Positions 1-64,000 of a stretch of 64,000 nt of DNA are shown piece by piece. Each line of letters opens with the position of its first letter. Positions within the stretch are counted from its first letter, which is position 1. The position numbers were made by a program, and so were the translations under genes. Below the pieces are notes generated by a model. That model ran no database searches. It was not told the origin of the DNA and saw only the letters and a program-made list of their open reading frames with translations. Source of the stretch: Paracoccus zhejiangensis (GTDB lineage: Bacteria > Pseudomonadota > Alphaproteobacteria > Rhodobacterales > Rhodobacteraceae); NCBI RefSeq assembly GCF_002847445.1, contig NZ_CP025430.1:3282501-3346500 (forward strand), given 5' to 3'.

Positions 1-470
1 GGCCATCGCTCAACGGATAAAAGGTACGCTGGGGATAACAGGCTGATGATGCCCAAGAGTCCATATCGACGGCATCGTTTGGCACCTCGATGTCGGCTCA
101 TCTCATCCTGGGGCTGGAGCAGGTCCCAAGGGTACGGCTGTTCGCCGTTTAAAGAGGTACGTGAGCTGGGTTTAGAACGTCGTGAGACAGTTCGGTCCCT
201 ATCTGCCGTGGGTGTAGGATACTTGAGAGGAGTTGCCCCTAGTACGAGAGGACCGGGGTGAACGTTCCACTGGTGGACCAGTTGTCGTGCCAACGGCAGT
301 GCTGGGTAGCTATGAACGGACAGGATAACCGCTGAAGGCATCTAAGCGGGAAGCCCCCCTCAAAACAAGGTATCCCTTGAGAGCCGTGGAAGACCACCAC
401 GTCGATAGGCCGGAGATGTAAGCGCAGCAATGCGTTCAGTTGACCGGTACTAATGGCTCGATTGGCTTGA
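1..470 (+). rRNA. rrl: 23S ribosomal RNA, 3' end (partial)
   Basis: The window opens inside the last domains of 23S rRNA. The conserved run with GGGATAACAGGCTGAT lies at 31-47, and AGTACGAGAGGACC, the sarcin-ricin loop, at 240-253. The 3' end is placed near 470 after ACCGGTACTAATGGCTCGA. Open frames here are chance readings of rRNA. The 5' part lies outside the window. Confidence 0.97.
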
Positions 471-580
471 TTTGATCCGGTGGAAGACAGACTTCCAAAC
501 CGATCACAAGCATGCAGACATGCAACTTGGACAACACCTGCCCGGTAAAAAGGGCGCAACGCTGATCCGTTTCTTTCCCG

Positions 581-697
581 GTCTGGTGGCCATAGCACGA
601 GCGAAACACCCGATCCCATCCCGAACTCGGCCGTTAAGCGCCGTCGCGCCAATGGTACTGCGTCTCAAGACGTGGGAGAGTAGGTCACCGCCAGACC
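581..697 (+). rRNA. rrf: 5S ribosomal RNA
   Basis: A sequence of about 117 bases begins GTCTGGTGGCC and closes with GTCACCGCCAGACC, so the two ends pair as in 5S helix I. It contains the conserved GATCCCATCCCGAACTCGG segment at 611-629 and GTGGGAGAGTAGGTC at 672-686. It lies 110 bases after the 23S end, as expected in an rrn operon. The ends are uncertain by a few bases. Confidence 0.95.
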
Positions 698-755
698 TGG
701 AAAGAAACGGAACTCTCTGAAACGATGGATAACCTCCGAACAAGACATACCCTGT

Positions 756-2462
<1,707 letters not shown>

Positions 2463-2463
2463 A

Positions 2464-2754
2464 TCAGGAGGAGCGCTTCCTCCTTTGCCGTGACATCATC
2501 ACTTCCTCTGCATAGCACTCCTGCGCCGCCTGCCTCGCCAGGATGCCGACCAGTCGCAGAAGGCGTGGGTCGGGATTGCCGCGTGGCGTAAACGTCAGCT
2601 CCGGCACGTCCAGCAGCAAGGATTCGAGCAGCGCTTCGCGCTCTCCTCCTGTCATCTTTGCCGGGTTTCCTGGGGCTCGCAAGGTCATAACTTGCAGCAT
2701 TCGCCCCGAGGGAAGCATAAGCAACGGAAATTGAAGGCGAATATTCGGCGGCAA
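2464..2754 (-). CDS. small protein upstream of the recombinase, unknown function
   Basis: A frame of 96 codons ending one base before the recombinase start, hence probably co-transcribed. A shorter start at the Met beginning MTGGEREALLESLL (position 2655, 63 residues) is plausible because the upstream part looks poorly conserved and an AGGAAA lies before it. The body has the pattern DVPELTFTPRGNPDPRLLRL and ends in a basic tail RQRRKRSS. I do not recognise a domain. Small proteins of this type often precede island recombinases, where they could act as directionality or DNA-binding partners; that is inference. Confidence 0.55.
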   Translation of the reverse strand: MPPNIRLQFPLLMLPSGRMLQVMTLRAPGNPAKMTGGEREALLESLLLDVPELTFTPRGNPDPRLLRLVGILARQAAQECYAEEVMMSRQRRKRSS

Positions 2755-2883
2755 TTGGCGCGGGTGAGCGTGCTATCGCGTAGCTCAGCGTGTCCTGGCG
2801 AGCCATGGCGTAGCAAAATAACCTATCGGAATCCCTCGCTGGCCCGGTCATCATTGGCCTCGTCGCCTCTCCTCATGAGGTCA

Positions 2884-2950
2884 TTGACTGTAGGCGCAAC
2901 CTTATCGTATTGTAATTCGCGATACAAGACGCTATATGCCGACCAAGGAG
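2884..2950 (+). promoter_or_regulatory. promoter, operator palindrome and RBS of the TacAT-like operon
   Basis: A -35-like TTGACT lies at 2884-2889 and a -10-like TATTGT at 2908-2913, 18 bases apart. The inverted repeat TTGTA (2910-2914) / TACAA (2923-2927) overlaps the -10, where a ribbon-helix-helix antitoxin would autorepress. AAGGAG at 2945-2950 is well placed before the ATG at 2958. Confidence 0.55.
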
Positions 2951-2957
2951 ATTCGCC

Positions 2958-3257
2958 ATGGCCACGACCGCCGAACGCAAGGAATACCCGATCTCGATGC
3001 GCTTGCCCGAGGCGGATGTCGCAATGATCGATCGCGCCGCCAGCTTGCGCGGCCGCTCGCGCACCGATTTCGTGCGCGACGCCGCTGTGCGCGCGGCCGA
3101 GGAGGTCGTCATGGAGCAGGGCCTGATCCGGATGAGCCCGGAGGGCTTCGCCGAGTTCATGGATGTGCTGGCGCGTCCGGCCGCTCCCGTTCCGGAGATG
3201 GTAGACGTTCTGAAGCGGCCCGCGCCATGGGAGCCCGGCTACGTGGCGAAGCGGTAA
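2958..3257 (+). CDS. tacA: DUF1778 antitoxin (TacA-like)
   Basis: A 99-residue antitoxin. The N-terminal half reads as a ribbon-helix-helix DUF1778 domain (SMRLPEADVAMIDRAASLRG, then RTDFVRDAAVRAAEEV). The C-terminal half is Pro-rich and ends KRPAPWEPGYVAKR, the kind of tail that wraps the acetyltransferase toxin. It lies directly before the GNAT toxin gene (4-base gap) behind a promoter with an operator palindrome. Family members neutralise the toxin and repress the operon with it. Confidence 0.85.
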   Translation: MATTAERKEYPISMRLPEADVAMIDRAASLRGRSRTDFVRDAAVRAAEEVVMEQGLIRMSPEGFAEFMDVLARPAAPVPEMVDVLKRPAPWEPGYVAKR

Positions 3258-3261
3258 GCTC

Positions 3262-3771
3262 TTGCACCTTTCGGGTCCTGAACCGCTCTCTGCCGAACAC
3301 GATGTGTCCGAGTTCACCTGTGGCAAGCCCACGCTTGACCACTGGCTGAAATCACGCGCCCTCTCCAATCAGCAGAAGGGCTTCACCGCCGTCCTCGTCG
3401 TGCATGAGGCTGGGCGCGTGGTCGGCTTCTACGGCCTCGCGCCTACCGGTGTGGTGCCTTCGGTTCTGCCGCGTTCGATCAGGACGGGGCAGCCGCCCAA
3501 CCCGGTCCCCTGTATGCTGCTCGGCCAACTCGCAACCGACACCGGATGGGCAGGGCTGGGCATCGGGACCGGTCTTGTGAAGCATGCTCTCCAGCGCTGC
3601 GTTCAGGCCGCATCGCTGATCGGCGGGCGGGCCTTGCTGGTCAACGCCGTCGACGGGGAGGCGGCCAAGTTCTGGAGGCGGCGTGGCTTCGAGCCTTCCA
3701 GGGATGATCCCCTGGTTCTGCTCCGCTCGATCAGCGACATCGCTGCCTCGCTCGGCGAGGGCGGTGGGTGA
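3262..3771 (+). CDS. tacT: GNAT acetyltransferase toxin (TacT-like)
   Basis: A 169-residue GNAT protein starting at a TTG codon four bases after the antitoxin stop. TacT toxins acetylate the amino acid on charged tRNAs and stop translation. Visible features are the early FTCGKPTLDHWL segment, a strand LLGQLATDTGWAGLG followed by an acetyl-CoA loop GIGTGL, and the C-terminal strand LVLLRSI. The usual Phe-Tyr before the last helix reads AKFWRRRGF here, so the Tyr often assigned to catalysis is Trp, which could lower activity. It pairs with the DUF1778 gene. Confidence 0.85.
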   Translation: MHLSGPEPLSAEHDVSEFTCGKPTLDHWLKSRALSNQQKGFTAVLVVHEAGRVVGFYGLAPTGVVPSVLPRSIRTGQPPNPVPCMLLGQLATDTGWAGLGIGTGLVKHALQRCVQAASLIGGRALLVNAVDGEAAKFWRRRGFEPSRDDPLVLLRSISDIAASLGEGGG

Positions 3772-3839
3772 AAGCTTGGCTGGCCTCCAACCGTAGCGAT
3801 CCGCCCCTTCAGTCAGATTGAAGTAGATCAGATCCGCCC

Positions 3840-4316
3840 ATGCAAATTCGTCCTCCCCCATTGCCCACATTCCACTGGCAGATGTTCGTGCTTTCCTTCG
3901 CGCTATTCTGGGCGGTCGGCGGCATGCCCGAACCTGCCAAGGCTCAGCCTCGGCCGCAGATTGCGAAGTGCGTTCCCGGCCAGGCCCGTACCGCCGACGA
4001 ATATTGCCTCGTTGATGGCGACACGATCTGGATCGACGGGGAAAAGCTGCGCATGGAAGGCTACGACACCCCGGAACCGCAAACCCACATCTGTGGTGGC
4101 GACGCCGAAATCGCGCTGGCACACCGAGCCAGTGATCGGGTGATCGAGCTGCTGAACTCGCACGACTGGACCGTCGAATATGGAGAGCCGGACAACACCG
4201 GCACGCGGACGCTCGTGACGATCAGAATCGGTGGTCGCGACATCGGTGACATCCTGATTGCCGAAAGGCTGGCCAGACCCTGGCCCGATGGCGAAGAATG
4301 GTGGTGCAACCCGTAG
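3840..4316 (+). CDS. secreted thermonuclease-like protein (SNase fold)
   Basis: 158 residues. A hydrophobic N-terminal segment (about residues 13-32, FVLSFALFWAVGG) looks like a signal peptide or anchor. The SNase-like domain shows DGDTIWIDGEKLRMEGYDTP and the late segment GRDIGDILIAERLARPW. The usual DRYGR loop is replaced by PDNTGTRT, so one active-site Arg may still be present but the context has diverged. A second, shorter SNase-like gene lies at 15166. Such proteins are common passengers of these islands; the target is unknown. Confidence 0.8.
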   Translation: MQIRPPPLPTFHWQMFVLSFALFWAVGGMPEPAKAQPRPQIAKCVPGQARTADEYCLVDGDTIWIDGEKLRMEGYDTPEPQTHICGGDAEIALAHRASDRVIELLNSHDWTVEYGEPDNTGTRTLVTIRIGGRDIGDILIAERLARPWPDGEEWWCNP

Positions 4317-4544
4317 ACGTTAGTTCCACGCCGTCGACCGCCTGGCGAGATCAAACTAACTCACTGTGCGCCCCTTCTCGGTCGTTTCGACGATGATCCG
4401 CTGATCCTGGAAGCAGCTTTTCAGCGCCCAGTGTGACCAAGGCTTTGCCGTGCGAGGTAGGCGCGACTTGATGGAGTAGCTGTTCATCGCACTTGCATTC
4501 CCGCCGCTCGGATTCGACAACTGGTGTACTCGGGGGAAAATGCC

Positions 4545-6358
4545 ATGCAGCTTGAGCGTGCTCGCATCAGAAATTTCCGTTCACTTCGCGATGTCGAAGT
4601 CGTTTTTGGCGCACACACCGCATTGATCGGCGGCAATGGCGCAGGAAAGTCTTCAATCTTGAAGGCTATCGAGAAGTTCTACTCGACTACGAAAAACTGC
4701 GACGCTGACGATTTCTTTGGACGCGATCAAGGGCAGCCGATCGAGATTGAACTAACCTTTCACCAGCTTAGCGAGCAAGAAGCCGCAGCGTTCGAGGATC
4801 GGGTGCGGGATGGTAGGTTGGTCGTCACCCGCATTTTTGACGGAGGTCCATCAAGTGGACGCTATCATGGTGTCGTTCCACAGATTCCCGACTTCGTCGC
4901 TGTTCGGGCTCATTCCGCAGCCACACCCAAGCGCGCTGCTTATAATGCCCTGCGCGAGAATAACCCACTCTACGCCGACCTTCCCACTGCTGGCAGTGCG
5001 GCAGCGGTCGACCAGGCGATGCTAACCTGGGAGGCTGAGCATCCCGATCAGTTGGTGCTGCTGCCCGACGATGGTCAGTTTTTCGGATTCCAGAACAACA
5101 GCCGAGGCAAGCTCCAGCAGCACACGAGCTTCGTGTTCATTCCGGCGGTTCGCGACGCATCAGCGGACGCGGCGGACGGCAAGACGAGCGTCATCGGCAA
5201 ACTACTCGAACTGCTAGTGCGCAGTCAGATCCTTCAGCGGCCGGACGTTCAAGCGTTCAAGGCGCAGATGACCGAGGCCTACCAGGCCTTGGTATCCGCC
5301 GAAAATATGCCTGAACTCGGTGCGCTCGCTGGGACCCTCACCGCCGACCTGCGGGGTTTGTATCAAGATGCTGAAGTTTCGTTGGCCTGGCGCGAGGTCG
5401 GCGAGATGCCAGTCCCGTTGCCAATGGCGGATGTGTTTCTCAAGGACGAAGGCTTCGGTGGACCGGTGGACAGGCAAGGTCACGGCCTCCAGCGTGCCTT
5501 CATCTTTACACTTCTCCAGCATCTTGCGCGAACTGCCGTGCCGGAGGGCGACGAGGCACCCCCTGATAGTGACGTTGACGGCAGTGATGACGCGCCCGCT
5601 GCGGCTGCGGCTGCGGTCATGGCGCAGGCACCGACGCTTATCCTCGCAATTGAAGAACCCGAACTGTATCAGCATCCGACCAAACAGCGGCACTTCGCGG
5701 AAGTGCTGCGGGGCTTGAGTAGCGGTACGCTCCCTGGCGCGCAGGGCCACACACAGGTTATCTTCGGTTCGCACTCGCCAATGTTCATTTCGATGGGGAA
5801 GGCCGACGAGATCAGGCTTACCCGGCGCTCGCATTGTGACGACAGTGAATTCAAGCAATGCAGCCTGCAAGCGCTGGATCTCGGCACCGTTGCGCAGAAG
5901 CTCGAACGCGGCTGGAATAAGCCCGCTGGCACTTTCAGTGCACAGACTTTGATGCCGCGGTTGCACATTCTCGGTGCTGAATTGGCCGAAGGCTTTTTCG
6001 CCACCGGTGTGATTCTGGTTGAGGGCCGAAGCGATAAAGCGGCGCTCACCGCGACGGCGCGGATGCTCGGCGTGAATTTCGAGGCGGCCGGCATCGCCAT
6101 CCTGTCAACCGAAGGCATCTCACGCCTGAAGTACACACGGCGTGCCTTGCTGCTGCCTGCGAACCCTTTGGTGTGCATCCGAGCAACGATGCGCAGAAGA
6201 TACCGGAAATCGTCTATCAGACACTTCTCCGTGCTAAAGAACAGGGCCACGAGAGCGAGATGCTGAAGAGCCTCGTCCGTGCCATGTGGCGTTTCTTCCG
6301 CGATGAGGAAATCCCGGACCCGACGGAGGCGCAAGCTCCGGTAGCAGTGGGTGCGTGA
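4545..6358 (+). pseudogene. OLD-like AAA ATPase with TOPRIM domain, frameshifted
   Basis: An overcoming-lysogenization-defect type ATPase. The Walker A is GGNGAGKSS (about residue 30), the Walker B / ABC region is ILAIEEPELYQHP, and a switch region FGSHSPMF follows. A TOPRIM start, ILVEGRSDKAALTATA, comes after that. The start is set at the ATG at 4545 behind GGGGG; an upstream GTG at 4524 is less likely. Near 6125-6175 the frame breaks: the continuation HPSNDAQKIPEIVYQTLL is one frame over and ends at 6358. The TOPRIM Asp-x-Asp part is missing, so a small deletion or frameshift has probably disabled the gene. It pairs with the SbcD-like gene downstream. Confidence 0.7.
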
Positions 6359-6391
6359 TCCATGTGTGGCACTGTAACGAGGAACTGATTC

Positions 6392-6769
6392 GTGGCGACG
6401 CTCAAGATCATCTATACGGCTGACTGGCAGCTCGGAAAGCCGTTCGGGCGCTTTCCGCAGGAGGTGCGTAGTGCGTTGGCTGAGGCTCGCCTCGATGCCA
6501 TCGATCGCCTCGGTGCTGCGGCAATATCCAGCGGTGCCACGCACATCGTCGTCGCCGGTGATGTGTTCGACAACGTCGAACCCGGCGACCGCATCGTCAC
6601 GCAGATGCTGTCACGTATGCAGCGGGCGTCGGTCACCTGGTGGCTGATGCCGGGCAACCACGATCATGCGCGAGCCGGTGGACTCTGGAGCAGGCTGCGC
6701 GGGCGTGCGCCTGCCTCAGTCCGGATCGTGGACACTCCCGAGCCTATTGAGATGGAGCAGGGTGCTTGG
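6392..6769 (+). pseudogene. SbcD/Mre11-like metallophosphoesterase, cut off by IS21
   Basis: The N-terminal 126 residues of a DNA repair type phosphoesterase. Metal-ligand motifs are IIYTADWQLG (Asp, with Gln where His is more usual), VVAGDVFDN and MPGNHDHA. The start is a GTG with GAGGA upstream. The gene is cut at 6769 by the IS21 left end. A full family member has about 400 residues and usually pairs with an SbcC-type ATPase; here the neighbour is the OLD-like ATPase, suggesting a lost two- or three-gene nuclease system, perhaps antiphage. Confidence 0.75.
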
Positions 6770-6881
6770 TGTTGATTTCCACCCAGAACTGACCCGGGTT
6801 GGCGCGTAATTTCCATTGAGATTTGACCCATGTGACCCTTCCCCAACGCGATCAGCGGCGGGGAGCAACGGAGTGATCCAC

Positions 6882-8411
6882 ATGGGACTTTTGAATATCA
6901 TCCGGCGGATGGCGCTGCGTGAGAAGCTGCCGATCCGCGAGATAGCCCGCCGGACCGGGCTATCTCGGAACACCATCAAGAAGTATCTGAACGCGGGCAC
7001 GATCGAGCCGAAGTTCTCGGTGCCTGAGCGCCCGAGCAAGATCGATCCGTTCGCCGAGAAGCTCGCGGCTTGGCTGAAGACTGAGACGACGAAGTCGCGC
7101 AAGCAGCGCCGGACATTGAAGCAACTCTACGCCGATCTGGTCGCGCTCGGCTATACCGGTTCCTACAATCGCGTCGCCGCCTTTGCTCGTGACTGGCGCG
7201 CCGACCGGCAACGCGAGCAGCAGACCACGGGACGCGGTACCTTCGTGCCGCTGGCCTTCCGCCCGGGGGAGGCCTTCCAGTTCGACTGGAGCGAGGATTA
7301 CGCGGTGTTGGGCGGAGAACGCACCAAGCTGCAAGTCGCCCATATCAAGCTGTCACACAGCCGGGCTTTCCTGGTTCGCGCCTATCTGCTGCAAACCCAC
7401 GAGATGCTGTTCGACGCCCATTGGCATGGCTTTCGCGTCTTCGGCGGCGTTCCTGGGCGGGGAATCTACGACAACATGAGGACCGCTGTGGATCGCGTTG
7501 GCCGCGGCAAGGAGCGTCAGGTCAATATGCGCTTCCTCGCCATGGCCAATCACTATGTCTTCGAGCCGGAATTCTGCAATCCGGCGTCGGGCTGGGAGAA
7601 GGGACAGGTCGAGAAGAACGTCCAGGATGCGCGCCCGCGGCTGTGGCAGCCAATGCCCAACTTCCCGGACCTGGCAGCCCTGAACGCCTGGCTGGAGCAG
7701 CGCTGCATGGAACTGTGGCGGGAGATCCCACATGGAACCCGTGCCGGCAGCATCGCCGATGCCTGGACCGAGGAGCAGGCCGCGCTGATGGCCCTGCCGC
7801 CTGCCTTCGATGGCTTTGTCGAGCAAAGCAAGCGCGTCTCACCGACCTGCCTGATCAGCTTCGAGCGCAATCGCTACAGCGTGCCGGCGTCTTTTGCCAA
7901 TCGCCCTGTGAGCCTCAGGATCTATCCCGAGCGCCTGGTCATTGCCGCCGAAGGGCAGATTTTGTGCGAGCATGAGCGGGTGATCGAGCGCTCGCACCAC
8001 CTGCCGCCGCGCACCATCTACGACTGGCGGCATTACCTCGCCGTCATCCAGCGCAAACCCGGTGCCCTGCGCAACGGAGCCCCGTTTGCCGAGTTGCCCG
8101 CTGCCTTCAAACGGCTGCAGGAGCAGATGCTACGGCGGATTGGCGGTGATCGCGAGATGGTCGATATCCTGGCCTTGGTCCTGCATCACGACGAGCAAGC
8201 GGTGCTGACCGCGGTCGAACTTGCCCTGTCCGAGGGCGTCGCGACCAAGACCCATGTGCTGAACATTTTGCACCGCCTGATCGACGGAAAGACCGACGGA
8301 CCACCCATCGACACGCCCCAGGCTCTGCATCTGCGCCGAGAGCCCAAGGCCAATGTCGAACGCTATGATGGCTTGCGCGCGCACATGACCGGAGGCCGCC
8401 ATGCGTCATGA
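6882..8411 (+). CDS. istA: IS21-family transposase IstA
   Basis: 509 residues from the ATG at 6882. An upstream in-frame start at 6816 lies within terminal sequence and is less likely. An N-terminal helix-turn-helix reads [19 protein letters not shown]. The DDE integrase core begins near [14 protein letters not shown] (first Asp), with the second Asp in [11 protein letters not shown] and the Glu near [12 protein letters not shown]. IstA cuts and joins the element's ends. Its stop overlaps the istB start by 11 bases. Confidence 0.93.
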
Positions 8412-9195
8412 TCCTGCCAGCGGCGCCATCGTGATCATGCTCCGCAGCCTCAAGATGCATGGCATGTCGCAAGCCGTCACCGATCTGATCGAGCAAGGCG
8501 CACCAGCCTTCGAAAGCGCCGTGCCGATCCTCACCCAACTGCTGAAGGCCGAAATGGCCGAGCGAGAAGTTCGCTCAGTCGCCTATCACATGAAGATCGC
8601 CCGCTTTCCCGCCTATAAGGACCTGTCAGGCTTCGACTTCTCGGCCAGCGAAGTCAATGAGGCGACTGTGCGCCAGCTGCATCGCTGCGAGTTCATGGGC
8701 GGCGCCGAGAACATTGTCCTGATCGGCGGCCCAGGCACCGGGAAGACCCATGTCGCAACCGCCATTGGCATTCAGGCCATCGAGCATCATCGCCGTAAGG
8801 TCCGGTTCTTCTCGACCATAGAACTGGTCAACACGCTCGAGCAGGAGAAAGCGAGAGGCAGGACCGGCCAACTGGCTGAAACCCTGATGCGGCTGGATCT
8901 CGTGATCCTGGACGAGTTGGGATACCTGCCGTTCAGCGCATCAGGCGGCGCATTGCTCTTTCACCTGCTGAGCAAGCTTTACGAACGCACAAGCGTCATC
9001 ATCACCACCAATCTCAGCTTCAGCGAATGGGCGACGGTCTTTGGCGATGCCAAGATGACCACCGCGCTACTCGATCGCCTGACCCACCGCTGTCACATCC
9101 TGGAAACCGGCAATGACAGCTTCCGCTTCAAGGCAAGCTCGGCTGCTGCGACCAGAAAAAAGAAGGAGACCTCTGATGTCTTGACCCGGTCATGA
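8401..9195 (+). CDS. istB: IS21-family helper ATPase IstB
   Basis: 264 residues with an AAA+ fold related to DnaA/DnaC. The Walker A is [11 protein letters not shown] (about residue 103), the Walker B is [12 protein letters not shown], and the sensor-1 region is VIITTNLSF. IstB assembles on target DNA and activates the transposase. The gene overlaps istA, which couples their translation. It is intact, so the element may be active. Confidence 0.93.
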
Positions 9196-9268
9196 CCCGA
9201 CCAACATAATCTCAAGGTGGGTCAATTCTCGATGGAAAACCCGGGTCAGTTCTGGGTGGAAATCAACA

Positions 9269-9575
9269 CACAGGCCATGCCTCGCGCCTGGGGCGGGATT
9301 TTTCGGGCAGTTTCGGCACGAAGAAATACGCCTTCGAGGAGCTGGTGGCCGAGATGAACGCGGCATTCTGCTGCGCCTCGCTTGGTATCGTGCCGACCGT
9401 GCGCCATGCCGACTATATCGGCTCCTGGCTGGAGGTGCTGCGCGAGGACAACCGCGCCATCGTCCGCGCAGCTTCTCAGGCCAGCAAGGCGGCCGACTGG
9501 CTGCTGTCGCATCTGCCCGACGAAGATGCCGGGGAGCCGGTTCCGGCTGCAATCGAAGGGAGGGTCGCGGCATGA
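9269..9575 (+). pseudogene. ArdC-like antirestriction protein, C-terminal fragment
   Basis: About 100 codons in frame from the IS21 right end. The reading TGHASRLGRDFSGSFG then YAFEELVAEMNAAFCCASLG, DYIGSWLEVLREDNRAI and AASQASKAADWL matches the end of ArdC (single-strand-binding domain plus zincin-like domain, DUF1738). The N-terminus has been lost at the IS21 joint; the metal-binding HExxH half is absent from the window. It ends in an ATGA overlap with the next gene, as in intact ICE backbones where ardC precedes the DUF2958 gene. Confidence 0.75.
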
Positions 9576-9967
9576 TCCTTTTGACCGGAACACAGCGTGA
9601 CCGGCTTCTGGCCAATGGATGCCAGCGCGGCGGGGATCACATCCCCGTCGTGAAATTCTTCAACCCCTTCGGCGCGGGCGTCTGGCTCGCCACTGAGCTG
9701 GATCCGGGCGGCGACATCATGTTCGGCCTGGCCGATATCGGCTACCCCGAACTTGGCTCGTGGAGCCTGGAAGAGCTGCGCAGGGTCCGATTGCCCTTCG
9801 GCATGGGGATCGAGCGGGATCTGCTCTTCACCGGGGATTTCCCGATCTCGGTCTGGGCGGAGGCTGCGCGGGAAGCCGGCAGCATCCGTGCGGCGGAGCG
9901 AGCCCTCTACCGCGCCGGTGCGGCATTCACCTGCACATCCGCAGATACGGAAAGCCGGGATTCCTGA
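9572..9967 (+). CDS. DUF2958 family protein
   Basis: 131 residues, beginning at the ATG of an ATGA overlap with the ardC fragment. The pattern PVVKFFNPFGAGVWLATELD, FGLADIGYPELGSWSLEEL and GIERDLLFTGDFPISVWA is what I recall for DUF2958 proteins that sit next to ardC in conjugative elements. Function is unknown. No membrane segment or catalytic motif is visible. Confidence 0.8.
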   Translation: MILLTGTQRDRLLANGCQRGGDHIPVVKFFNPFGAGVWLATELDPGGDIMFGLADIGYPELGSWSLEELRRVRLPFGMGIERDLLFTGDFPISVWAEAAREAGSIRAAERALYRAGAAFTCTSADTESRDS

Positions 9968-10035
9968 TTTCCGGCTGTCGGCTTTGTGGCCTGGCGTCGC
10001 GCTCTTCAGAGGAAGAGGGCGGCGCTTCGCTTCGT

Positions 10036-10082
10036 GACGGGTTGGAGGTCGAGAGAGAGGCTCCCGGCCGCCCGTCGCGGAG
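10036..10082 (+). promoter_or_regulatory. leader hairpin with GAGAG loop and RBS, upstream of parB
   Basis: GACGGG (10036-10041) pairs with CCCGTC (10071-10076). The loop contains GTCGAGAGAGAGG. GGAG at 10079-10082 serves the ATG at 10091. At least four other genes of this module have a hairpin with the same purine-rich loop just upstream. Confidence 0.5.
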
Positions 10083-10090
10083 AAACCACC

Positions 10091-12241
10091 ATGGCCAAAG
10101 CTGCCAGGAAGAAGCCCGTCGCCCCGATGATCGTCTTTTCGCGGGCGCGCGACATTCCGTTCAACCGCATCAGGCTGTCGGACAGCAATGTCCGCGAGAC
10201 CGATGTCGAGGCGGGTCTGGACGAACTTACCCATGACATCGACCGGCGCGAGGATCTCGTGCAGGGTCTCAATGTCCGCGCCATCCTCGACGAGGACGGC
10301 AATGAGACCGGCGAGTTCGAAACCCCGGCCGGCGGCCGCCGCTACAGGTCCATCGCGCGCCTTGTCGAGGCCGGTCGCTTCCCGGCCGAAGGGCTCGTGC
10401 CCTGCATCGTCAAGAAGGCCGACGCCAAGACCTCGGCCGTGGACGACTCGCTGGCCGAGAACCTGCTGCGCCTCGCCCTGCATCCGCTCGACCAGTTCAA
10501 GGCGTTCAAGCGGATGTTCGACATGGGCATGTCGAAGGAGGAGATCGCCGACGCATGGCGGACCACCCCGCGCTACATCATGCAGCGTCTTCGCCTCGCC
10601 ACCGTCGCGCCGACGCTGCACGACGCCTATGCGCGCAACGAGATGACGCTGGCGATGCTGGAAGCCTTCACCGTCAACCCCGACCACGAGCGCCAGCAGC
10701 AGGTCTGGGAGCGCATCAGCACGTCGTGGCAGAAGGAACCCTGGCAGATCCGCAACATGCTGACCGAGACCACGGTTCCGGCCGCCGACAAGCGCGCCCG
10801 CTTCATTGGCGTTGACGCTTACGATGCGGCGGGTGGCCCGGTGCTGCGCGACCTCTTCTCCGAGGAGAACGGCGGCTGGTTGCAGGACGTCACGCTTCTC
10901 GACCGGCTGGTCGACGAGAAGCTGCGCACCGTCGCCGACGAGATCGCCGGTCAGGGCTGGAAGTGGATCGACGCGGCAGTCGAGCTGCCCTACGGCCACA
11001 CCAACGGGTTGCGCAGGCTGGTCGGCGTGACCCAGGAACTGACCGACGAGGAACGCGCCACCCGAGAGGCGCTGCGCGACGAGTATGACGAACTCGAAGC
11101 GCAGTATGCCGAAGCCGACGAGCTGCCCGATGAGGTCGATCAGCGGCTCGGGGAAATCGAAGCCGAGCTGGAAGCCTTCGAGAATCGGCCTGTCACCTTC
11201 GCGCCGGAAGACATCGCTCGTGCCGGTGTCTTCGTCAGCATCGGCCGCGATGGCGAGTTGATCGTCAGCAACGGCTACGTCCGCTCCGAGGACGAACAAC
11301 CCGAGACCGTCGATGGCGAGGATGCCACCGAGGGTGCGGACCCGTCCGATCCCGATGCCGTGCAGCGCGCGGTCATCACCGTCGGCGGCGAGCCCGTCCC
11401 GGACGCCGATGAAGAGGAGGACGATGCCGTCAAGCCGTTGCCCGAGCGACTCGTGACCGACCTGACCGCCTGGCGGACGCTGGCGCTGCGCAATGCGCTT
11501 GCCGAGAATCCGCGCGTCGCCATGACGGCGCTGCTGCACAAGCTGGTTCTCGATACTTTCGAGCGCACCGCCACCTCGGGAACCAGCCTCTATGCCGCCG
11601 TGCGTCACATCTATCTTCCCACGGATGCGACCGGGCTCGCTGACAGCGCCGCCGCGAAGATGATCGACGAGCGCGCGGACGCCTGGCGGGGGGACATTCC
11701 CTCCGGTGATGACGACCGGCTCTGGGACTGGATCGACGGTCTCGACGATGCCAGCCGCCTGGCGCTGCTTGCGCATTGCGTCAGTTTCGGCGTCAACGCG
11801 CTCTACGAGCGGCCCAACCCCTATTCGGGGAATGGCATCTCGCAGCACGGTCTCGACCGCCGCATGGCCGAGGCCGAACGGCTGGCGCAGGCCACCGGCC
11901 TCGACCTCGTCGAAGCGGGCTGGAGGCCAACGGTCGAGAACTATCTGGGCCGCGTGACCAAGACCCGCATCATCGAGGCGGTGCGCGAGGGTGCCGGCGA
12001 TCGCGCGGCCGATCTCATCGCGCATCTCAAGAAGGGCGACATGGCGAAGGAGGCCGAACGGCTCCTGGCCGATACCGGCTGGCTGCCGGAGCCGCTGCGC
12101 CCCGCCATCGAGGCGCAGGCCGTGGATGGCGCGACCGATCAGGACGAGGACAGCGTGGCGCTGCCCGACTTCCTCGCCGGTGGCCATGAGGACACGGCCG
12201 AGGCCGCCGACGATCCGGAGGCCCTCGTCGCCGCCGAGTGA
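10091..12241 (+). CDS. ParB/RepB-like partition and nucleotidase domain protein
   Basis: 716 residues from the ATG at 10091 (RBS GGAG eight bases upstream; an in-frame start at 9986 lies in leader sequence). The ParB N-domain is at about 15-120: IPFNRIRLSDSNVRET, then a GGRRYRSI phosphate-binding motif where CTP-binding ParBs have GxRR, then SLAENLLRLALHPLDQFKAF. A helix-turn-helix, MSKEEIADAWRTTPRYIMQR, follows. The long acidic C-terminal half (about 360-716) is specific to ICE-encoded forms. ParB-type proteins bind centromere-like sites; the only ParA in the window is 33 kb away at 45843, consistent with one element split by cargo. Confidence 0.85.
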   Translation: MAKAARKKPVAPMIVFSRARDIPFNRIRLSDSNVRETDVEAGLDELTHDIDRREDLVQGLNVRAILDEDGNETGEFETPAGGRRYRSIARLVEAGRFPAEGLVPCIVKKADAKTSAVDDSLAENLLRLALHPLDQFKAFKRMFDMGMSKEEIADAWRTTPRYIMQRLRLATVAPTLHDAYARNEMTLAMLEAFTVNPDHERQQQVWERISTSWQKEPWQIRNMLTETTVPAADKRARFIGVDAYDAAGGPVLRDLFSEENGGWLQDVTLLDRLVDEKLRTVADEIAGQGWKWIDAAVELPYGHTNGLRRLVGVTQELTDEERATREALRDEYDELEAQYAEADELPDEVDQRLGEIEAELEAFENRPVTFAPEDIARAGVFVSIGRDGELIVSNGYVRSEDEQPETVDGEDATEGADPSDPDAVQRAVITVGGEPVPDADEEEDDAVKPLPERLVTDLTAWRTLALRNALAENPRVAMTALLHKLVLDTFERTATSGTSLYAAVRHIYLPTDATGLADSAAAKMIDERADAWRGDIPSGDDDRLWDWIDGLDDASRLALLAHCVSFGVNALYERPNPYSGNGISQHGLDRRMAEAERLAQATGLDLVEAGWRPTVENYLGRVTKTRIIEAVREGAGDRAADLIAHLKKGDMAKEAERLLADTGWLPEPLRPAIEAQAVDGATDQDEDSVALPDFLAGGHEDTAEAADDPEALVAAE

Positions 12242-12295
12242 CGCGAATCAGCGGGGCGGCCTCCGTCGCCCCGCATTCCATCCCTTCCATCTCAA

Positions 12296-12332
12296 GGCCC
12301 GGCATCTCGCCGGGCCGCTTTCGTTTCAGGAG
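12296..12332 (+). repeat. hairpin plus TTTCAGGAG cassette, copy 1
   Basis: GGCCCGGC (12296-12303) and GCCGGGCC (12309-12316) form an eight-base-pair stem with loop ATCTC. GCTTTCGTTTCAGGAG, which contains the ribosome binding site of the next gene, follows. Copies 2 and 3 at 12839 and 16248 have the same design, so each gene seems to carry its own hairpin-RBS unit. Confidence 0.6.
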
Positions 12333-12339
12333 CAAGATC

Positions 12340-12816
12340 ATGTCCGCTTCCCTCATCTTCGACATCGTGCCGCTCGGCTCGCTCGTGGCCTACAGCGACG
12401 GCCAGCCGAAGCCGCCCGCACGTTTCACCAAGAAGCTCGCCGCGTGGAAATCCCGCAACGGGGCCGGTCGTCTCGTGCGCAAGGAACCGGGCCGCGAGCG
12501 CCCGACCTACACGACCACGCCGTCCTTCACCCTGCATGAAGGCGATTTCGGCGAAGGCGGCATCATTCTTATCACCGTCATGCGCAGCTACGGCATCGAC
12601 AGCGATCTGAGCTTCCGGGTGATCGAACGCCCGAAGATCGGTCAAGTCCGCGTTGTGCAGGATGTCGGAGAGAACGTCGAATTGCTGCACCTCGCGGAGA
12701 ACCACGAGGCGGCCGAACTCTGGCTAGCCAGGAACGGCTACACCCGCGCGCGCCTCGAGGAGATCACCGCCGACGAGGCAGGCGCCGACGCCGTCGAGGG
12801 TCGAGCTGCCGCGTGA
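12340..12816 (+). CDS. conserved ICE protein, unknown function
   Basis: 158 residues, starting at the ATG at 12340 six bases after CAGGAG. It begins SASLIFDIVPLGSLVAYSDG and contains PARFTKKLAAWKSRNGAG and FTLHEGDFGEGGIILITVMR; the C-terminus is acidic. I recognise no domain. Its place directly after ParB and before small DUF proteins is typical of this backbone, where the genes are conserved but uncharacterised. Confidence 0.8.
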   Translation: MSASLIFDIVPLGSLVAYSDGQPKPPARFTKKLAAWKSRNGAGRLVRKEPGRERPTYTTTPSFTLHEGDFGEGGIILITVMRSYGIDSDLSFRVIERPKIGQVRVVQDVGENVELLHLAENHEAAELWLARNGYTRARLEEITADEAGADAVEGRAAA

Positions 12817-12838
12817 CGTTCGCCGATCCCGTTCATCC

Positions 12839-12881
12839 GGCCCGCTTGTCCCGTAACGGCGGGCCTTCTTCGTTTCAGGAG
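12839..12881 (+). repeat. hairpin plus TTTCAGGAG cassette, copy 2
   Basis: GGCCCGC (12839-12845) pairs with GCGGGCC (12859-12865), followed by TTCTTCGTTTCAGGAG. Same arrangement as the units at 12296 and 16248. Confidence 0.6.
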
Positions 12882-12887
12882 AACACA

Positions 12888-13154
12888 ATGGCCATTCCCG
12901 ATCCCGTTCGAACGAACTTCGACACTCTGCTTCGTGCTGCCGATGACGGCAATCTCGCCCTTATGGAATGCCTCGACGCCGCGACCCGTGAGACACGCTA
13001 TGTCCTGTGCGCGGTCGGCCGCGACGGGGGTGATTACGTCTTCACGCCGTTCGGCCATCTCGCAAGCGGCAACCCCTATGACGCCTATCTGCCGCCGGAT
13101 CCCGACGATCCTGCCGGCTTTGTCGAGAAGGCCGAAGATGGGGGCGCATCATGA
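12888..13154 (+). CDS. small conserved ICE protein (possibly DUF6117)
   Basis: 88 residues from the ATG at 12888 behind CAGGAG. The pattern VRTNFDTLLRAADDGNLALMECLDAAT, VLCAVGRDGGDYVFTPFGHL and an acidic tail is the one I associate, from memory only, with DUF6117. It looks like a single small alpha/beta domain. Its stop overlaps the next start (ATGA at 13151), so the two are translated together. Confidence 0.75.
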   Translation: MAIPDPVRTNFDTLLRAADDGNLALMECLDAATRETRYVLCAVGRDGGDYVFTPFGHLASGNPYDAYLPPDPDDPAGFVEKAEDGGAS

Positions 13155-13447
13155 TGACGGTCGATGAAATCTTCGCCGATGACCGCCGCAATCCGCCATC
13201 GGAGCGCTCGCTTCCCTGGAAGGAAACCCGCAACGGCGTCACCGTCATCGTGGAACCGAAACCGCATTGGGCCGAGGACATGCGCGCCTTCCGGCTCGAT
13301 GCCCGCGAATACTGCCGCTATGCCGACTGGACGGCCCATGGCGCCCGGACGCGCTTTTTCGGTCATATCGACACCTCCGGCGACGATGTGATGATGAAGG
13401 CCCGCGCCATGATCGCCCGCGAAATCGCCGATGGGTTCTGGGACTGA
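13151..13447 (+). CDS. small conserved ICE protein, unknown function
   Basis: 98 residues, beginning with an ATGATG in the overlap with the preceding gene. It contains VDEIFADDRRNPPSERSL, TVIVEPKPHWAEDMRAFRLD and ARTRFFGHIDTSGDDVMM. No recognisable catalytic motif. Translational coupling and module position suggest it works with, or at least is made with, the 88-residue protein. Confidence 0.7.
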   Translation: MMTVDEIFADDRRNPPSERSLPWKETRNGVTVIVEPKPHWAEDMRAFRLDAREYCRYADWTAHGARTRFFGHIDTSGDDVMMKARAMIAREIADGFWD

Positions 13448-13499
13448 CCGGCCCTGAAAGCCGAACCTTGCACACGGGGCTATCGGGTATCGCTGCACA

Positions 13500-13640
13500 A
13501 GCAGCGATGGATCGAGTTCGAGCTTCACCATTGCGCCAACTCCTTGGTGTTGTGGGGGCAACGGGTTCCGTCCCCGGCCTGAAACACACCCTGAATATCC
13601 GCCGGCAACGAGGCTGGCGCAGCAAAGCATCTGCGACGGG
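13500..13640 (-). pseudogene. degenerate inverted copy of the small gene at 13872
   Basis: Read on the minus strand, this stretch gives PASLPADIQGVFQAGDGTRC in one frame and MVKLELDPSLLV in another. These match AASLATTLMVVIVVFQAGDG and MVKLELDPFG of the intact gene at 13872-14036, in the same order. It is therefore a decayed, frameshifted paralogue lying head-on to the intact copy. It explains coding-like signal in the otherwise empty interval 13448-13871. Confidence 0.55.
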
Positions 13641-13751
13641 TTTCCGGCACCGGCTCGACGCAAAGCACCATCCCCCGCTTCCATTCGCTAACCTTGGTCC
13701 GACCGTCTCTTTGCATTCAACCCCGGTGGGGTCGGCTTACGCGCGCGTGCC

Positions 13752-13860
13752 GCCCTCGGGGATTCGGAAAGAATCCGAACGCCCGAGGGTGATTGCAGAT
13801 CCGGTCAGACACTTCGGGCGCCTGTCGCGCGGGGGATGGTCCCCCGCCTCCAAAGACAGG
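13752..13860 (+). promoter_or_regulatory. structured leader: two strong hairpins before the 13872 gene
   Basis: First hairpin: CCCTCGGG (13753-13760) with CCCGAGGG (13782-13789), with TTCGG/CCGAA inside. Second: GCGGGGG (13829-13835) with CCCCCGC (13841-13847), extended by CCTGTC (13821-13826) pairing with GACAGG (13855-13860). GACAGG is part of the Shine-Dalgarno GACAGGAG, so the fold could hide the ribosome binding site. No T-tract follows either stem, so they are not plain terminators. Confidence 0.5.
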
Positions 13861-13871
13861 AGCCGGAACCC

Positions 13872-14036
13872 ATGTCCTACGCAGATGCCACCGCTTTCGC
13901 CGCCAGCCTCGCCACCACGCTGATGGTCGTGATCGTCGTGTTCCAGGCCGGGGACGGCACCCACGGCGCCATGCCCGCCGACGAGTTCGACGGCGACGAA
14001 GAGATGGTGAAGCTCGAACTCGATCCCTTCGGCTGA
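13872..14036 (+). CDS. small hydrophobic-plus-acidic protein, unknown function
   Basis: 54 residues from the ATG at 13872, nine bases after CAGGAG. The N-terminal half, FAASLATTLMVVIVVFQAGD, could be one membrane helix. The C-terminal half is acidic (EFDGDEEMVKLELDPFG). An earlier in-frame ATG at 13836 lies in a hairpin loop and is less likely. A decayed inverted copy sits at 13500-13640, which supports its being a real gene. Function unknown. Confidence 0.6.
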   Translation: MSYADATAFAASLATTLMVVIVVFQAGDGTHGAMPADEFDGDEEMVKLELDPFG

Positions 14037-14182
14037 GGCGCGAAAGCGCCTCCGCCCGACGGCCCGGCCCGCGTCAGGCGCAGCCGGGCCTTGTGCCATG
14101 CGCAGGCTGCGCATCGCCAGCGGCGGTGCCGAGGCCTCGCCTCGGCTGTGGAAAGGGAGAGTTGGGCCGGGATCGGGGCGAG

Positions 14183-14213
14183 CCTGGCGGAAGGAGAGGA
14201 GAGCGCCGCCGGG
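14183..14213 (+). repeat. leader hairpin with GAGAG loop, before the 14247 gene
   Basis: CCTGGCGG (14183-14190) pairs with CCGCCGGG (14206-14213) with one wobble. The loop is AAGGAGAGGAGAGCG. Same purine-rich loop type as the hairpins at 10036, 15612, 18100 and 18675. The interval 14037-14246 holds no gene. Confidence 0.45.
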
Positions 14214-14246
14214 CCATATCATCCCGCTCTCCTGGAGGATCATCCA

Positions 14247-14735
14247 ATGACCGATACCGACAAACCAGCCACGCCGGAATTCGACATGGCCGCCAGCGTC
14301 GCGCGCTTCTTCGCCGAGCGCGATGAGCGCAACCGTCGCGCTGAAGCGGTCCGTCCCGACAACAAGACGGCGCTGTTCGATGCGCTGGCCGCCGCAGGCA
14401 TCACTCTCGTGACCGTCACCTTCGACGGTTCTGGCGACAGCGGCCAGATCGAGGACATCACCGCGCAATCGGACGACCGGACCGTGGACCTGCCGCAGGG
14501 CGAGATCACCATTGCCACGGTGGCATGGGGAACCGACAAGGTGACCGCAATCTCAATGGGCGTTGAGGCGGCCATCGAACAGCTCGCCTATGACTTCCTC
14601 TCGGAAACCCATGGCGGCTGGGAGAACAATGATGGCGCCTATGGCGAGTTCAGCTTCGATGTGGCGGCGCGCACCATCACGCTCGACTACAACGAGCGCT
14701 ACACCGCCACCGAATTCTACAGTCACGAGTTCTGA
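14247..14735 (+). CDS. conserved ICE protein (possibly DUF6878)
   Basis: 162 residues, starting at the ATG at 14247 after CTGGAGGATC. The core VRPDNKTALFDALAAAGITL, VTVTFDGSGDSGQIEDI and HGGWENNDGAYGEFSFDVAA followed by ERYTATEFYSHEF is highly patterned and matches what I remember of DUF6878, but I cannot confirm it. Probably a single globular domain; function unknown. The next gene starts 10 bases downstream. Confidence 0.8.
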   Translation: MTDTDKPATPEFDMAASVARFFAERDERNRRAEAVRPDNKTALFDALAAAGITLVTVTFDGSGDSGQIEDITAQSDDRTVDLPQGEITIATVAWGTDKVTAISMGVEAAIEQLAYDFLSETHGGWENNDGAYGEFSFDVAARTITLDYNERYTATEFYSHEF

Positions 14736-14745
14736 GGGGGCGGAA

Positions 14746-15126
14746 ATGGCACATCCCTATCATCATGCGCTCTCGTCGGTGAAGAAATGGGGCGGCACGG
14801 TCGAGGATTACTTGCCCATCCATAGCTGGTTCGATGCCAGCAAGGAGATCCTGGCCGATTTTCGTCATCGCGCGCTTCGCCACCATGCCGAGGGCATCTT
14901 CATGGCCGAGACCATTTTCGGGGCGACGATCACCCTGTCCACCGGCAGGGTGATCCCGGCCCGATGGGTCGGGGAGCAGCATGTCCGCGAGGATCTGGGC
15001 CGTATCCCGTCCTTCGCCGATTGGGCGCGGGCAATCCACCCGGCGCCTTGGATGGGGCGGACGCAGCGGATCGAGGCGGAGGTCGATCCGCATTGCGTCA
15101 ATGGCCGACTTCAGGAAGAAGTCTGA
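14746..15126 (+). CDS. conserved ICE protein (possibly DUF6915)
   Basis: 126 residues from the ATG at 14746 (GGGGGCGGAA upstream). The motifs MAHPYHHALSSVKKWGGTVE, HRALRHHAEGIFMAETIFGA and PARWVGEQHVREDLGRIP resemble, from memory, DUF6915. It is rich in conserved His residues (HPYHH, RHHAEG, EQH), so metal binding is possible but not shown. It lies in an uninterrupted co-directional run with the genes on both sides. Confidence 0.8.
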   Translation: MAHPYHHALSSVKKWGGTVEDYLPIHSWFDASKEILADFRHRALRHHAEGIFMAETIFGATITLSTGRVIPARWVGEQHVREDLGRIPSFADWARAIHPAPWMGRTQRIEAEVDPHCVNGRLQEEV

Positions 15127-15165
15127 GCAGTCGCGTCAGCCTCCCCCTTATGAAAGCCTCTTGCC

Positions 15166-15534
15166 ATGCTCAGCCATATCGTCATCTCCGTCCTGCTCTG
15201 CACGGCTTCCTGCGAACCGGCGGAAATCCGCGTCTGGGACGGTGACTCGATCCGGCTGGGTATGGGACAGCAGTCCGAAGCTGTTCGGATATTCAACATC
15301 GACGCTCCCGAAATGGAGGGCCGCTGCATCCATGAAACCGACCCTGCCCGGCAAGCGAAGATCAGGCTGGCGGAAATCCTGCAAGGTCGGCGGGTCGAAA
15401 TCCTGCGTCAGGGGACCGACCGCTATGGCCGGACCCTGGCGGCGATACGCGTCGAAGGCCGCGATGTCGGCGATATTCTCGTCGATGAAGGGCTGGCGAG
15501 AACCTGGGCCGGGCGGCGTGAGCCCTGGTGCTGA
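15166..15534 (+). CDS. thermonuclease-like protein (SNase fold), second copy
   Basis: 122 residues. A short hydrophobic N-terminus (SHIVISVLLCTASC) looks like a signal or lipoprotein leader with Cys at 15. The nuclease signatures are all present: VWDGDSIRLG, VRIFNIDAPEMEGRC, and TDRYGRTLAAI with GRDVGDILVDEGLARTW. This copy is more canonical than the one at 3840. Export would point to degrading extracellular or envelope DNA; such genes are frequent in conjugative elements. Confidence 0.88.
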   Translation: MLSHIVISVLLCTASCEPAEIRVWDGDSIRLGMGQQSEAVRIFNIDAPEMEGRCIHETDPARQAKIRLAEILQGRRVEILRQGTDRYGRTLAAIRVEGRDVGDILVDEGLARTWAGRREPWC

Positions 15535-15611
15535 TCGCCGGATCGTCCCGCCGAGGTGCGGGACGATCCACCGTCGGGACGGGAGAGTAAGAGTGCGGGC
15601 CGGTTGGCCGT

Positions 15612-15655
15612 GACGGATTGTGAGGCGGGAGAGGGGCTTCCGCCGTCCGTCGCGG
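15612..15655 (+). repeat. leader hairpin with GAGAG loop, before the 15666 gene
   Basis: Outer stem GACGGA (15612-15617) / TCCGTC (15646-15651); inner stem GGCGG (15624-15628) / CCGCC (15640-15644). The loop holds GAGAGGGG. GCGGAG follows as the RBS of the ATG at 15666. The right arm, CCGTCGCGGAG, is nearly the same as in the parB leader. Confidence 0.5.
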
Positions 15656-15665
15656 AGCATTCCCC

Positions 15666-16223
15666 ATGAGCCTTTCCCACCACACCACTTTCGCCTCGAT
15701 CGGCGAAATTGTCGCGCGACAGATCCTGCCCCGGCTGCGTCATGCCCAGAAGCTGCCGCTGCGCATCTCCTGCATCGGTATCGCCAGCGATGACGAAAGC
15801 GATGACGTCGGCGGCTTCGACCGCACGCTCGTCATCGGCCAGTGCCAATCCCCCGAAGAGGCGCTGATCATCGCCAGCCAGCGCGTTGCGCGCGGTGATT
15901 TCCGCGTTGGACAGGGCGATGCGCTGCGCTTTCGCCCCCGCGTCATGGTCATTCAGGACAACGAACTGGGCCTTGTCCTTGCCGGTGAGGTCCGGGCCGG
16001 GATCGTGCTCTGGCAGCATCCGGTCGCCTCCGACGCCGAGGCTCGCCGCACCGTCACGGAGGCCAGCCGTCTGCGGGGCATGGCCTTCACGGCATCCGGG
16101 CGCGGCGATGCGGTATCGGCTCGTGATCTCCGCCACCGCGCCAGCCTGCTCGAGGCGCGGCTGGTCGATCCCTTCTGGCGCGAGACGACTGCCGATCTGC
16201 TGCGGCTGCCACAAGCTGCCTGA
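15666..16223 (+). CDS. conserved ICE protein, unknown function
   Basis: 185 residues. It begins SLSHHTTFASIGEIVARQIL and contains LRISCIGIASDDESDDVGGF, RVMVIQDNELGLVLAGEVR and RLRGMAFTASGRGDAVSA. It looks soluble and mixed alpha/beta. No known motif. It is preceded by its own GAGAG-loop hairpin and followed by the third hairpin-TTTCAGGAG cassette, so it probably forms its own expression unit. Confidence 0.72.
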   Translation: MSLSHHTTFASIGEIVARQILPRLRHAQKLPLRISCIGIASDDESDDVGGFDRTLVIGQCQSPEEALIIASQRVARGDFRVGQGDALRFRPRVMVIQDNELGLVLAGEVRAGIVLWQHPVASDAEARRTVTEASRLRGMAFTASGRGDAVSARDLRHRASLLEARLVDPFWRETTADLLRLPQAA

Positions 16224-16247
16224 CCTGTCGCCCCTTTCCATCCACTA

Positions 16248-16283
16248 GGCCCGGCCCCGCGCCGGGCCTTCTCGTTTCAGGAG
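16248..16283 (+). repeat. hairpin plus TTTCAGGAG cassette, copy 3
   Basis: GGCCCGGC (16248-16255) and GCCGGGCC (16261-16268) with loop CCCGC, then TTCTCGTTTCAGGAG. It ends seven bases before the ATG at 16290. Same unit as at 12296 and 12839. Confidence 0.6.
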
Positions 16284-16289
16284 CCTGAC

Positions 16290-16706
16290 ATGGCCGACTA
16301 CTTCACCCATTTCTCCTGCCTGCTCGACGTGGGCAGCCCCGAGAACGCCGCCCGCGCGCTTGATCTCTACAACGCGCTGGCGCACGAAAACGCCGCCGAA
16401 GATCCGCCCTCGGACGGCTTCATGCTTTCGATCCAGCCCGAACATGGCGGCACCCAGCTCTGGATGCGCGATGACGGCACCGGCGATCCCGAGCATGTCA
16501 TCCAGTTCGTCAAACGCTGTGCCGCCGCGTTCGGCCTGACCGGGCTATGGGGGATGCAATACGCCAATACCTGCTCACGTCCGAGAATCGACGGGTTCGG
16601 GGGCGGCGCGCATGTCCTCGACCTCGCCACCGGCGAGACGGTGGACTGGATCTACACCGACGGTTGGCTTTCCACCGTTCTGGACGGAGGCGACGCTCAT
16701 GCCTGA
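16290..16706 (+). CDS. conserved ICE protein, unknown function
   Basis: 138 residues. Patterns include YFTHFSCLLDVGSPENAARA, TQLWMRDDGTGDPEHVIQF and GGGAHVLDLATGETVDWI. The N-terminal half resembles a small ligand- or partner-binding domain but I cannot name it. It overlaps the next gene by eight bases (ATGCCTGA), indicating coupled translation. Confidence 0.75.
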   Translation: MADYFTHFSCLLDVGSPENAARALDLYNALAHENAAEDPPSDGFMLSIQPEHGGTQLWMRDDGTGDPEHVIQFVKRCAAAFGLTGLWGMQYANTCSRPRIDGFGGGAHVLDLATGETVDWIYTDGWLSTVLDGGDAHA

Positions 16707-17343
16707 CGTCATCGAAACCACGGTCTATCGGCTCGACGAGCTTTCCGAAGCCGCGAAAGGCAAGGCCCGCGCCTGGTATCGCGAGGGCGGCTTCGACTAC
16801 GATTGGTACGATGCCGTCTATGAGGATTTCCGGCGGATCGCGGACATCCTCGGCATCCGCATCAAGACCCGCACCGTCCGCCTCATGGGCGGCGGCGTGC
16901 GACAAGAGCCTTGCATCTGGTTTACGGGCTTCTGGTCGCAGGGCGATGGCGCCGCGTTCGAAGGCCACTATTCCTATCGCAAAGGCACGGCGGCGGAAAT
17001 CCGTGCCTATGCGCCGAAGGATGCGGAGCTGCACCGCATCGCGGATGCCCTACATCAGGCGCAACGCCGCAACTTCTACCAGTTGACGGCCGAGACGACC
17101 CATCGGGGGCGATACTATCACGAATACTGCATGGCGATCTCGGTCACCCGCGACAGCCCGACAGGGCAGGGCATGACCGCCGATGCCGAGGAGACCGTCA
17201 TCGAGGCATTGCGCGATCTCGCGCGTTGGCTCTATCGCCAGCTTGAGCGCGACTACGATGACCTGACTTCGGATGAGGCGGTCGATGAGGCCATCGGTGC
17301 CAACGAATACAGCTTCACCGTTGATGGGAATCGCTTCGGCTAA
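16699..17343 (+). CDS. conserved ICE protein, unknown function
   Basis: 214 residues from the ATG at 16699 within the overlap. It starts PDVIETTVYRLDELSEAAKG and has KARAWYREGGFDYDWYDAVY, WFTGFWSQGDGAAFEGHYSY and an acidic C-terminal helix region. The pattern recurs in proteins of many alphaproteobacterial islands and some phages, sometimes labelled as antitoxin-like. I cannot support that role from the sequence. Confidence 0.75.
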   Translation: MPDVIETTVYRLDELSEAAKGKARAWYREGGFDYDWYDAVYEDFRRIADILGIRIKTRTVRLMGGGVRQEPCIWFTGFWSQGDGAAFEGHYSYRKGTAAEIRAYAPKDAELHRIADALHQAQRRNFYQLTAETTHRGRYYHEYCMAISVTRDSPTGQGMTADAEETVIEALRDLARWLYRQLERDYDDLTSDEAVDEAIGANEYSFTVDGNRFG

Positions 17344-17360
17344 AGCCCGGCTTTCCGGGG

Positions 17361-17744
17361 TTACAGTACCGACCGCAGGTCCGTCCGTGAGAAATCATCG
17401 CCGACAAAGAGCAACGGACAGCCGCGCTCGCTCGCGACCTCATAGGCGAAGCAATCGCCGTAGTTGAGACCGGCGGGATGAACGCCCTTGCCCCAGCGAG
17501 CATAGGCTTCGGAGATCCTGCGTGCCGAAGCCTCCGTGACGGAGACGACCTCGAACCCAAGGCCCTCGATCAGGGCGGCAATCTCTTCCCCAACATTGCG
17601 GCGCCCTGCGACGATCAGCGTCTCGGCCACGGTTCCGGCCGAGATCAGCAATCCGTCCGCCGCCTCGATCGCCGCCATGCAGGTCTCGGCCTGCGGCTCG
17701 TCCAGCACGATCGCCATCAGCGCCGAGGTGTCGACGACGATCAC
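17361..17744 (-). CDS. vapC: VapC-type PIN-domain ribonuclease toxin
   Basis: 127 residues with the PIN fold. The acidic residues expected for Mg binding are visible: Asp5 in MIVVDTSALM, Glu in TVAETLIVAGR (about 41), and Asp in LNYGDCFAYEVA (about 96) plus FVGDDFS near the end. VapC toxins cut tRNA or rRNA. The gene overlaps the upstream antitoxin by four bases (17741-17744), the normal antitoxin-toxin order. It is transcribed against the surrounding ICE genes. Confidence 0.92.
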   Translation of the reverse strand: MIVVDTSALMAIVLDEPQAETCMAAIEAADGLLISAGTVAETLIVAGRRNVGEEIAALIEGLGFEVVSVTEASARRISEAYARWGKGVHPAGLNYGDCFAYEVASERGCPLLFVGDDFSRTDLRSVL

Positions 17745-17998
17745 GCCGGCATCCCGTCATCACCATAGAGGAAGTCCTGACTGCGCGCGGCATCGGCGCC
17801 GGGCAGTGCCTTGCCCCGCGCCGTGGCCCGGACCCGCTCCATCAGCGCACGCCGGCCTTTCGGGGTCGCTGCGACAGCAACCCGCACGAGGCGGGCGACC
17901 TCATGGCCCCGCCGGGTCAGGATCACCTCGTCGCCGGCCTCGGCGCGTTTCACCAGTTCGGTGAGCTGCCCTTTCGCCTCGGTGACAGAAACCCTCAT
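17741..17998 (-). CDS. Phd/YefM-type antitoxin for VapC
   Basis: 85 residues. The N-terminal MRVSVTEAKGQLTELVKRAE and GDEVILTRRGHEVARLVRV form the classic prevent-host-death DNA-binding domain. The C-terminal tail, ending SQDFLYGDDGMPA, would bind the PIN toxin. It overlaps vapC, so the two are translated together, and probably represses its own promoter at the tandem ATGGACCAT sites upstream (18037-18057). Confidence 0.9.
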   Translation of the reverse strand: MRVSVTEAKGQLTELVKRAEAGDEVILTRRGHEVARLVRVAVAATPKGRRALMERVRATARGKALPGADAARSQDFLYGDDGMPA

Positions 17999-18036
17999 CG
18001 CACATCGCTCCAGATGTTCTCCGCTATCCTGCCAAG

Positions 18037-18057
18037 ATGGTCCATAGAATGGTCCAT
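18037..18057 (-). promoter_or_regulatory. tandem operator-like repeats upstream of phd-vapC
   Basis: ATGGTCCAT occurs at 18037-18045 and again at 18049-18057, a 12-base period. It lies about 40 bases upstream of the antitoxin start on the minus strand (reads ATGGACCAT there). This is where a Phd-type repressor would bind as stacked dimers. Confidence 0.45.
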
Positions 18058-18099
18058 TTCAAGCCCCCAGAGCGAGAGGAGGGCCGGGAGAGGGTGCCT

Positions 18100-18127
18100 C
18101 CGGACGGGTTGAGAGAGGGTCGTCCGG
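18100..18127 (+). repeat. leader hairpin with GAGAG loop, before ardB/klcA
   Basis: CCGGACG (18100-18106) pairs with CGTCCGG (18121-18127). The loop, GGTTGAGAGAGGGT, again carries GAGAGAGG. CCAGGAG follows as RBS before the ATG at 18159. Just upstream, GGAGAGGGTGCC at 18087-18098 recurs at 44227-44238 before the alpA-like gene. Confidence 0.5.
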
Positions 18128-18158
18128 CTGCCGTCCCTTTCCCTCCAGGAGACCGATC

Positions 18159-18581
18159 ATGGCTTTGCCCGAACTTGCTTCTCAATCCGCAACCCGTGTC
18201 CCCGACGCGCGCCGCATGGAGTTCCTGCCGCGCCTTTTCGGCCGGCGCCTGCTCATCATCGGCGAGCATGCCGTCTTCCGATTCATGGAGATCCTCAGCC
18301 CCGCCGATTACGGCGGCGGGCTCTGGGATTTCTACGAACGCGCCGGCCAGCCGCTCTATCTCGCGCCGACATCAAAGCCCCGTTACCTCCTGTTCTGCGA
18401 AGGCAACGGTTTCGAGGGCGAGGTCTCATGCGATGCGGCTGGGATCATCGCCACGCTCTTCGCCTTCTCGCATCTTTCCTTCCGCTACGATGACGACGAA
18501 CTCGCCGAGGGCTATGGCCGTCTCTACGAACATGCCGCCAATCACCCGGAGGCGGCGGCGATCTTCCAGGCCATCGACTGA
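18159..18581 (+). CDS. ArdB/KlcA-type antirestriction protein
   Basis: 140 residues. The pattern RRMEFLPRLFGRRLLIIGEH, FMEILSPADYGGGLWDFYER and FEGEVSCDAAGIIATLFAFS is that of the ArdB/KlcA family. These proteins block type I restriction and help incoming plasmid DNA survive. The gene has its own hairpin leader and good RBS. It complements the damaged ardC at 9269, so at least one antirestriction gene is still intact. Confidence 0.85.
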   Translation: MALPELASQSATRVPDARRMEFLPRLFGRRLLIIGEHAVFRFMEILSPADYGGGLWDFYERAGQPLYLAPTSKPRYLLFCEGNGFEGEVSCDAAGIIATLFAFSHLSFRYDDDELAEGYGRLYEHAANHPEAAAIFQAID

Positions 18582-18674
18582 AACCCACAAGCGCCCAGCC
18601 TGACGGTCGGGCGCTTGTTTCATGCCTGCTTTCGCCACGGCTTCAGAGCGAGAGATGGGCCGGAAGGGGTTTGA

Positions 18675-18732
18675 GCCGGTGCGGTCGAGAGAGAGCGCTG
18701 CCCGGCTTGATCCTGACTTGCTCTCCCGAGGA
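18675..18732 (+). repeat. leader hairpin with GAGAG loop, before the large methylase-helicase
   Basis: GCCGG (18675-18679) pairs with CCGGC (18702-18706), weakly extended by TGC/GC. The loop contains GGTCGAGAGAGAGCG. GAGG at 18729-18732 is the RBS for the ATG at 18740. Another hairpin, AAGCGCCCAG with its complement CGGGCGCTT around 18588-18616, can end the ardB transcript. Confidence 0.45.
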
Positions 18733-18739
18733 ATCCCCG

Positions 18740-21700
18740 ATGAACATGATTTCCGCATCCGCGGCGGCATCCGCCACCGCGCCGCTTCCGCTCGACCATG
18801 GCGCCGAGACCGCAGCCTGCGTTTTCACCGCTGCCGGTCTGCTGCTGCCGCATCTGGAACGCGGTCAGCGTGTCGACGCCGCCACGCTGCGCGGCGCGAT
18901 GGAAGCGGGTTTCGGCGCTTCCGACGCTACCGGCGCATGGACCTGGAAGATCGCCTATGATGCTTGCGAGGCGGCCACCGTCCTCTTCCTGCGCAAATAC
19001 GGCAAAGCGCTTTTCCGCAAAACCGGGTCTCCGGCCACCATCCTGCCGCAACTCGGCAAGATCGCCGGGCTTCTGCCGACGCATACGCGCCGCTCGGAAG
19101 AAGCGCAGAGCTTCCAGCAGTTCTCCACCCCGATCCCGCTCGGTTTCGCGGCGGTCACGGCGGCGGCGATCACCCCCGCCGACCGGGTGCTGGAACCCTC
19201 GGCCGGCATCGGGCTCCTCGCCATCCTGGCCGAGATCGCCGGCGGCGCGCTTCTCGTCAATGAACTGGCCGAGGCGCGCGCCGGCCTCTTGTCTTCCCTC
19301 TTTCCGGCCCTTTCCGTTACCCGCTTCGATGCGGCCCAGATCGATGACCATCTCGATCCCTGCCTTGTTCCGACCGTTGTGCTGATGAACCCGCCGTTCT
19401 CGGTCATGGCCCATGTCGAGGGCCGCATGGCCGATGCTGCCTTCCGCCATGTCGCTTCGGCGCTGGCGCGTCTTGCGCCCGGCGGACGGCTCGTGACCAT
19501 CACCGGGGCGAGCTTCGCCCCCGATAATCCGGCGTGGACCGCCTCCTGGACCCGGCTGCAGGAACGCGGTCGCGTCACCTTTTCCGCCGCCATCGACGGC
19601 TCGGTCTATGCCAAGCAAGGCACCACTGTCCCGACCCGGCTCACGGTCATCGACAAGCTGCCGGCCGAAGATGCGGCGGTGTTTCCGGCAGCGCCTGGTG
19701 TCGCGCCGGACGTGGCCACGCTGATCGCCTGGCTAGCCGACATGCTTCCCACGCGGCTGCCGGTCGATCCCGGCCTGACGGTGCCGGTCGCACGACCCAC
19801 CGCGCCCCGCACCGTGCGCGGCTACGTCAACCGCGCCGCGCGATCCGCGCCCGCCGCGCCCCTTGCGGAACCGGAGGCCGTGCCGGTCGCCTACGAGACC
19901 GTGGATTGGGAACCGGCCGAGGGCGGCGGCCTCTCCGACGCGATCTACGAGGAATACGGGCTTCAGACCATCCGCATCGACGGGGCGCAGGCGCATCCTA
20001 CCCAGCTCGTGCAGTCGGCCTCGATGGCGAGCATCGCGCCGCCGAAGCCCAGCTATCGGCCGACGCTTCCCAACGACATTCTCGGCAAGCTGTCCGAGGC
20101 GCAGCTGGAGACCGTGATTTATGCGGGCGAGGCCCATGGGGGCTTCCTCGCCGGGGGCTGGACGATCGATGACACGCTCGACAATCTCGCCGCCGCGCCG
20201 GAGGATGCCGAGGGAGCAATCCGTTTCCGTCAGGGCTTCATGATCGGCGACGGCACCGGCGTCGGCAAGGGTCGGGAATCCGCCGCCATCATCCTCGACA
20301 ACTGGATGCAGGGGCGGCGTAAGGCGATCTGGATCTCGAAATCCGACAAGCTGTTGGAGGACGCGCAACGTGACTGGTCGGCGCTCGGCATGGAGCGGCT
20401 GCTGGTCACGCCGCTGTCGCGAGTCCCGCAAGGCAAGCCCATCACGCTGAACGAAGGCATCCTGTTTCTAACCTATGCCACGCTGCGCTCCGACGACCGG
20501 GGGACAAGGGTTTCCAGGGTCAAACAGATCGTCGAATGGTTGGGCACAGACTTCGATGGGGTGGTGATTTTCGACGAGGCGCATGCCATGGCCAATGCAG
20601 CAGGAGGCAGGGGAGAACGCGGCGATGTCGCCGCCTCGCAGCAGGGCCGTGCCGGGCTGCGCATCCAGCATGCACTTCCCGATGCCCGAGTCGTCTATGT
20701 CTCGGCCACCGGCGCCACCACCGTCCACAATCTCGCCTATGCGCAGCGGCTCGGCCTCTGGGGCGGTGAGGATTTCCCGTTCTCGACCAGGGCCGAGTTC
20801 GTTGAGGCGATCGAGGCGGGCGGCGTCGCGGCGATGGAGGTTTTGGCCCGCGACCTGCGGGCGCTCGGCCTCTACACCGCCCGGTCCTTGTCCTTCAAAG
20901 GCGTCGAATACGAGTTGCTCGACCACGAGCTGACGCCCGAGCAGGTCCGTATCTACGACAGTTATGCCGATGCCTTCGCCATCATCCACAACAATCTGGA
21001 TGCGGCGATGCAGGCCGCCAACATCACCGGCGGCGACGGCGGTTCCGGCACGTTGAACCGGCAGGCCAAATCCGCCGCCCGCTCGACCTTCGAGAGCGCG
21101 AAGCAGCGCTTCTTCGGGCACCTGCTGACGAGCATGAAAACCCCGACGCTGATCCGCTCGATCGCCAGCGATCTGGAAGCGGGCCATTCCTCCGTCATCC
21201 AGATTGTCTCGACCGGCGAAGCGCTGATGGAGCGGCGGCTGGCGGAGATCCCTACCGAAGAATGGGGCGATCTGAAAATGGACCTCTCGCCGCGCGAATA
21301 TGTCCTAGATTACCTTGCCCATTCCTTCCCGGTCCAACTCTACGAGCCGTTCACCGACAGCGAGGGCAATCTGTCCTCGCGCCCGGTCTATCGGGACGGC
21401 CAGCCGGTCGAGAGCCGGGAGGCGGTAGCCCGGCGCGACGAGATGATCGCCAGTCTCGCCAGCCTGCCGCCGGTTCCCGGCGCGCTCGACCAGATCATCC
21501 AGTATTTCGGGACCGACACGGTGGCCGAGGTCACGGGTCGTTCGCGCCGTATCGTCCGCAAACGCAGCGTCTCCATCGACCGGCTCGTCGTGGAAAGCCG
21601 CGCCGGTTCGGCCAATCTGGCCGAGACGCAAGCCTTCATGGACGATCAGAAACGCGTGCTGGTCTTTTCCGATGCGGGCGGCACGGGCCGGTCGTATCAC

Positions 21701-23089
21701 GCCGAACTGTCGGCGAAGAACACCCGGCTGCGTGTCCACTATCTCCTCGAAGCCGGGTGGAAGGCGGACGCCGCCATCCAGGGCCTCGGCCGCACGCATC
21801 GCACCAACCAGGCACAGCCGCCACTGTTCCGACCGATCTCGACCAATGTGAAGGCCGAGAAGCGCTTCCTCTCGACCATCGCCCGCCGTCTTGACACGCT
21901 GGGCGCGATTACGCGCGGCCAGCGCCAGACCGGTGGTCAGGGCCTGTTCCGCCCGGAAGATAACCTGGAATCGCATTACGCCCGTGACGCGCTGCGCCAG
22001 CTTTATCTCCTGCTGGTGCGCGGCAAGGTCGACGGCTGCTCACTGGAGCGGTTCGAGGCTGCCACCGGGTTGAAGCTGATGGATGCGAACGGCATCAAGG
22101 ACGATTTGCCGGCCATCACCACCTTCCTCAACCGGCTGCTGGCGCTGACCATCGAGCTTCAGGGCATCCTCTTCACCGCCTTCGAACAACTTCTGACCGC
22201 CCGCATCGAGGGCGCCATCGCCTCCGGCACCTATGACGCCGGGCTGGAGACCCTGCGCGCCGAGAGCTTCGTAGTGACGGATCGGCAGGTGATCTACACG
22301 CACCCGCGCACCGGGGCCGAGACCAGCCTGCTGACCATCACCGAACGCAGGCGCAACCGCCCGGTGACGCTCGACGCCGCGCTGGCGGAACTCGACGATC
22401 CCCGCGCCAGGCTGCTGATCAACGAGCGCTCAGGCCGGGCAGCGGTGCAGATCCCCACCACCAGCGTGATGTTGGACGATGGCGAGAGCGAGCGCCGCGT
22501 CCGGCTGATCCGGCCGATGGAAGCGCAGAACGTCCAGGTCAGGATGATGCGCGAGACCCATTGGGTCGAAGCCGACAGGGATGCCTTCGCATCGGCCTGG
22601 GAAGCCGAAGTCGCGGAGGTGCCGGAGTTCGCCGAGTCCACCTTGCACATGGTGACGGGCCTGCTGCTACCGATCTGGAAGCGGCTGCCGAACGACTCCA
22701 CTCGCGTCTATCGGCTTCAGTCTGACGCCGGCGAGCGCATCATCGGCCGCAAGGTCTCCCCGGCTTGGGCGGCCAATGCGACCGAGACCGGCATCACCTC
22801 GGTCTCGCCGGACGACGCTTTCGCGGCGCTGCTGGAAAGTCGGACCATCCTCGATCTCGCCGAGGGCCTCCAGCTTCGCCGGGTGCGCGTCATGGGGGTG
22901 AACCGGATCGAGCTGTCGGGCTTCACCGACACCATGCGCCAGCGGCTCACGGCCTATGGTCTGTTCCACGAGATCATCTCGTGGAAGCTGCGCATGTTCG
23001 TGCCGGTCGATGCCAGCGGACCCGCCGTGCTGGCCAAGCTCTTCGACCGCTGGCCCGCTCTGCGCATCGGCGAGCGGGAGGCCGCATGA
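18740..23089 (+). CDS. strawberry notch-type helicase fused to N6 DNA methylase domain
   Basis: 1449 residues from the ATG at 18740 behind GAGG. The methylase part has VLEPSAGIGLLAILAEIAGG (SAM loop, about residue 150) and the catalytic LMNPPFSV (about 216). The SNF2/strawberry-notch NTPase part has the Walker A region GDGTGVGKGRES (about 504), VIFDEAHAM (DEAH, about 611) and an arginine-finger region QGLGRTHRTNQAQPP (about 1013). The family is conserved in ICEs and large phages; it may protect, remodel or defend element DNA. No frameshift is seen, which is notable in a damaged island. Its stop overlaps the next start (ATGA). Confidence 0.9.
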   Translation: MNMISASAAASATAPLPLDHGAETAACVFTAAGLLLPHLERGQRVDAATLRGAMEAGFGASDATGAWTWKIAYDACEAATVLFLRKYGKALFRKTGSPATILPQLGKIAGLLPTHTRRSEEAQSFQQFSTPIPLGFAAVTAAAITPADRVLEPSAGIGLLAILAEIAGGALLVNELAEARAGLLSSLFPALSVTRFDAAQIDDHLDPCLVPTVVLMNPPFSVMAHVEGRMADAAFRHVASALARLAPGGRLVTITGASFAPDNPAWTASWTRLQERGRVTFSAAIDGSVYAKQGTTVPTRLTVIDKLPAEDAAVFPAAPGVAPDVATLIAWLADMLPTRLPVDPGLTVPVARPTAPRTVRGYVNRAARSAPAAPLAEPEAVPVAYETVDWEPAEGGGLSDAIYEEYGLQTIRIDGAQAHPTQLVQSASMASIAPPKPSYRPTLPNDILGKLSEAQLETVIYAGEAHGGFLAGGWTIDDTLDNLAAAPEDAEGAIRFRQGFMIGDGTGVGKGRESAAIILDNWMQGRRKAIWISKSDKLLEDAQRDWSALGMERLLVTPLSRVPQGKPITLNEGILFLTYATLRSDDRGTRVSRVKQIVEWLGTDFDGVVIFDEAHAMANAAGGRGERGDVAASQQGRAGLRIQHALPDARVVYVSATGATTVHNLAYAQRLGLWGGEDFPFSTRAEFVEAIEAGGVAAMEVLARDLRALGLYTARSLSFKGVEYELLDHELTPEQVRIYDSYADAFAIIHNNLDAAMQAANITGGDGGSGTLNRQAKSAARSTFESAKQRFFGHLLTSMKTPTLIRSIASDLEAGHSSVIQIVSTGEALMERRLAEIPTEEWGDLKMDLSPREYVLDYLAHSFPVQLYEPFTDSEGNLSSRPVYRDGQPVESREAVARRDEMIASLASLPPVPGALDQIIQYFGTDTVAEVTGRSRRIVRKRSVSIDRLVVESRAGSANLAETQAFMDDQKRVLVFSDAGGTGRSYHAELSAKNTRLRVHYLLEAGWKADAAIQGLGRTHRTNQAQPPLFRPISTNVKAEKRFLSTIARRLDTLGAITRGQRQTGGQGLFRPEDNLESHYARDALRQLYLLLVRGKVDGCSLERFEAATGLKLMDANGIKDDLPAITTFLNRLLALTIELQGILFTAFEQLLTARIEGAIASGTYDAGLETLRAESFVVTDRQVIYTHPRTGAETSLLTITERRRNRPVTLDAALAELDDPRARLLINERSGRAAVQIPTTSVMLDDGESERRVRLIRPMEAQNVQVRMMRETHWVEADRDAFASAWEAEVAEVPEFAESTLHMVTGLLLPIWKRLPNDSTRVYRLQSDAGERIIGRKVSPAWAANATETGITSVSPDDAFAALLESRTILDLAEGLQLRRVRVMGVNRIELSGFTDTMRQRLTAYGLFHEIISWKLRMFVPVDASGPAVLAKLFDRWPALRIGEREAA

Positions 23090-24132
23090 TGCCGCGTCAC
23101 GACGCATCTGAACTGGCGATTCGTCTCGGCCGGGAGGCCGAGGCGGTTTGCCGCCACTATCTCTCGTCCGGCCAACGCACTGGGCGATACTGGCTGGTCG
23201 GCGACGTGCAGAACACCCCAGGACGCTCCATGTTCGTGCGGTTGACTGGCCCGGAATCCGGCAAGGGCGCGGTGGGGAAATGGACCGACATGGCCACCGG
23301 GGAGCATGGCGATCTGCTCGACGTCATCCGCGAGGCGCTTGGCCTTGCCGACTTCAGGGACGTGGCCGAGGAAGCGCGCCGTTTCCTGTCGATCCCGCAT
23401 CCCGAACCGGAGTCGACGAGGATGCCGACCGGCAGCACCTCCAGCACCGCGCCCGGTTCGCCTGAAGCGTCGCGCCGCCTCTTCGCCATGGCGCAGCCGA
23501 TCCGCGGCACGCTTGCGGAGATCTATCTCAACGGGCGGGCGATCACCTCCCTTTCCGGCACCGCCGTGCTGCGCTTCCATCCCCGGTGCTATTACCGGCC
23601 CGATGATCATTCGCCCACCGAGATCAGGCCGGCACTCGTTGCCGCCGTCACCGATCTCTCCGGCCACCAGACCGGCGCGCATCGCACCTGGCTCGCCCCG
23701 GACGGTTCCGGCAAAGCAACTGTCGAGACACCGCGGCGGGCGATGGGCGACCTTCTCGGGCACGCCGTCCGCTTCGGCACCGCCAATGAGGTGCTTGCCG
23801 CCGGCGAGGGCATCGAGACCGTGCTGTCGCCCCGTCAGGTTCTGCCCCGCATGCCGATGCTGGCGGCGCTTTCGGCCGCTCACCTCGCCGCCATCCTGTT
23901 CCCGCCGTCCCTGCGCCGGCTCTATGTCGTCAGGGATCGCGACCCGGCCGGGGAAGGCGCAAGAGACCGCCTGGTCGCCCGAGCAGCGAGCCTCGGGATC
24001 GAGGCGATATCGCTCACGCCGCTCAGGGGCGATTTCAACGATGATCTGCGACGCCACGGTGCCGATGCCCTTCGGGCGGCCCTGAAGGATCAGCTTCATC
24101 CCGAAGACGTCCGCCGTTTCATGGCGGGGTAA
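23086..24132 (+). CDS. TOPRIM-domain primase-like protein
   Basis: 348 residues. The N-terminal part (EAVCRHYLSSGQRTGRYWLV, GKWTDMATGEHGDLLDVI) is the zinc-ribbon-less primase-associated domain of ICE and phage proteins. The C-terminal part is TOPRIM: LAAGEGIETVLS (Glu) and LYVVRDRDPAGEGA (Asp-x-Asp), followed by ISLTPLRGDFNDDL. Such proteins are thought to prime or process element DNA together with the preceding helicase, with which it shares an ATGA overlap. Confidence 0.85.
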   Translation: MMPRHDASELAIRLGREAEAVCRHYLSSGQRTGRYWLVGDVQNTPGRSMFVRLTGPESGKGAVGKWTDMATGEHGDLLDVIREALGLADFRDVAEEARRFLSIPHPEPESTRMPTGSTSSTAPGSPEASRRLFAMAQPIRGTLAEIYLNGRAITSLSGTAVLRFHPRCYYRPDDHSPTEIRPALVAAVTDLSGHQTGAHRTWLAPDGSGKATVETPRRAMGDLLGHAVRFGTANEVLAAGEGIETVLSPRQVLPRMPMLAALSAAHLAAILFPPSLRRLYVVRDRDPAGEGARDRLVARAASLGIEAISLTPLRGDFNDDLRRHGADALRAALKDQLHPEDVRRFMAG

Positions 24133-24506
24133 GCGCATGATCGGTCCCGGTGGCGTGGTCCTGCTTCATCCCCTGCCGGGCTCAACCACTCGCCATCGGC
24201 AGCCGCATCCTTCGTCGGAGAGTCCCGCACCCACGGCCTTCGGAGAGGGCGATCGGCGCACAAACGGGCCGGGCTGGCAATGGCCGGGGGTGGACTATTT
24301 TCCGCCGGCGGGGAGCCACCCCACGCGACAGGTCGCGTGGGGACCCCGTCTCTGGCCCCGCCTTTGCATCGCGAAAGTCAAAATAGCCCACCCCGGCCAT
24401 CGAGGCCCTCGCGGAGCGGGCGAGGGCTGCCAACCCGCCTCGCCCGTGCGCTTCGACGCCTGCGAAGGCCGCGATGGGCGCGGTCTCCAGACAAAGGACG
24501 CTCCCG
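24133..24506 (+). other. 374-base gene-free interval with nested inverted repeats (candidate origin)
   Basis: No credible gene. The outer repeat TGGCCGGGGGTGGACTATTT (24281 on) is matched at 24380-24399 by its complement with one indel and one mismatch. Inside lies a perfect ten-base-pair hairpin, CCCCACGCGA (24319-24328) / TCGCGTGGGG (24333-24342), and just downstream GCCCTCGC (24405-24412) / GCGAGGGC (24419-24426). This could be a transfer or replication origin, or a structured RNA. The function is not proven. Confidence 0.55.
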
Positions 24507-25442
24507 ATGACGATTGATCCCGAATATGCAGGGGCCGAGCCGGTCCACACCTCCTCCCAGACCGATCACGCCCTCTCTGAGCTCCAGCTCTACGGCTGGC
24601 GTCCCTTCCAGGATGAACCCGATCCAAGGCCGCTGCCCGAGGGCAATACCGTCGCTGCCGCCGTCACCGACATCTTCGACGCCCTTGTGGCGACGCTCAG
24701 TGACACCCGCCTTGAGCCCGATCTCGAAGAACTGCTCTGGGGGACCGCAAATCTCTTCCACCGGGCCACCGGCCGGGTGGAACGCGATCTCGACGACAAC
24801 GAGCAGGCACAGCGCCGGATGCAGCGGGAACAGGACGGCAGCGAAGTGAAGTCCGTCGAACTCGAACGCCTCACGGCCGAGGGACAGACTCTGATCGAAC
24901 GGCGCAGCAGCATGGAACTCTTCCGCGACCTCGCCGCCGAGGCTTTCGAGCACCATACCGGCAGCGCCTGGCGACCGCGCACCGGCTCGATGGTCAACCA
25001 TCGCAACCTGACCGCCGCGATGATCGACAGCCGCGACTTCCTCGCCGCGAAGCGCCGGGCCGAGACCGAGGTGATGCTGCCCGCCGGTCCAAAGGTGGCG
25101 CTGACCGGCGGTGCGGATTTCAACGATCATCGCCTGATTTGGGCGAAGCTCGATCAGGTCCATGCCAAGCACCCCGACATGGTGCTGCTGCACGGTGGCT
25201 CGCCGAAGGGGGCGGAGTTGATCGCATCCCGCTGGGCGGACAACCGCAAGGTTCCACAGGTCGCCTTCCGGCCCGACTGGACCAAGCACGCCAAGGCCGC
25301 GCCGTTCAAGCGCAACGATACCATGCTGGACGTGCTGCCGGTCGGCGTCCTCGTCTTCCCCGGCACCGGGATTCAGGAGAATCTCGCCGACAAGGCCCGC
25401 AAGCTCGGCATTCCGGTCATGAAGTTCGATGGCGGGGCGTAA
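24507..25442 (+). CDS. DUF2493 domain protein
   Basis: 311 residues from the ATG at 24507. The C-terminal part is DUF2493, a Rossmann-like fold: VALTGGADFNDHRLIWAKLD, MVLLHGGSPKGAELIASRWA and DVLPVGVLVFPGTGIQENLA. This is related to SLOG/DprA-like nucleotide-ligand domains, so it may sense or handle a nucleotide. The N-terminal half is helical and acidic. It follows the candidate origin region and is a standard backbone gene. Confidence 0.85.
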   Translation: MTIDPEYAGAEPVHTSSQTDHALSELQLYGWRPFQDEPDPRPLPEGNTVAAAVTDIFDALVATLSDTRLEPDLEELLWGTANLFHRATGRVERDLDDNEQAQRRMQREQDGSEVKSVELERLTAEGQTLIERRSSMELFRDLAAEAFEHHTGSAWRPRTGSMVNHRNLTAAMIDSRDFLAAKRRAETEVMLPAGPKVALTGGADFNDHRLIWAKLDQVHAKHPDMVLLHGGSPKGAELIASRWADNRKVPQVAFRPDWTKHAKAAPFKRNDTMLDVLPVGVLVFPGTGIQENLADKARKLGIPVMKFDGGA

Positions 25443-25602
25443 GCCCCGCCGTTCGGCGGCTTTCAGCCGCCAAACCTTGACAGAAAGTGCCGCCGCGCCT
25501 TTGATGAAACATCCTTGCAGAACCGGCGAAGCAGCATAGTCGCAGGCGGAGCGCATCTCCCGGCAGCCTGTCGTGATCCCCAACCGTTCTCTGGAGGTTT
25601 CC

Positions 25603-26019
25603 ATGACGCTGATCCTGCTTGCCATCTCGCTCACCATCGCGGCCTGCGTGATCGCTTGGAATCTCGCGATCTATGCCTTGCCCGTCATGGCGGCCATCAC
25701 GGCCGCGCAATATGCTTGGGGCGCGGGAGCCGGTGTCGTGATGTCGGGCTTTGCTGCCATCGGCGCTGCCTTGTTCTCGATCGCCCTTGTGATCGTGGTT
25801 CTCGGCTTCGCGAAAAATCCGGCGCTGCGGCTCATTGCGCTTGCTCTCTTCGCCGTGCCTGCCGTCATTGCCGGCTATGCCCTTGTCTATGGCATCACCA
25901 AGAACGCCATCGACTCGGGCCTGGTCCTCAATCTGCTCGGCGGCATGGGCGGTCTCGTCCTCGGCATCTCGGCCATCGTCAATCTGAATGCCCTCGGCGA
26001 GTCGGTGTTCTCGCGCTGA
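25603..26019 (+). CDS. small integral membrane protein, unknown function
   Basis: 138 residues from the ATG at 25603, six bases after GGAGG. Four hydrophobic segments (LILLAISLTIAACVIAW; VVMSGFAAIGAALFSIALV; LIALALFAVPAVIAGYALV; LNLLGGMGGLVLGISAIV) predict four membrane spans with short loops. Similar proteins occur beside ssb in alphaproteobacterial ICEs. No transporter or enzyme motif is present. Confidence 0.75.
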   Translation: MTLILLAISLTIAACVIAWNLAIYALPVMAAITAAQYAWGAGAGVVMSGFAAIGAALFSIALVIVVLGFAKNPALRLIALALFAVPAVIAGYALVYGITKNAIDSGLVLNLLGGMGGLVLGISAIVNLNALGESVFSR

Positions 26020-26723
26020 AACTCCCGCCGCGATCCGCCACCTCCGAGTAAACCCGGCAGCTTGCGCTATCGGGCCTCGGTCGTTCCACCCAAGACGGAA
26101 AGTGAGTTCATCGCGGGCATGTCGCCGTCGCTCCCGGCCCGCTTCGCCCGGCTCTGGAAACGGTTCATCGGTGCGAACCCGCAGTTCTTTGCGGTCGATA
26201 CCCCGCTGCATCGGTCCACCTCGCTTCGTAGGGCCTCCGAGAACACCTTCCTTGCCCCTTCACGATGCAGTGGGACCGAGCCTTTGGCCGATGAAGCAGG
26301 ACGGTGCCACACTGGACCTGGGAACCCGATAGCCTGTTCGATCACATCGCGGATGACAGGGCCTTCCGGCGGCGGACGCGAGGGCGGCCGACAATGACGG
26401 GTGACGGCTGCCATGCCGGGTGGTCTTGGTTCAAATGGGGCTGACAGGTCACGGTTGCAAGCAAGGACGATGGTTCTGCTGTGCGTCCCCGATCCGCTCA
26501 CGAAAGCACCATCCCTCCGCCTGACTGATCCCCTAAGTCCGTTCGGCTTCCACCAGCAACCCCCGCGGCTCCCAGCCGTGTTGCCGCGCAAGCGCGGCTG
26601 CCCGCCCCACCTGGGGCCTTGGGGGCAAGCTGCAGCAAGGGCGGCAGTTGCAGGAGTCTTCCGACGGCCTTGGCCGGGTCTCGTCGGAGGGACGGTCCCT
26701 CCGAGGAGCAACGGAGACCTACA
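26020..26723. other. about 700 bases without a supported gene, structured near ssb
   Basis: Open frames on both strands lack recognisable patterns and I do not support any of them. The last 150 bases are rich in hairpins: GCCGCGC (26583-26589) / GCGCGGC (26592-26598), and CGGAGGGA (26685-26692) / TCCCTCCG (26696-26703) with a three-base loop, immediately followed by GAGGAG before ssb. The latter could act as an attenuator of ssb. Confidence 0.5.
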
Positions 26724-27125
26724 ATGCAGAACATCGTCATCCTCGCCGGCAACATCGGCCAGGCCCCCGAAACCCGCACCACCCAGGGCGGCACCGGCAT
26801 CACCCACTTCACCCTGGCCACCTCGCGCCCCCGCTATTCGGAAGGCCGCGTCCTGCGCGACGAGAACGGCTATCGGGTCCAGGACACCGAATGGCACCGC
26901 ATCACCTGCTTCAACGGCCTCGGCAAGACGGTCCAGCAGCATTGCGACAAGGGCATGAAGGTTCTGGTTCGCGGCCGCATCCACTACACGAAATGGACCG
27001 ATGCCGCCGGGGTCGATCGCTACGGCTGCGAGATCATCGCCGAGACGGTCGATTTCCTGAGCCGGGCGAAGCAGACCCAGAACGACGACGGCAAGTTCAT
27101 CGACGACGATGACATTCCGTTCTGA
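26724..27125 (+). CDS. ssb: single-stranded DNA-binding protein
   Basis: 133 residues from the ATG at 26724. The OB fold is visible: MQNIVILAGNIGQAPETRTT, THFTLATSRPRYSEG, DTEWHRITCFNGLGKTVQQH, and KVLVRGRIHYTKW. The C-terminus is the partner-binding acidic tip DDDDIPF. Element-encoded SSBs protect single-stranded DNA on entry and replication. It is followed by a hairpin terminator at 27140. Confidence 0.96.
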   Translation: MQNIVILAGNIGQAPETRTTQGGTGITHFTLATSRPRYSEGRVLRDENGYRVQDTEWHRITCFNGLGKTVQQHCDKGMKVLVRGRIHYTKWTDAAGVDRYGCEIIAETVDFLSRAKQTQNDDGKFIDDDDIPF

Positions 27126-27139
27126 TCGGGAACCCGAGG

Positions 27140-27166
27140 CCCGGCGGCGCAAGCCGCCGGGTTTCC
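27140..27166 (+). terminator. hairpin terminator after ssb
   Basis: CCCGGCGGC (27140-27148) and GCCGCCGGG (27153-27161) form a perfect nine-base-pair stem with loop GCAA, followed by TTTCCC. It lies 15 bases after the ssb stop. Confidence 0.65.
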
Positions 27167-27346
27167 CTCCTGCTTCACCGGATCGCGCCCGCCGCTTCTG
27201 GCAAGGTCCAGCGACCGAATCAGACGGGCATGGACGGGAGCGTCGTCTCTCTATCCTTGATAATTGCACCTGAATTTCGGCTGGTGCTCACAGCGAGAAC
27301 GACTATTATAGCCGTAGTTCTGGAGTGCGTGCATATCCCGGTGGGA

Positions 27347-27366
27347 GGTGATCATGTATGATCACC
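27347..27366 (+). promoter_or_regulatory. perfect palindrome over the start codon of the XRE gene
   Basis: GGTGATCAT (27347-27355) and ATGATCACC (27358-27366) are exact inverted repeats, separated by GT. They cover the end of the GGGAGG ribosome binding site and the first three codons. Binding of the encoded regulator here would block its own expression, and the RNA form would hide the start codon. Confidence 0.6.
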
Positions 27367-27609
27367 GCTCGCCAATCACGGGCTGCGCGCGCGTTACTGG
27401 GATGGACACAGGAGACGCTCGCCGACAAGGCCCAGGTCGCATTGACCGCACTCAAACGCCTCGAATCCCAAAGCGGGCTCGAGGTGTTCGAGTCCACCCG
27501 TGACCAGGTGCGCCGCGCTCTCGAAGCGGCCGGGATCGTATTCCTGTCGACGGACAAGGGCGAGGGCGTGTTGCTGCAACACAATGGGGCCAACACCGAC
27601 AAACGGTGA
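27358..27609 (+). CDS. small XRE-family transcriptional regulator
   Basis: 83 residues. A helix-turn-helix begins right away: RQSRAARALLGWTQETLADK, then AQVALTALKRLES, followed by VRRALEAAGIVFLSTDKGEG. This layout (HTH then a short strand with AAGIVFL) is typical of small Cro/CI-like regulators of alphaproteobacterial elements. It is probably autoregulated through the palindrome over its start. Confidence 0.88.
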   Translation: MITARQSRAARALLGWTQETLADKAQVALTALKRLESQSGLEVFESTRDQVRRALEAAGIVFLSTDKGEGVLLQHNGANTDKR

Positions 27610-27702
27610 AATAGCGGCCAGCGTGATGTCAGGTTCTCGTCAAAAGGAATGGCTATCTTCCGCCGAAGATGGTTAACAAATACGTTACCCGTACGTGAGC
27701 GA

Positions 27703-27981
27703 ATGATGGGCCGCGCGACACAGACATATCTCGACACACCACCGTCCAGCCAGACGCTGACGTCTTATGATCGCGAGCACATGAAGCTCTACATGCGCCT
27801 TCTCGATGCCGAGCGTGATGGCGCCGATTGGCGCGAAGCTGTGCAGGTTCTCTTTGGCCTCGATCCAGAGTGCGATCCCGACCGCTGCCGCTCCATCCAT
27901 GATACTCATCTCGCTCGCGCGCATTGGATGACCGAACAGGGCTACCGCGAACTGGTCCGCGAAAGTCAGCGCAAGACCTGA
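27703..27981 (+). CDS. DUF2285-type small protein
   Basis: 92 residues from the ATG at 27703; an earlier start at 27649 is possible but has no clear RBS. The pattern YDREHMKLYMRLLDAERDGA, DWREAVQVLFGLDPECDPDR and ARAHWMTEQGYRELVRES is the one found beside DUF2285/DUF6499 regulators in ICEs. It is a short helical protein, possibly DNA-binding. It lies between two regulators, so a role in element control is plausible. Confidence 0.7.
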   Translation: MMGRATQTYLDTPPSSQTLTSYDREHMKLYMRLLDAERDGADWREAVQVLFGLDPECDPDRCRSIHDTHLARAHWMTEQGYRELVRESQRKT

Positions 27982-28093
27982 CCCGTGATGCGTGCCGCGC
28001 ATCACCTGTTGACCAGCGCCTGACTTCCGAAACGCAACTCATGCGGGAATCTTGAGCCTTCCCTATTCGTTTGAGTGGATTCGGGAGGCCGCG

Positions 28094-28865
28094 ATGACCC
28101 CTGACGCATCGACCTGGCGTTCTTCGGCGCGATACGACCATCTGGATGAACTGACGGCATCCGATCTGGCCTGGGAATGGCTGCGCCGCAATGACGATTA
28201 TGACGCAGATTTTGAAGCCTCGATTGCCGACCAAGGAGACCCCCAACCGCTGACCGAACGGATCCGGCAGCGCTGGGGGTTGCGATTTCCCTGTCGATCC
28301 GCTGGTCCCGCCACCCGATGCGCCGGTCTTCTGGCTCCCAGCGGAGGACACAAGTGTGGTGGTGCTGACCGAAGCCCCTTCGGAACTTGACGACAGCACT
28401 GACGGCGCTCCGCCGAACTGGCGCCTCGACTTCTCGGTCGAGAACGCTGGCGCGGAGTTCCATGTCCCGCTTGGCAATGGGCAGAAGCTCCAGATCTTCG
28501 ACGGCGCCATTATGGGGGACGCGATCGCGGTCGCCGTCGTCCCTCTCAGTCTCGCCGGTTTCGACCGGATCGAAGCCGTTCAACGCTTCCTTTCCGCCCT
28601 GCATGGACGCGCGATTCCCCCGGATACGCGCCTGACACGCCAGCAAAGGGAGCGACTCCGACGGATGCTGCGGGCTTTCGATGGCCATCGGGCCGGCACC
28701 ACGCAGCAGGAGATCGCGCGTGTCCTCCTGAACACCGGCCGTCTCGACCGGGACGAATGGCAGGCATCCTCCGCCCGTCATGCCATCAAGGCACTCCTGC
28801 GTGACGCCCGTTCCATGGTCGCCGGCGGTTATCGGAAACTCCTTCGTCATCGCCGCCCACGATAG
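28094..28865 (+). pseudogene. DUF6499/DUF2285 regulator-like gene with one frameshift
   Basis: The N-terminal part (SARYDHLDELTASDLAWEWL, RNDDYDADFEASIADQGD) is in one frame. From about 28290 the family continuation, DPLVPPPDAPVFWLPAEDTS, LTRQQRERLRRMLRAFDGH and SARHAIKALLRDARSMVAGG, is in the frame one base on. One extra base near GATTTCCCTG explains it, so either the gene is broken or the base is a sequence error. The start is the ATG at 28094 behind GGGAGG. Family members are predicted DNA-binding regulators near ICE integrase and replication genes. Confidence 0.75.
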
Positions 28866-28872
28866 CGCGGGT

Positions 28873-29184
28873 TTGCGCCGGCAACAGCCACTTCGTTGCG
28901 CCCGTCGCGGGCGCGTGGCTCTTCGGTGCCACGCTGCTATACAAGATCAACTCCAGCACCAATGCGCGTATGCGCGGGCGGCTGGTGCTGAACGGATCGA
29001 CCGAAATCCGAGATCAAAGGGCGAGATTTCAGGGGCGCACGCCTCCGAGGCGACGGCGCTCTGGCTGCAGACCATGGCGCCGCTCGCGCAGGGCGACACC
29101 GTCGAGTTGCAGGGCACCTTTCGCGCGGCGGATGGGTATTTCGCGGCCGATCACACGTCGTTCTGGGGCTGCAAGGTCGGTTGA
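28873..29184 (+). pseudogene. gene-transfer-agent DUF2793 tail protein, C-terminal fragment, frameshifted
   Basis: SHFVAPVAGAWLFGATLLYK and MRGRLVLNGSTEIR are in one frame, then GEISGAHASEATALWLQTMA and DGYFAADHTSFWGCKVG are in another. This is the jelly-roll end of the DUF2793 protein of the Rhodobacterales gene-transfer-agent cluster, as I remember it. The N-terminal part is missing and there is at least one frameshift, so it is a relic. It suggests recombination with the GTA cluster or a copy left at an island border. Confidence 0.6.
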
Positions 29185-29202
29185 GCGGCGGAAGGGAGAA
29201 GT

Positions 29203-29349
29203 GATGACACCACCCGTTCCGATCAGGGCTTTGTCCGCATGCCGGACGCCGAGTTCGAGGCGATCCTGACGCGCACGGCGGAAGAAGGCGCAAAACGCGC
29301 ACTGGCGGATATCGGCCTCGACGGCGAAGAGGCCGCGCCGCCGGATTAA
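29203..29349 (+). pseudogene. DUF6127-like fragment (GTA neighbour gene)
   Basis: In frame, GFVRMPDAEFEAILTRTAEE and GAKRALADIGLDGEEAA resemble the start of the small membrane protein that follows DUF2793 in GTA clusters. No start codon is in frame before it, and the hydrophobic C-terminal half is absent, the frame stopping at TAA 29347-29349. It keeps the GTA gene order with the fragment upstream. Confidence 0.45.
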
Positions 29350-29376
29350 GCGGCGATGGCCGACAATGCCCCGCAG

Positions 29377-29826
29377 TCAGACGGAGGGGCGGCTGCCTGG
29401 CAGGGGTGCCCTCGCGGGTGCCGGCCGATGCTCCGGGGCCGCTTGCTCGAAGTCGCAGAGGATCGGGCAGTCGGGCCGGTGGTCGCCCGCGCAGGCGTCC
29501 GCCAGCGTCGTGAGCGTGGTGACCATGTCCTCCATCTCGGCGATCCGATGCCGCAGCTCCTCGATGTGCTGAAGAGCGACGCGCTTGACATCGCCGCTCT
29601 GCCGGCTGCCGTCACGCCAGAGGTTCAGGAGCTTCTGGATCTCGGGCACCGAGAACCCCAGATCGCGCGCGCGACGGATGAAGCGCAGCATGTGGACGTC
29701 GGTGTCCGAATAGTCGCGATAGCCCGATTGGGTCCGGTTGGCGGGAGGGATGAGGCCGGTCTGTTCGTAGTAGCGGATCATCTTGGCGGAGACTCCCGAG
29801 GCGTGGGCTGCTTGTCCGATGTTCAT
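29377..29826 (-). CDS. cueR: CueR-type copper-responsive MerR regulator
   Basis: 149 residues starting at the ATG ending at 29826. The MerR HTH is MNIGQAAHASGVSAKMIRYY, followed by a dimerisation helix and the metal loop ACAGDHRPDCPIL with Cys112 and Cys120, the exact spacing and numbering of CueR ligands for Cu(I). It lies downstream of copA on the same strand. The 19-base-spacer promoters at 32584 and 32641 are its obvious targets. Probably activates both directions on copper stress. Confidence 0.92.
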   Translation of the reverse strand: MNIGQAAHASGVSAKMIRYYEQTGLIPPANRTQSGYRDYSDTDVHMLRFIRRARDLGFSVPEIQKLLNLWRDGSRQSGDVKRVALQHIEELRHRIAEMEDMVTTLTTLADACAGDHRPDCPILCDFEQAAPEHRPAPARAPLPGSRPSV

Positions 29827-29981
29827 GGGTGGCTCCTTTGGTTGGTGGTGAAGATGAGCGGAACGGCCGCTGGCGGAAAGATGACGTCGTGCGTGACGTG
29901 CGTGATATTGGTCATGACGGTCTTCCAGGCTAGGGGAATGACCGGGACGCACTCTGGCGCCCCGGTCGGCGCGGGTGGCGA

Positions 29982-32543
29982 TCACTCGGCAGGTGCAAGC
30001 CGGCCGGACATGGCGGGGCTGGCGGTCGCTGGGGCCGTCGGATCGGTCCCCATCGGCGGCGTGAAGCGGCGCAGGCGGAGCGCGTTGCCGAGCACGAAGA
30101 CCGAGGACAGCGCCATCGCCCCGGCGGCGAAGACCGGCGACAGCAGAACCCCGTAGGCCGGGTAGAGCACGCCCGCCGCGACCGGGATCAGCGCGGTGTT
30201 GTAGGCGAAGGCCCAGAACAGGTTCTGCCGGATATTGCCGATCGTCGCGCGCGACAACGCGATGGCGTTGGGCACGCCCTTGAGGCTGCCCGACATCAGC
30301 ACCACGTCGGCGGCCTCGATCGCCACATCCGTTCCGGTGCCGATGGCAAGGCCCACATCCGCCTCGGCCAGCGCCGGGGCGTCGTTGATGCCGTCACCGA
30401 CATAGGCCAGCGTCCCATGACTGGTCTTGAGACGGCGCACGGCCTCGACCTTGCCTTCGGGCAGCACCTCGGCCACGACCTCGTCGATGCCTAGCCGCCG
30501 GGCGATGGCTTCGGCCGTGCGGCGGTTGTCGCCGGTGATCATCGCAACCTTCAGGCCGAGGTCGTGCAACGCCGCGATCGCGGCCGGCGTCGTCTCCTTG
30601 ATCGGGTCGGCCACGGCGATGATCGCCGCCAGCTTGCCGTCGATCGCGGCGTAGAGGGGCGACTTGCCCTCGTTGCCGAGACGCTCGGCGATCTTGGCGA
30701 AACCGGCCACGTCATGGCCAAGCTCGGCCATGTAGCGGTCTGCGCCGATCTCGACGGGCTTGCCGCCGGCCACGGCCCTGACGCCGAACCCTGTCACCGA
30801 CTCGAAGTTCGAGACGGCGGGCAGCGTAAGGCCTTCCCCGGCGGCCGCGTCCACGATCGCACGGGCGATCGGGTGCTCCGACTTCTCCTCGACCGCGGCG
30901 ACGAGGCTCAGGACCTCGGCCCGCTCGAACCCGGCGGCCAGTTCCAGATCGGTCAGCGCGGGGGCGCCTTCCGTCAGCGTGCCGGTCTTGTCCACCGCCA
31001 CGACCCTGGCATCCTTCAGCAGCTGGAGCGCTTCGCCCTTGCGGAACAGCACGCCCATCTCGGCGCCGCGCCCGGTGCCCACCATGATCGAGGTCGGCGT
31101 GGCGAGACCCATCGCACAGGGGCAGGCGATGATCAGGACCGCGACGGCGTTCACCAGCGCGAAGGTCAGCGCCGGGTCGGGACCGAAGAAGAACCAGATG
31201 CCGAAGGTCAGCGCCGCCACCGCCATGACGGCCGGGACGAACCACATGGTGACGCGGTCCACCAGCGCCTGGATTGGCAGTTTCGAGCCCTGCGCCTCCT
31301 CGACCAGGCGGATGATCTGCGCCAGCACCGTGTCCCCGCCGACCGCAGTGGCGCGAAAGGCGAAGGCGCCTTTCTGGTTCACGGTGCCGCCGGTCACGGC
31401 AGCGCCCGCCTGCTTCTGGACGGGGATGGGCTCGCCGGTGATCATCGATTCATCCACCCAGCTCTCGCCCTCGACCACCTCGCCGTCCACGGGGACGCGC
31501 TCGCCCGGATGGACCTCGACGAGATCGCCGGGAGCCACGTTGGCCACCGCGATGTCCTCGACGCGGCCGCCCCGGCGCACGCGCGCGGTCTTGGGCTGCA
31601 GGCCAACAAGGCGGGTGATCGCCTCGGAGGTGCGGCCCTTGGCGCGCGCCTCGAGATAGCGGCCGAGCAGGATCAGCGTCACGATAACGGCTGCCGCCTC
31701 GTAATAGACGTTGACGGTGCCCGCCGGCAGCAGGCCGGGGGCGAAGGTGGCGACAAGTGAATAACCGAAAGCCGCCAGCGTGCCGACCGCGACAAGGCTG
31801 TTCATGTCAGGCGCGCCACGGAACAGGGCGGGAAGGCCCTTCTGGTAGAAGCGGATGCCGGGGATGGCGAGGACCAGCAGCGTCAGCGCGAACTGGATAT
31901 ACCAACTGGCCTGCATGCCGATGGTGCCCGCGACGAGGTCATGGACGGCGGGAATGAGGTGGCTGCCCATCTCGAGGACGAAGACCGGCAGGGTCAGCGC
32001 CGCCGCCAGGATCAGGTCGCGCCGCAGCGTCTCGCGCTCGGCCTCCTTGCGGGCGTTGGCCTGCGCCTCATCGGCCCCGCCGCCGTCGATCAGCCGCGCC
32101 TCGTAGCCGGTTTCGGTGATGGCCCGCAGCAACGCGCCGGCATCGGCCGGGCCCGTGACGGTCGCGCGCTCGGTGGCGAGGTTGACGGTCGCCGAAGCAA
32201 CGCCGGGCACCGCCTGCAGCGCCCTTTCGACCCGGCCCACGCAAGAGGCGCAGGTCATCCCCTCGATGGCGATCTCGACCGCACCCTGGGGCTTGGGCAC
32301 GTCATAGCCCGCGCTTTCCACCGCACCCACCAGCGCGGCACGCTCGACCGGCGCGCTGAGACGGATGTCGGCGCGCTCGGTGGCCAGGTTGACATTTGCC
32401 GAGGCGACGCCGGGCACGGCCCGCAGCGCCTTCTCGACCCGGCCCACGCATGAGGCACAGGTCATGCCCTCGATGGACAGGCTGATCGGGGGCAGATTGA
32501 TGCTGCCGGCTCCGGGCTCGCGATCTCGCGCTGGGGCGGTCAT
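29982..32543 (-). CDS. copA: copper-exporting P1B-type ATPase with two HMA domains
   Basis: 853 residues. Two N-terminal heavy-metal domains each have [11 protein letters not shown] (Cys29/Cys32 and Cys98/Cys101). Eight membrane segments are predicted. The intramembrane motif is [11 protein letters not shown], the phosphorylation site [12 protein letters not shown], with [16 protein letters not shown] and [12 protein letters not shown] in the ATP domain. It pumps Cu(I) out of the cytoplasm. It is transcribed from a CueR-type promoter at 32584-32614, with cueR just downstream of it on the same strand. Confidence 0.95.
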
Positions 32544-32583
32544 GAAGGGGGTCTCCTTGAAGCTATTCCATCATCCGCCAAGG

Positions 32584-32614
32584 GAGATAAGGGTTCCCAT
32601 CGCTGGAAGGTCAA
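32584..32614 (-). promoter_or_regulatory. CueR-type promoter of copA
   Basis: On the minus strand: -35 TTGACC (32614-32609), a 19-base spacer containing TTCCAGCGATGGGAA, and -10 TATCTC (32589-32584). The overlong 19-base spacer with a dyad in it is the signature of MerR-family activation. It is almost identical to the divergent promoter at 32641. Confidence 0.8.
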
Positions 32615-32640
32615 GACCTGTCAGGATCGATTCTTTCCTC

Positions 32641-32671
32641 TTGACCTTCCAACGATGGGAAACCCTATCTC
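32641..32671 (+). promoter_or_regulatory. CueR-type promoter of copZ and DUF305 genes
   Basis: -35 TTGACC (32641-32646), a 19-base spacer with TTCCAACGATGGGAA, and -10 TATCTC (32666-32671). GGAGG at 32695-32699 precedes the ATG at 32704. It mirrors the copA promoter, so one regulator can switch both operons. Confidence 0.8.
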
Positions 32672-32703
32672 ACCTTGCATGAGACGAACCACAGGAGGCA
32701 CTC

Positions 32704-32910
32704 ATGCAGTTCCACATTGAAAATATGACCTGCGGCGGCTGCGCGTGCGGCGTGACCAGGGCGATTCACACGGTTGATCCCGCAGCGAACGTCGAGGCCG
32801 ATCCCCCGAAGCGCAAGGTCGTCGTCACCTCCGGGCAGCCCCGCGCCGCCTTCGAGGCCGCGCTGGCCGAGGCGGGCTTTCCCGTCGCGCCGGTGGGGAC
32901 GGTCGCCTGA
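32704..32910 (+). CDS. copZ: CopZ-like copper chaperone (HMA domain)
   Basis: 68 residues with a single heavy-metal-associated fold. The metal loop is [14 protein letters not shown], Cys-Gly-Gly-Cys, with a third Cys two residues later. It would carry Cu(I) to the divergently encoded ATPase. Its stop overlaps the ATG of the next gene (32908-32912), so the chaperone and the DUF305 protein are translated together from the CueR-type promoter. Confidence 0.9.
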
Positions 32911-33314
32911 TGAACAAGCTGTCCGTTCTGTTCATGGCGACCGCGCTTGCCGCCGCGGGCGGACTGGCCGTTGCGCAATCGCAGATCGTGGATGAAGGCG
33001 TTACGATCACGGATCGTTCGGACATGGGTCATGGCGCGCATGGTGCGGCTGCCTCCGACAGCCCGGCAGTTCAGGCCTACATGGCCGCAAACGACCGCAT
33101 GCATGCCGGGATGGCCGTCGAGTTCAGTGGCGACGCCGACGTGGATTTCATGCGCAGCATGATCCCGCACCATCAGGGCGCCATCGACATGGCGCGCGTC
33201 GTGTTGGGACACGGCGAGGACCCGCAGATCCGTGCCCTCGCCGAAGACGTGATCGCGGCGCAGGAGGGCGAGATCGCCATGATGCGCGAGTGGCTGGCCG
33301 CCCGCGGTCAGTAA
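32910..33314 (+). CDS. exported DUF305 copper-associated protein
   Basis: 134 residues. A signal peptide ([20 protein letters not shown], then VAQS) precedes a ferritin-like DUF305 domain with the signatures [20 protein letters not shown] and [16 protein letters not shown]305 proteins are periplasmic and often found in copper islands; metal binding through the His-His and Met residues is likely. It is coupled to copZ and followed by a terminator hairpin at 33343. Confidence 0.88.
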
Positions 33315-33342
33315 CAGGCTCGCGCCCCCCAAGGGATAGCGA

Positions 33343-33376
33343 GGGCCCGCCAATGAGACGGCGGGCCCTATTGTTC
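33343..33376 (+). terminator. terminator after the copZ-DUF305 operon
   Basis: GGGCCCGCC (33343-33351) and GGCGGGCCC (33360-33368) form nine base pairs; TATTGTTCT follows. It lies 28 bases past the DUF305 stop. It can serve the convergent gene ending at 33441 only weakly on the other strand. Confidence 0.7.
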
Positions 33377-33440
33377 TGACCGACCGCGGCTCGGTGCCTG
33401 GCCGGTAGCTGGCGCCGGAGCGAACTCCGGCGCCGATCGC

Positions 33441-34988
33441 TCAGCGCGCCGGGCCGCCGTAGACGATGCCGTTCGGGCGATCGCCAACCGGCACTGTCTT
33501 GACCACTTCCTGGCTCCCCACGTCGATGATCGACACGGTATCGTCGGCGATGTTGGTCACGAACACATAGACCCCGTCCGCCGATGCCGATACTCCATGG
33601 GCGCCGCGGCCGGTGGTGATGGTCTTCACCACCTGACCGATTGCGGTGTCGATCACGGATACGGTGTCGTTCGGCTCGGCCTCGGTGCCCTGATTGGCGA
33701 CATAGACGAATTTCCCATCCTGCGTCGCGATGAGCTGGATCGGGTTCGGCCCGACGTCGATCCTGTTCGTCACCTCGCGGGTTGAAGTGTCGATCACGGC
33801 GACGCGGTTCTCGTCGCGCAGCGAGACATAGACCTGATCGCCCGAGGGCGTGAACCCGACCTGAACCGGCGCGGTCCCGATCGGAATGCGCGCGACCTCG
33901 GACAGCGCCTGGGTGTCGATGACGGACACGGACCCGTCCTCGACATTGGCCACGTAAAGCTGGGTCTCATCCGGGCTGAGCCGTAGGCCGTGCGGATAGT
34001 CCCCCGTCGCGATACGCCCGATGACTTCGGCCCGTGCGAGATCGACGACCGCGATCTCGTCTCCGCCGGCCAAGGAGACATAGGCGCGCCCCTGCCGGTC
34101 AGCGACCACATGGGCCGGGTGCGAGCCTACCGCGACGGTCGCCTTGGGCGCCGAGAGGTTCTGCGGATCGAGAATGACCAACAGACCCTCGGCCGCACCG
34201 TCCCCGCCGTGCCCATGCCCGTCCGACCCGTGATCCCCTTCGACGGCAGGATCGCCAACGGCCAACAGCAGCTTGCCGTCAGGCGTCAGGTCGACGTTGT
34301 GGGGCGCGATCGGGATCAAAACCGTGTCGACCGCTCCGGTGGCGAGATTGATGGCGCTGATGGAATTGCCGCCTTCATTGGCGGACCAGACAGTCCCGCC
34401 GGTCTGACCAAAGGGCGCAGGTGCCTCGCCGGCCTTCGCCTCCAGCCATGCCTGCATTTCGGCGATCTCGCCTTCCTGCACCGCGATGATCTGCTCCGCC
34501 CACTCCCTTGTCTTCGGGTCGTCGCCATACTGCAGGACGATCCGGGCCATATCGATCGCGCCCTGATGGTGCGGGATCATGCCCCGGACGAAGGCGACAT
34601 CCGGATCGTCGGCCATGACGCCGTCCATCATCGGTCCGTGCATTTCATTCATCGATTCGACGTAGGCCCGGGTGAAATCCGGAAGGCTTTCGTTAACCGG
34701 GGCCGCCCCGGCGTTCGGCGCGCCCATCATCCCCTGCATCATCCCACCCTGCATCATCTGGCGCATCGCGCCCATGCATTCCGGGGTCATGGCCTGGCAC
34801 TGCTCGGGCATCATCCCTTGCATGCCGGGCATCTGGCCTGAAGGCGGCGTTGGCGCGGGCGCCTGCTCCGCCTGTGCGGGCGGGGTTCCCGGGTGATGGG
34901 TGTCATGTCCGGCCTGCGCGAGAGCAGCGCCTGGCAGGCCTGCCAGCAGGCTGACAGTAAGGGCGATTACGATTGCTGTTCGGTTCAT
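33441..34988 (-). CDS. exported fusion of DUF305 domain and YVTN beta-propeller
   Basis: 515 residues. A signal peptide (TAIVIALTVSLLAGLPGAAL, then AQA), a Met/His-rich linker (about 50-100, GMQGMMPEQCQAM), then DUF305 (about 105-200, with [20 protein letters not shown]) come first. They are followed by a seven-bladed YVTN-type propeller (about 205-515) with repeats such as LYVANVEDGSVSVIDTQ, VYVSLRDENRVAVIDT and VFVTNIADDTVSIIDV. A His-Gly-Asp insertion (GDHGSDGHGHGGDG) sits in one blade. Such a fusion suggests periplasmic copper binding or handling on a propeller scaffold; the exact role is unknown. Confidence 0.85.
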   Translation of the reverse strand: MNRTAIVIALTVSLLAGLPGAALAQAGHDTHHPGTPPAQAEQAPAPTPPSGQMPGMQGMMPEQCQAMTPECMGAMRQMMQGGMMQGMMGAPNAGAAPVNESLPDFTRAYVESMNEMHGPMMDGVMADDPDVAFVRGMIPHHQGAIDMARIVLQYGDDPKTREWAEQIIAVQEGEIAEMQAWLEAKAGEAPAPFGQTGGTVWSANEGGNSISAINLATGAVDTVLIPIAPHNVDLTPDGKLLLAVGDPAVEGDHGSDGHGHGGDGAAEGLLVILDPQNLSAPKATVAVGSHPAHVVADRQGRAYVSLAGGDEIAVVDLARAEVIGRIATGDYPHGLRLSPDETQLYVANVEDGSVSVIDTQALSEVARIPIGTAPVQVGFTPSGDQVYVSLRDENRVAVIDTSTREVTNRIDVGPNPIQLIATQDGKFVYVANQGTEAEPNDTVSVIDTAIGQVVKTITTGRGAHGVSASADGVYVFVTNIADDTVSIIDVGSQEVVKTVPVGDRPNGIVYGGPAR

Positions 34989-35119
34989 TGGATTTCATCC
35001 TCTGGTTCCGGAGCACCGGCCCGGATTTGCGGGCGCGGCTCTCCATCCTGTTCGTTTGTCTTTCGGGTTTGCGCGGAGCGGCCGGAGACGTCTCTCGTCC
35101 TCGCGGCGATCCCTGCGCA

Positions 35120-35530
35120 TCACACAGCGATGAGACGTGGCGGCTTCAGGATGCCTTCGGGTGATCGGTCGTGCGGATCAGTGCGCACAACCGTGAAAAC
35201 CTCACCGTTCACGGACGGGCCGAACGTCGGCGGCGCGACGAGAACCGCGGCGGCCAGACAGATCTGGCAGCAGTCCGCCGGACCCTGGCCACTGTCCTCG
35301 TTCAGGCAGCCTGCCGATTGATCTGCGCCATGCTCGTCCGGCAGGTGAGGCTGGGCGCAGTGGCTTGCCGTGGCGGCGACCTGCTGCTGGTGGATGGCGT
35401 GTCCGGCGGGGCCGGCATGTACCGGGACCTGCAGAACCAGGGCGCCGATGGCAAGCAGCAGGATGCAAACCGCAAACTGGCGCAATCGGCCGCATCTCAC
35501 CCGGAAGGCAGCTCGCACCCGCCCGGTCAT
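35120..35530 (-). CDS. secreted Cys/His-containing protein, DUF2946-like
   Basis: 136 residues. One N-terminal hydrophobic segment (FAVCILLLAIGALVLQVPVH) acts as signal or anchor. The rest contains His and Cys clusters (SHCAQPHLPDEHGADQSAGC, GPADCCQICLAAAVLV) and a Pro-rich end. This resembles small DUF2946/CopL-type proteins in copper islands, but the match is loose. It reads in the same direction as the propeller protein, 131 bases upstream of it. Confidence 0.6.
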   Translation of the reverse strand: MTGRVRAAFRVRCGRLRQFAVCILLLAIGALVLQVPVHAGPAGHAIHQQQVAATASHCAQPHLPDEHGADQSAGCLNEDSGQGPADCCQICLAAAVLVAPPTFGPSVNGEVFTVVRTDPHDRSPEGILKPPRLIAV

Positions 35531-35694
35531 GCGCCACTTTCCTTCCCGGCGGCACGCCGGGCCAGTGCGATGTCGCGTTCACGTCTCCCGCCACCCGACG
35601 CCGCGAGACCGCCCCGCTGACGGAGGCAAGCCGCCTCGGCCAGGTGCTGTTTCGGATCATTCGCAAGTCGGGCGATCATGTCGGCAGCCCCGTG

Positions 35695-36198
35695 TCAGAT
35701 TTCCCGTGGACCGAGAAAGCGCCCGAAGCTCCGGACGGTCGGGCCGAACAGGAACGCTTCATAGGGCTCGGGATCGACGCCCGGAAAATCCATGCCGGGC
35801 GAGCCGGCCGGCATGCCGGGAACGGCCAGCCCCGTCGCGTCAGGCCGCTCGGCCAGAAGGCGGCGGATGGCTGCGGCAGGCACATGGCCCTCGACCACGT
35901 AGCCGCCCACCTCGGCGGTGTGGCAGGAGGCCAGTTCGGCCGGGACGCCGAGCCGCTGCTTGAGGCTGTCCATATCGGAGGATTCTACCACCTTCACCGG
36001 GAAGCCTGCGGCCTCGATATGCGCGACCCAGCCATCGCAGCAGCCGCAGGATGGATCCTTGCTGACGCTCACCAGCGGCAGCGCTTCTGCATGTCCCCGC
36101 CTTGGCATGGACATCAGCAGGGGCAGCGCGCCGGCAGCGGCCAGAACGGTGCGCCGGCTGATGGGGTGATCGTTTCTCATCGTCAAACCTCGTTTCAT
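35695..36198 (-). CDS. Tat-exported DUF411 metal-binding protein
   Basis: 167 residues (161 if the Met at 36180 is used). The leader has a twin-arginine motif, PISRRTVLAAAGALPLLMS. The DUF411 domain begins VSVSKDPSCGCCDGWVAHIE, whose Cys-Gly-Cys-Cys probably binds copper, and continues SCHTAEVGGYVVEGHVPAAA and GLAVPGMPAGSPGMDFPG. These proteins occur regularly in copper and silver resistance loci. It lies downstream of the second copper ATPase. Confidence 0.88.
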   Translation of the reverse strand: MKRGLTMRNDHPISRRTVLAAAGALPLLMSMPRRGHAEALPLVSVSKDPSCGCCDGWVAHIEAAGFPVKVVESSDMDSLKQRLGVPAELASCHTAEVGGYVVEGHVPAAAIRRLLAERPDATGLAVPGMPAGSPGMDFPGVDPEPYEAFLFGPTVRSFGRFLGPREI

Positions 36199-36300
36199 GG
36201 ATTCATTATCTCGCCGTCACGGTCCGGGCGCGACGCACGAAGGGGTGAGCAGGTGCTTGCATGCTGCGGCATGGTGCCGGCAGAGGCGCGCCAGCGGGCA

Positions 36301-38706
36301 TCACAGCTTCACCCTCCGCAGCCGAGCGGCATTGGTGATCACGCTGACCGAGGACAGCGCCATGGCGGCCGCCGCGATGATCGGCGACAGCAGGATGCCG
36401 AAGAACGGATACAGCACCCCGGCCGCGACCGGCACGCCCAGAGCGTTGTAGATGAAGGCGAAGAACAGGTTCTGGCGGATATTGCCCATGACCGCTTCCG
36501 ACAGCTTGCGGGCGCGGACGATGCCGGTCAGATCGCCCTTGAGCAATGTGACGCCCGCGCTTTCCATCGCCACATCGGTGCCGGTGCCCATGGCGATGCC
36601 AACGTCCGCAGCGGCCAGCGCCGGGGCGTCGTTGACGCCGTCGCCGGCCATCGCCACCACCTCGCCCGCCGCCTTGTGCCGCTGCACGACCGCGCTCTTC
36701 TGGTCGGGCAGCACCTCCGCCTCGACCTCGTCGATGCCGAGCTGGCGCGCGACGGCCTTCGCCGTGGTCCAGTTGTCGCCGGTGAGCATCACCACGCGGA
36801 TGCCCTGCTCCTTGAGCGCGGCGAGCGCCTCGGGCGTCGATGGCTTGACCGGATCGGCGATGGCAAAGATGGCCGCAACCTGCCCGTCCACCCCCATGAA
36901 GATCGCGGTTGCGCCGTCCTCGCGCAGCCGGTCGGCCTCATCGGCCAGCGGCGCGACATCGACGCCCTGCTCGGCGAGGAACTTGGCATTGCCAAGGGGA
37001 ATGCGCTTGCCCTCGACCACTCCGAGCGCGCCCTTGCCGGTGGGTGAGTCGAAATCCGCGACCGGTGCGAGTTCAAGCCCGCGCTCCTCGGCCGCCCGCA
37101 CGATGGCCAGCGCCAACGGATGCTCGCTGGCGCGTTCGACACTGGCGGCAAGGCGCAAGGCTTCTTCCTCGGTAAAGCCAGCAGCCGGAACGATGGCGGT
37201 GACGGCGGGCCGGCCCTCGGTCAGGGTGCCGGTCTTGTCGACAATGATGGTGTCGACCTTCTCCATATGCTCCAGCGCCTCGGCGTTCTTGATCAGCACG
37301 CCCGCCTGCGCGCCGCGCCCGACGCCGACCATGATCGACATCGGCGTCGCCAGCCCCAGCGCACAGGGGCAGGCGATGATCAGAACCGAGACCGCCGCGA
37401 TGAGACCGAACGAGAAGCGCGGCTCGGGACCCCAGATCGACCAGGCGATGAAGGCGAGCACCGCGACCACGATCACCGCCGGGACGAACCAGCCGGAGAC
37501 CTGATCGGCCAGCCGCTGGATCGGCGCGCGGCTCCGCTGCGCCTCGGCGACAAGCTGGACGATCTGCGACAGCATGGTGTCGCGGCCGACCTTCTTCGCC
37601 TCGATCACCAGCGCGCCGGACTGGTTCATGGTGCCGCCGATGGCGGTGGCGCCGACCTCCTTGGTCACCGGCATCGACTCGCCGGTCACCATCGATTCAT
37701 CGACGGCGCTGCGACCCTCGAGCACCTCGCCATCGACCGGAACCTTCTCGCCGGGCCGCACCCGCAGGCGGTCGCCGACATGAACGGTGTCGAGCTGAAC
37801 CTCCTCCTCGGTGCCGTCGTCGCGGATGATCCGGGCGGTCTTGGGGGCAAGGTCGAGCAGCGCGCGGATCGCGCCGCTGGTGCTCTCTCTCGCGCGCAAC
37901 TCCAGCACCTGCCCGAGCAGCACGAGCACGGTAATGACCGCCGCCGCCTCGAAATAGACCGCGACCGAGCCGTCGGGCTGGCGGAACTGGTCAGGAAAAA
38001 TGCCCGGCGCCAGCGTCGCCACGACGCTGTAGATCCAGGCCGTGCCGGTGCCCATGGCGATCAGGGTGAACATGTTGAGGCTGCGGTTGACCAGCGACTG
38101 CCAGCCGCGCTGGAAGAATGGCCAGCCCGCCCAGAGAACGACTGGCGTGGCGAGGAGCAGTTGCAGCCAGTTCGAGGCCTGCTGACCGATGGCGTGGGTC
38201 AGCCCGAAAAGATGCCCGCCCATCTCGAGGACGAACACCGGGATCGTCAGAGCAAGGCCGATCCAGAACCGGCGCGTCATGTCGATCAGTTCTACATTCG
38301 GCTCTGCCTCTAGGCTGACCAGAACCGGCTCCAGCCCCATGCCGCAGATCGGGCATGATCCGGGCCCGACCTGCCGGATCTCCGGGTGCATCGGGCAGGT
38401 GTAGATCGTCCCTTCGGGAACCGGCTCTGCCTTGGCCGCCGCGGCGGCCGGATCGAGATAGCGTTCCGGCTCGGCCAAGAACTTCGCCCGGCACCCGGCC
38501 GAGCAGAAGTAATATGGCCGACCGGCATGCTCGGCCTTGTGCTGGGTCGTGTGGGGATCGACCATCATTCCGCAGACCGGGTCCTTGACCTTGTGCGTGT
38601 CGTCCTGCGCGGCGGCTGCGTGGTCATGCGCGTGATCATGCACATGTCCGTGGGCCGAATGGGCGTGAGTCTGGTTCTGGTGATCGTGTTCCGTCTTGCT
38701 GGTCAT
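36301..38706 (-). CDS. copper-transporting P-type ATPase with YHS and metal-binding domains
   Basis: 801 residues from the ATG ending at 38706 (RBS GAGGAGG). The N-terminus is His-rich ([20 protein letters not shown]). It is followed by a YHS-type domain ([31 protein letters not shown]) and a heavy-metal-binding segment ([26 protein letters not shown]). The core has [21 protein letters not shown], and [11 protein letters not shown]. This is the CopB/SilP-like subtype, which may handle Cu or Ag differently from the two-HMA CopA. It has its own CueR-like operator at 38748. Confidence 0.93.
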
Positions 38707-38747
38707 GTTCACGCCTCCTCGGCGTTTCCTGAGCTTGCGTTTCGTCT

Positions 38748-38778
38748 GTTCTGCGCCTTCCAATCGCTGGAAGGTCAA
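38748..38778 (-). promoter_or_regulatory. CueR-like operator/promoter of the second copper ATPase
   Basis: On the minus strand: -35 TTGACC (38778-38773) and a dyad CCTTCCAGCGATTGGAAGG filling the spacer, with a weak -10 CAGAAC at 19 bases. The dyad is more perfect than at 32584 and 32641, but the -10 is poorer, so basal output should be low. Confidence 0.65.
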
Positions 38779-38807
38779 GAGGTGATTGGATTCCGGAGTT
38801 CCTGCCG

Positions 38808-39779
38808 TCAGTGACTACCGTGGACCTTTCCGACGCTGGCCCGTCCTGACCCGGCATGTGACCGCGTGATGTCGATGTCGGCCGCGGTCTCCTCACCATC
38901 GAGACAGTATTCCTCGATCTGCAACGTCGAGAAGTAGATGTTGAACTGCTGGCGCAGAAGATTGTTCGCCTGCCGCAGCACCCGCTCGCCGTCCTGCCAG
39001 TTCCGAACGCAGATATGGCTCGAGAAGACATTGCGCCCGGATGTCAGGCTCCAGGCATGGACGTGATGCACGTCCGTCACCCCCTCCAATTGCCGGATGG
39101 CCTCGATGGCGGCTTCCAGGTCGAGGTCTTCCGGCGTGCCTTGCAGCAGGATGTGCAATGCCTCGCGCAGAATGCCCCAGGAGGCCCAGAGCAGCACCAG
39201 TCCGAAGGCCATGCCAAGCAGAGGATCGATGGCCATAAAGCCCGTGAACCGGATCACCAGCGCAGAGATGATGATCAGGAAGCTGCCGACGAAGGTCTGC
39301 AGGATGTGCCAGTAGGCGCCGCGCATGTTCAGGTTGCCCTTCTGGCGCTCGTACAGCAGCCAGAGCGCGACAAGCTCGGTGGCGATCCCGCCCGCAGCGG
39401 CAAACAGCATCGGCGTCGTGGCCAGCTCGATCGGCTCCATGAGGCGCATCGCGCCCATCCACAGCACCAAAAGCGCCATCGCGACGAGAAACAGGCCGTT
39501 GAAAAGGGCGCCGAGGATCTCGGCCCGGACATAACCGAAGGTGCGCGCCGGGCTGGATTTCCGCTCGGTCAAGCGTAGCGCGACCAGCGCGATGAGCACG
39601 CCGCCCACGGCCGAGAAGGTGTGAAAGGCATCGGAGATGACGGCGACCGAGCCCGTCCAGATGCCGATTCCCAGCTCGATGACAAAGTAAAGGCCGGTGA
39701 GCCAGCCCGAGATGACAAGCGCCTTGCGATCGCCGCCCACGGGCATGTGACCGGCATGGCCGCCGTGAGACATCGACAT
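38808..39779 (-). CDS. cation diffusion facilitator (CzcD/DmeF-like) metal exporter
   Basis: 323 residues, six predicted membrane spans. The N-terminus is His-rich ([11 protein letters not shown]). Transport-site residues are visible in [12 protein letters not shown] (Asp-x3-Asp/His type, HxxxD arrangement altered to DAFHT) and [15 protein letters not shown] in span V. The cytoplasmic domain starts [18 protein letters not shown], with [13 protein letters not shown]. These proteins exchange Zn, Co or other divalent cations for protons. It lies between the oxidase and the second ATPase on the same strand. Confidence 0.88.
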
Positions 39780-39836
39780 GAGTCCGCCTCCTTGTTGCTG
39801 AGGGAGAACGCCGGGATCCGGCGTTCTCGGTTTGGC

Positions 39837-41345
39837 CTATGCGCTGACCGCGAATTCGGTCATCATGCCGGTTTCGAGATGCGGCATGTGGTGGCAATGC
39901 AACATCCAGCGCGCCGCCTCACCGGCGTCGAGCGCCACATCGACCATCGACATCGGCGGCACATAGACCGTGTCGCGCAACGCGCCCGCGACCGCACGTC
40001 CGTTCAGCCTGACGACCTGGAAGACATGCCCGTGCAGATGCATCGGGTGACCCATCATCGACATGTTGTGAAAGGACAGCACTACCCGCTCACCACTGCG
40101 CGCGGCTATCGGGCGATGCTGTCCCCAGACGGCTCCGTCGATCGTCCAGACATAGGGCTGCATCGAGCCGCCCAGCATCACCATATGGCTGCGGTCCACC
40201 GGCCGATCCGGCAGCGCCTCCGCCGCGAGCAGACGCGACTCCTGCGCCAGATCGGTGTCGAAGGCGGGGGCTTCCGATTCAGCCACGGCATCGATGCGCC
40301 GGATTTCGGCACCCTGCGTGGCAAGGATCAGGCCGGTGCGCTCACGCGCGCCTTCCCGCAGCGCGAGGATCGGCCAAGCGCCGCCCTCGTTCGGCAGGTC
40401 GATCTCCAGATCGAGCCGCTGGCCCATGGCCAGGCCGAAGCGCGTGCCAGAAACCGGCTGAACCGCATGTCCGTCCACCGCAACAAGCCGCGCCTGCGCC
40501 TCGCCGGTCTCGATCCAGAACACTGTCGCCGCGGCGGCGTTGATCACACGCAGGCGGACGCGCCCGCCGCGCTCGATCTGCACCACCTCGGGGTCCGACA
40601 GCGTGCGGTCATTGGCAAGATAGGCGTCCCAGTCGTAGTCATTGAGGTCCATCGCCATGGCGTCCATGGCACCCATCCCCATCATGCCGCCCATGGCGCC
40701 GTGATCCATGCCTTCCATCGGCATGTTCCCCATGGCGCCATGATCCATACCCGCCATGCCGCCCATGCCCGCGCCGTGGCCGCCTCCATGGCCGTCTGCC
40801 GTCCCATGGCCGTCGAGGATCTCGGCCATCACTTCCTCGGGCGCCTTGAACGAGAAGTCATGCAGGAAAAGCACTACTTCCTGACGGTCGGCGCTGATAT
40901 CCTCGGCGCTGCGCACGATCAGCGGTGCTGCCAGAAGGCGCATTTCGTGCAGCGGCACATGCGCGTGCATCCAGTAGGTGCCGGGCAGCGGCGCGAAGTC
41001 ATAGGCGCGTGTCTCGCCGGGGGCGAGCATCGGCAAAGGCATGTCGGGCACGCCATCCTGCGCGTTGGGCGGGATCTGGCCGTGCCAGTGGATCAGCGTG
41101 TCAACATCGAGATCGTTGCGCAGATCCACCCGGAAGCGCGCGCCGGGGTTGAGTGTCAGGCCCTGTCCGGTGGGTCCGGAAAGACCCCAGACGGTGGCGG
41201 CGCGACCGTCGATGTCCAGCGTCCGGCTAGCGGCGTGCAATGATAGCGGGGCGGCGCCCTGCGCGGCCGCGATCCGGGGCAGATGCGCATAGGCCAGCAC
41301 GGCTGCGCCAGCGGCAAGAAAGCCGCGTCGTGAAAGGGTATTCAT
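39837..41345 (-). CDS. multicopper oxidase (periplasmic, Tat-exported)
   Basis: 502 residues from the ATG ending at 41345 (CCGAGGAGACG upstream). The Tat leader is SRRGFLAAGAAVLAYA. The copper-binding sets are IHWHGQIPP, YWMHAHVPLHE, HPMHLHGHVFQVV and WMLHCHHMPHLETGMM. A Met/His-rich insert (about 215-245, GMAGMDHGAMGNMPMEGMDH) resembles the CueO/CopA Cu(I)-capture region. It would oxidise Cu(I) to less toxic Cu(II) in the periplasm. It is probably in one operon with the CDF gene 57 bases downstream. Confidence 0.92.
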   Translation of the reverse strand: MNTLSRRGFLAAGAAVLAYAHLPRIAAAQGAAPLSLHAASRTLDIDGRAATVWGLSGPTGQGLTLNPGARFRVDLRNDLDVDTLIHWHGQIPPNAQDGVPDMPLPMLAPGETRAYDFAPLPGTYWMHAHVPLHEMRLLAAPLIVRSAEDISADRQEVVLFLHDFSFKAPEEVMAEILDGHGTADGHGGGHGAGMGGMAGMDHGAMGNMPMEGMDHGAMGGMMGMGAMDAMAMDLNDYDWDAYLANDRTLSDPEVVQIERGGRVRLRVINAAAATVFWIETGEAQARLVAVDGHAVQPVSGTRFGLAMGQRLDLEIDLPNEGGAWPILALREGARERTGLILATQGAEIRRIDAVAESEAPAFDTDLAQESRLLAAEALPDRPVDRSHMVMLGGSMQPYVWTIDGAVWGQHRPIAARSGERVVLSFHNMSMMGHPMHLHGHVFQVVRLNGRAVAGALRDTVYVPPMSMVDVALDAGEAARWMLHCHHMPHLETGMMTEFAVSA

Positions 41346-41418
41346 GGTCGTCTCCTCGGGACAGCCTGTCCCGTTCATCAAAACCGACAGAACGCCGCGG
41401 GCTCCAGCCCGGACGCAA

Positions 41419-41811
41419 TCAGAGGAGACGGAGCTTGGGAGGTCGTTCGTTCAGCCCAGGTGCCCGACTGGCAAGCACTGCACCGGTCGGCAGGTCATGG
41501 CTGGCAGGCGCGTAATCGCTGCCAGAGCCTTCGCTCGGCGAGGTCAGGAAGACCGAAAAACCTACGCAAAGCAGCTCACAGCTTCCGGTGTCGATCGATC
41601 CGCAGTGCTGTTCGCCATCACAGGAATGTTCGCTGCCGGCCGCAACCTGCATCATCTCGCCGACATGCACCGAGTGATCCGGCTCTGCGCTCAAGCGCGC
41701 CGCGTGCGCGGACGTCGCCGTCGTCATGACGGCGATCGCGAGGACGGCAAGCATGGTGACGAGGCGCGAGAACATGCCGGAAAGATAGGCGCTGGTCACG
41801 GGAATGTCCAT
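41419..41811 (-). CDS. secreted small Cys/His protein in the copper island
   Basis: 130 residues (118 if the Met at 41775 is used). A hydrophobic leader, FSRLVTMLAVLAIAVMTTAT, ends in SAHAA. The mature part has SEHSCDGEQHCGSIDTGSCE and LLCVGFSVFLTSPS. This resembles the 35120 protein in plan (leader, then Cys/His cluster, then Pro-rich end). The two may be related metal-sequestering proteins. No firm family name. Confidence 0.6.
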   Translation of the reverse strand: MDIPVTSAYLSGMFSRLVTMLAVLAIAVMTTATSAHAARLSAEPDHSVHVGEMMQVAAGSEHSCDGEQHCGSIDTGSCELLCVGFSVFLTSPSEGSGSDYAPASHDLPTGAVLASRAPGLNERPPKLRLL

Positions 41812-41884
41812 TGCCTCCGGCGTCGCGCCTCTGGCAGAAATTCATCCTCGGCATATAGCCAATAGAAATTCCTCGCCACCAATC

Positions 41885-42355
41885 ATGCAACTCATGCGAA
41901 AAGAACTCCGTAATATCTTGTGGCCCGGGTTGCTCGTCGGAGGCCTGGTCATGGCGGTCTTCGCTGGCAGGCACTATGCCCAGACCGCATCCAACGCCGC
42001 GTCATCTGCAGAAGTCATCGAACAGGGCCGGCAGATCTATGCGGACCAATGTGCGTCCTGCCACGGTGCGCAGCTCGAGGGGCAGCCGGACTGGAAGACG
42101 CCCCTTCCGTCCGGGCGTCTCCCGGCGCCACCGCACGATGCCGGCGGCCACACGTGGCACCATCCCGATGACATCCTGTTCCGCATCGTCAGGGAAGGCA
42201 CGGCCGCCATCGTCGGGGGCGGCTATGAGAGCGACATGCCGGGGTTTGCCGATCTTCTCAGCGACGCCGAGATCCGGGCTGTCCTCGCCTATATCAAGAG
42301 CACCTGGCCAGAGCGCGAGCGGACCTACCAGGAGAATGTGTCGCAACCACACTGA
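41885..42355 (+). CDS. membrane-anchored cytochrome c
   Basis: 156 residues from the ATG at 41885 (another Met at 41894). One N-terminal span, NILWPGLLVGGLVMAVFAG, acts as anchor or signal. The heme site is YADQCASCHGAQLEG, and a distal Met is in ESDMPGFADLLSDAEIRAVL. The domain reads as a class I mono-heme cytochrome c of about 100 residues. It is divergent from the copper genes and could pass electrons from the oxidase or from a terminal oxidase; that is inference. Confidence 0.88.
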   Translation: MQLMRKELRNILWPGLLVGGLVMAVFAGRHYAQTASNAASSAEVIEQGRQIYADQCASCHGAQLEGQPDWKTPLPSGRLPAPPHDAGGHTWHHPDDILFRIVREGTAAIVGGGYESDMPGFADLLSDAEIRAVLAYIKSTWPERERTYQENVSQPH

Positions 42356-42463
42356 TGGCACCTTCGGGATGGAGCTGCCCCTGCGACCGGCAGTGCAATT
42401 TCCCGAGGCCCACCGGTCACAGTTGAGGCCGCCGAACAGAAGCGGCATGTTTGGATCGACCTG

Positions 42464-42565
42464 ATGGCGAAACCTTTGGGAGGGATGTTCGTGGGATTAT
42501 TCATGGCTTACTTGGCATTTGAAGCGCGCTCGATCTTGGCGCCGCCTCGGGTTTTCCCTCGATGA
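42464..42565 (+). CDS. tiny hydrophobic ORF coupled to the ATP-grasp gene
   Basis: 33 codons from the ATG at 42464, or 24 from the GTG at 42491, which has a better GGGAGG upstream. The centre, MFVGLFMAYLAFEARSIL, could be one membrane helix. The stop TGA overlaps the next ATG (ATGA at 42562-42565), and the next gene has no other RBS, so translation of this ORF may be needed to start the ATP-grasp protein. Confidence 0.4.
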   Translation: MAKPLGGMFVGLFMAYLAFEARSILAPPRVFPR

Positions 42566-43839
42566 ACAATCCCGGCTCCAGTTCATCGAAGCGGGTTCAG
42601 GACCGCACGGACCGACTCAACAAGAACTGCTTCTGCGTTACACTGGACCTTCCATCGCTGCGCGAAGCGATGGAGCGCGAGGCCGGTGAGCCGGCATTCT
42701 TCGAGACGTTCATCCGCCCCAAGGCCCATCTGTTCTCGCACGTACCGGTGTTCCTTTCGGCCACCACCGTGGATGAGATGCGCGCCATCGCAGCGGCTGT
42801 GGAGACCACCGCCCAACTCGCGGCATACAAAGCCGCGGTCCTTTCCTGGGCGCCGGAAATCGCGCGGGCGGATCACGGTCCGATCGGGGCATTGATGGGC
42901 TACGACTTTCATCTTGGCGAAGACGGCCCCCGGCTGATCGAGATCAATACCAACGCCGGCGGGGCATTTCTCAATGCCTTTCTTGCAAGGGCGCAGCGCG
43001 CGTGTTGTGCCGAAATGGACATCCCCCCGACGCTGCTATCCTTTGAGGACGCGGCGTTCCGCATGTTCCAGAACGAATGGATTCGGCAGCGGGGAACGGG
43101 CGCGCCAGAACGCATCGCCATCGTCGACGACAATCCGCCGGAACAGTATCTTTATCCCGAATTCGTGCTCGCGCGGCGGGTTTTCGCGGCACGAGGGGTA
43201 GACGCGGTCATCGCCGATGCCAGCCAACTTCGCTACGACGATGGTCGGCTCAGCGTCGATGGAAAGACAATCGATCTCGTTTACAACCGGGTCACCGATT
43301 TCTCCTTCGATCAGCCCGAGCACAAGGCATTGCAGGAAGCCTACCGGGACGGCGCGGTGGTTGTGACGCCGAATCCGCACAACCACGCGCTCCTTGCCGA
43401 CAAGCGCAATCTTTCGCTTCTTTCAAAACCCGCGACGCTGGAGGCCTGGGGCGTGGAGCCGAGACTTCGCGCCCTGCTTGATGCCGTTCCACGCACCGTC
43501 CTGGTCAATCCCGATAACGCTGACGCACTTTGGAAATCCCGCAGGGACCTGTTCTTCAAGCCGACCGGCGGGCATGGCGGCAAGGCGGTCTATCGTGGCG
43601 ACAAGCTGACGAAAGGAGCTTGGGCGGAGATCGCGGAGGGCGGATACGTAGCCCAGACGCTGGTCCGCCCCAGCGAACGCATGATCAAGATCGACGAGAC
43701 ACCCCAGAGGCGCAAGATGGACGTGCGACTGTACACCTATGATGGGCAGGTGCTTCTGGTGGCCGCGCGCCTTTATCAAGGTCAGACCACGAACTTCAGG
43801 ACGCCAGGGGGCGGCTTCGCGCCCGTGTTCGTGATCTGA
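42562..43839 (+). CDS. circularly permuted ATP-grasp-like protein
   Basis: 425 residues. Motifs include GYDFHLGEDGPRLIEINTNA (acidic Mg-binding strand followed by an Asn-rich turn), then FFKPTGGHGGKAVYRGD (glycine-rich nucleotide loop) and RKMDVRLYTYDG. The order of these blocks is that of circularly permuted ATP-grasp enzymes, which join a carboxylate to an amine or thiol. Substrate unknown. There is no RBS of its own; it overlaps the tiny upstream ORF by four bases. Not an obvious part of either the copper island or the ICE backbone. Confidence 0.75.
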   Translation: MNNPGSSSSKRVQDRTDRLNKNCFCVTLDLPSLREAMEREAGEPAFFETFIRPKAHLFSHVPVFLSATTVDEMRAIAAAVETTAQLAAYKAAVLSWAPEIARADHGPIGALMGYDFHLGEDGPRLIEINTNAGGAFLNAFLARAQRACCAEMDIPPTLLSFEDAAFRMFQNEWIRQRGTGAPERIAIVDDNPPEQYLYPEFVLARRVFAARGVDAVIADASQLRYDDGRLSVDGKTIDLVYNRVTDFSFDQPEHKALQEAYRDGAVVVTPNPHNHALLADKRNLSLLSKPATLEAWGVEPRLRALLDAVPRTVLVNPDNADALWKSRRDLFFKPTGGHGGKAVYRGDKLTKGAWAEIAEGGYVAQTLVRPSERMIKIDETPQRRKMDVRLYTYDGQVLLVAARLYQGQTTNFRTPGGGFAPVFVI

Positions 43840-44370
43840 AGCGTGAGCTGGCGGGGTTTGGCTTTAATATATCAATGCATTAATTTGGGGAGCATTCAAC
43901 ATCAGGCGCATCCCCTCCGGCACTTGCCCTCGCGAAAGCGTTCTCCCGATCCGGTTGCGGCCGGATTTTTTCGTTGTTTTCGAGGGCTATTCGGGCGGCT
44001 GAACACTGACCCCGCTGCCATGAGGTCCGGAAGCGGTTTCTCCGGACCGATACTCTCCTGACCTGATGACTGCGCCGGTTTGGTAAATTACCTACAGTAA
44101 TCTGAAATCGTTTTCTTTTTCGAGATCGCCCGTCTGAACATTTCGATGCCGGTGGCGTTCGTGAGAAGGGGCATAAATCGAGCCGTCGCCCTCAGAACAG
44201 TTCGGTGCTGCCCTCATCACGGATACGGAGAGGGTGCCTTTCACCCCGATGGTGGGCGATTTCGATGCCTCCCAACTTCGCCCTGCATCTCGCCAGTCTT
44301 TCTTCGCCACCGTGGTCGTTGCCCGCCGCTGATCCGCAGCGGCCGTTTGCAACCCCACGGAGGCCCGATC
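43840..44370. other. about 530 bases without a gene; terminator and regulatory repeats
   Basis: No open frame looks real. It has the terminator at 43949, a perfect hairpin GGTCCGGA (44024-44031) / TCCGGACC (44041-44048), a short AT-rich patch with the repeat ATTAC/GTAAT at 44085-44102, and the leader block GGAGAGGGTGCC (44227-44238) also seen before ardB. Promoters for the alpA-repA operon are likely here. Confidence 0.5.
43949..43971 (+). terminator. intrinsic terminator after the ATP-grasp gene
   Basis: ATCCGG (43949-43954) pairs with CCGGAT (43961-43966), loop TTGCGG, and the run of T continues to 43971. Confidence 0.75.
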
Positions 44371-44652
44371 ATGCCACATGAACCCGTCGTCCTGCCGCCG
44401 CGTTTTCTACGGACCAAAGAGGCCGCGACCTTTCTCAGCCTCTCGGCCCGGACGCTCGAAAAACACCGCACCTACGGAACCGGGCCAGCCTATCGCAAGC
44501 TTGGCGGCCGTGTGGTCTATGCCATCGACGATCTTGAGGCCTGGACCGAGCGCGGCGCGGTGACCTCCACCTCCGATCCGCGCGGCTCCGTGCTGCCCGC
44601 CAAGCGTCATGCGTTTCCGTCCGGCCCGCAGGCTGGTCGTTACGCCCGCTGA
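44371..44652 (+). CDS. AlpA/excisionase-like helix-turn-helix protein
   Basis: 93 residues from the ATG at 44371, seven bases after GGAGG. The MerR-like winged helix reads RFLRTKEAATFLSLSARTLE, then KHRTYGTGPAYRKLGGRVVY and AIDDLEAWTERG. This is the usual first gene of the alpA-repA-parA backbone block, where it may regulate the operon or help excision. The C-terminal 30 residues are basic and disordered. Confidence 0.85.
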   Translation: MPHEPVVLPPRFLRTKEAATFLSLSARTLEKHRTYGTGPAYRKLGGRVVYAIDDLEAWTERGAVTSTSDPRGSVLPAKRHAFPSGPQAGRYAR

Positions 44653-44670
44653 CCGCTCGCGGTTTTCTTC

Positions 44671-45846
44671 ATGACGGTGCGACGTCGATCCCTTTCCGAG
44701 CGCGGGCAACTCGACCTGTTCAGGGCGCTCCCCGGCGATTTCGCGCCACGAGACGCGCAGGATCTCATGGCCTATCCCTTCTTCTCCCTCGCCAAGTCGA
44801 AGCGCATCGCGCCCATCGACTTCGCCGCCGGCAATGTCTCCATCCGGGTCGAGGCTGTTCCCGATCACGGCATGGCCACGATCTGGGACGCCGATATTCT
44901 GATCTGGGCGGCGAGCCAGATCGTCGAAGCCCGCGACAGCGGCCTTCGCACCTCCCGGCTGATGGCCGCCACGCCCTACGAGATTCTCACCTATGTCGGG
45001 CGCGGCACCGGCTTGCGCGACTATCAGCGCCTGAAGGCGGCGCTCGACCGGCTGCAATCGACCACGATTTCCACCTCGATCCGCCAGCCGGTCGAAGGGC
45101 GCCGGCATCGCTTCTCCTGGATCAACGAATGGCAGGAACGCACCGACCATAGCGGCAGACCCGATGGCATCGAGATGATCGTGCCGGACTGGTTCTACCA
45201 GGCCGTCCTCGACGATGCGCTCGTGCTGACCATCGACCGGACCTATTTCGACCTAACCGGCGGCCTTGACCGCTGGCTCTATCGCCTGGTGCGCAAGCAC
45301 GGCGGTCGCCAGCGCGATGGCTGGCGGTTCGATTTCCGTCACCTTCACCAGAAATCCGGCAGCCTGTCGCCGTTCAAGCGCTTCGCCTTCGAGCTGCGCG
45401 ACATCATCCGGCGCCAGCCTCTGCCGGGCTATTCGCTGTTTCTCGAAGCTGAGGTTGGCGGGCGGATGCTGCTGGCCTTCGAGCCGGTCGCGCCCTGTGG
45501 AAAACCTGTGGATGGCCTCGTGCTATCAGGAACCCGGACTATCGTGCTATCGGGAACCGGAGTCTCGTGCTATCAGGAACCGAAACCGGGCTTAACACCC
45601 GGAACCCATTCAGGAAATCGCGCCCTTAACTTAGAGTCTAACAAAGAGTCTAACTTTGAAGAGCGCGCGCGCGATGTGGAAAACCTCATCCGCGACACCG
45701 CCAGAAACCTCGGTAGAGCCGCGAAGGAGAGGGCCTCATGTGCCCTGACACCGCCTCGACCGGCATCTGATCGAGGCGCAACCGAGGCTCCTGAATCTGC
45801 CGATACACCCCGCCTGCCTCTCGATCTGCCGGGGGGGTGCGAATGA
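44671..45846 (+). CDS. repA: RepA-like replication initiator
   Basis: 391 residues. The pattern QDLMAYPFFSLAKSKRIAPI, IWDADILIWAASQIVEARD and TPYEILTYVGRGTGLRDYQR, then LTIDRTYFDLTGGLDRWLYR and RDGWRFDFRHLHQKSGSLSP, is that of the RepA/RPA initiators of alphaproteobacterial plasmids and ICEs (winged helices). Codons about 283-304 are made of three near-identical 16-base DNA repeats, so part of the protein is really iteron sequence. It overlaps parA by four bases. Confidence 0.88.
   Translation: MTVRRRSLSERGQLDLFRALPGDFAPRDAQDLMAYPFFSLAKSKRIAPIDFAAGNVSIRVEAVPDHGMATIWDADILIWAASQIVEARDSGLRTSRLMAATPYEILTYVGRGTGLRDYQRLKAALDRLQSTTISTSIRQPVEGRRHRFSWINEWQERTDHSGRPDGIEMIVPDWFYQAVLDDALVLTIDRTYFDLTGGLDRWLYRLVRKHGGRQRDGWRFDFRHLHQKSGSLSPFKRFAFELRDIIRRQPLPGYSLFLEAEVGGRMLLAFEPVAPCGKPVDGLVLSGTRTIVLSGTGVSCYQEPKPGLTPGTHSGNRALNLESNKESNFEERARDVENLIRDTARNLGRAAKERASCALTPPRPASDRGATEAPESADTPRLPLDLPGGCE
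45519..45581 (+). repeat. three iteron-like direct repeats inside repA
   Basis: CGTGCTATCAGGAACC occurs at 45519-45534 and 45566-45581, with a one-base variant (CGGGAACC end) at 45543-45558. Periods are 24 and 23 bases, roughly two helical turns. DnaA-box-like TGTGGAAAA and TGTGGATGG sit just upstream (45497-45515). Together they look like a replication origin embedded in the initiator gene. Confidence 0.6.
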
Positions 45847-46496
45847 TCATCGCGCTCCTCAACCAGAAGGGCGGCGTCGGGAAGACGACGCTGGCGCTGC
45901 ATCTTGCCGGAGAATTGGCGCAGGGTGGCAAGCGCGTCACCCTGATCGACGCCGATCCGCAAGGTTCCGCCCTCGACTGGTCGCAACAACGCGCGCGTGA
46001 GGGCCTGCCCCGTGCCTTCGGCACACTCGGCCTGGCGCGCGATACGCTGCACCGTGAGGCGCCAGAGCTTGCTCGCGATGTCGATCATATCGTCATAGAC
46101 GGGCCGCCGCGCGTCGCCGGCCTCATGCGCTCGGCGCTGCTCGCCGCCGATCTCGTGCTGATCCCGGTGCAGCCATCGCCGTTCGACGGCTGGGCCTCGG
46201 CCGAGATGCTCGCCCTCCTGACGGAAGCGAGCATCTATCGCCCGCAGCTCGTCGCGCGCTTCGTGCTCAACCGCTGCGGCTCGCGCACCGTCATTGCCCG
46301 CGAAACGGCCGAGACGCTGGCGGACCACGACCCCCCGCTACTCGCCAGCGCCATCGGCCAGCGCGTCGTCTTCGCCGACGCCGCGCAGACCGGGCGGCTC
46401 GCCAGTGAGATCGACGCCCGATCACCTGCGGCGCGCGAGATCGCAGCACTGGCTACCGAGGTCGAACGGCTGGGCATCGGGAGGGCGTCGGCATGA
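45843..46496 (+). CDS. parA: ParA-type partition ATPase
   Basis: 217 residues from the ATG in the ATGA overlap at 45843. The deviant Walker A is LLNQKGGVGKTTLALHLAGE, the Asp strand VTLIDADPQGSALDWSQQ, and the Walker B region VIDGPPRVAGLMRSAL. It is a short ParA without an HTH (type Ib or orphan style), so its partner is likely the 84-residue RHH protein two genes on or the distant ParB at 10091. It acts in segregating the element. Confidence 0.93.
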   Translation: MIIALLNQKGGVGKTTLALHLAGELAQGGKRVTLIDADPQGSALDWSQQRAREGLPRAFGTLGLARDTLHREAPELARDVDHIVIDGPPRVAGLMRSALLAADLVLIPVQPSPFDGWASAEMLALLTEASIYRPQLVARFVLNRCGSRTVIARETAETLADHDPPLLASAIGQRVVFADAAQTGRLASEIDARSPAAREIAALATEVERLGIGRASA

Positions 46497-47236
46497 CGAT
46501 TCTCACCGGCGATTGCCGCGAACAGATGCCCTGGCACGCACCCTACGACATGATCCTCGCTGATCCGCCCTATGGCGGCACCTCGCTCGCCTGGGATCGG
46601 CGTGTCGAGGGCTGGGTCGGGCTGGCGCGCGCCGCGCTTACGCCGACCGGCTCGCTCTGGGTCTTCGGTTCGCTGCGCAGCTTCATGGCGACAGCGGACC
46701 GCTTCACTGATGCGGGCCTGCGGATCGCGCAGGAGGTGGTTTGGGAGAAGCAGAACGGCACCGGCTTTCATGCCGACCGCTTCAAGCGCGTGCATGAACT
46801 GGCGGTGCAGTTCTATCCCGCCGAGACGACATGGCGCGACATCTACAACGACGTCCAGACCACGCCCGACGCAACAGCCCGCACCGTCCGGCGCAAGCGG
46901 CGCCCACCCCATACCGGCAAGATCGACGCCGGCCATTACGTCAGCCATGACGGCGGGCCGCGCCTCATGCGCTCGGTCATCTACCTGCGCAACTGTCATG
47001 GCCGCGCCATCCATCCGAGCGAGAAACCTGCGGCGCTCCTGGAAATTCTGATCCGCACGAGCTGCCCGGAAGGTGGCCTGGTCGGCGACTGGTTCGCCGG
47101 TTCCGGCGCGGCCGGGGAAGCCTGCCGGCTTTCCGGCCGGCGCTATATCGGCTGCGAGATCGACCCCGACATGGCCGAGCGCGCGCGGGCGCGCATCGCC
47201 ACCGTGCTGCCGTTTCATGACGGAGGCCCGTCATGA
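46493..47236 (+). CDS. DNA methyltransferase, beta-type (N6-adenine or N4-cytosine)
   Basis: 247 residues in an ATGA overlap with parA. Motif IV is ILADPPYGGTSLAWD near the start, the TRD region is in the middle, and motif I is LVGDWFAGSGAAGEACRLSG near the end. This DPPY-before-FxGxG order defines the beta class. There is no restriction endonuclease beside it, so it is an orphan methylase. It may guard the element's DNA or control replication. Confidence 0.92.
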   Translation: MTILTGDCREQMPWHAPYDMILADPPYGGTSLAWDRRVEGWVGLARAALTPTGSLWVFGSLRSFMATADRFTDAGLRIAQEVVWEKQNGTGFHADRFKRVHELAVQFYPAETTWRDIYNDVQTTPDATARTVRRKRRPPHTGKIDAGHYVSHDGGPRLMRSVIYLRNCHGRAIHPSEKPAALLEILIRTSCPEGGLVGDWFAGSGAAGEACRLSGRRYIGCEIDPDMAERARARIATVLPFHDGGPS

Positions 47237-47487
47237 CGGCGCGCACCGACAAGCGCGGCTTCGCCGCCCGCCCGGCCGATCCCGAAGGCTGGATCAGGGC
47301 CGGCGATGCGCGACCAGCGCGAGATGGCGCCGTAACCGCCCATTCCGCCCGGCTGACGATTGACATCACGCCCGAGCTTCGCGGGCGGATCAAGATCGCC
47401 GCGATCAGACGCGGCATCACCGTCGCCGACATGCTGCGCGACCTGCTGGCGCGCGAGTTTCCCGACATATCGGGAGACCGCCCATGA
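47233..47487 (+). CDS. ribbon-helix-helix partner protein (ParG/ParB-like)
   Basis: 84 residues, ATGA overlap on both sides. The C-terminal half, RLTIDITPELRGRIKIAAIR and RGITVADMLRDLLAREFPD, is a ribbon-helix-helix DNA-binding domain, and the N-terminal half is basic and flexible. With ParA two genes upstream, it is a good candidate for the centromere-binding protein of this partition set. Confidence 0.8.
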   Translation: MTARTDKRGFAARPADPEGWIRAGDARPARDGAVTAHSARLTIDITPELRGRIKIAAIRRGITVADMLRDLLAREFPDISGDRP

Positions 47488-47969
47488 ACGGCATCGACGC
47501 CCATGACGACGATCTGACCCGCGTGGAACTGACCTGGGTGGAAGGCAGGACCGAATACTGGATCAGGTTCGGCCATGAGGCGGGAACGCAGCTCCTCGAC
47601 CGCAACCGCCGTATCGTCTCTTTCGGTCCTGGCGCGGTGTTCGCGTTCGTCCGCTGGGCGGCGAACGACCACGGCACGATCATTTCGCGCCTCGACATCC
47701 TGCGCGCGGTTGCGCCGGGCGAGTCCTATCAGACGCTGCCCTTCGCCCGTCCGGGCGGCGAAATCCTGCTGAAGATCGAAGGCTGGCCGAAGGTCGAGGC
47801 CGTCCTCCGCCATGTCGACGGGATCGAGGCCATTGGCGTCGATCCCGCCCAGGTCGATCCCGATCACTGGCGGCACGTTGCCCATTGGATGAACGCGGGC
47901 GAAGCGCCGCGACCCTACACCGCCGAGCGCCATCAGGCATGGCTCCGGCGCCGGGAGATCGCCCCATGA
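47484..47969 (+). CDS. DUF2840 family protein
   Basis: 161 residues. The pattern TRVELTWVEGRTEYWIRFGH, GAVFAFVRWAANDHGTIISR and LKIEGWPKVEAVLRHVDGIE fits DUF2840, found almost only between parA and traF in these elements. Function unknown. It is embedded in a chain of overlapping genes, so it is expressed with the partition and transfer genes. Confidence 0.85.
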   Translation: MNGIDAHDDDLTRVELTWVEGRTEYWIRFGHEAGTQLLDRNRRIVSFGPGAVFAFVRWAANDHGTIISRLDILRAVAPGESYQTLPFARPGGEILLKIEGWPKVEAVLRHVDGIEAIGVDPAQVDPDHWRHVAHWMNAGEAPRPYTAERHQAWLRRREIAP

Positions 47970-48511
47970 CGCGCTTTCGCTATGTCATGGCGACAACGGC
48001 TGCCACGCTCGGGATCGCCATTACCGGATTCGTTCCGACCGCGCCAAGGCTGGTCTGGAACGCATCGGCCAGCGTGCCCATCGGCTTCTACACCGTCACG
48101 CCCACTCAGCGGATCGAGGTGCCCGATCTGGTCGCCGTCATCCCACCCGAACCCATCGCTTCGTTCATGGTCAAGCGCGGCTATGTCGCCCGCGACGTGC
48201 CGCTTCTGAAGCATGTCCTCGGCTTGCCCGGACAGCGCGTATGTCGCGCTGGCCGCGCCATCTCCGTCAACGGCGTTCCGCTCGGCGAGGCGCGCGACCA
48301 CGACAGCCTCGGCCGAGACCTGCCGGTCTGGCTGGGCTGCCGCGTCATCGCCGAGGGCGAGGTTTTCCTGATGAACCCGGACGTCGGCGACAGCCTCGAC
48401 GGCCGCTATTTCGGCCCGCTCCCCGCCTCCGCGGTGATCGGCCACGCGATCCCGCTTTTCACCGACGAAGACGGCGATGGCCGCTTTGTCTGGCGCGCGC
48501 CGATGCGGTGA
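47966..48511 (+). CDS. traF: TraF-like S26 signal peptidase
   Basis: 181 residues from the ATG in the overlap at 47966. A membrane segment (VMATTAATLGIAITGF) is followed by NASASVPIGFYTVTP (catalytic Ser), VPLLKHVLGLPGQRV (catalytic Lys), and MNPDVGDSLDGRYFGPLPAS near the end. TraF matures and cyclises the conjugative pilin. It is the only clear conjugation-apparatus gene in the window. Confidence 0.9.
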   Translation: MTRFRYVMATTAATLGIAITGFVPTAPRLVWNASASVPIGFYTVTPTQRIEVPDLVAVIPPEPIASFMVKRGYVARDVPLLKHVLGLPGQRVCRAGRAISVNGVPLGEARDHDSLGRDLPVWLGCRVIAEGEVFLMNPDVGDSLDGRYFGPLPASAVIGHAIPLFTDEDGDGRFVWRAPMR

Positions 48512-48578
48512 CGGCGCGTCCAGTGCGGGGCGTGCGAGCGGCCCGCGTCTTCTCTACCGCATAGGAAAGGAGCCTTCC

Positions 48579-48699
48579 ATGGCACAGATCGGCCAGTTTA
48601 CCCGCACCCCGTCCGGCTATTTCGGGCAGCTTCGCACCCTCTCGCTCGACCTTGAGCTGACCTTTGTTCCGATCGATGATGTCGAGTCAGAGAACGCGC
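48579..48699 (+). pseudogene. DUF736 protein, truncated by IS21 copy B
   Basis: 40 codons remain: MAQIGQFTRTPSGYFGQLRT, then LSLDLELTFVPIDDVESEN. Full DUF736 proteins are about 105-120 residues and follow traF in intact elements. The frame is cut at 48699 by the IS21 left end, beyond which codons belong to the insertion. A family match for the missing C-terminus is not evident to the right of the IS. Confidence 0.8.
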
Positions 48700-48817
48700 T
48701 GAGAACGGCGGTGAGAAAGTCGACCACGGTAGCGGCGGGATGAGCCCGCTGCGGGCGGCGTAAAAGTCGTCCACCTTTACCCTTTCTGGCGACAGGGAGG
48801 GCGGGAGGATTTTCACC

Positions 48818-50305
48818 GTGGATTTGTATCGGAAGGTTCGCCTGGCTTGTTCAGAAGGCATGAGCCAGCGCGAGGCTGCGCGTCAGTTTGGGGTTTCCCG
48901 CGACAGCGTTCGGAAGATGTTGGCGTTCTCGGTTCCGCCTGGATACCGGCGGACGGCGCCGGTGAAGCGGCCGAAGCTGGATGGGTTCACCGAGATCATC
49001 GATGGCTGGCTGGAGGGGGATCGCGAGGTCCATCGAAAGCAACGGCACACGGCGAAGCGGGTATTCGAGCGGCTTCGCGATGAGCATGGCTTCACCGGCG
49101 GCTATACGATCATCAAGGACTATATGCGGGAGCGCGAGCGGCGCGGCCGAGAGATTTTCGTGCCGCTAGCCCATCCGCCAGGACATGCCCAGGCCGACTT
49201 CGGCGAGGCTGTGGTCGTCATCGGCGGCGTCGAGCAGAAGGCGCACTTCTTCGTTATGGACTTGCCGCACAGTGATGCCTGCTTCGTGCGCGCCTATCCC
49301 GCGGCGACAGCGGAAGCCTGGGTAGACGGCCACGTCCACGCCTTCGCCTTCTTCGGCAGGGTGCCGGTATCGGTCCTCTACGACAACGATCGCTGTCTTG
49401 TTGCGAAGATCCTGGCGGACGGCACACGTCAGCGGGCCACGCTCTTCAGCGGGTTCCTGTCCCACTACCTGTTCCGAGACCGCTATGGCCGCCCCGGCAA
49501 GGGGAACGACAAGGGCAACGCGGAAGGATTGGTCGGCTATTCCCGCCGCAACTTCATGGTCCCGGTCCCGCGGTTTGTGAGTTGGGCTTCGTTCAACGCC
49601 TATCTGGAGGAGCAGTGTCGCAAACGTCAGGCGGATGTTCTGCGCGGCCAGTCCGAGACCATCGGGGAACGCCTCGTGCGAGATCTGGTCGTGATGTCTG
49701 ATCTGCCACCCGCGCCGTTCGATGCCTGCGACCAAGCCACCGGGCGAGTCAGTTCCCAAGCGCTGGTGCGCTACAAGACCAACGATTACTCGGTGCCGGT
49801 CGCCTACGGCCACCGCGATGTCTGGATCAGGGGCTATGTCGACGAGGTTGTGATCGGCTGCGGTGGCGAGCTCATCGCACGCCACCCCCGCTGCTATGAC
49901 CGCGAGGACATGGTGTTCGATCCGGTGCATTACCTCCCGCTCATCGAGAGGAAGATCAATGCTTTGGATCAGGCCGCGCCTCTTGCCGAATGGAACCTGC
50001 CGCCGGAGTTCGCAACCCTGCGCCGCCTGATGGAGGCGCGGATGATCAAGGCGGGACGCCGGGAATATGTGCAGGTTTTGCGCCTGCTGGAAACCTTCGA
50101 CATCGATGATCTCCACGCGGCCGTGAAGAAGGCCCTGCAATTGGGCGCTGTCGGCTTCGATGCCGTGAAGCACCTCGCTCTCTGCCATGTTGAGAAACGG
50201 CCGCCGAAGCTGGACCTCGATGTCTATCCCTACCTGCCGCGGGCCAACGTGGGGACCACCTCGGCGGCAAGCTACATGTCTCTGCTGTCGGGAGACGCGG
50301 CATGA
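48818..50305 (+). CDS. istA: IS21-family transposase IstA (copy B)
   Basis: 495 residues from a GTG at 48818 with GGAGGAT upstream. The HTH is SQREAARQFGVSRDSVRKML. The DDE core begins PGHAQADFGEAVVVIGG, the second Asp lies in VSVLYDNDRCLV, and the Glu in GNDKGNAEGLVGYSRR. It is of the subgroup with about 500 residues, unlike copy A. It overlaps istB by four bases. Confidence 0.93.
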   Translation: MDLYRKVRLACSEGMSQREAARQFGVSRDSVRKMLAFSVPPGYRRTAPVKRPKLDGFTEIIDGWLEGDREVHRKQRHTAKRVFERLRDEHGFTGGYTIIKDYMRERERRGREIFVPLAHPPGHAQADFGEAVVVIGGVEQKAHFFVMDLPHSDACFVRAYPAATAEAWVDGHVHAFAFFGRVPVSVLYDNDRCLVAKILADGTRQRATLFSGFLSHYLFRDRYGRPGKGNDKGNAEGLVGYSRRNFMVPVPRFVSWASFNAYLEEQCRKRQADVLRGQSETIGERLVRDLVVMSDLPPAPFDACDQATGRVSSQALVRYKTNDYSVPVAYGHRDVWIRGYVDEVVIGCGGELIARHPRCYDREDMVFDPVHYLPLIERKINALDQAAPLAEWNLPPEFATLRRLMEARMIKAGRREYVQVLRLLETFDIDDLHAAVKKALQLGAVGFDAVKHLALCHVEKRPPKLDLDVYPYLPRANVGTTSAASYMSLLSGDAA

Positions 50306-51066
50306 CCGGTGCGCCGCAGATCCTGCTTGCTCATCACCTGAAGACGCTGAAGCTCCCGACCTTCTTGCGGGAGCACGAGAAGCTGGCGCGCCAATGTGCA
50401 GCCGAGGGCCTGGACCACGTCCAGTTCCTCGCCCGACTGGTCGAACTGGAACTGATCGACCGCGAGGGACGGATGATCGAACGCCGGATCAAGGTTGCAA
50501 AGTTCCCCGCCAAGAAGAGCCTGGACAGCTTCGACTTCAAGGCGATCCCGAAGCTCAACAAGATGCAGGTGCTGGACCTTGCCCGTTGCGAATGGATCGA
50601 GCGGCGCGAAAACGTCATTGCGCTCGGACCGAGTGGCACGGGCAAGACGCATGTTGCTCTGGGGCTGGGACTGGCCGCTTGTCAGAAAGGAATGTCGGTC
50701 AGCTTCACTACGGCCGCGGCACTGGTCAACGAGTTGATGGAAGCCCGCGACGAGCGCCGCCTCCTGCGGCTCCAGAAGCAGCTGGCTTCGGTCAAACTGC
50801 TCATCATCGATGAACTGGGCTTCGTGCCTCTGTCAAAGACCGGCGCCGAGCTACTCTTCGAGATGATCTCGCAACGCTACGAGCGCGGCGCCACGCTCAT
50901 CACCAGCAACCTGCCGTTCGACGAATGGACCGAGACCTTCGGAACAGAGCGGCTGACCGGCGCTCTGCTCGACCGCCTGACCCACCACGTCAACATCCTC
51001 GAGATGAATGGCGAGAGCTACAGGCTCGCGCAAAGTCGGGCCCGAAACGCCGGCCAGACCCCATAG
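50302..51066 (+). CDS. istB: IS21-family helper ATPase IstB (copy B)
   Basis: 254 residues starting in the ATGA overlap. The Walker A is [16 protein letters not shown], the Walker B LLIIDELGFVPLS, and the sensor LITSNLPFDEW. No frameshift. With the intact istA, copy B is likely functional. Confidence 0.93.
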   Translation: MTGAPQILLAHHLKTLKLPTFLREHEKLARQCAAEGLDHVQFLARLVELELIDREGRMIERRIKVAKFPAKKSLDSFDFKAIPKLNKMQVLDLARCEWIERRENVIALGPSGTGKTHVALGLGLAACQKGMSVSFTTAAALVNELMEARDERRLLRLQKQLASVKLLIIDELGFVPLSKTGAELLFEMISQRYERGATLITSNLPFDEWTETFGTERLTGALLDRLTHHVNILEMNGESYRLAQSRARNAGQTP

Positions 51067-51283
51067 AAAACCGCAACGCGCGCTTGAGCCCGCCGCTCGG
51101 GCTACGCCCTCCCGGCGGGCTCAAGCGCGCAAGAAAGTGGCCTGCTTTTGCGCCGCCCCGTGGCCGGTTTTTGCTCCGCCGTTGACATTCAGCGCCGACG
51201 GGAAGCCTCAGTTCCGCAGGATGCGTGGCACAAGAACTCCTGCGTTCCCCCCACCGAACGAAATTCGGCGGAAGTCGCGGGCT

Positions 51284-53431
51284 TCAGGAACCGCAGTTTC
51301 GATTATGGCGCGCGGCTATCCACTGGCTGAGCGCCTTCACCTCGGCAGCGCTGAAGCCCGTGGCCATCGCATCGGCAACGCGCTGCATCATCGCCCGATC
51401 ATCCGGGCCGGTCGACTTTGCGGGCCAGGATGATCGGAAATGCCCACAGGCATAACTGAACCCGGCCGCCCAGTCCCGCATGGCCATCTGGCTTCGCGCG
51501 GACATCGCCGCTGAAAACTCCGCAGCCTCTTTCGCTTGGTCCAAGCAGGCGTTCGCGCGCATCAGGATCAGATCGGCGAAGCGCTGGATACTATCCGACG
51601 TGAGGTTGCCAATGGCGCTGCCGAGGATCTCGGGTAGCCACCTGTTCGGCGCGATTACCTTCGGCGCGATGGTGGCCGACATCAGGAACCCGTCGATCCA
51701 GTCCGCCGTGATCGCCGAGCCTTTCACGAGGCGCGCCAGTTCGCCCTTCCGCTCCGGCTTTGGCGCCTCTGCTTCCGCCTCTTCCACCCATTCCTCAAGC
51801 GTGGTGTCCTGATCCACGTTCGGGTCGTCGAATAACCACGCCTCGATTGTCTGGTCGTGGACATCGGCCATGACCGGGATCTTATTCAGATCGCGCCCTT
51901 CGAGGAGCGCAATCGCCGTGGCCGTGAAGCTGTTGGCGTCCGGGTGGTCGGCCGCCGCCAGCACATCGGCTGCCCGCCCGACAAGTCGCGCCCAGAAGTC
52001 GCGTCGGGTCTCAAGCCATCGCCACAGCGCCGAGTCCAGCGCGCGCGGGCTGTGGCGGCCCTCGAGCACCTCATGCGCATGATCGCTTTCCTCGAACCAG
52101 CTCTGGACGATCTCATGACGATCCCACCAGCCTTCGCTGGCATTGATCAGCTTGCCTCGCGCCTGCGCCGAGAGGTCGCGTATACGTTCCGACGCGGGCA
52201 AGGCAGAGATCATGGCTTCTGTCGTGACGGCTTCAGGTCGCAGCTTGTCGAGGCCGCAAAGTTCCGACACCTCGATGATCCCCGGGGCCGGGGGCAACCC
52301 TGCTGCAAGGCCATCGGCCAGCGCCATGGCGAGGCTGCCTTCGAGCCAGTTGAGGGGCACCTTGACCGAGCCGGTCTCCTGGCTGATGCGGCTGATCAGC
52401 GCCTTCTGTTCGCTCGCCGACGTGCAGGGCACGGCATAGGCGTCCTTGACCCCGTGGCCCTGCTTGAAGAGCAGCATCGCGGTCTTGCGGCTTCCGCCCG
52501 ATTGTAGCGCGATCATGACGCTTTGCGCGCCGCCGCCATCGGGCAGTGTGGCCATGACCGAATGGATGATCCACGGCTTGGCTGATGCGCCGGTCGCCAG
52601 ACCCGACCGCATGGCGAGTTTCAATGCCTCGTCCACCGAAGCGCGGGCCTCGTCCTGAGGCATCCAGCTGCGCAGGATCACCATCTTGCTCGCTATCTCC
52701 TGCGAGAGCGTGCCTGCCGCGGCGCGTTCGCCCAAGGCTTGCGCCGCCGCAGCGCGGACCGGTGCAGCGGGATCGAGCAGCCAGAAACATGCCAGCCTCG
52801 CGTGGATCGGCTCCGATCGTCCAACCGACCATGCGATGACGTGCTGACGCATTGCCGACGGCATTGCCGGGAATGTCTCGGTCAGCGCGGCATGCAGCGC
52901 GAGCGCATCGCCTTCGGTCTGCTCGATCAGACTGCGGAACAGATCTTCCAGCGCCGCCTCCGCCGCGACACGATCCTGCGGGGCAGGGCCGGGCGCTGCG
53001 CGCATCATATCGGCGGAAGAAACCTCAAGAGATGCGGGTGCGGGCAGTCCGCTCCTCGTCCATGCGCTTGCAAGAAGCAGGCGGTGGAAGGGACTCAGGC
53101 GCCCCTGGCCAGAAGCCAGTTCGACCGCATCCGTCACTGCCTCAAGAAAGGTATCACCTCGCTTCTTGCGGTTCTCCCTGGCCATGCGCGCGGCATCCAG
53201 TGCCGATGCCAGCAATTCGGTGAGTGGCTCCAACTCGGGGGCACTCTCCTCCGTGGCGCAGAGCTTCGCAACCAGACGCCCACCCAATGCAGGCCGATGC
53301 AGCATCGTAAAGCTTGCGCGGTCCAGCACCTCGCGGCGCGCGCTGTCATCGTCCTGCAGCCGCGCCAGTTCCGCTATCGCTGTTTCGATCTGCCCTTCCG
53401 CCACGGATCCCCACTTCCTGAACCAAGCCAC
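51284..53431 (-). CDS. large protein with C-terminal YecA/UPF0149-like domain
   Basis: 715 residues from a GTG at 53431. The first 530 residues are helical, with HEAT-like stretches (AAPVRAAAAQALGERAAAG) and no enzyme motif. The C-terminal part, ITADWIDGFLMSATIAPKVI, PNRWLPEILGSA and RDWAAGFSYACGHFRSSW, has the layout of YecA/UPF0149 domains. It lies 62 bases after the remains of a DUF499-like ATPase on the same strand, suggesting it was the last gene of an operon whose upstream part is lost. A defence role is possible from that context only. Confidence 0.7.
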   Translation of the reverse strand: MAWFRKWGSVAEGQIETAIAELARLQDDDSARREVLDRASFTMLHRPALGGRLVAKLCATEESAPELEPLTELLASALDAARMARENRKKRGDTFLEAVTDAVELASGQGRLSPFHRLLLASAWTRSGLPAPASLEVSSADMMRAAPGPAPQDRVAAEAALEDLFRSLIEQTEGDALALHAALTETFPAMPSAMRQHVIAWSVGRSEPIHARLACFWLLDPAAPVRAAAAQALGERAAAGTLSQEIASKMVILRSWMPQDEARASVDEALKLAMRSGLATGASAKPWIIHSVMATLPDGGGAQSVMIALQSGGSRKTAMLLFKQGHGVKDAYAVPCTSASEQKALISRISQETGSVKVPLNWLEGSLAMALADGLAAGLPPAPGIIEVSELCGLDKLRPEAVTTEAMISALPASERIRDLSAQARGKLINASEGWWDRHEIVQSWFEESDHAHEVLEGRHSPRALDSALWRWLETRRDFWARLVGRAADVLAAADHPDANSFTATAIALLEGRDLNKIPVMADVHDQTIEAWLFDDPNVDQDTTLEEWVEEAEAEAPKPERKGELARLVKGSAITADWIDGFLMSATIAPKVIAPNRWLPEILGSAIGNLTSDSIQRFADLILMRANACLDQAKEAAEFSAAMSARSQMAMRDWAAGFSYACGHFRSSWPAKSTGPDDRAMMQRVADAMATGFSAAEVKALSQWIAARHNRNCGS

Positions 53432-53493
53432 CGCTGCCGTGGCCAGTTTGTACCATCATTCTTACCTGCGGGACGACGGGCAACCCATCTCGA

Positions 53494-53777
53494 CTATTCT
53501 ACCGACTTTTCGATGAACCCGAGTGTGTTGGCGTTTTCGACCAGCGTTCTGACCTTTGCCCGATCGAGGCCAGAAGGGATCTCGGCTTCGATTTCGAGCC
53601 TCAACTTCACATCGCTACCGGGAATGATGGTGAGTTGTTCGACGATGGCCTCAACGATCTGGTGCATGTCCCGCGCCGGCCTGTCGGCAGATACCATCAC
53701 CGTTCCGGCAAATCGGGTTGGCCTCCTCCCCGTGGTAGTGGGTTCTGATGCACCGTCGGCAGTCTGGCCACCGCTAG
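53494..53777 (-). pseudogene. C-terminal remnant of a DUF499-like ATPase
   Basis: About 94 codons remain. GRRPTRFAGTVMVSADRPAR, IVEQLTIIPGSDVKLRLEIE and RAKVRTLVENANTLGFIEKS fit the end of DUF499-type ATPases, as far as I recall. Those are about 1000 residues long and often neighbour DUF1156 methylases in predicted antiphage clusters. The frame ends at the IS5-family element, and right of it the same frame meets a stop within ten codons. The rest of the gene is therefore gone. Confidence 0.55.
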
Positions 53778-54616
53778 GCTCCAGACCCATTGATTTCCGG
53801 CGTTTGGCATGATTCAGGCTCCGCCAGGAGACCTGATCGATGAGCAATCTTTACTGGCTGAGCGATGCCCAGATGGAACGCCTGAAGCCGTTCTTTCCCA
53901 AGAGTCATGGCAAGCCCCGCGTCGATGATCGCCGCGTTCTCAGCGGCATAATCTTCATCAACCGCAATGGGTTGCGGTGGTGTGATGCGCCGAAGGAATA
54001 CGGGCCCGCCAAGACCCTCTACAACCGTTGGAAGCGCTGGAGTGACAACGGGGTCTTCGCCCGGATCATGGTCGGCCTGGCCGCTGAGAGCGCCGATCAC
54101 AAGACGATCATGATCGATGCGACCTATCTCAAGGCACACCGCACGGCGTCGAGCCTGTGCGTGAAAAAGGGGGGCGCGCACGCCAGATCGGGCGGACAAA
54201 AGGCGGCATGAACACCAAACTGCACGCCGTTGCCGATGCCACGGGGCGGCCGATCGGGTTCTTCATGTCGGCCGGCCAGGTCAGCGACTACACAGGCGCA
54301 GCGGCTCTTCTGGGCAGTCTGCCGAAGGCGGGTTGGCTGCTGGCTGACAGGGGCTACGACGCTGATTGGTTCAGAGAAGCGTTGAAAGACAGGGGGATAA
54401 AAGTCTGCATCCCCGGTCGAAAGTCCCGCAGGAAGGCCGTCAAATACGACAAGCGGCGCTACAAACGGCGCAACCGCATCGAGATCATGTTCGGCCGTCT
54501 GAAGGATTGGCGGCGCGTCGCCACCCGATACGACCGTTGCCCGGAAACCTTCTTCTCCGCGATCATGCTCGCCGCAACCGTCTTGTTCTGGCTGTGAAAT
54601 TCAATGAGTCTGGACC
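53778..54616 (+). mobile_element. IS5-family insertion sequence, 839 bp
   Basis: The ends are inverted repeats: left GCTCCAGACCCATTGATTT from 53778, right, read inward, GGTCCAGACTCATTGAATTT. CTAG on both sides (53774-53777 and 54617-54620) is a likely target duplication. Two overlapping frames (53840-54211, 54157-54597) encode the transposase, joined by a -1 frameshift. The size fits the IS427-type subgroup. Confidence 0.88.
53840..54597 (+). CDS. IS5-family transposase made by -1 frameshifting (orfA/orfB)
   Basis: The first frame (123 codons to 54211) has SDAQMERLKPFFPKSHGKPR, GIIFINRNGLRWCDAPKEYG and the first Asp in TIMIDATYLKAHRTAS. The second (ending 54597) has the rest of the DDE domain: HAVADATGRPIGFFMSAGQV, WLLADRGYDADWFREALKD (second Asp) and RNRIEIMFGRLKDWRR (Glu). 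Both frames run over GTGAAAAAGGGGGG at 54161-54174, a slippery A/G run where a -1 shift gives the fusion. Annotated as one product. Confidence 0.9.
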
Positions 54617-54804
54617 CTAGGCTGTCATCCGTTATCATGACGAGCGCGCCCATTGGCCGAGATAGGTAACCACTCCTCGCCATGATTCTTGGTTAGGGCA
54701 AAGATCGACTGATTGGACCTGTCGCAAACCGAAGTACTCTTGCTTTTTGGCCTTGTAGGCTAATATTATTCCTTGCACTGTGTGCTGAATATTTGGTTTT
54801 GGAG

Positions 54805-55746
54805 TTATGGGTACTGACGCACGAGTGCATAGCCTGGATGACGAATCAATTTGTCGAAGTTTTGGCAAAGCGTATCAATTACTAGTTTAACGCGCGGGTT
54901 GCGATGGCGGGCGGCGCCATATATTGCCCAGACAGATATTTTCTCACTCTCGTTGGCTTCTTGGAGGAGCGGTATGAGGTCACCTTCAGCAACCTCATAA
55001 TGCACAAAAAAGTCCGGCAGATATGCTATTGCCTCTCCTGAAACTGCATAGAATTTTGCCATCCAATAATCATGAACACTGAACCGTACATTGTAATCGC
55101 CAATCCGCTGTCCATCTGCGTCTTGAAGTAACCAAGGTTCCGCTATTCCCTTGCGCGTATATTCTATGCCGGGCATTTCCCTTATATCCTCAACGGACTT
55201 AGGGGTTCCTAGTCGCTGCAGAAGTAGTGGACTAGCGTAAGCGCGATACCCAACATTGCCTAGCTTTCGACAAACGTGATCAGATGATGGGGCAGTGCCA
55301 ACAAAAATAAGGCAATCAAATTCTGTTTGTTCCGGCAATGGGGTGTCACTAGGGTACATTCGTGTTTCGAAGGATAGCCCCGGATGCTCTCTTGCCAAAT
55401 ACAAAGTTGCTGCACCAATAATGCTGGTCCCAAACTCCGCGCTTCCTAATATCCTCACTTTACCATTCAAGGAGCTATGGGCACGTTGAGCCGCGCTTGC
55501 AGCCAATTCGATGCTATCAAATATACGGCCGGTATTATCTAGAAGGGCACGTCCAGCATCTGTGAGTTGCAAGCCTCTCTGAGAACGATGAAACAATTCA
55601 ACCTCCAGCAAATCCTCTAGGCGGCGGATGCTGTGGCTGAGCGTTGCCTTTGGTACGCCGGAGATCATACCGGCGCGCGTCAGGCTTCCTGTCCTCGCGA
55701 CATGGACGAAATTGCTGATATCCTTGAATTCAACCTTGGTCGTCAT
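54805..55746 (-). CDS. LysR-family transcriptional regulator
   Basis: 313 residues. The N-terminal winged HTH is ISNFVHVARTGSLTRAGMIS, GVPKATLSHSIRRLEDLLEV and ELFHRSQRGLQLTDAGRALL. An effector-binding domain follows (KVRILGSAEFGTSIIGAATL onward). The base composition is clearly more AT-rich than its neighbours, pointing to a different source. It is the only regulator on this side of the catabolic genes and could control them, but it is 0.85 kb from the nearest one with an IS relic between. Confidence 0.92.
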   Translation of the reverse strand: MTTKVEFKDISNFVHVARTGSLTRAGMISGVPKATLSHSIRRLEDLLEVELFHRSQRGLQLTDAGRALLDNTGRIFDSIELAASAAQRAHSSLNGKVRILGSAEFGTSIIGAATLYLAREHPGLSFETRMYPSDTPLPEQTEFDCLIFVGTAPSSDHVCRKLGNVGYRAYASPLLLQRLGTPKSVEDIREMPGIEYTRKGIAEPWLLQDADGQRIGDYNVRFSVHDYWMAKFYAVSGEAIAYLPDFFVHYEVAEGDLIPLLQEANESEKISVWAIYGAARHRNPRVKLVIDTLCQNFDKLIRHPGYALVRQYP

Positions 55747-56109
55747 GGGGGCCTGGGCTGTCTTCCAAACTTCGAACGGAAGATCTAGTTAGTTCGTCTA
55801 CTCCGGGTGCCAACGCGTTGCTACCAAATTATGACAGCGTTCTGTCTTCGGCAGGTGAGGTTAGCACTTCGCTGCCATTCTATGCAAGGTAACAACAAAA
55901 ATAACTACTTAAGTAGCATTTGGTGGGGATTCCGTCCGAGAACGATAGGGCTTGAGAAGACGATATAGCAACAGGGAGTAGCACTTGGAGACTAACAGGC
56001 CTCTGATTTAGTGCCGCGCTGAAAACGTTGTTCTCAGGTTTGTTGCGGCTTTGGCTTGTTCATCTGTTCTGTGTGGCGGGTTTGGTCGGTTTGTGGCGTG
56101 ATCTTCTGC
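55747..56109. other. AT-rich intergenic stretch upstream of the LysR gene
   Basis: No gene. A perfect 12-base palindrome, CTACTTAAGTAG, lies at 55905-55916, about 160 bases upstream of the LysR start, and AT-rich sequence around it could be a promoter. Nothing else stands out. Confidence 0.4.
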
Positions 56110-56280
56110 TCAGGCTGGGAGCAGCTTTGGCAGTCCGGCGAGATTTCCGGCGGCCAGCGTCATGATGAAGCGAGCCCGTGCGCGTTCAATGCCGCGATAA
56201 ACGGTCTGGACGGCACCTCCGATGGCTTTGGCCCAGCCGAAAGCCTCCTCGAACCGTTGCAGTGCCTGAAGGAAAGGGCG
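56110..56280 (-). mobile_element. relic of a transposase C-terminus (IS5-like)
   Basis: Reading on the minus strand, ALQRFEEAFGWAKAIGGAVQ, TVYRGIERARARFIMTLAAG and NLAGLPKLLPA match the end of DDE transposases, where a Glu in EEAFGW is the last catalytic residue. The N-terminal 80 percent is missing. It shows that the catabolic region was assembled next to insertion sequences. Confidence 0.6.
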
Positions 56281-56348
56281 TAAGCCCGCGCACTGTATGC
56301 CCTGCAAGCACCGGCCGGGGGCCGGAGCGGATAATCACGAACGAAAGA

Positions 56349-56371
56349 GCCGCGCCCAAGGGCGCGGCAGT
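56349..56371. terminator. strong hairpin, possible terminator
   Basis: GCCGCGCCC (56349-56357) and GGGCGCGGC (56360-56368) form nine base pairs around two bases, with AGTTTGCTT after. It may end transcription running toward the IS relic or insulate the catabolic operon. Confidence 0.45.
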
Positions 56372-56572
56372 TTGCTTGTCGTCGCTAGAAGACAAGAGGG
56401 TTCAGCTATGGGCCGGAGGTGGTAACGGTCAAGGGCGCTGTTGTGCCGTGCCTACGTCGACCTCCGGCTGACAATCAAAGCCCGACGTGCTCCTGCTCCG
56501 CAGCACTGGTGCATTCAGAATGGAGCCTGCACCGGGAACGCCGTCCTGAAAAGCGGCACGGCTTGGCAGCAC

Positions 56573-56598
56573 AGGGCCTGCGTATAGACACAGGCCCT
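56573..56598 (-). terminator. hairpin at the 3' end of the ndmA-like operon
   Basis: AGGGCCTG (56573-56580) and CAGGCCCT (56591-56598) are perfect inverted repeats. They overlap the stop codon of the VOC gene, at the end of the minus-strand operon. Confidence 0.5.
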
Positions 56599-57079
56599 AG
56601 TCGAAGTTGACAACCGGAATTTCGGCACCCTCGGGAATGGTCATGGCTGTGATGCGCGCGATGTTGAACTCCGGATCGTTGAAGACCAACTGCCACTGCC
56701 CGTAATAGGTTGCAAACGGCCCCTTGACGATCGACCCGCCAAGCTGGGGCACCTTGTGCGCGATCTCATCTACCGTTGCCCAGTCTTCAACCACGAACGT
56801 CACCATCGTGCCGGCGCTGGATGTTGATGTCCTGCGTCTCTCACGATCCTTCAGGCCCAGAAGCTCATAGGCCGGGACGCCGTTGAAGGCCAGCTGGAAG
56901 CCATTGCCTTGCAGAACCCGGTAGATCGGCGAAGAGGCCTCGGGAATGTCGTCCCAACCCAGGATTGCAGCGTAAAATTGTTTCTGTTTCTCCACATCAT
57001 CGCAGAAGATGTTGTGCATAGGCTGGAACTTGTCTGCACTGGCCATCGGTGTGTCCACGCTCCTCTTGAGATCAGGCAT
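56597..57079 (-). CDS. VOC (glyoxalase/dioxygenase superfamily) protein
   Basis: 160 residues; the start at 57079 overlaps the stop of the upstream gene by eight bases (ATGCCTGA). The VOC fold is visible: HNIFCDDVEKQKQFYAAILG with a metal-position His, RVLQGNGFQLAFNGVPAYEL, TMVTFVVEDWATVDEIAHKV and GQWQLVFNDPEFNIARITAM. The fourth-strand Glu of active glyoxalases reads DPEFN. The reaction is unknown; as last gene of the Rieske operon it may act on the product or bind it. Confidence 0.8.
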   Translation of the reverse strand: MPDLKRSVDTPMASADKFQPMHNIFCDDVEKQKQFYAAILGWDDIPEASSPIYRVLQGNGFQLAFNGVPAYELLGLKDRERRRTSTSSAGTMVTFVVEDWATVDEIAHKVPQLGGSIVKGPFATYYGQWQLVFNDPEFNIARITAMTIPEGAEIPVVNFD

Positions 57080-57443
57080 TGAGGTCGCCGTCGGCGCATC
57101 GAGACGACATCTTTATGCCCAGCGGGGCCGCCAGTCCCGCATCCATCAGCGTCCCGACAAGCTCGGCGTGATAGGCGGCATAGGCTTTCACTGAAACATA
57201 GCGGTCCTCGGGTCTGATGATGTTGAACATCAGCGATCCTTGGCGGACAGTGGGCAGCACCCAGGACTTGTAGGCCCATTCCGGGTCCGCATGCGTGAAG
57301 TAGTCCGAGTTCTTCGGTCGCAGCCATCTTGCGCCGTCATGAGGTTGATCGATATTGCCGACCGACGCATTGAAGGCCCTAAGTGCCTTCTCCGGTTCGG
57401 CGGTGCTTACATACAAGGCCAACTTTTTTCCTTTCCGTTCCAA
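57072..57443 (-). CDS. unrecognised 123-residue protein in the ndmA-like operon
   Basis: It starts at a TTG at 57443, or at a later TTG behind GGAAAGGA near 57422. The sequence has GARWLRPKNSDYFTHADPEW, AYKSWVLPTVRQGSLMFNII and AYAAYHAELVGTLMDAGLAA. No known motif. Its many aromatic and charged residues suggest a small globular protein. It sits between another unknown and the VOC gene, with tight spacing, so a common pathway is likely. Confidence 0.65.
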   Translation of the reverse strand: MERKGKKLALYVSTAEPEKALRAFNASVGNIDQPHDGARWLRPKNSDYFTHADPEWAYKSWVLPTVRQGSLMFNIIRPEDRYVSVKAYAAYHAELVGTLMDAGLAAPLGIKMSSRCADGDLNA

Positions 57444-57473
57444 ATCTATCCGCCTGACAGCTTTCGTGACTGC

Positions 57474-57791
57474 TCAGTCCAGTAGAACCTCATCAAAGCG
57501 CACGTCCATCCACCGGAGGAAGGTTTCCACCAGCCTCGTGTAGTACAGCTTGACCACGTCAGGCGGGATGCCTTTGCCGCCATCGGCCTGAAGTTCGAAG
57601 GTCAACGTGCCCGCATCGACGCTTGGCACAAGCCTTGCGCCGATATCCGACACGTCTTCGGAATGCTGGTAGGAGGTATCAGCCTCCAGCATCCAGCCTT
57701 CCGCCTTCCCCCACGCTTCTTCCTGGACAATTCTCCGGTTGAACTCCCGAAGCAGCGCATCGGGAGAATTGGTCATGAAATGGACTGACAC
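57474..57791 (-). CDS. unrecognised 105-residue protein in the ndmA-like operon
   Basis: It starts at a GTG at 57791 with AGGAG upstream. Patterns: SPDALLREFNRRIVQEEAWG, TLTFELQADGGKGIPPDVVK and LYYTRLVETFLRWMDVRFDE. The size would fit a small companion subunit, but it does not look like the classical beta subunit of ring-hydroxylating oxygenases (about 160-180 residues). It follows the oxygenase gene by 29 bases. Confidence 0.65.
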   Translation of the reverse strand: MSVHFMTNSPDALLREFNRRIVQEEAWGKAEGWMLEADTSYQHSEDVSDIGARLVPSVDAGTLTFELQADGGKGIPPDVVKLYYTRLVETFLRWMDVRFDEVLLD

Positions 57792-57820
57792 TGGGATATC
57801 TCCTGAAATCCGGCCGAGCG

Positions 57821-58900
57821 TCAGCCCGCGACTGCTTGCAGTTCAGGGTGAATCCGGTCGCTTTCAAGAACCGGCGTCAGGAGAGCTTTCTCGAAAGCCT
57901 CCTTGCCCTGCGCGTGGGCGTTTTCCAGTTCCTTGATCCATTTCCTGTACTGTATCGAGATCTTGTCGGTCACGACCGACAGTTCGTCGTCGTAAATCTC
58001 TTCTGGCCACTGCGATTCAATGACCGGCTGGTCCTCGGCAAAGACCAGGTCGTTGAAGGCGATGTGGGGATGATCCGAATCGTTCAAGCTCTTCTCGCGG
58101 GCGAAGATCAGGAAGTTCTTCGTTTGCTTCGCGTTCACCGGGCAGGACACGTTGAAGAGGACGTGAAGGTTGTTCCCCACATATTTTTGAACCGCCAAGT
58201 TGATCGTGAACGGCATACTGCAATGGTAGGTGAAGTTGCCGATGGGTGCCTGATCGGGAACATCCATGCCCGGAGGGGTGTCATAGACAAAGCGCAGCTG
58301 GCCCTTCACGCGATCGATCGGCACGATGGGCGGCTCGGCGTTGTTCGGATCGAACAGCGTGCCCGGGTGAACGAACGCGAAGTGCGAAAAGTCCGTGAAG
58401 TTTTCCCAGCGGCGCGGTGCGCTGGCATTCCACCAGTAGGGCTCCTGCACGACTATCTTCATCCTCGGGTCATCAGCGACGCTGAAATACGGGATTTCCG
58501 TCACGTTCCACGAGCTGTCCAGACGGACCCAGACCAAACCGTACTTCAGTTCACATTGGTAGCTTGGAACCTTGGCGCGCGAGGAAATCTTCTGCGTCGG
58601 ACATGCCGGCATATGGGTGCACTTGCCCTCGGCATTGTACATCCATCCGTGGTACGGGCACTGAAGCTGGTCGTCCTTGACCTTGCCGCCGGACAGCTTG
58701 GCCGAACGGTGGACGCACTGGTCCTTCATTGCGATCATCTTGCCGTCGAGACGAGCAAGAACGACCTTCTCGTCAAGCAAGGTGACGGCCATGGGGCCAT
58801 TGCCCAGCGGGTCGGCCTTCTCGAATTCGTCGAGAGTCGCGACCGGATGCCAAAAATGGCGGAGAAATTCCATGTTCTCGATTAAGGGACGTGCGCCCAT
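57821..58900 (-). CDS. Rieske non-heme iron oxygenase of the NdmA/NdmB methylxanthine N-demethylase type
   Basis: 359 residues from the ATG ending at 58900, RBS AAGGA. The Rieske cluster ligands are Cys62/His64 (QCVHRSAKLS) and Cys81/His84 (QCPYHGWMYN). Catalytic iron ligands are in ENFTDFSHFAFVHPGTLFD (His173, His178), with the bridging Asp170. The stretch around PYWWNA, RRWENF and TLFDPNNAEPPIVP is, from memory, nearly that of NdmA/NdmB, which remove N1 or N3 methyl groups of caffeine-type purines as formaldehyde. Regiospecificity cannot be read. It needs a reductase (NdmD type) not found here. First gene of a four-gene operon. Confidence 0.85.
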   Translation of the reverse strand: MGARPLIENMEFLRHFWHPVATLDEFEKADPLGNGPMAVTLLDEKVVLARLDGKMIAMKDQCVHRSAKLSGGKVKDDQLQCPYHGWMYNAEGKCTHMPACPTQKISSRAKVPSYQCELKYGLVWVRLDSSWNVTEIPYFSVADDPRMKIVVQEPYWWNASAPRRWENFTDFSHFAFVHPGTLFDPNNAEPPIVPIDRVKGQLRFVYDTPPGMDVPDQAPIGNFTYHCSMPFTINLAVQKYVGNNLHVLFNVSCPVNAKQTKNFLIFAREKSLNDSDHPHIAFNDLVFAEDQPVIESQWPEEIYDDELSVVTDKISIQYRKWIKELENAHAQGKEAFEKALLTPVLESDRIHPELQAVAG

Positions 58901-59443
58901 ACCGGCATTCCTTTTGTAGCTTTTGCTGCATAGAATAGACCAGCAGTGTCAGCCCAACATGTCTCTGCAACATAGAATTTATATGTGAACAGGGTGTCTA
59001 AAATCCGCAACATGATCTATCTGCCGTGGACGTATATGGTACGGCGCATTTTCTCAGACGCTTTGTTCGCGCCCGTCGTCTTGCAGACAAGACGGGTTTC
59101 AGACAAGATTGCCTTGTTCAATTCGGCCATGGGCCTGCTAGGGTGAACTGACAATATAGCGCAAGGAAAAGCGCCAGCAACCTTGCTCTAGAAATCCCAA
59201 CTCGGTGTGCAAGAGCAATACATTGTCTAACTTTCTGTACATTAGGTCCAGATAAACTGGCTCCTTTGGACGGTGAATGACCTTACTATTGCGCTGTCCA
59301 GTAAGACACGTCCGGCGCCTACAATCTCTTCTGCCGGACGAGGCGAAGCCTCGATCCTCCCTGTCGAGGCTTCGCTAACATCCTTAACACGCGAAGATCG
59401 CCTGTCCGCATTAGTGGACAGGTATGGAACGAAGGAACAGACG
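58901..59443. other. regulatory region between divergent oxygenase and formaldehyde dehydrogenase genes
   Basis: No gene. Visible are direct repeats CAGACAAGA at 59084-59092 and 59100-59108 (16-base period), a perfect hairpin GCGAAGCCTC (59343-59352) / GAGGCTTCGC (59366-59375), and CCTGTCC (59401-59407) / GGACAGG (59416-59422) close to the flhA start. These are candidate operators for formaldehyde- or substrate-responsive control. Confidence 0.45.
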
Positions 59444-60574
<1,131 letters not shown>

Positions 60575-60590
60575 TCGCTAAGGGGCCGCG

Positions 60591-61463
60591 ATGCTTGGTC
60601 AACGAATTCAGATTGCGCGCCAAAGCCTCGACATGGAGATTGCCGAGTTTGCCTCGGCGCTTGGCATGGATGGCAACGCCGCCTCCCTTGCCAGGTGGGA
60701 GGCAGACGAGGCATCGCCGACACTTCGTGAGCTGACGGCCATCGGTTCGCTGGCGGGCATCTCGCTCTGCTTTTTCCTGCCGCCGCTTGTCAGAGACATC
60801 AAGGTGCAGAGATACTTCGGCGATGACGTCGACTCTCTGGCGATCAGGGCACGGGCACTGGTGGCGACATATATTGCCGTCGAGAACTATATCTCGGCCG
60901 AGTTTCTGGCCACCGGAACCATCACCCCGCCCAGCAGGATGGACCTTTGCGATCCGAAGCATCAGACTGCTACCGGCATGGCAGACATGATCCGGCATCG
61001 ACTGGGGATCGGTTCCCGCTCGTTTCGAAGCCTGTCGGATGAGCTTGAGCTGAATGGCCTGAAGATTTTTGCTGCGCGCCTGCCTGCCAGAATAACCGGC
61101 ATAAGCTGCGACATTTGCTTGGGAGACGATCCGGCACATCCCTTTTTTGTTGCCTCAAGTATTGCTTCACACCGGGAGACACAGGAAAACCTGTTCGACT
61201 GGGCCTTCTCGGAGGGCATAAGCGCAATCTGCGGCGATAGCGCCGAGCTTCATTCGGAGATAAGGACGACTTTCCTTCGGTCGTGCTTTCCGATCTCCAA
61301 GCCATCGGAAATCCTTACCTTGCGCCATACCAAGAAGGGCGGCCACACGGATAGGTATACGAGTGCCATTTATCGAAAGGTTAGAGGGGGTACCGCAAGC
61401 GGGCGCTTGTCGAAGTCGGATGCCGAGCGTATCGAAAAGATCCTACGCAGCAGCGAAGCCTAG
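60591..61463 (+). CDS. XRE-family regulator with degenerate ImmA/IrrE-like domain
   Basis: 290 residues, 16 bases after flhA. An N-terminal HTH: IQIARQSLDMEIAEFASALG, ASLARWEADEASPTLRELTA. The C-terminal half, ELNGLKIFAARLPARITGIS, CDICLGDDPAHPFFVASSIA and SHRETQENLFDWAFSEGISA, follows the plan of COG2856 regulators, but the zinc-protease HExxH is absent (TQENLFDWAF in its place). It may therefore sense rather than cleave. Its tight link with flhA suggests control of formaldehyde or demethylation genes. Confidence 0.75.
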   Translation: MLGQRIQIARQSLDMEIAEFASALGMDGNAASLARWEADEASPTLRELTAIGSLAGISLCFFLPPLVRDIKVQRYFGDDVDSLAIRARALVATYIAVENYISAEFLATGTITPPSRMDLCDPKHQTATGMADMIRHRLGIGSRSFRSLSDELELNGLKIFAARLPARITGISCDICLGDDPAHPFFVASSIASHRETQENLFDWAFSEGISAICGDSAELHSEIRTTFLRSCFPISKPSEILTLRHTKKGGHTDRYTSAIYRKVRGGTASGRLSKSDAERIEKILRSSEA

Positions 61464-61806
61464 CAGGCTGCAAAAGCCGACACTCTATGCCGTGCAAGAG
61501 CATGTTTCATCCTTTGCGTGATCGGAGGCAGGGCGATGATGCCGGGAATGGACAAGGCAAGCGAGTTGCTATTCGGAAGTACCGATTCGGCTCCACCCAC
61601 TTCGGCGTGACGGTTTCTAGTCTGCAGCAAAAACTCAGCCAATGGTCGTCTGTAGCGCGTCAACAGGACGGAACGGTCGAATATCCTGCCCTGCGGTCAG
61701 ACGCGGAACGTTGAGACTGCTGCTGACGCGGGCGGGTCAGAAATAAAAGACCGAGAACGGCATCCTGATGGCAGGTGACGTTCCCGGTCATCGCATCCCG
61801 ACAGGG
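61464..61806. other. gene-free interval between convergent units
   Basis: No credible gene. It separates the XRE regulator from the convergent GST-oxygenase operon. Its only clear element is the minus-strand terminator at 61741-61789. Confidence 0.4.
61741..61789 (-). terminator. terminator of the split-oxygenase operon
   Basis: On the minus strand GACCGGGAACG (61789-61779) pairs with CGTTCTCGGTC (61759-61749) with one mismatch, then TTTTATTT follows. It lies 18 bases after the GST stop. Confidence 0.7.
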
Positions 61807-62433
61807 TCAGTCGAAGATGTTGATCCCGGGCATCAGCTTGAAGCGCGGAAGATTGACGAACCTGCGTATCCAGCGTTGGATCGCTGGGTAGTAGAATAGC
61901 TCGATGCCGCCGTCCCCTGCCAGCGCCACATAGGGGAAGCACGCGATATCCGCCACCGTGGGGCGTGATCCCGCGATCCAGTTGAACCCTTGCAGTTCCT
62001 GGTTGGCCAGATGGTCATCCAGGACACGGAACAGCTTGTGAGCGTCGGCCCTTGCCTGCGCCACATCGAGGTCATAGCCCAGCACGTCATGCAGCCGCGC
62101 CGCCGAGGCCGTGGACGTGATGCTATCAGCGAAGGCCAGCCATTGCGCGACCCGACCCAGTTCGGACGGATCGTTGACCGGCCACCACGTTCCTGTCGGA
62201 TCGTAGCGCGAGGCGAGATACACGAGAATGGCCTGCGCATCCCGGATATAGGCTCCGTCGTCCTCCAGAACCGGGATCTGTCCCAACGGATTTATCTGGA
62301 GGAATGCATCGGACTTGTGTTCACGACCCGGAAAGAAGTCCACGGCTTGCTTTTCATGGGAAAGCTCAAGAAAATCCAGCAACAGCCGTATCTTGTAGCA
62401 ATTGCCGGACAGGACATAGTCAAACAGCTTCAT
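61807..62433 (-). CDS. glutathione S-transferase-like protein (NdmE-like)
   Basis: 208 residues from the ATG ending at 62433, one base after the stop of the oxygenase gene. The thioredoxin-like N-domain has MKLFDYVLSGNCYKIRLLLD and INPLGQIPVLEDDGAYIRDA (cis-Pro and Ser/Asp site region); the helical C-domain has FNWIAGSRPTVADIACFPYV. In the caffeine pathway a GST-like protein, NdmE, holds the Rieske-less NdmC and NdmD together. The same gene pairing here argues for that structural role rather than conjugation chemistry. Confidence 0.85.
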   Translation of the reverse strand: MKLFDYVLSGNCYKIRLLLDFLELSHEKQAVDFFPGREHKSDAFLQINPLGQIPVLEDDGAYIRDAQAILVYLASRYDPTGTWWPVNDPSELGRVAQWLAFADSITSTASAARLHDVLGYDLDVAQARADAHKLFRVLDDHLANQELQGFNWIAGSRPTVADIACFPYVALAGDGGIELFYYPAIQRWIRRFVNLPRFKLMPGINIFD

Positions 62434-62434
62434 C

Positions 62435-63289
62435 TCATGCCGCCTCGTTGAAGAGGGCGACCCCCCACTGAAGTTCATTGGCCTTCAGCCAGCGGCGGTA
62501 GGCGATCGAGGACGCGTCCGCGCGGGTCGGCAATTCCCAACGGGGATCGAGCGGCAGCTTCCGGGGAACCTGGTTCTCGAGGATCATCCGGTCCTGCAGG
62601 AAGATGTTCTGCTGGAAGTGGAGAAGGCCGGTGTCGGTGTTTTCCTCGTCAAAGACCAGAATGAACGAGTGGACGATACACTCGTCCTCTTCCACGGGCT
62701 GGATGAACAGCCCGACCAGATCCCAGACATTCTCTCGGATCGGGCAGGTCTTGTACAGGATCGTCGAATAGGGATGCGGGACGCGATACTTGTATTCGGT
62801 CATCTGGCCGCCCGATGCCGCCGCGGAAGCCATGGGCTGGAAGAACTTGCATTTGGTCGCCCAGATTTCGTCCTTTTCCGCATCCATGCTGACGTCGTAG
62901 CTCTCGACGCTCGGATGTTCTTCCACGCCGAGGATGTCGGTGTGAACGAAGGGAAAATGAGCCATGTCGAGGAAGTTCTCGACGCAGCGCAGTCCCGAGC
63001 AGCGAACGCCCACGCCACCTGCGGTCACAAGACGCCGGTCCGGCTCGTCGAACTCCGGCATGTCATAAAGCGGGCGCGGCGTATCGCTCAGCGTGGTCCA
63101 GAGATGGCCGTAGCGGATCTGCGTCAGAAGGCTGCGCCCATCGGCATCGTTCACCGAAAGAACGCCAGCCGCGTCGCTCACGGTCAGATCCTGCGAAAGC
63201 AGTCGGACGGGTTTCGCTTCCGCACCTTCGAAATCGGGAAGGCGACCGATTGCATACCATTGCGAACGGGTGAAAGTGTCGGGTGTCAT
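62435..63289 (-). CDS. Rieske-less mononuclear-iron oxygenase component (NdmC-like)
   Basis: 284 residues from the ATG ending at 63289 (RBS GAGGAG). The catalytic iron motif ENFLDMAHFPFVHTDILG (Asn105, Asp108, His111, His116) is intact, and LQDRMILENQVPRKLPLD near the end supplies the expected third-ligand region. There is no Cys-x-His / Cys-x2-His pair anywhere in the N-terminal 100 residues, so no Rieske cluster. NdmC, the caffeine N7-demethylase, is built the same way. Electrons must come from another polypeptide, most simply the Rieske-only protein encoded 57 bases upstream. Confidence 0.85.
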   Translation of the reverse strand: MTPDTFTRSQWYAIGRLPDFEGAEAKPVRLLSQDLTVSDAAGVLSVNDADGRSLLTQIRYGHLWTTLSDTPRPLYDMPEFDEPDRRLVTAGGVGVRCSGLRCVENFLDMAHFPFVHTDILGVEEHPSVESYDVSMDAEKDEIWATKCKFFQPMASAAASGGQMTEYKYRVPHPYSTILYKTCPIRENVWDLVGLFIQPVEEDECIVHSFILVFDEENTDTGLLHFQQNIFLQDRMILENQVPRKLPLDPRWELPTRADASSIAYRRWLKANELQWGVALFNEAA

Positions 63290-63346
63290 AGTGTTTCTCC
63301 TCGCTTGTCGAAGTGAGACGATCAATTTGCTAGGCTGCGATGCCTA

Positions 63347-64000
63347 TCAAGCGGCGCTTGACGCCTTGAATACCTGCCGCAGACGGGTGGACAGCTTGCT
63401 GACGGCGATCACGACATCCTCCGATGCACTGGCCGGAACCGAGGTGTGGATCATCGCCCCGTGTTCCTTCATGTCCAGGAACGCCAAAAGGACTTTTCCC
63501 TCCACTTCGGGAACGCGGACGATCGCGGCGTGATCGGTGATCTTCGATACCAGTTCGGCGCCAATGCCTTTGGCAAGCTCATTCAGGCTAGCCGGGGCAA
63601 GGTCGATATGGACCGAACGGTTGGGAACCCAGTCGCCATCGATCGACGGCGCCGCCGTCGTCTCGCCCGAGTTTGCAACCCAGATGAACCCGCCGGAATC
63701 CGCCGCGCGATAGGCCTTGGCGCGGATCGTCTTGGGCGGAGTCAGGTCAGGATGCGCCGGGATGCCCGCGCAGGCACCCGCCCCGTCATAGGACCAGCCA
63801 TGATACAGGCATGTCAGCGTGTTGCCCCGGACGATGCCGTAGGACAGGCGCATGCCCCGGTGGGGGCATCTGTTTTCCCATGCGCGGATCTGGCCGTCCT
63901 CACCGCGCCACAGGGCGATGTCGTTGTCGGCGATCACGACACGTCCTGCCGTCTTGGGAAGGACGTAGTTCTGAAGTCCGGCAGGGAACCACCCGGCTTC
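63347..64000 (-). CDS. Rieske-only protein lacking the catalytic iron site (partial at window edge)
   Basis: At least 217 residues; the frame is open to the end of the window (EAGWFPAGLQNYVLPKTAGR at the edge), so the true start is beyond 64000. The Rieske ligands are NRCPHRGMRLSYG and TLTCLYHGWSYDG. The rest is oxygenase-like, but the motif with two His and an Asp is absent, and the chain stops about 100 residues after the Rieske domain. It is thus the complement of the downstream NdmC-like protein: one has the electron-transfer cluster, the other the active site. Confidence 0.82.
   Translation of the reverse strand, partial: EAGWFPAGLQNYVLPKTAGRVVIADNDIALWRGEDGQIRAWENRCPHRGMRLSYGIVRGNTLTCLYHGWSYDGAGACAGIPAHPDLTPPKTIRAKAYRAADSGGFIWVANSGETTAAPSIDGDWVPNRSVHIDLAPASLNELAKGIGAELVSKITDHAAIVRVPEVEGKVLLAFLDMKEHGAMIHTSVPASASEDVVIAVSKLSTRLRQVFKASSAA

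Follow-up and report, generated by a model that had tools for sequence, protein, structure and literature searches.

In NdmCDE, the 7-methylxanthine N7-demethylase of Pseudomonas putida CBB5, the parts of a Rieske oxygenase are distributed over several proteins. Passages of a review describe NdmC as having no Rieske cluster, NdmD as carrying an extra one and NdmE as a GST-like protein with a postulated structural role; they present NdmCDE as very unique among Rieske oxygenases, and attribute to the 2013 NdmCDE paper a report of 18 homologous clusters, many in Sinorhizobium and Mesorhizobium (PMC4408171). That paper may already touch on split loci such as the one described here. NdmA and NdmB, the VanA-type enzymes, SxtT and SxtDIOX share with our locus the catalytic fold (by homology), the iron ligands and the kind of reductase, but carry cluster and iron on one chain, where we find them on two. 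Three-component Rieske dioxygenases with a Rieske ferredoxin also have a separate small Rieske protein; their oxygenase, however, still has its own Rieske cluster. HpxDE, a molybdenum-independent xanthine hydroxylase of Klebsiella, has a purine context and distant similarity (28% and 36%) in common with our system, but HpxD is a full-length oxygenase, and no GST partner lies within the 12.7-kb HpxDE stretch examined. A literature search, with most subscription journals outside its scope, found no paper that describes an NdmC-type subunit with a stand-alone Rieske partner, nor any on homarine together with a Rieske oxygenase or on 8-oxoguanine deaminase together with one.

The window, a 64,000-nucleotide stretch of Paracoccus zhejiangensis DNA (positions 3282501-3346500 of contig 1 in a 4.64-Mb genome), ends inside a minus-strand cluster with the reading order ROa, cat1, R1, GST1, reductase, R2, cat2, GST2 (Table 1). 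The cluster comprises two triads, with the Rieske and catalytic genes in reversed order between them, and a single reductase in the middle. A first-pass annotation had read the end of the window as adjacent minus-strand genes for a Rieske, a catalytic and a GST-like protein. Pfam domains bear this out, as do an own start and an own stop in each of R2, cat2 and GST2; GGGGAG precedes R2 and GAGGAG precedes cat2 (by eye). The extension past 64000 that it had called for located the start of R2 18 bases outside the window, and separate HMM searches found a Rieske domain in R2 and none in cat2. The annotation had also suggested that the Rieske part stands alone, unlike the NdmD fusion, and we agree: R2 is a separate gene, the reductase just beyond 64000 has no Rieske domain by Pfam search, and a whole-genome search gave nine Rieske hits, not one of them fused to a reductase. 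Four of the nine are the cluster's own genes; the other five, named by eye as two oxygenase-like proteins, a NirD-like protein, a bc1-type Rieske protein and a small ferredoxin-like protein, show no match to the reductase. The triad is confirmed as three separate genes, neither a sequencing error nor a chance arrangement. A search of L010 for riboswitches or other RNA elements gave no Rfam match up to E = 1, and in seven relatives one unrelated sRNA exceeded the gathering score.

Table 1. Features of the cluster and its surroundings. Plain coordinates are window positions; L010 positions equal window positions minus 54000.
Feature	Position	Strand	Details
ROa, full Rieske oxygenase	L010:13303-14358	-	55% to NdmA, 54% to NdmB
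cat1, Rieske-less catalytic gene	L010:12476-13297	-	iron ligands kept
R1, Rieske-only gene	L010:11946-12479	-	Gly63 in place of ligand Cys
GST1, GST gene	L010:11308-11949	-	
Reductase, VanB-type	L010:10364-11311	-	Fer2 (2Fe-2S ferredoxin) and NAD-binding domains
R2, stand-alone Rieske protein	63347..64018 (L010:9347-10018)	-	223 aa; sole Pfam match Rieske PF00355, 78 bits
cat2, Rieske-less catalytic subunit, NdmC homologue	62435-63289	-	284 aa; VanA_C 70 bits; KshA_C 20 bits, below cut-off
GST2, GST-like, NdmE homologue	61807-62433	-	GST_N and GST_C
290-aa ORF between GST2 and the dehydrogenase gene	60591-61463	+	no Pfam/NCBIfam match
S-(hydroxymethyl)glutathione dehydrogenase (class III alcohol dehydrogenase), formaldehyde disposal	59444..60574	+	TIGR02818 595 bits, cut-off 544; start set by homology, with ORF residue 58 onward aligned to the Komagataeibacter and P. 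putida enzymes
ROb, full-length Rieske oxygenase, NdmA-like	57821..58900	-	554 bits to NdmA 6ick
Two small proteins beside the NdmA-like gene	57474-57791 and 57072-57443		no NCBIfam match
Small protein	56597-57079		
LysR-type regulator, candidate cluster member at its far end	54805..55746	-	
Apparent broken LysR remnant	L010:14850-15080	-	resembles the 54805-55746 gene (by eye)
Transposase and helper ATPase	L011:1118-3366		IS21-type look (by eye); sign of mobile surroundings

The Rieske ligands of R2 (C51, H53, C70 and H73) are all kept in 119 of 119 rows of an alignment of R2 with 118 of the 120 database relatives listed for it (all but P0036 and P0046); of the named relatives in that list, Paracoccus proteins stand nearest to R2 (95%). 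In cat2, N105, D108, H111 and H116 are kept in 90/90 rows and D233 in 89/90, with one gap (cat2 plus 89 of 120 listed relatives), and the pattern N-x2-D-x2-H-x4-H is kept in all 129 catalytic proteins. D108, H111, H116 and D233 make up the 2-His-1-carboxylate iron site and the bridging Asp (Asp108), so that cat2 has what defines the catalytic part of a Rieske oxygenase; neither cat2 nor R2 is a single-chain alpha subunit with both Rieske cluster and iron site. The GST partners keep Pro54, the cis-proline of GSTs, in 120/120 rows and Cys12 in 101/120, and this conservation makes a role in glutathione chemistry, for example in catching formaldehyde, possible.

As a reference for the Ndm proteins we used the P. 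putida plasmid pTmex-577K. It encodes two oxygenases with PDB matches to NdmA (E = 1e-229) and NdmB (E = 1e-235), and a protein of 588 aa that hits the ferredoxin domain of NdmD; the catalytic and GST genes were taken as NdmC and NdmE because they adjoin these matches. The Paracoccus cat2 is 48.6% identical to this NdmC over 280 aligned positions, and in the same block GST2 is 52.9% identical to NdmE over 206, marking the two as homologues. R2 is 38.3% identical to the first half of NdmD over 107 residues, the reductase is 40.4% identical to its second half, and ROb is 67% identical to NdmA. The two systems thus have in common a Rieske-less catalytic subunit, a GST-like partner, a VanB-type reductase, a Rieske domain with an extra C-terminal domain, and NdmA-like and formaldehyde-disposal neighbours. 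They differ in that the Rieske part and the reductase, fused in NdmD, are two genes here, in the gene order Rieske-catalytic-GST, and in the second triad with its ligand-deficient Rieske paralogue.

The first-pass claim that the catalytic protein has no Rieske cluster holds in the alignments as well as in the domain search, where only VanA_C exceeds its cut-off. The cat2 profile (1-284) aligns end to end with ROb (7-340; E = 1.5e-26), interrupted by two adjoining gaps that together remove about 50 residues at the four cluster ligands of ROb, and the first ~50 residues of cat2 match the outer strands of the R2 Rieske domain with a probability of 95.9%. The alignments indicate that cat2 is an oxygenase with its cluster-binding loops missing. 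In a tree of 70 of the 129 catalytic sequences (near-copies and pieces <200 aa omitted), the catalytic-only subunits come out as a single clade, apart from six full oxygenases; its SH-aLRT is 98 in the 76-row tree and 96 after three rows (L102, L103 and L017) are dropped. HpxD lies outside this clade, and cat2 is not its orthologue. Within the clade, cat2 groups with rhizobial split subunits and not with known NdmC, on a tree that does not resolve the deep branches; N7 specificity therefore does not follow from orthology.

We propose, at a probability of about 0.66, that R2, cat2 and GST2 form an NdmCDE-type purine oxygenase with a separate Rieske subunit, the most likely reaction being methylxanthine N-demethylation. 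Alongside the observed gene anatomy, homology, co-occurrence and ligand conservation, we infer the complex, its electron route, its substrate and the role of its GST. Electrons from NADH would enter the separate VanB-type reductase, the counterpart of the NdmD C-terminal half, pass to the [2Fe-2S] cluster of R2 and cross by way of the conserved bridging Asp108 to the mononuclear iron in cat2. In Rieske oxygenases, electrons normally leave one subunit for the iron of its neighbour, according to part of one account (PMC12445004), and a split chain would therefore need no new chemistry. GST2 would help the R2 and cat2 chains to assemble, as proposed for NdmE. The position attacked would be N7, by elimination, because an NdmA-like and an NdmA/B-like enzyme are also present, and the released formaldehyde would pass to the S-(hydroxymethyl)glutathione dehydrogenase.

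The split arrangement is not an isolated oddity. A genome scan gave 562 confirmed matches, of which the best 80 were retained; it favours the split form because it was seeded with cat2 relatives. Three such separate genes lie together in 79/80 loci; in the 80th (L017) the match sits at the very end of a contig and no Rieske partner is seen there. Across an evenly drawn sample of 289 genomes of the window's class, its own genome included, six have a catalytic-only gene at E up to 1e-40, for eight genes in all, and each of the eight adjoins a Rieske partner (seven stand-alone, one fused). In the window's own family the catalytic gene occurs in 18 of 248 genomes (E up to 1e-30). Rhizobiaceae, the family of Rhizobium pisi, yielded 43 genomes with a catalytic gene out of 199, with 66 genes in 44 loci, and in every locus the contig carries a Rieske partner less than 9 kb away. 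Thirty-one of these loci are split (21 with one catalytic gene, 10 with two) and 13 are NdmD-fused (12 with two, one with one), as called from the open frame around the Rieske match (216-356 versus 591-853 aa); domain inspection agrees with the call for 7/13 fused and 11/31 split loci. The query profile came from split-type proteins, and the fused type still scores at least 327 bits against it. The split form is thus common, and it outnumbers the fused form in the Rhizobiaceae sampled. On the catalytic tree the split/fused label requires three changes, or two after the three rows are dropped, and on that reduced tree a single fused clade is not rejected (AU p 0.49). Of 11 genomes tested, three gave no similar reductase at an E-value limit of 1e-20.

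Some loci have fewer Rieske than catalytic genes. Whole-genome searches of the ten Rhizobiaceae genomes with two catalytic genes in a split locus returned a single R-type gene in each, and in Paracoccus R2 might serve both cat1 and cat2. In R1 the third ligand, a Cys, is replaced by Gly63. The ligand Cys is missing from all five R1 genes of the loci examined (four Gly, one Asp), and the full Rieske motif is kept in the other 111 of 116 Rieske partners. A search returned 41 proteins, 38 of them with SAGRN, an R1 signature label that we coined here and that comes from no database; the Cys is missing in 32 of the 38 (14 Gly, 11 Asp, 5 Ala, 2 Ser) and kept in six. Another Cys lies within six residues before the site in 17 of the 32 and might act as a stand-in ligand in those proteins; the R1 of our cluster has none. 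In 397 genomes from the order of Rhizobium pisi, 60 have a match in a search for R1-type proteins, all at or below 132 bits, and on score alone these were taken as ordinary R-type partners, fusions or oxygenases. The dN/dS of R1 is 0.155-0.300 in ten pairs, by which measure it is under purifying selection and not decaying. A broader, tentative reading would make the system a plug-in oxygenase, in which one Rieske subunit supplies several interchangeable catalytic subunits of one cell and R1 is a structural or regulatory stand-in. The cluster-deficient R1 lineage would then be kept within mixed complexes, and the chains would be complementary remnants of oxygenases, the cluster chain having lost the iron site and the catalytic chain the cluster.

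The genomic surroundings bear on the substrate. Counted with our own score cut-offs in the 67 of 80 scan loci of at least 15 kb, a BMP-type ABC transporter occurs in 59, an 8-oxoguanine-deaminase-like gene in 47, a guanine-deaminase-like gene in seven, a related reductase in four and an S-(hydroxymethyl)glutathione dehydrogenase in two. Curated models confirm a guanine deaminase and an 8-oxoguanine deaminase in L112, an 8-oxoguanine deaminase in L096 and a guanine deaminase in the fused locus L117; the R. leguminosarum amidohydrolase (L093) falls under the 8-oxoguanine deaminase cut-off (370 versus 532). Because of its deaminase and transporter neighbours, the family as a whole is tied to purines. 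Five loci, four with two catalytic genes (L112, L113, L114, L119) and one with one (L115), have a single Rieske gene each amid purine-deaminase-like and BMP-type ABC transporter genes, and in L112 a xanthine-dehydrogenase-like gene sits beside a catalytic gene. The split oxygenase might instead hydroxylate a carbon of the purine ring, such as C8 of xanthine or guanine, and remove no methyl group; the 8-oxoguanine deaminase near many relatives would act on the product. The deaminase and transporter counts and the scarcity of formaldehyde dehydrogenases agree with such chemistry, as does the distant relationship to HpxD, annotated as a molybdenum-independent xanthine hydroxylase subunit, and since most relatives have no formaldehyde dehydrogenase in the stretch examined, ring hydroxylation retains some probability. 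We nevertheless regard it as unlikely for the Paracoccus enzyme, given that cat2 is far nearer NdmC (49%) than HpxD (28%) and that its cluster contains a formaldehyde dehydrogenase and an NdmA-like enzyme. Together, the NdmA-like and NdmA/B-like oxygenases and the dehydrogenase would fit methylxanthine N-demethylation, and in its formaldehyde disposal the Paracoccus cluster resembles those of P. putida and of Paraburkholderia caffeinilytica from tea-plantation soil.

Small and separately encoded, R2 could instead act like the soluble Rieske ferredoxin of three-component oxygenases, with no more than passing contact to cat2 and no place as a subunit of the enzyme; one source indeed names several relatives nitrite reductase/ring-hydroxylating ferredoxin subunit. 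This we consider quite improbable. Among solved structures R2 is nearest to the Rieske domains of oxygenases (SxtT 93 bits, NdmA 55) and not to the ~110-aa ferredoxins (at most 26 bits), cat2 itself lacks a cluster that could accept the electrons, and R2 has a second domain in common with NdmD. This C-terminal domain of ~100 residues matches the stretch between Rieske domain and reductase in 13 NdmD-type fusions, with hhalign probabilities of 96.6 and 97.8% for two choices of the fusion leading the alignment. Both domains that make up the non-reductase half of NdmD have their counterpart in R2, so NdmD looks like a fusion of an R2-type protein with a reductase. Whether R2 is itself a degenerate oxygenase, as the first-pass annotation had it, received a mixed answer. 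With the IW motif and the first 70 catalytic columns removed, a 25-column local match to the catalytic domain scored above 100 of 100 shuffles, but the domain-wide match lost significance, its score being reached by 14/100 full and 43/100 block shuffles (1/100 block shuffles before the IW motif was removed). Before the removal, P was 0.00057 against the catalytic profile and 0.0076 against an unrelated GST profile. Kinship of this domain with the oxygenase catalytic domain is suggestive only. Least credible of all is an artefact, in which a normal oxygenase was broken by a frameshift or is decaying as a pseudogene; R2 without an iron site and cat2 without a cluster might look like its halves, but we reject this reading, as no frameshift joining the two genes was found, starts and stops are separate, the genes recur together in the scan, their order differs between the two triads, and for every one of the eight genes compared dN/dS stays <0.4 across all ten pairs.

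Nine genes of the cluster also occur on plasmid pKNA08 of Komagataeibacter nataicola (L092), from a kombucha tea culture, where they are 89-99% identical to ours (cat2 99.3%, R1 88.7%). The ROb block is inverted there, no BMP transporter lies in the stretch seen, and about 9 kb on, past insertion sequences, are an S-formylglutathione hydrolase, a class III alcohol dehydrogenase 62% identical to that of the window, and FrmR. The plasmid was typed as conjugative. It has a LysR gene ~2 kb from ROb; two hypothetical proteins likewise adjoin its ROb, and a neighbour annotated as VOC family is the likely counterpart, matched without alignment, of the small protein at 56597-57079. Between pKNA08 and P. 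versutus (L012) the silent-site distance of cat2 is only 0.036, and transfer between bacterial orders therefore looks recent. In part of a metagenome study of cacao fermentation, methylxanthine demethylases are attributed to Acetobacteraceae and Paracoccus (PMC12417404).

Should the stand-alone form work as we propose, the NdmCDE exception would be a single branch within a broad family of alphaproteobacterial purine oxygenases. A cluster subunit could then be swapped or shared between active sites, and electron transfer from Rieske cluster to iron would become directly testable with separately purified parts.
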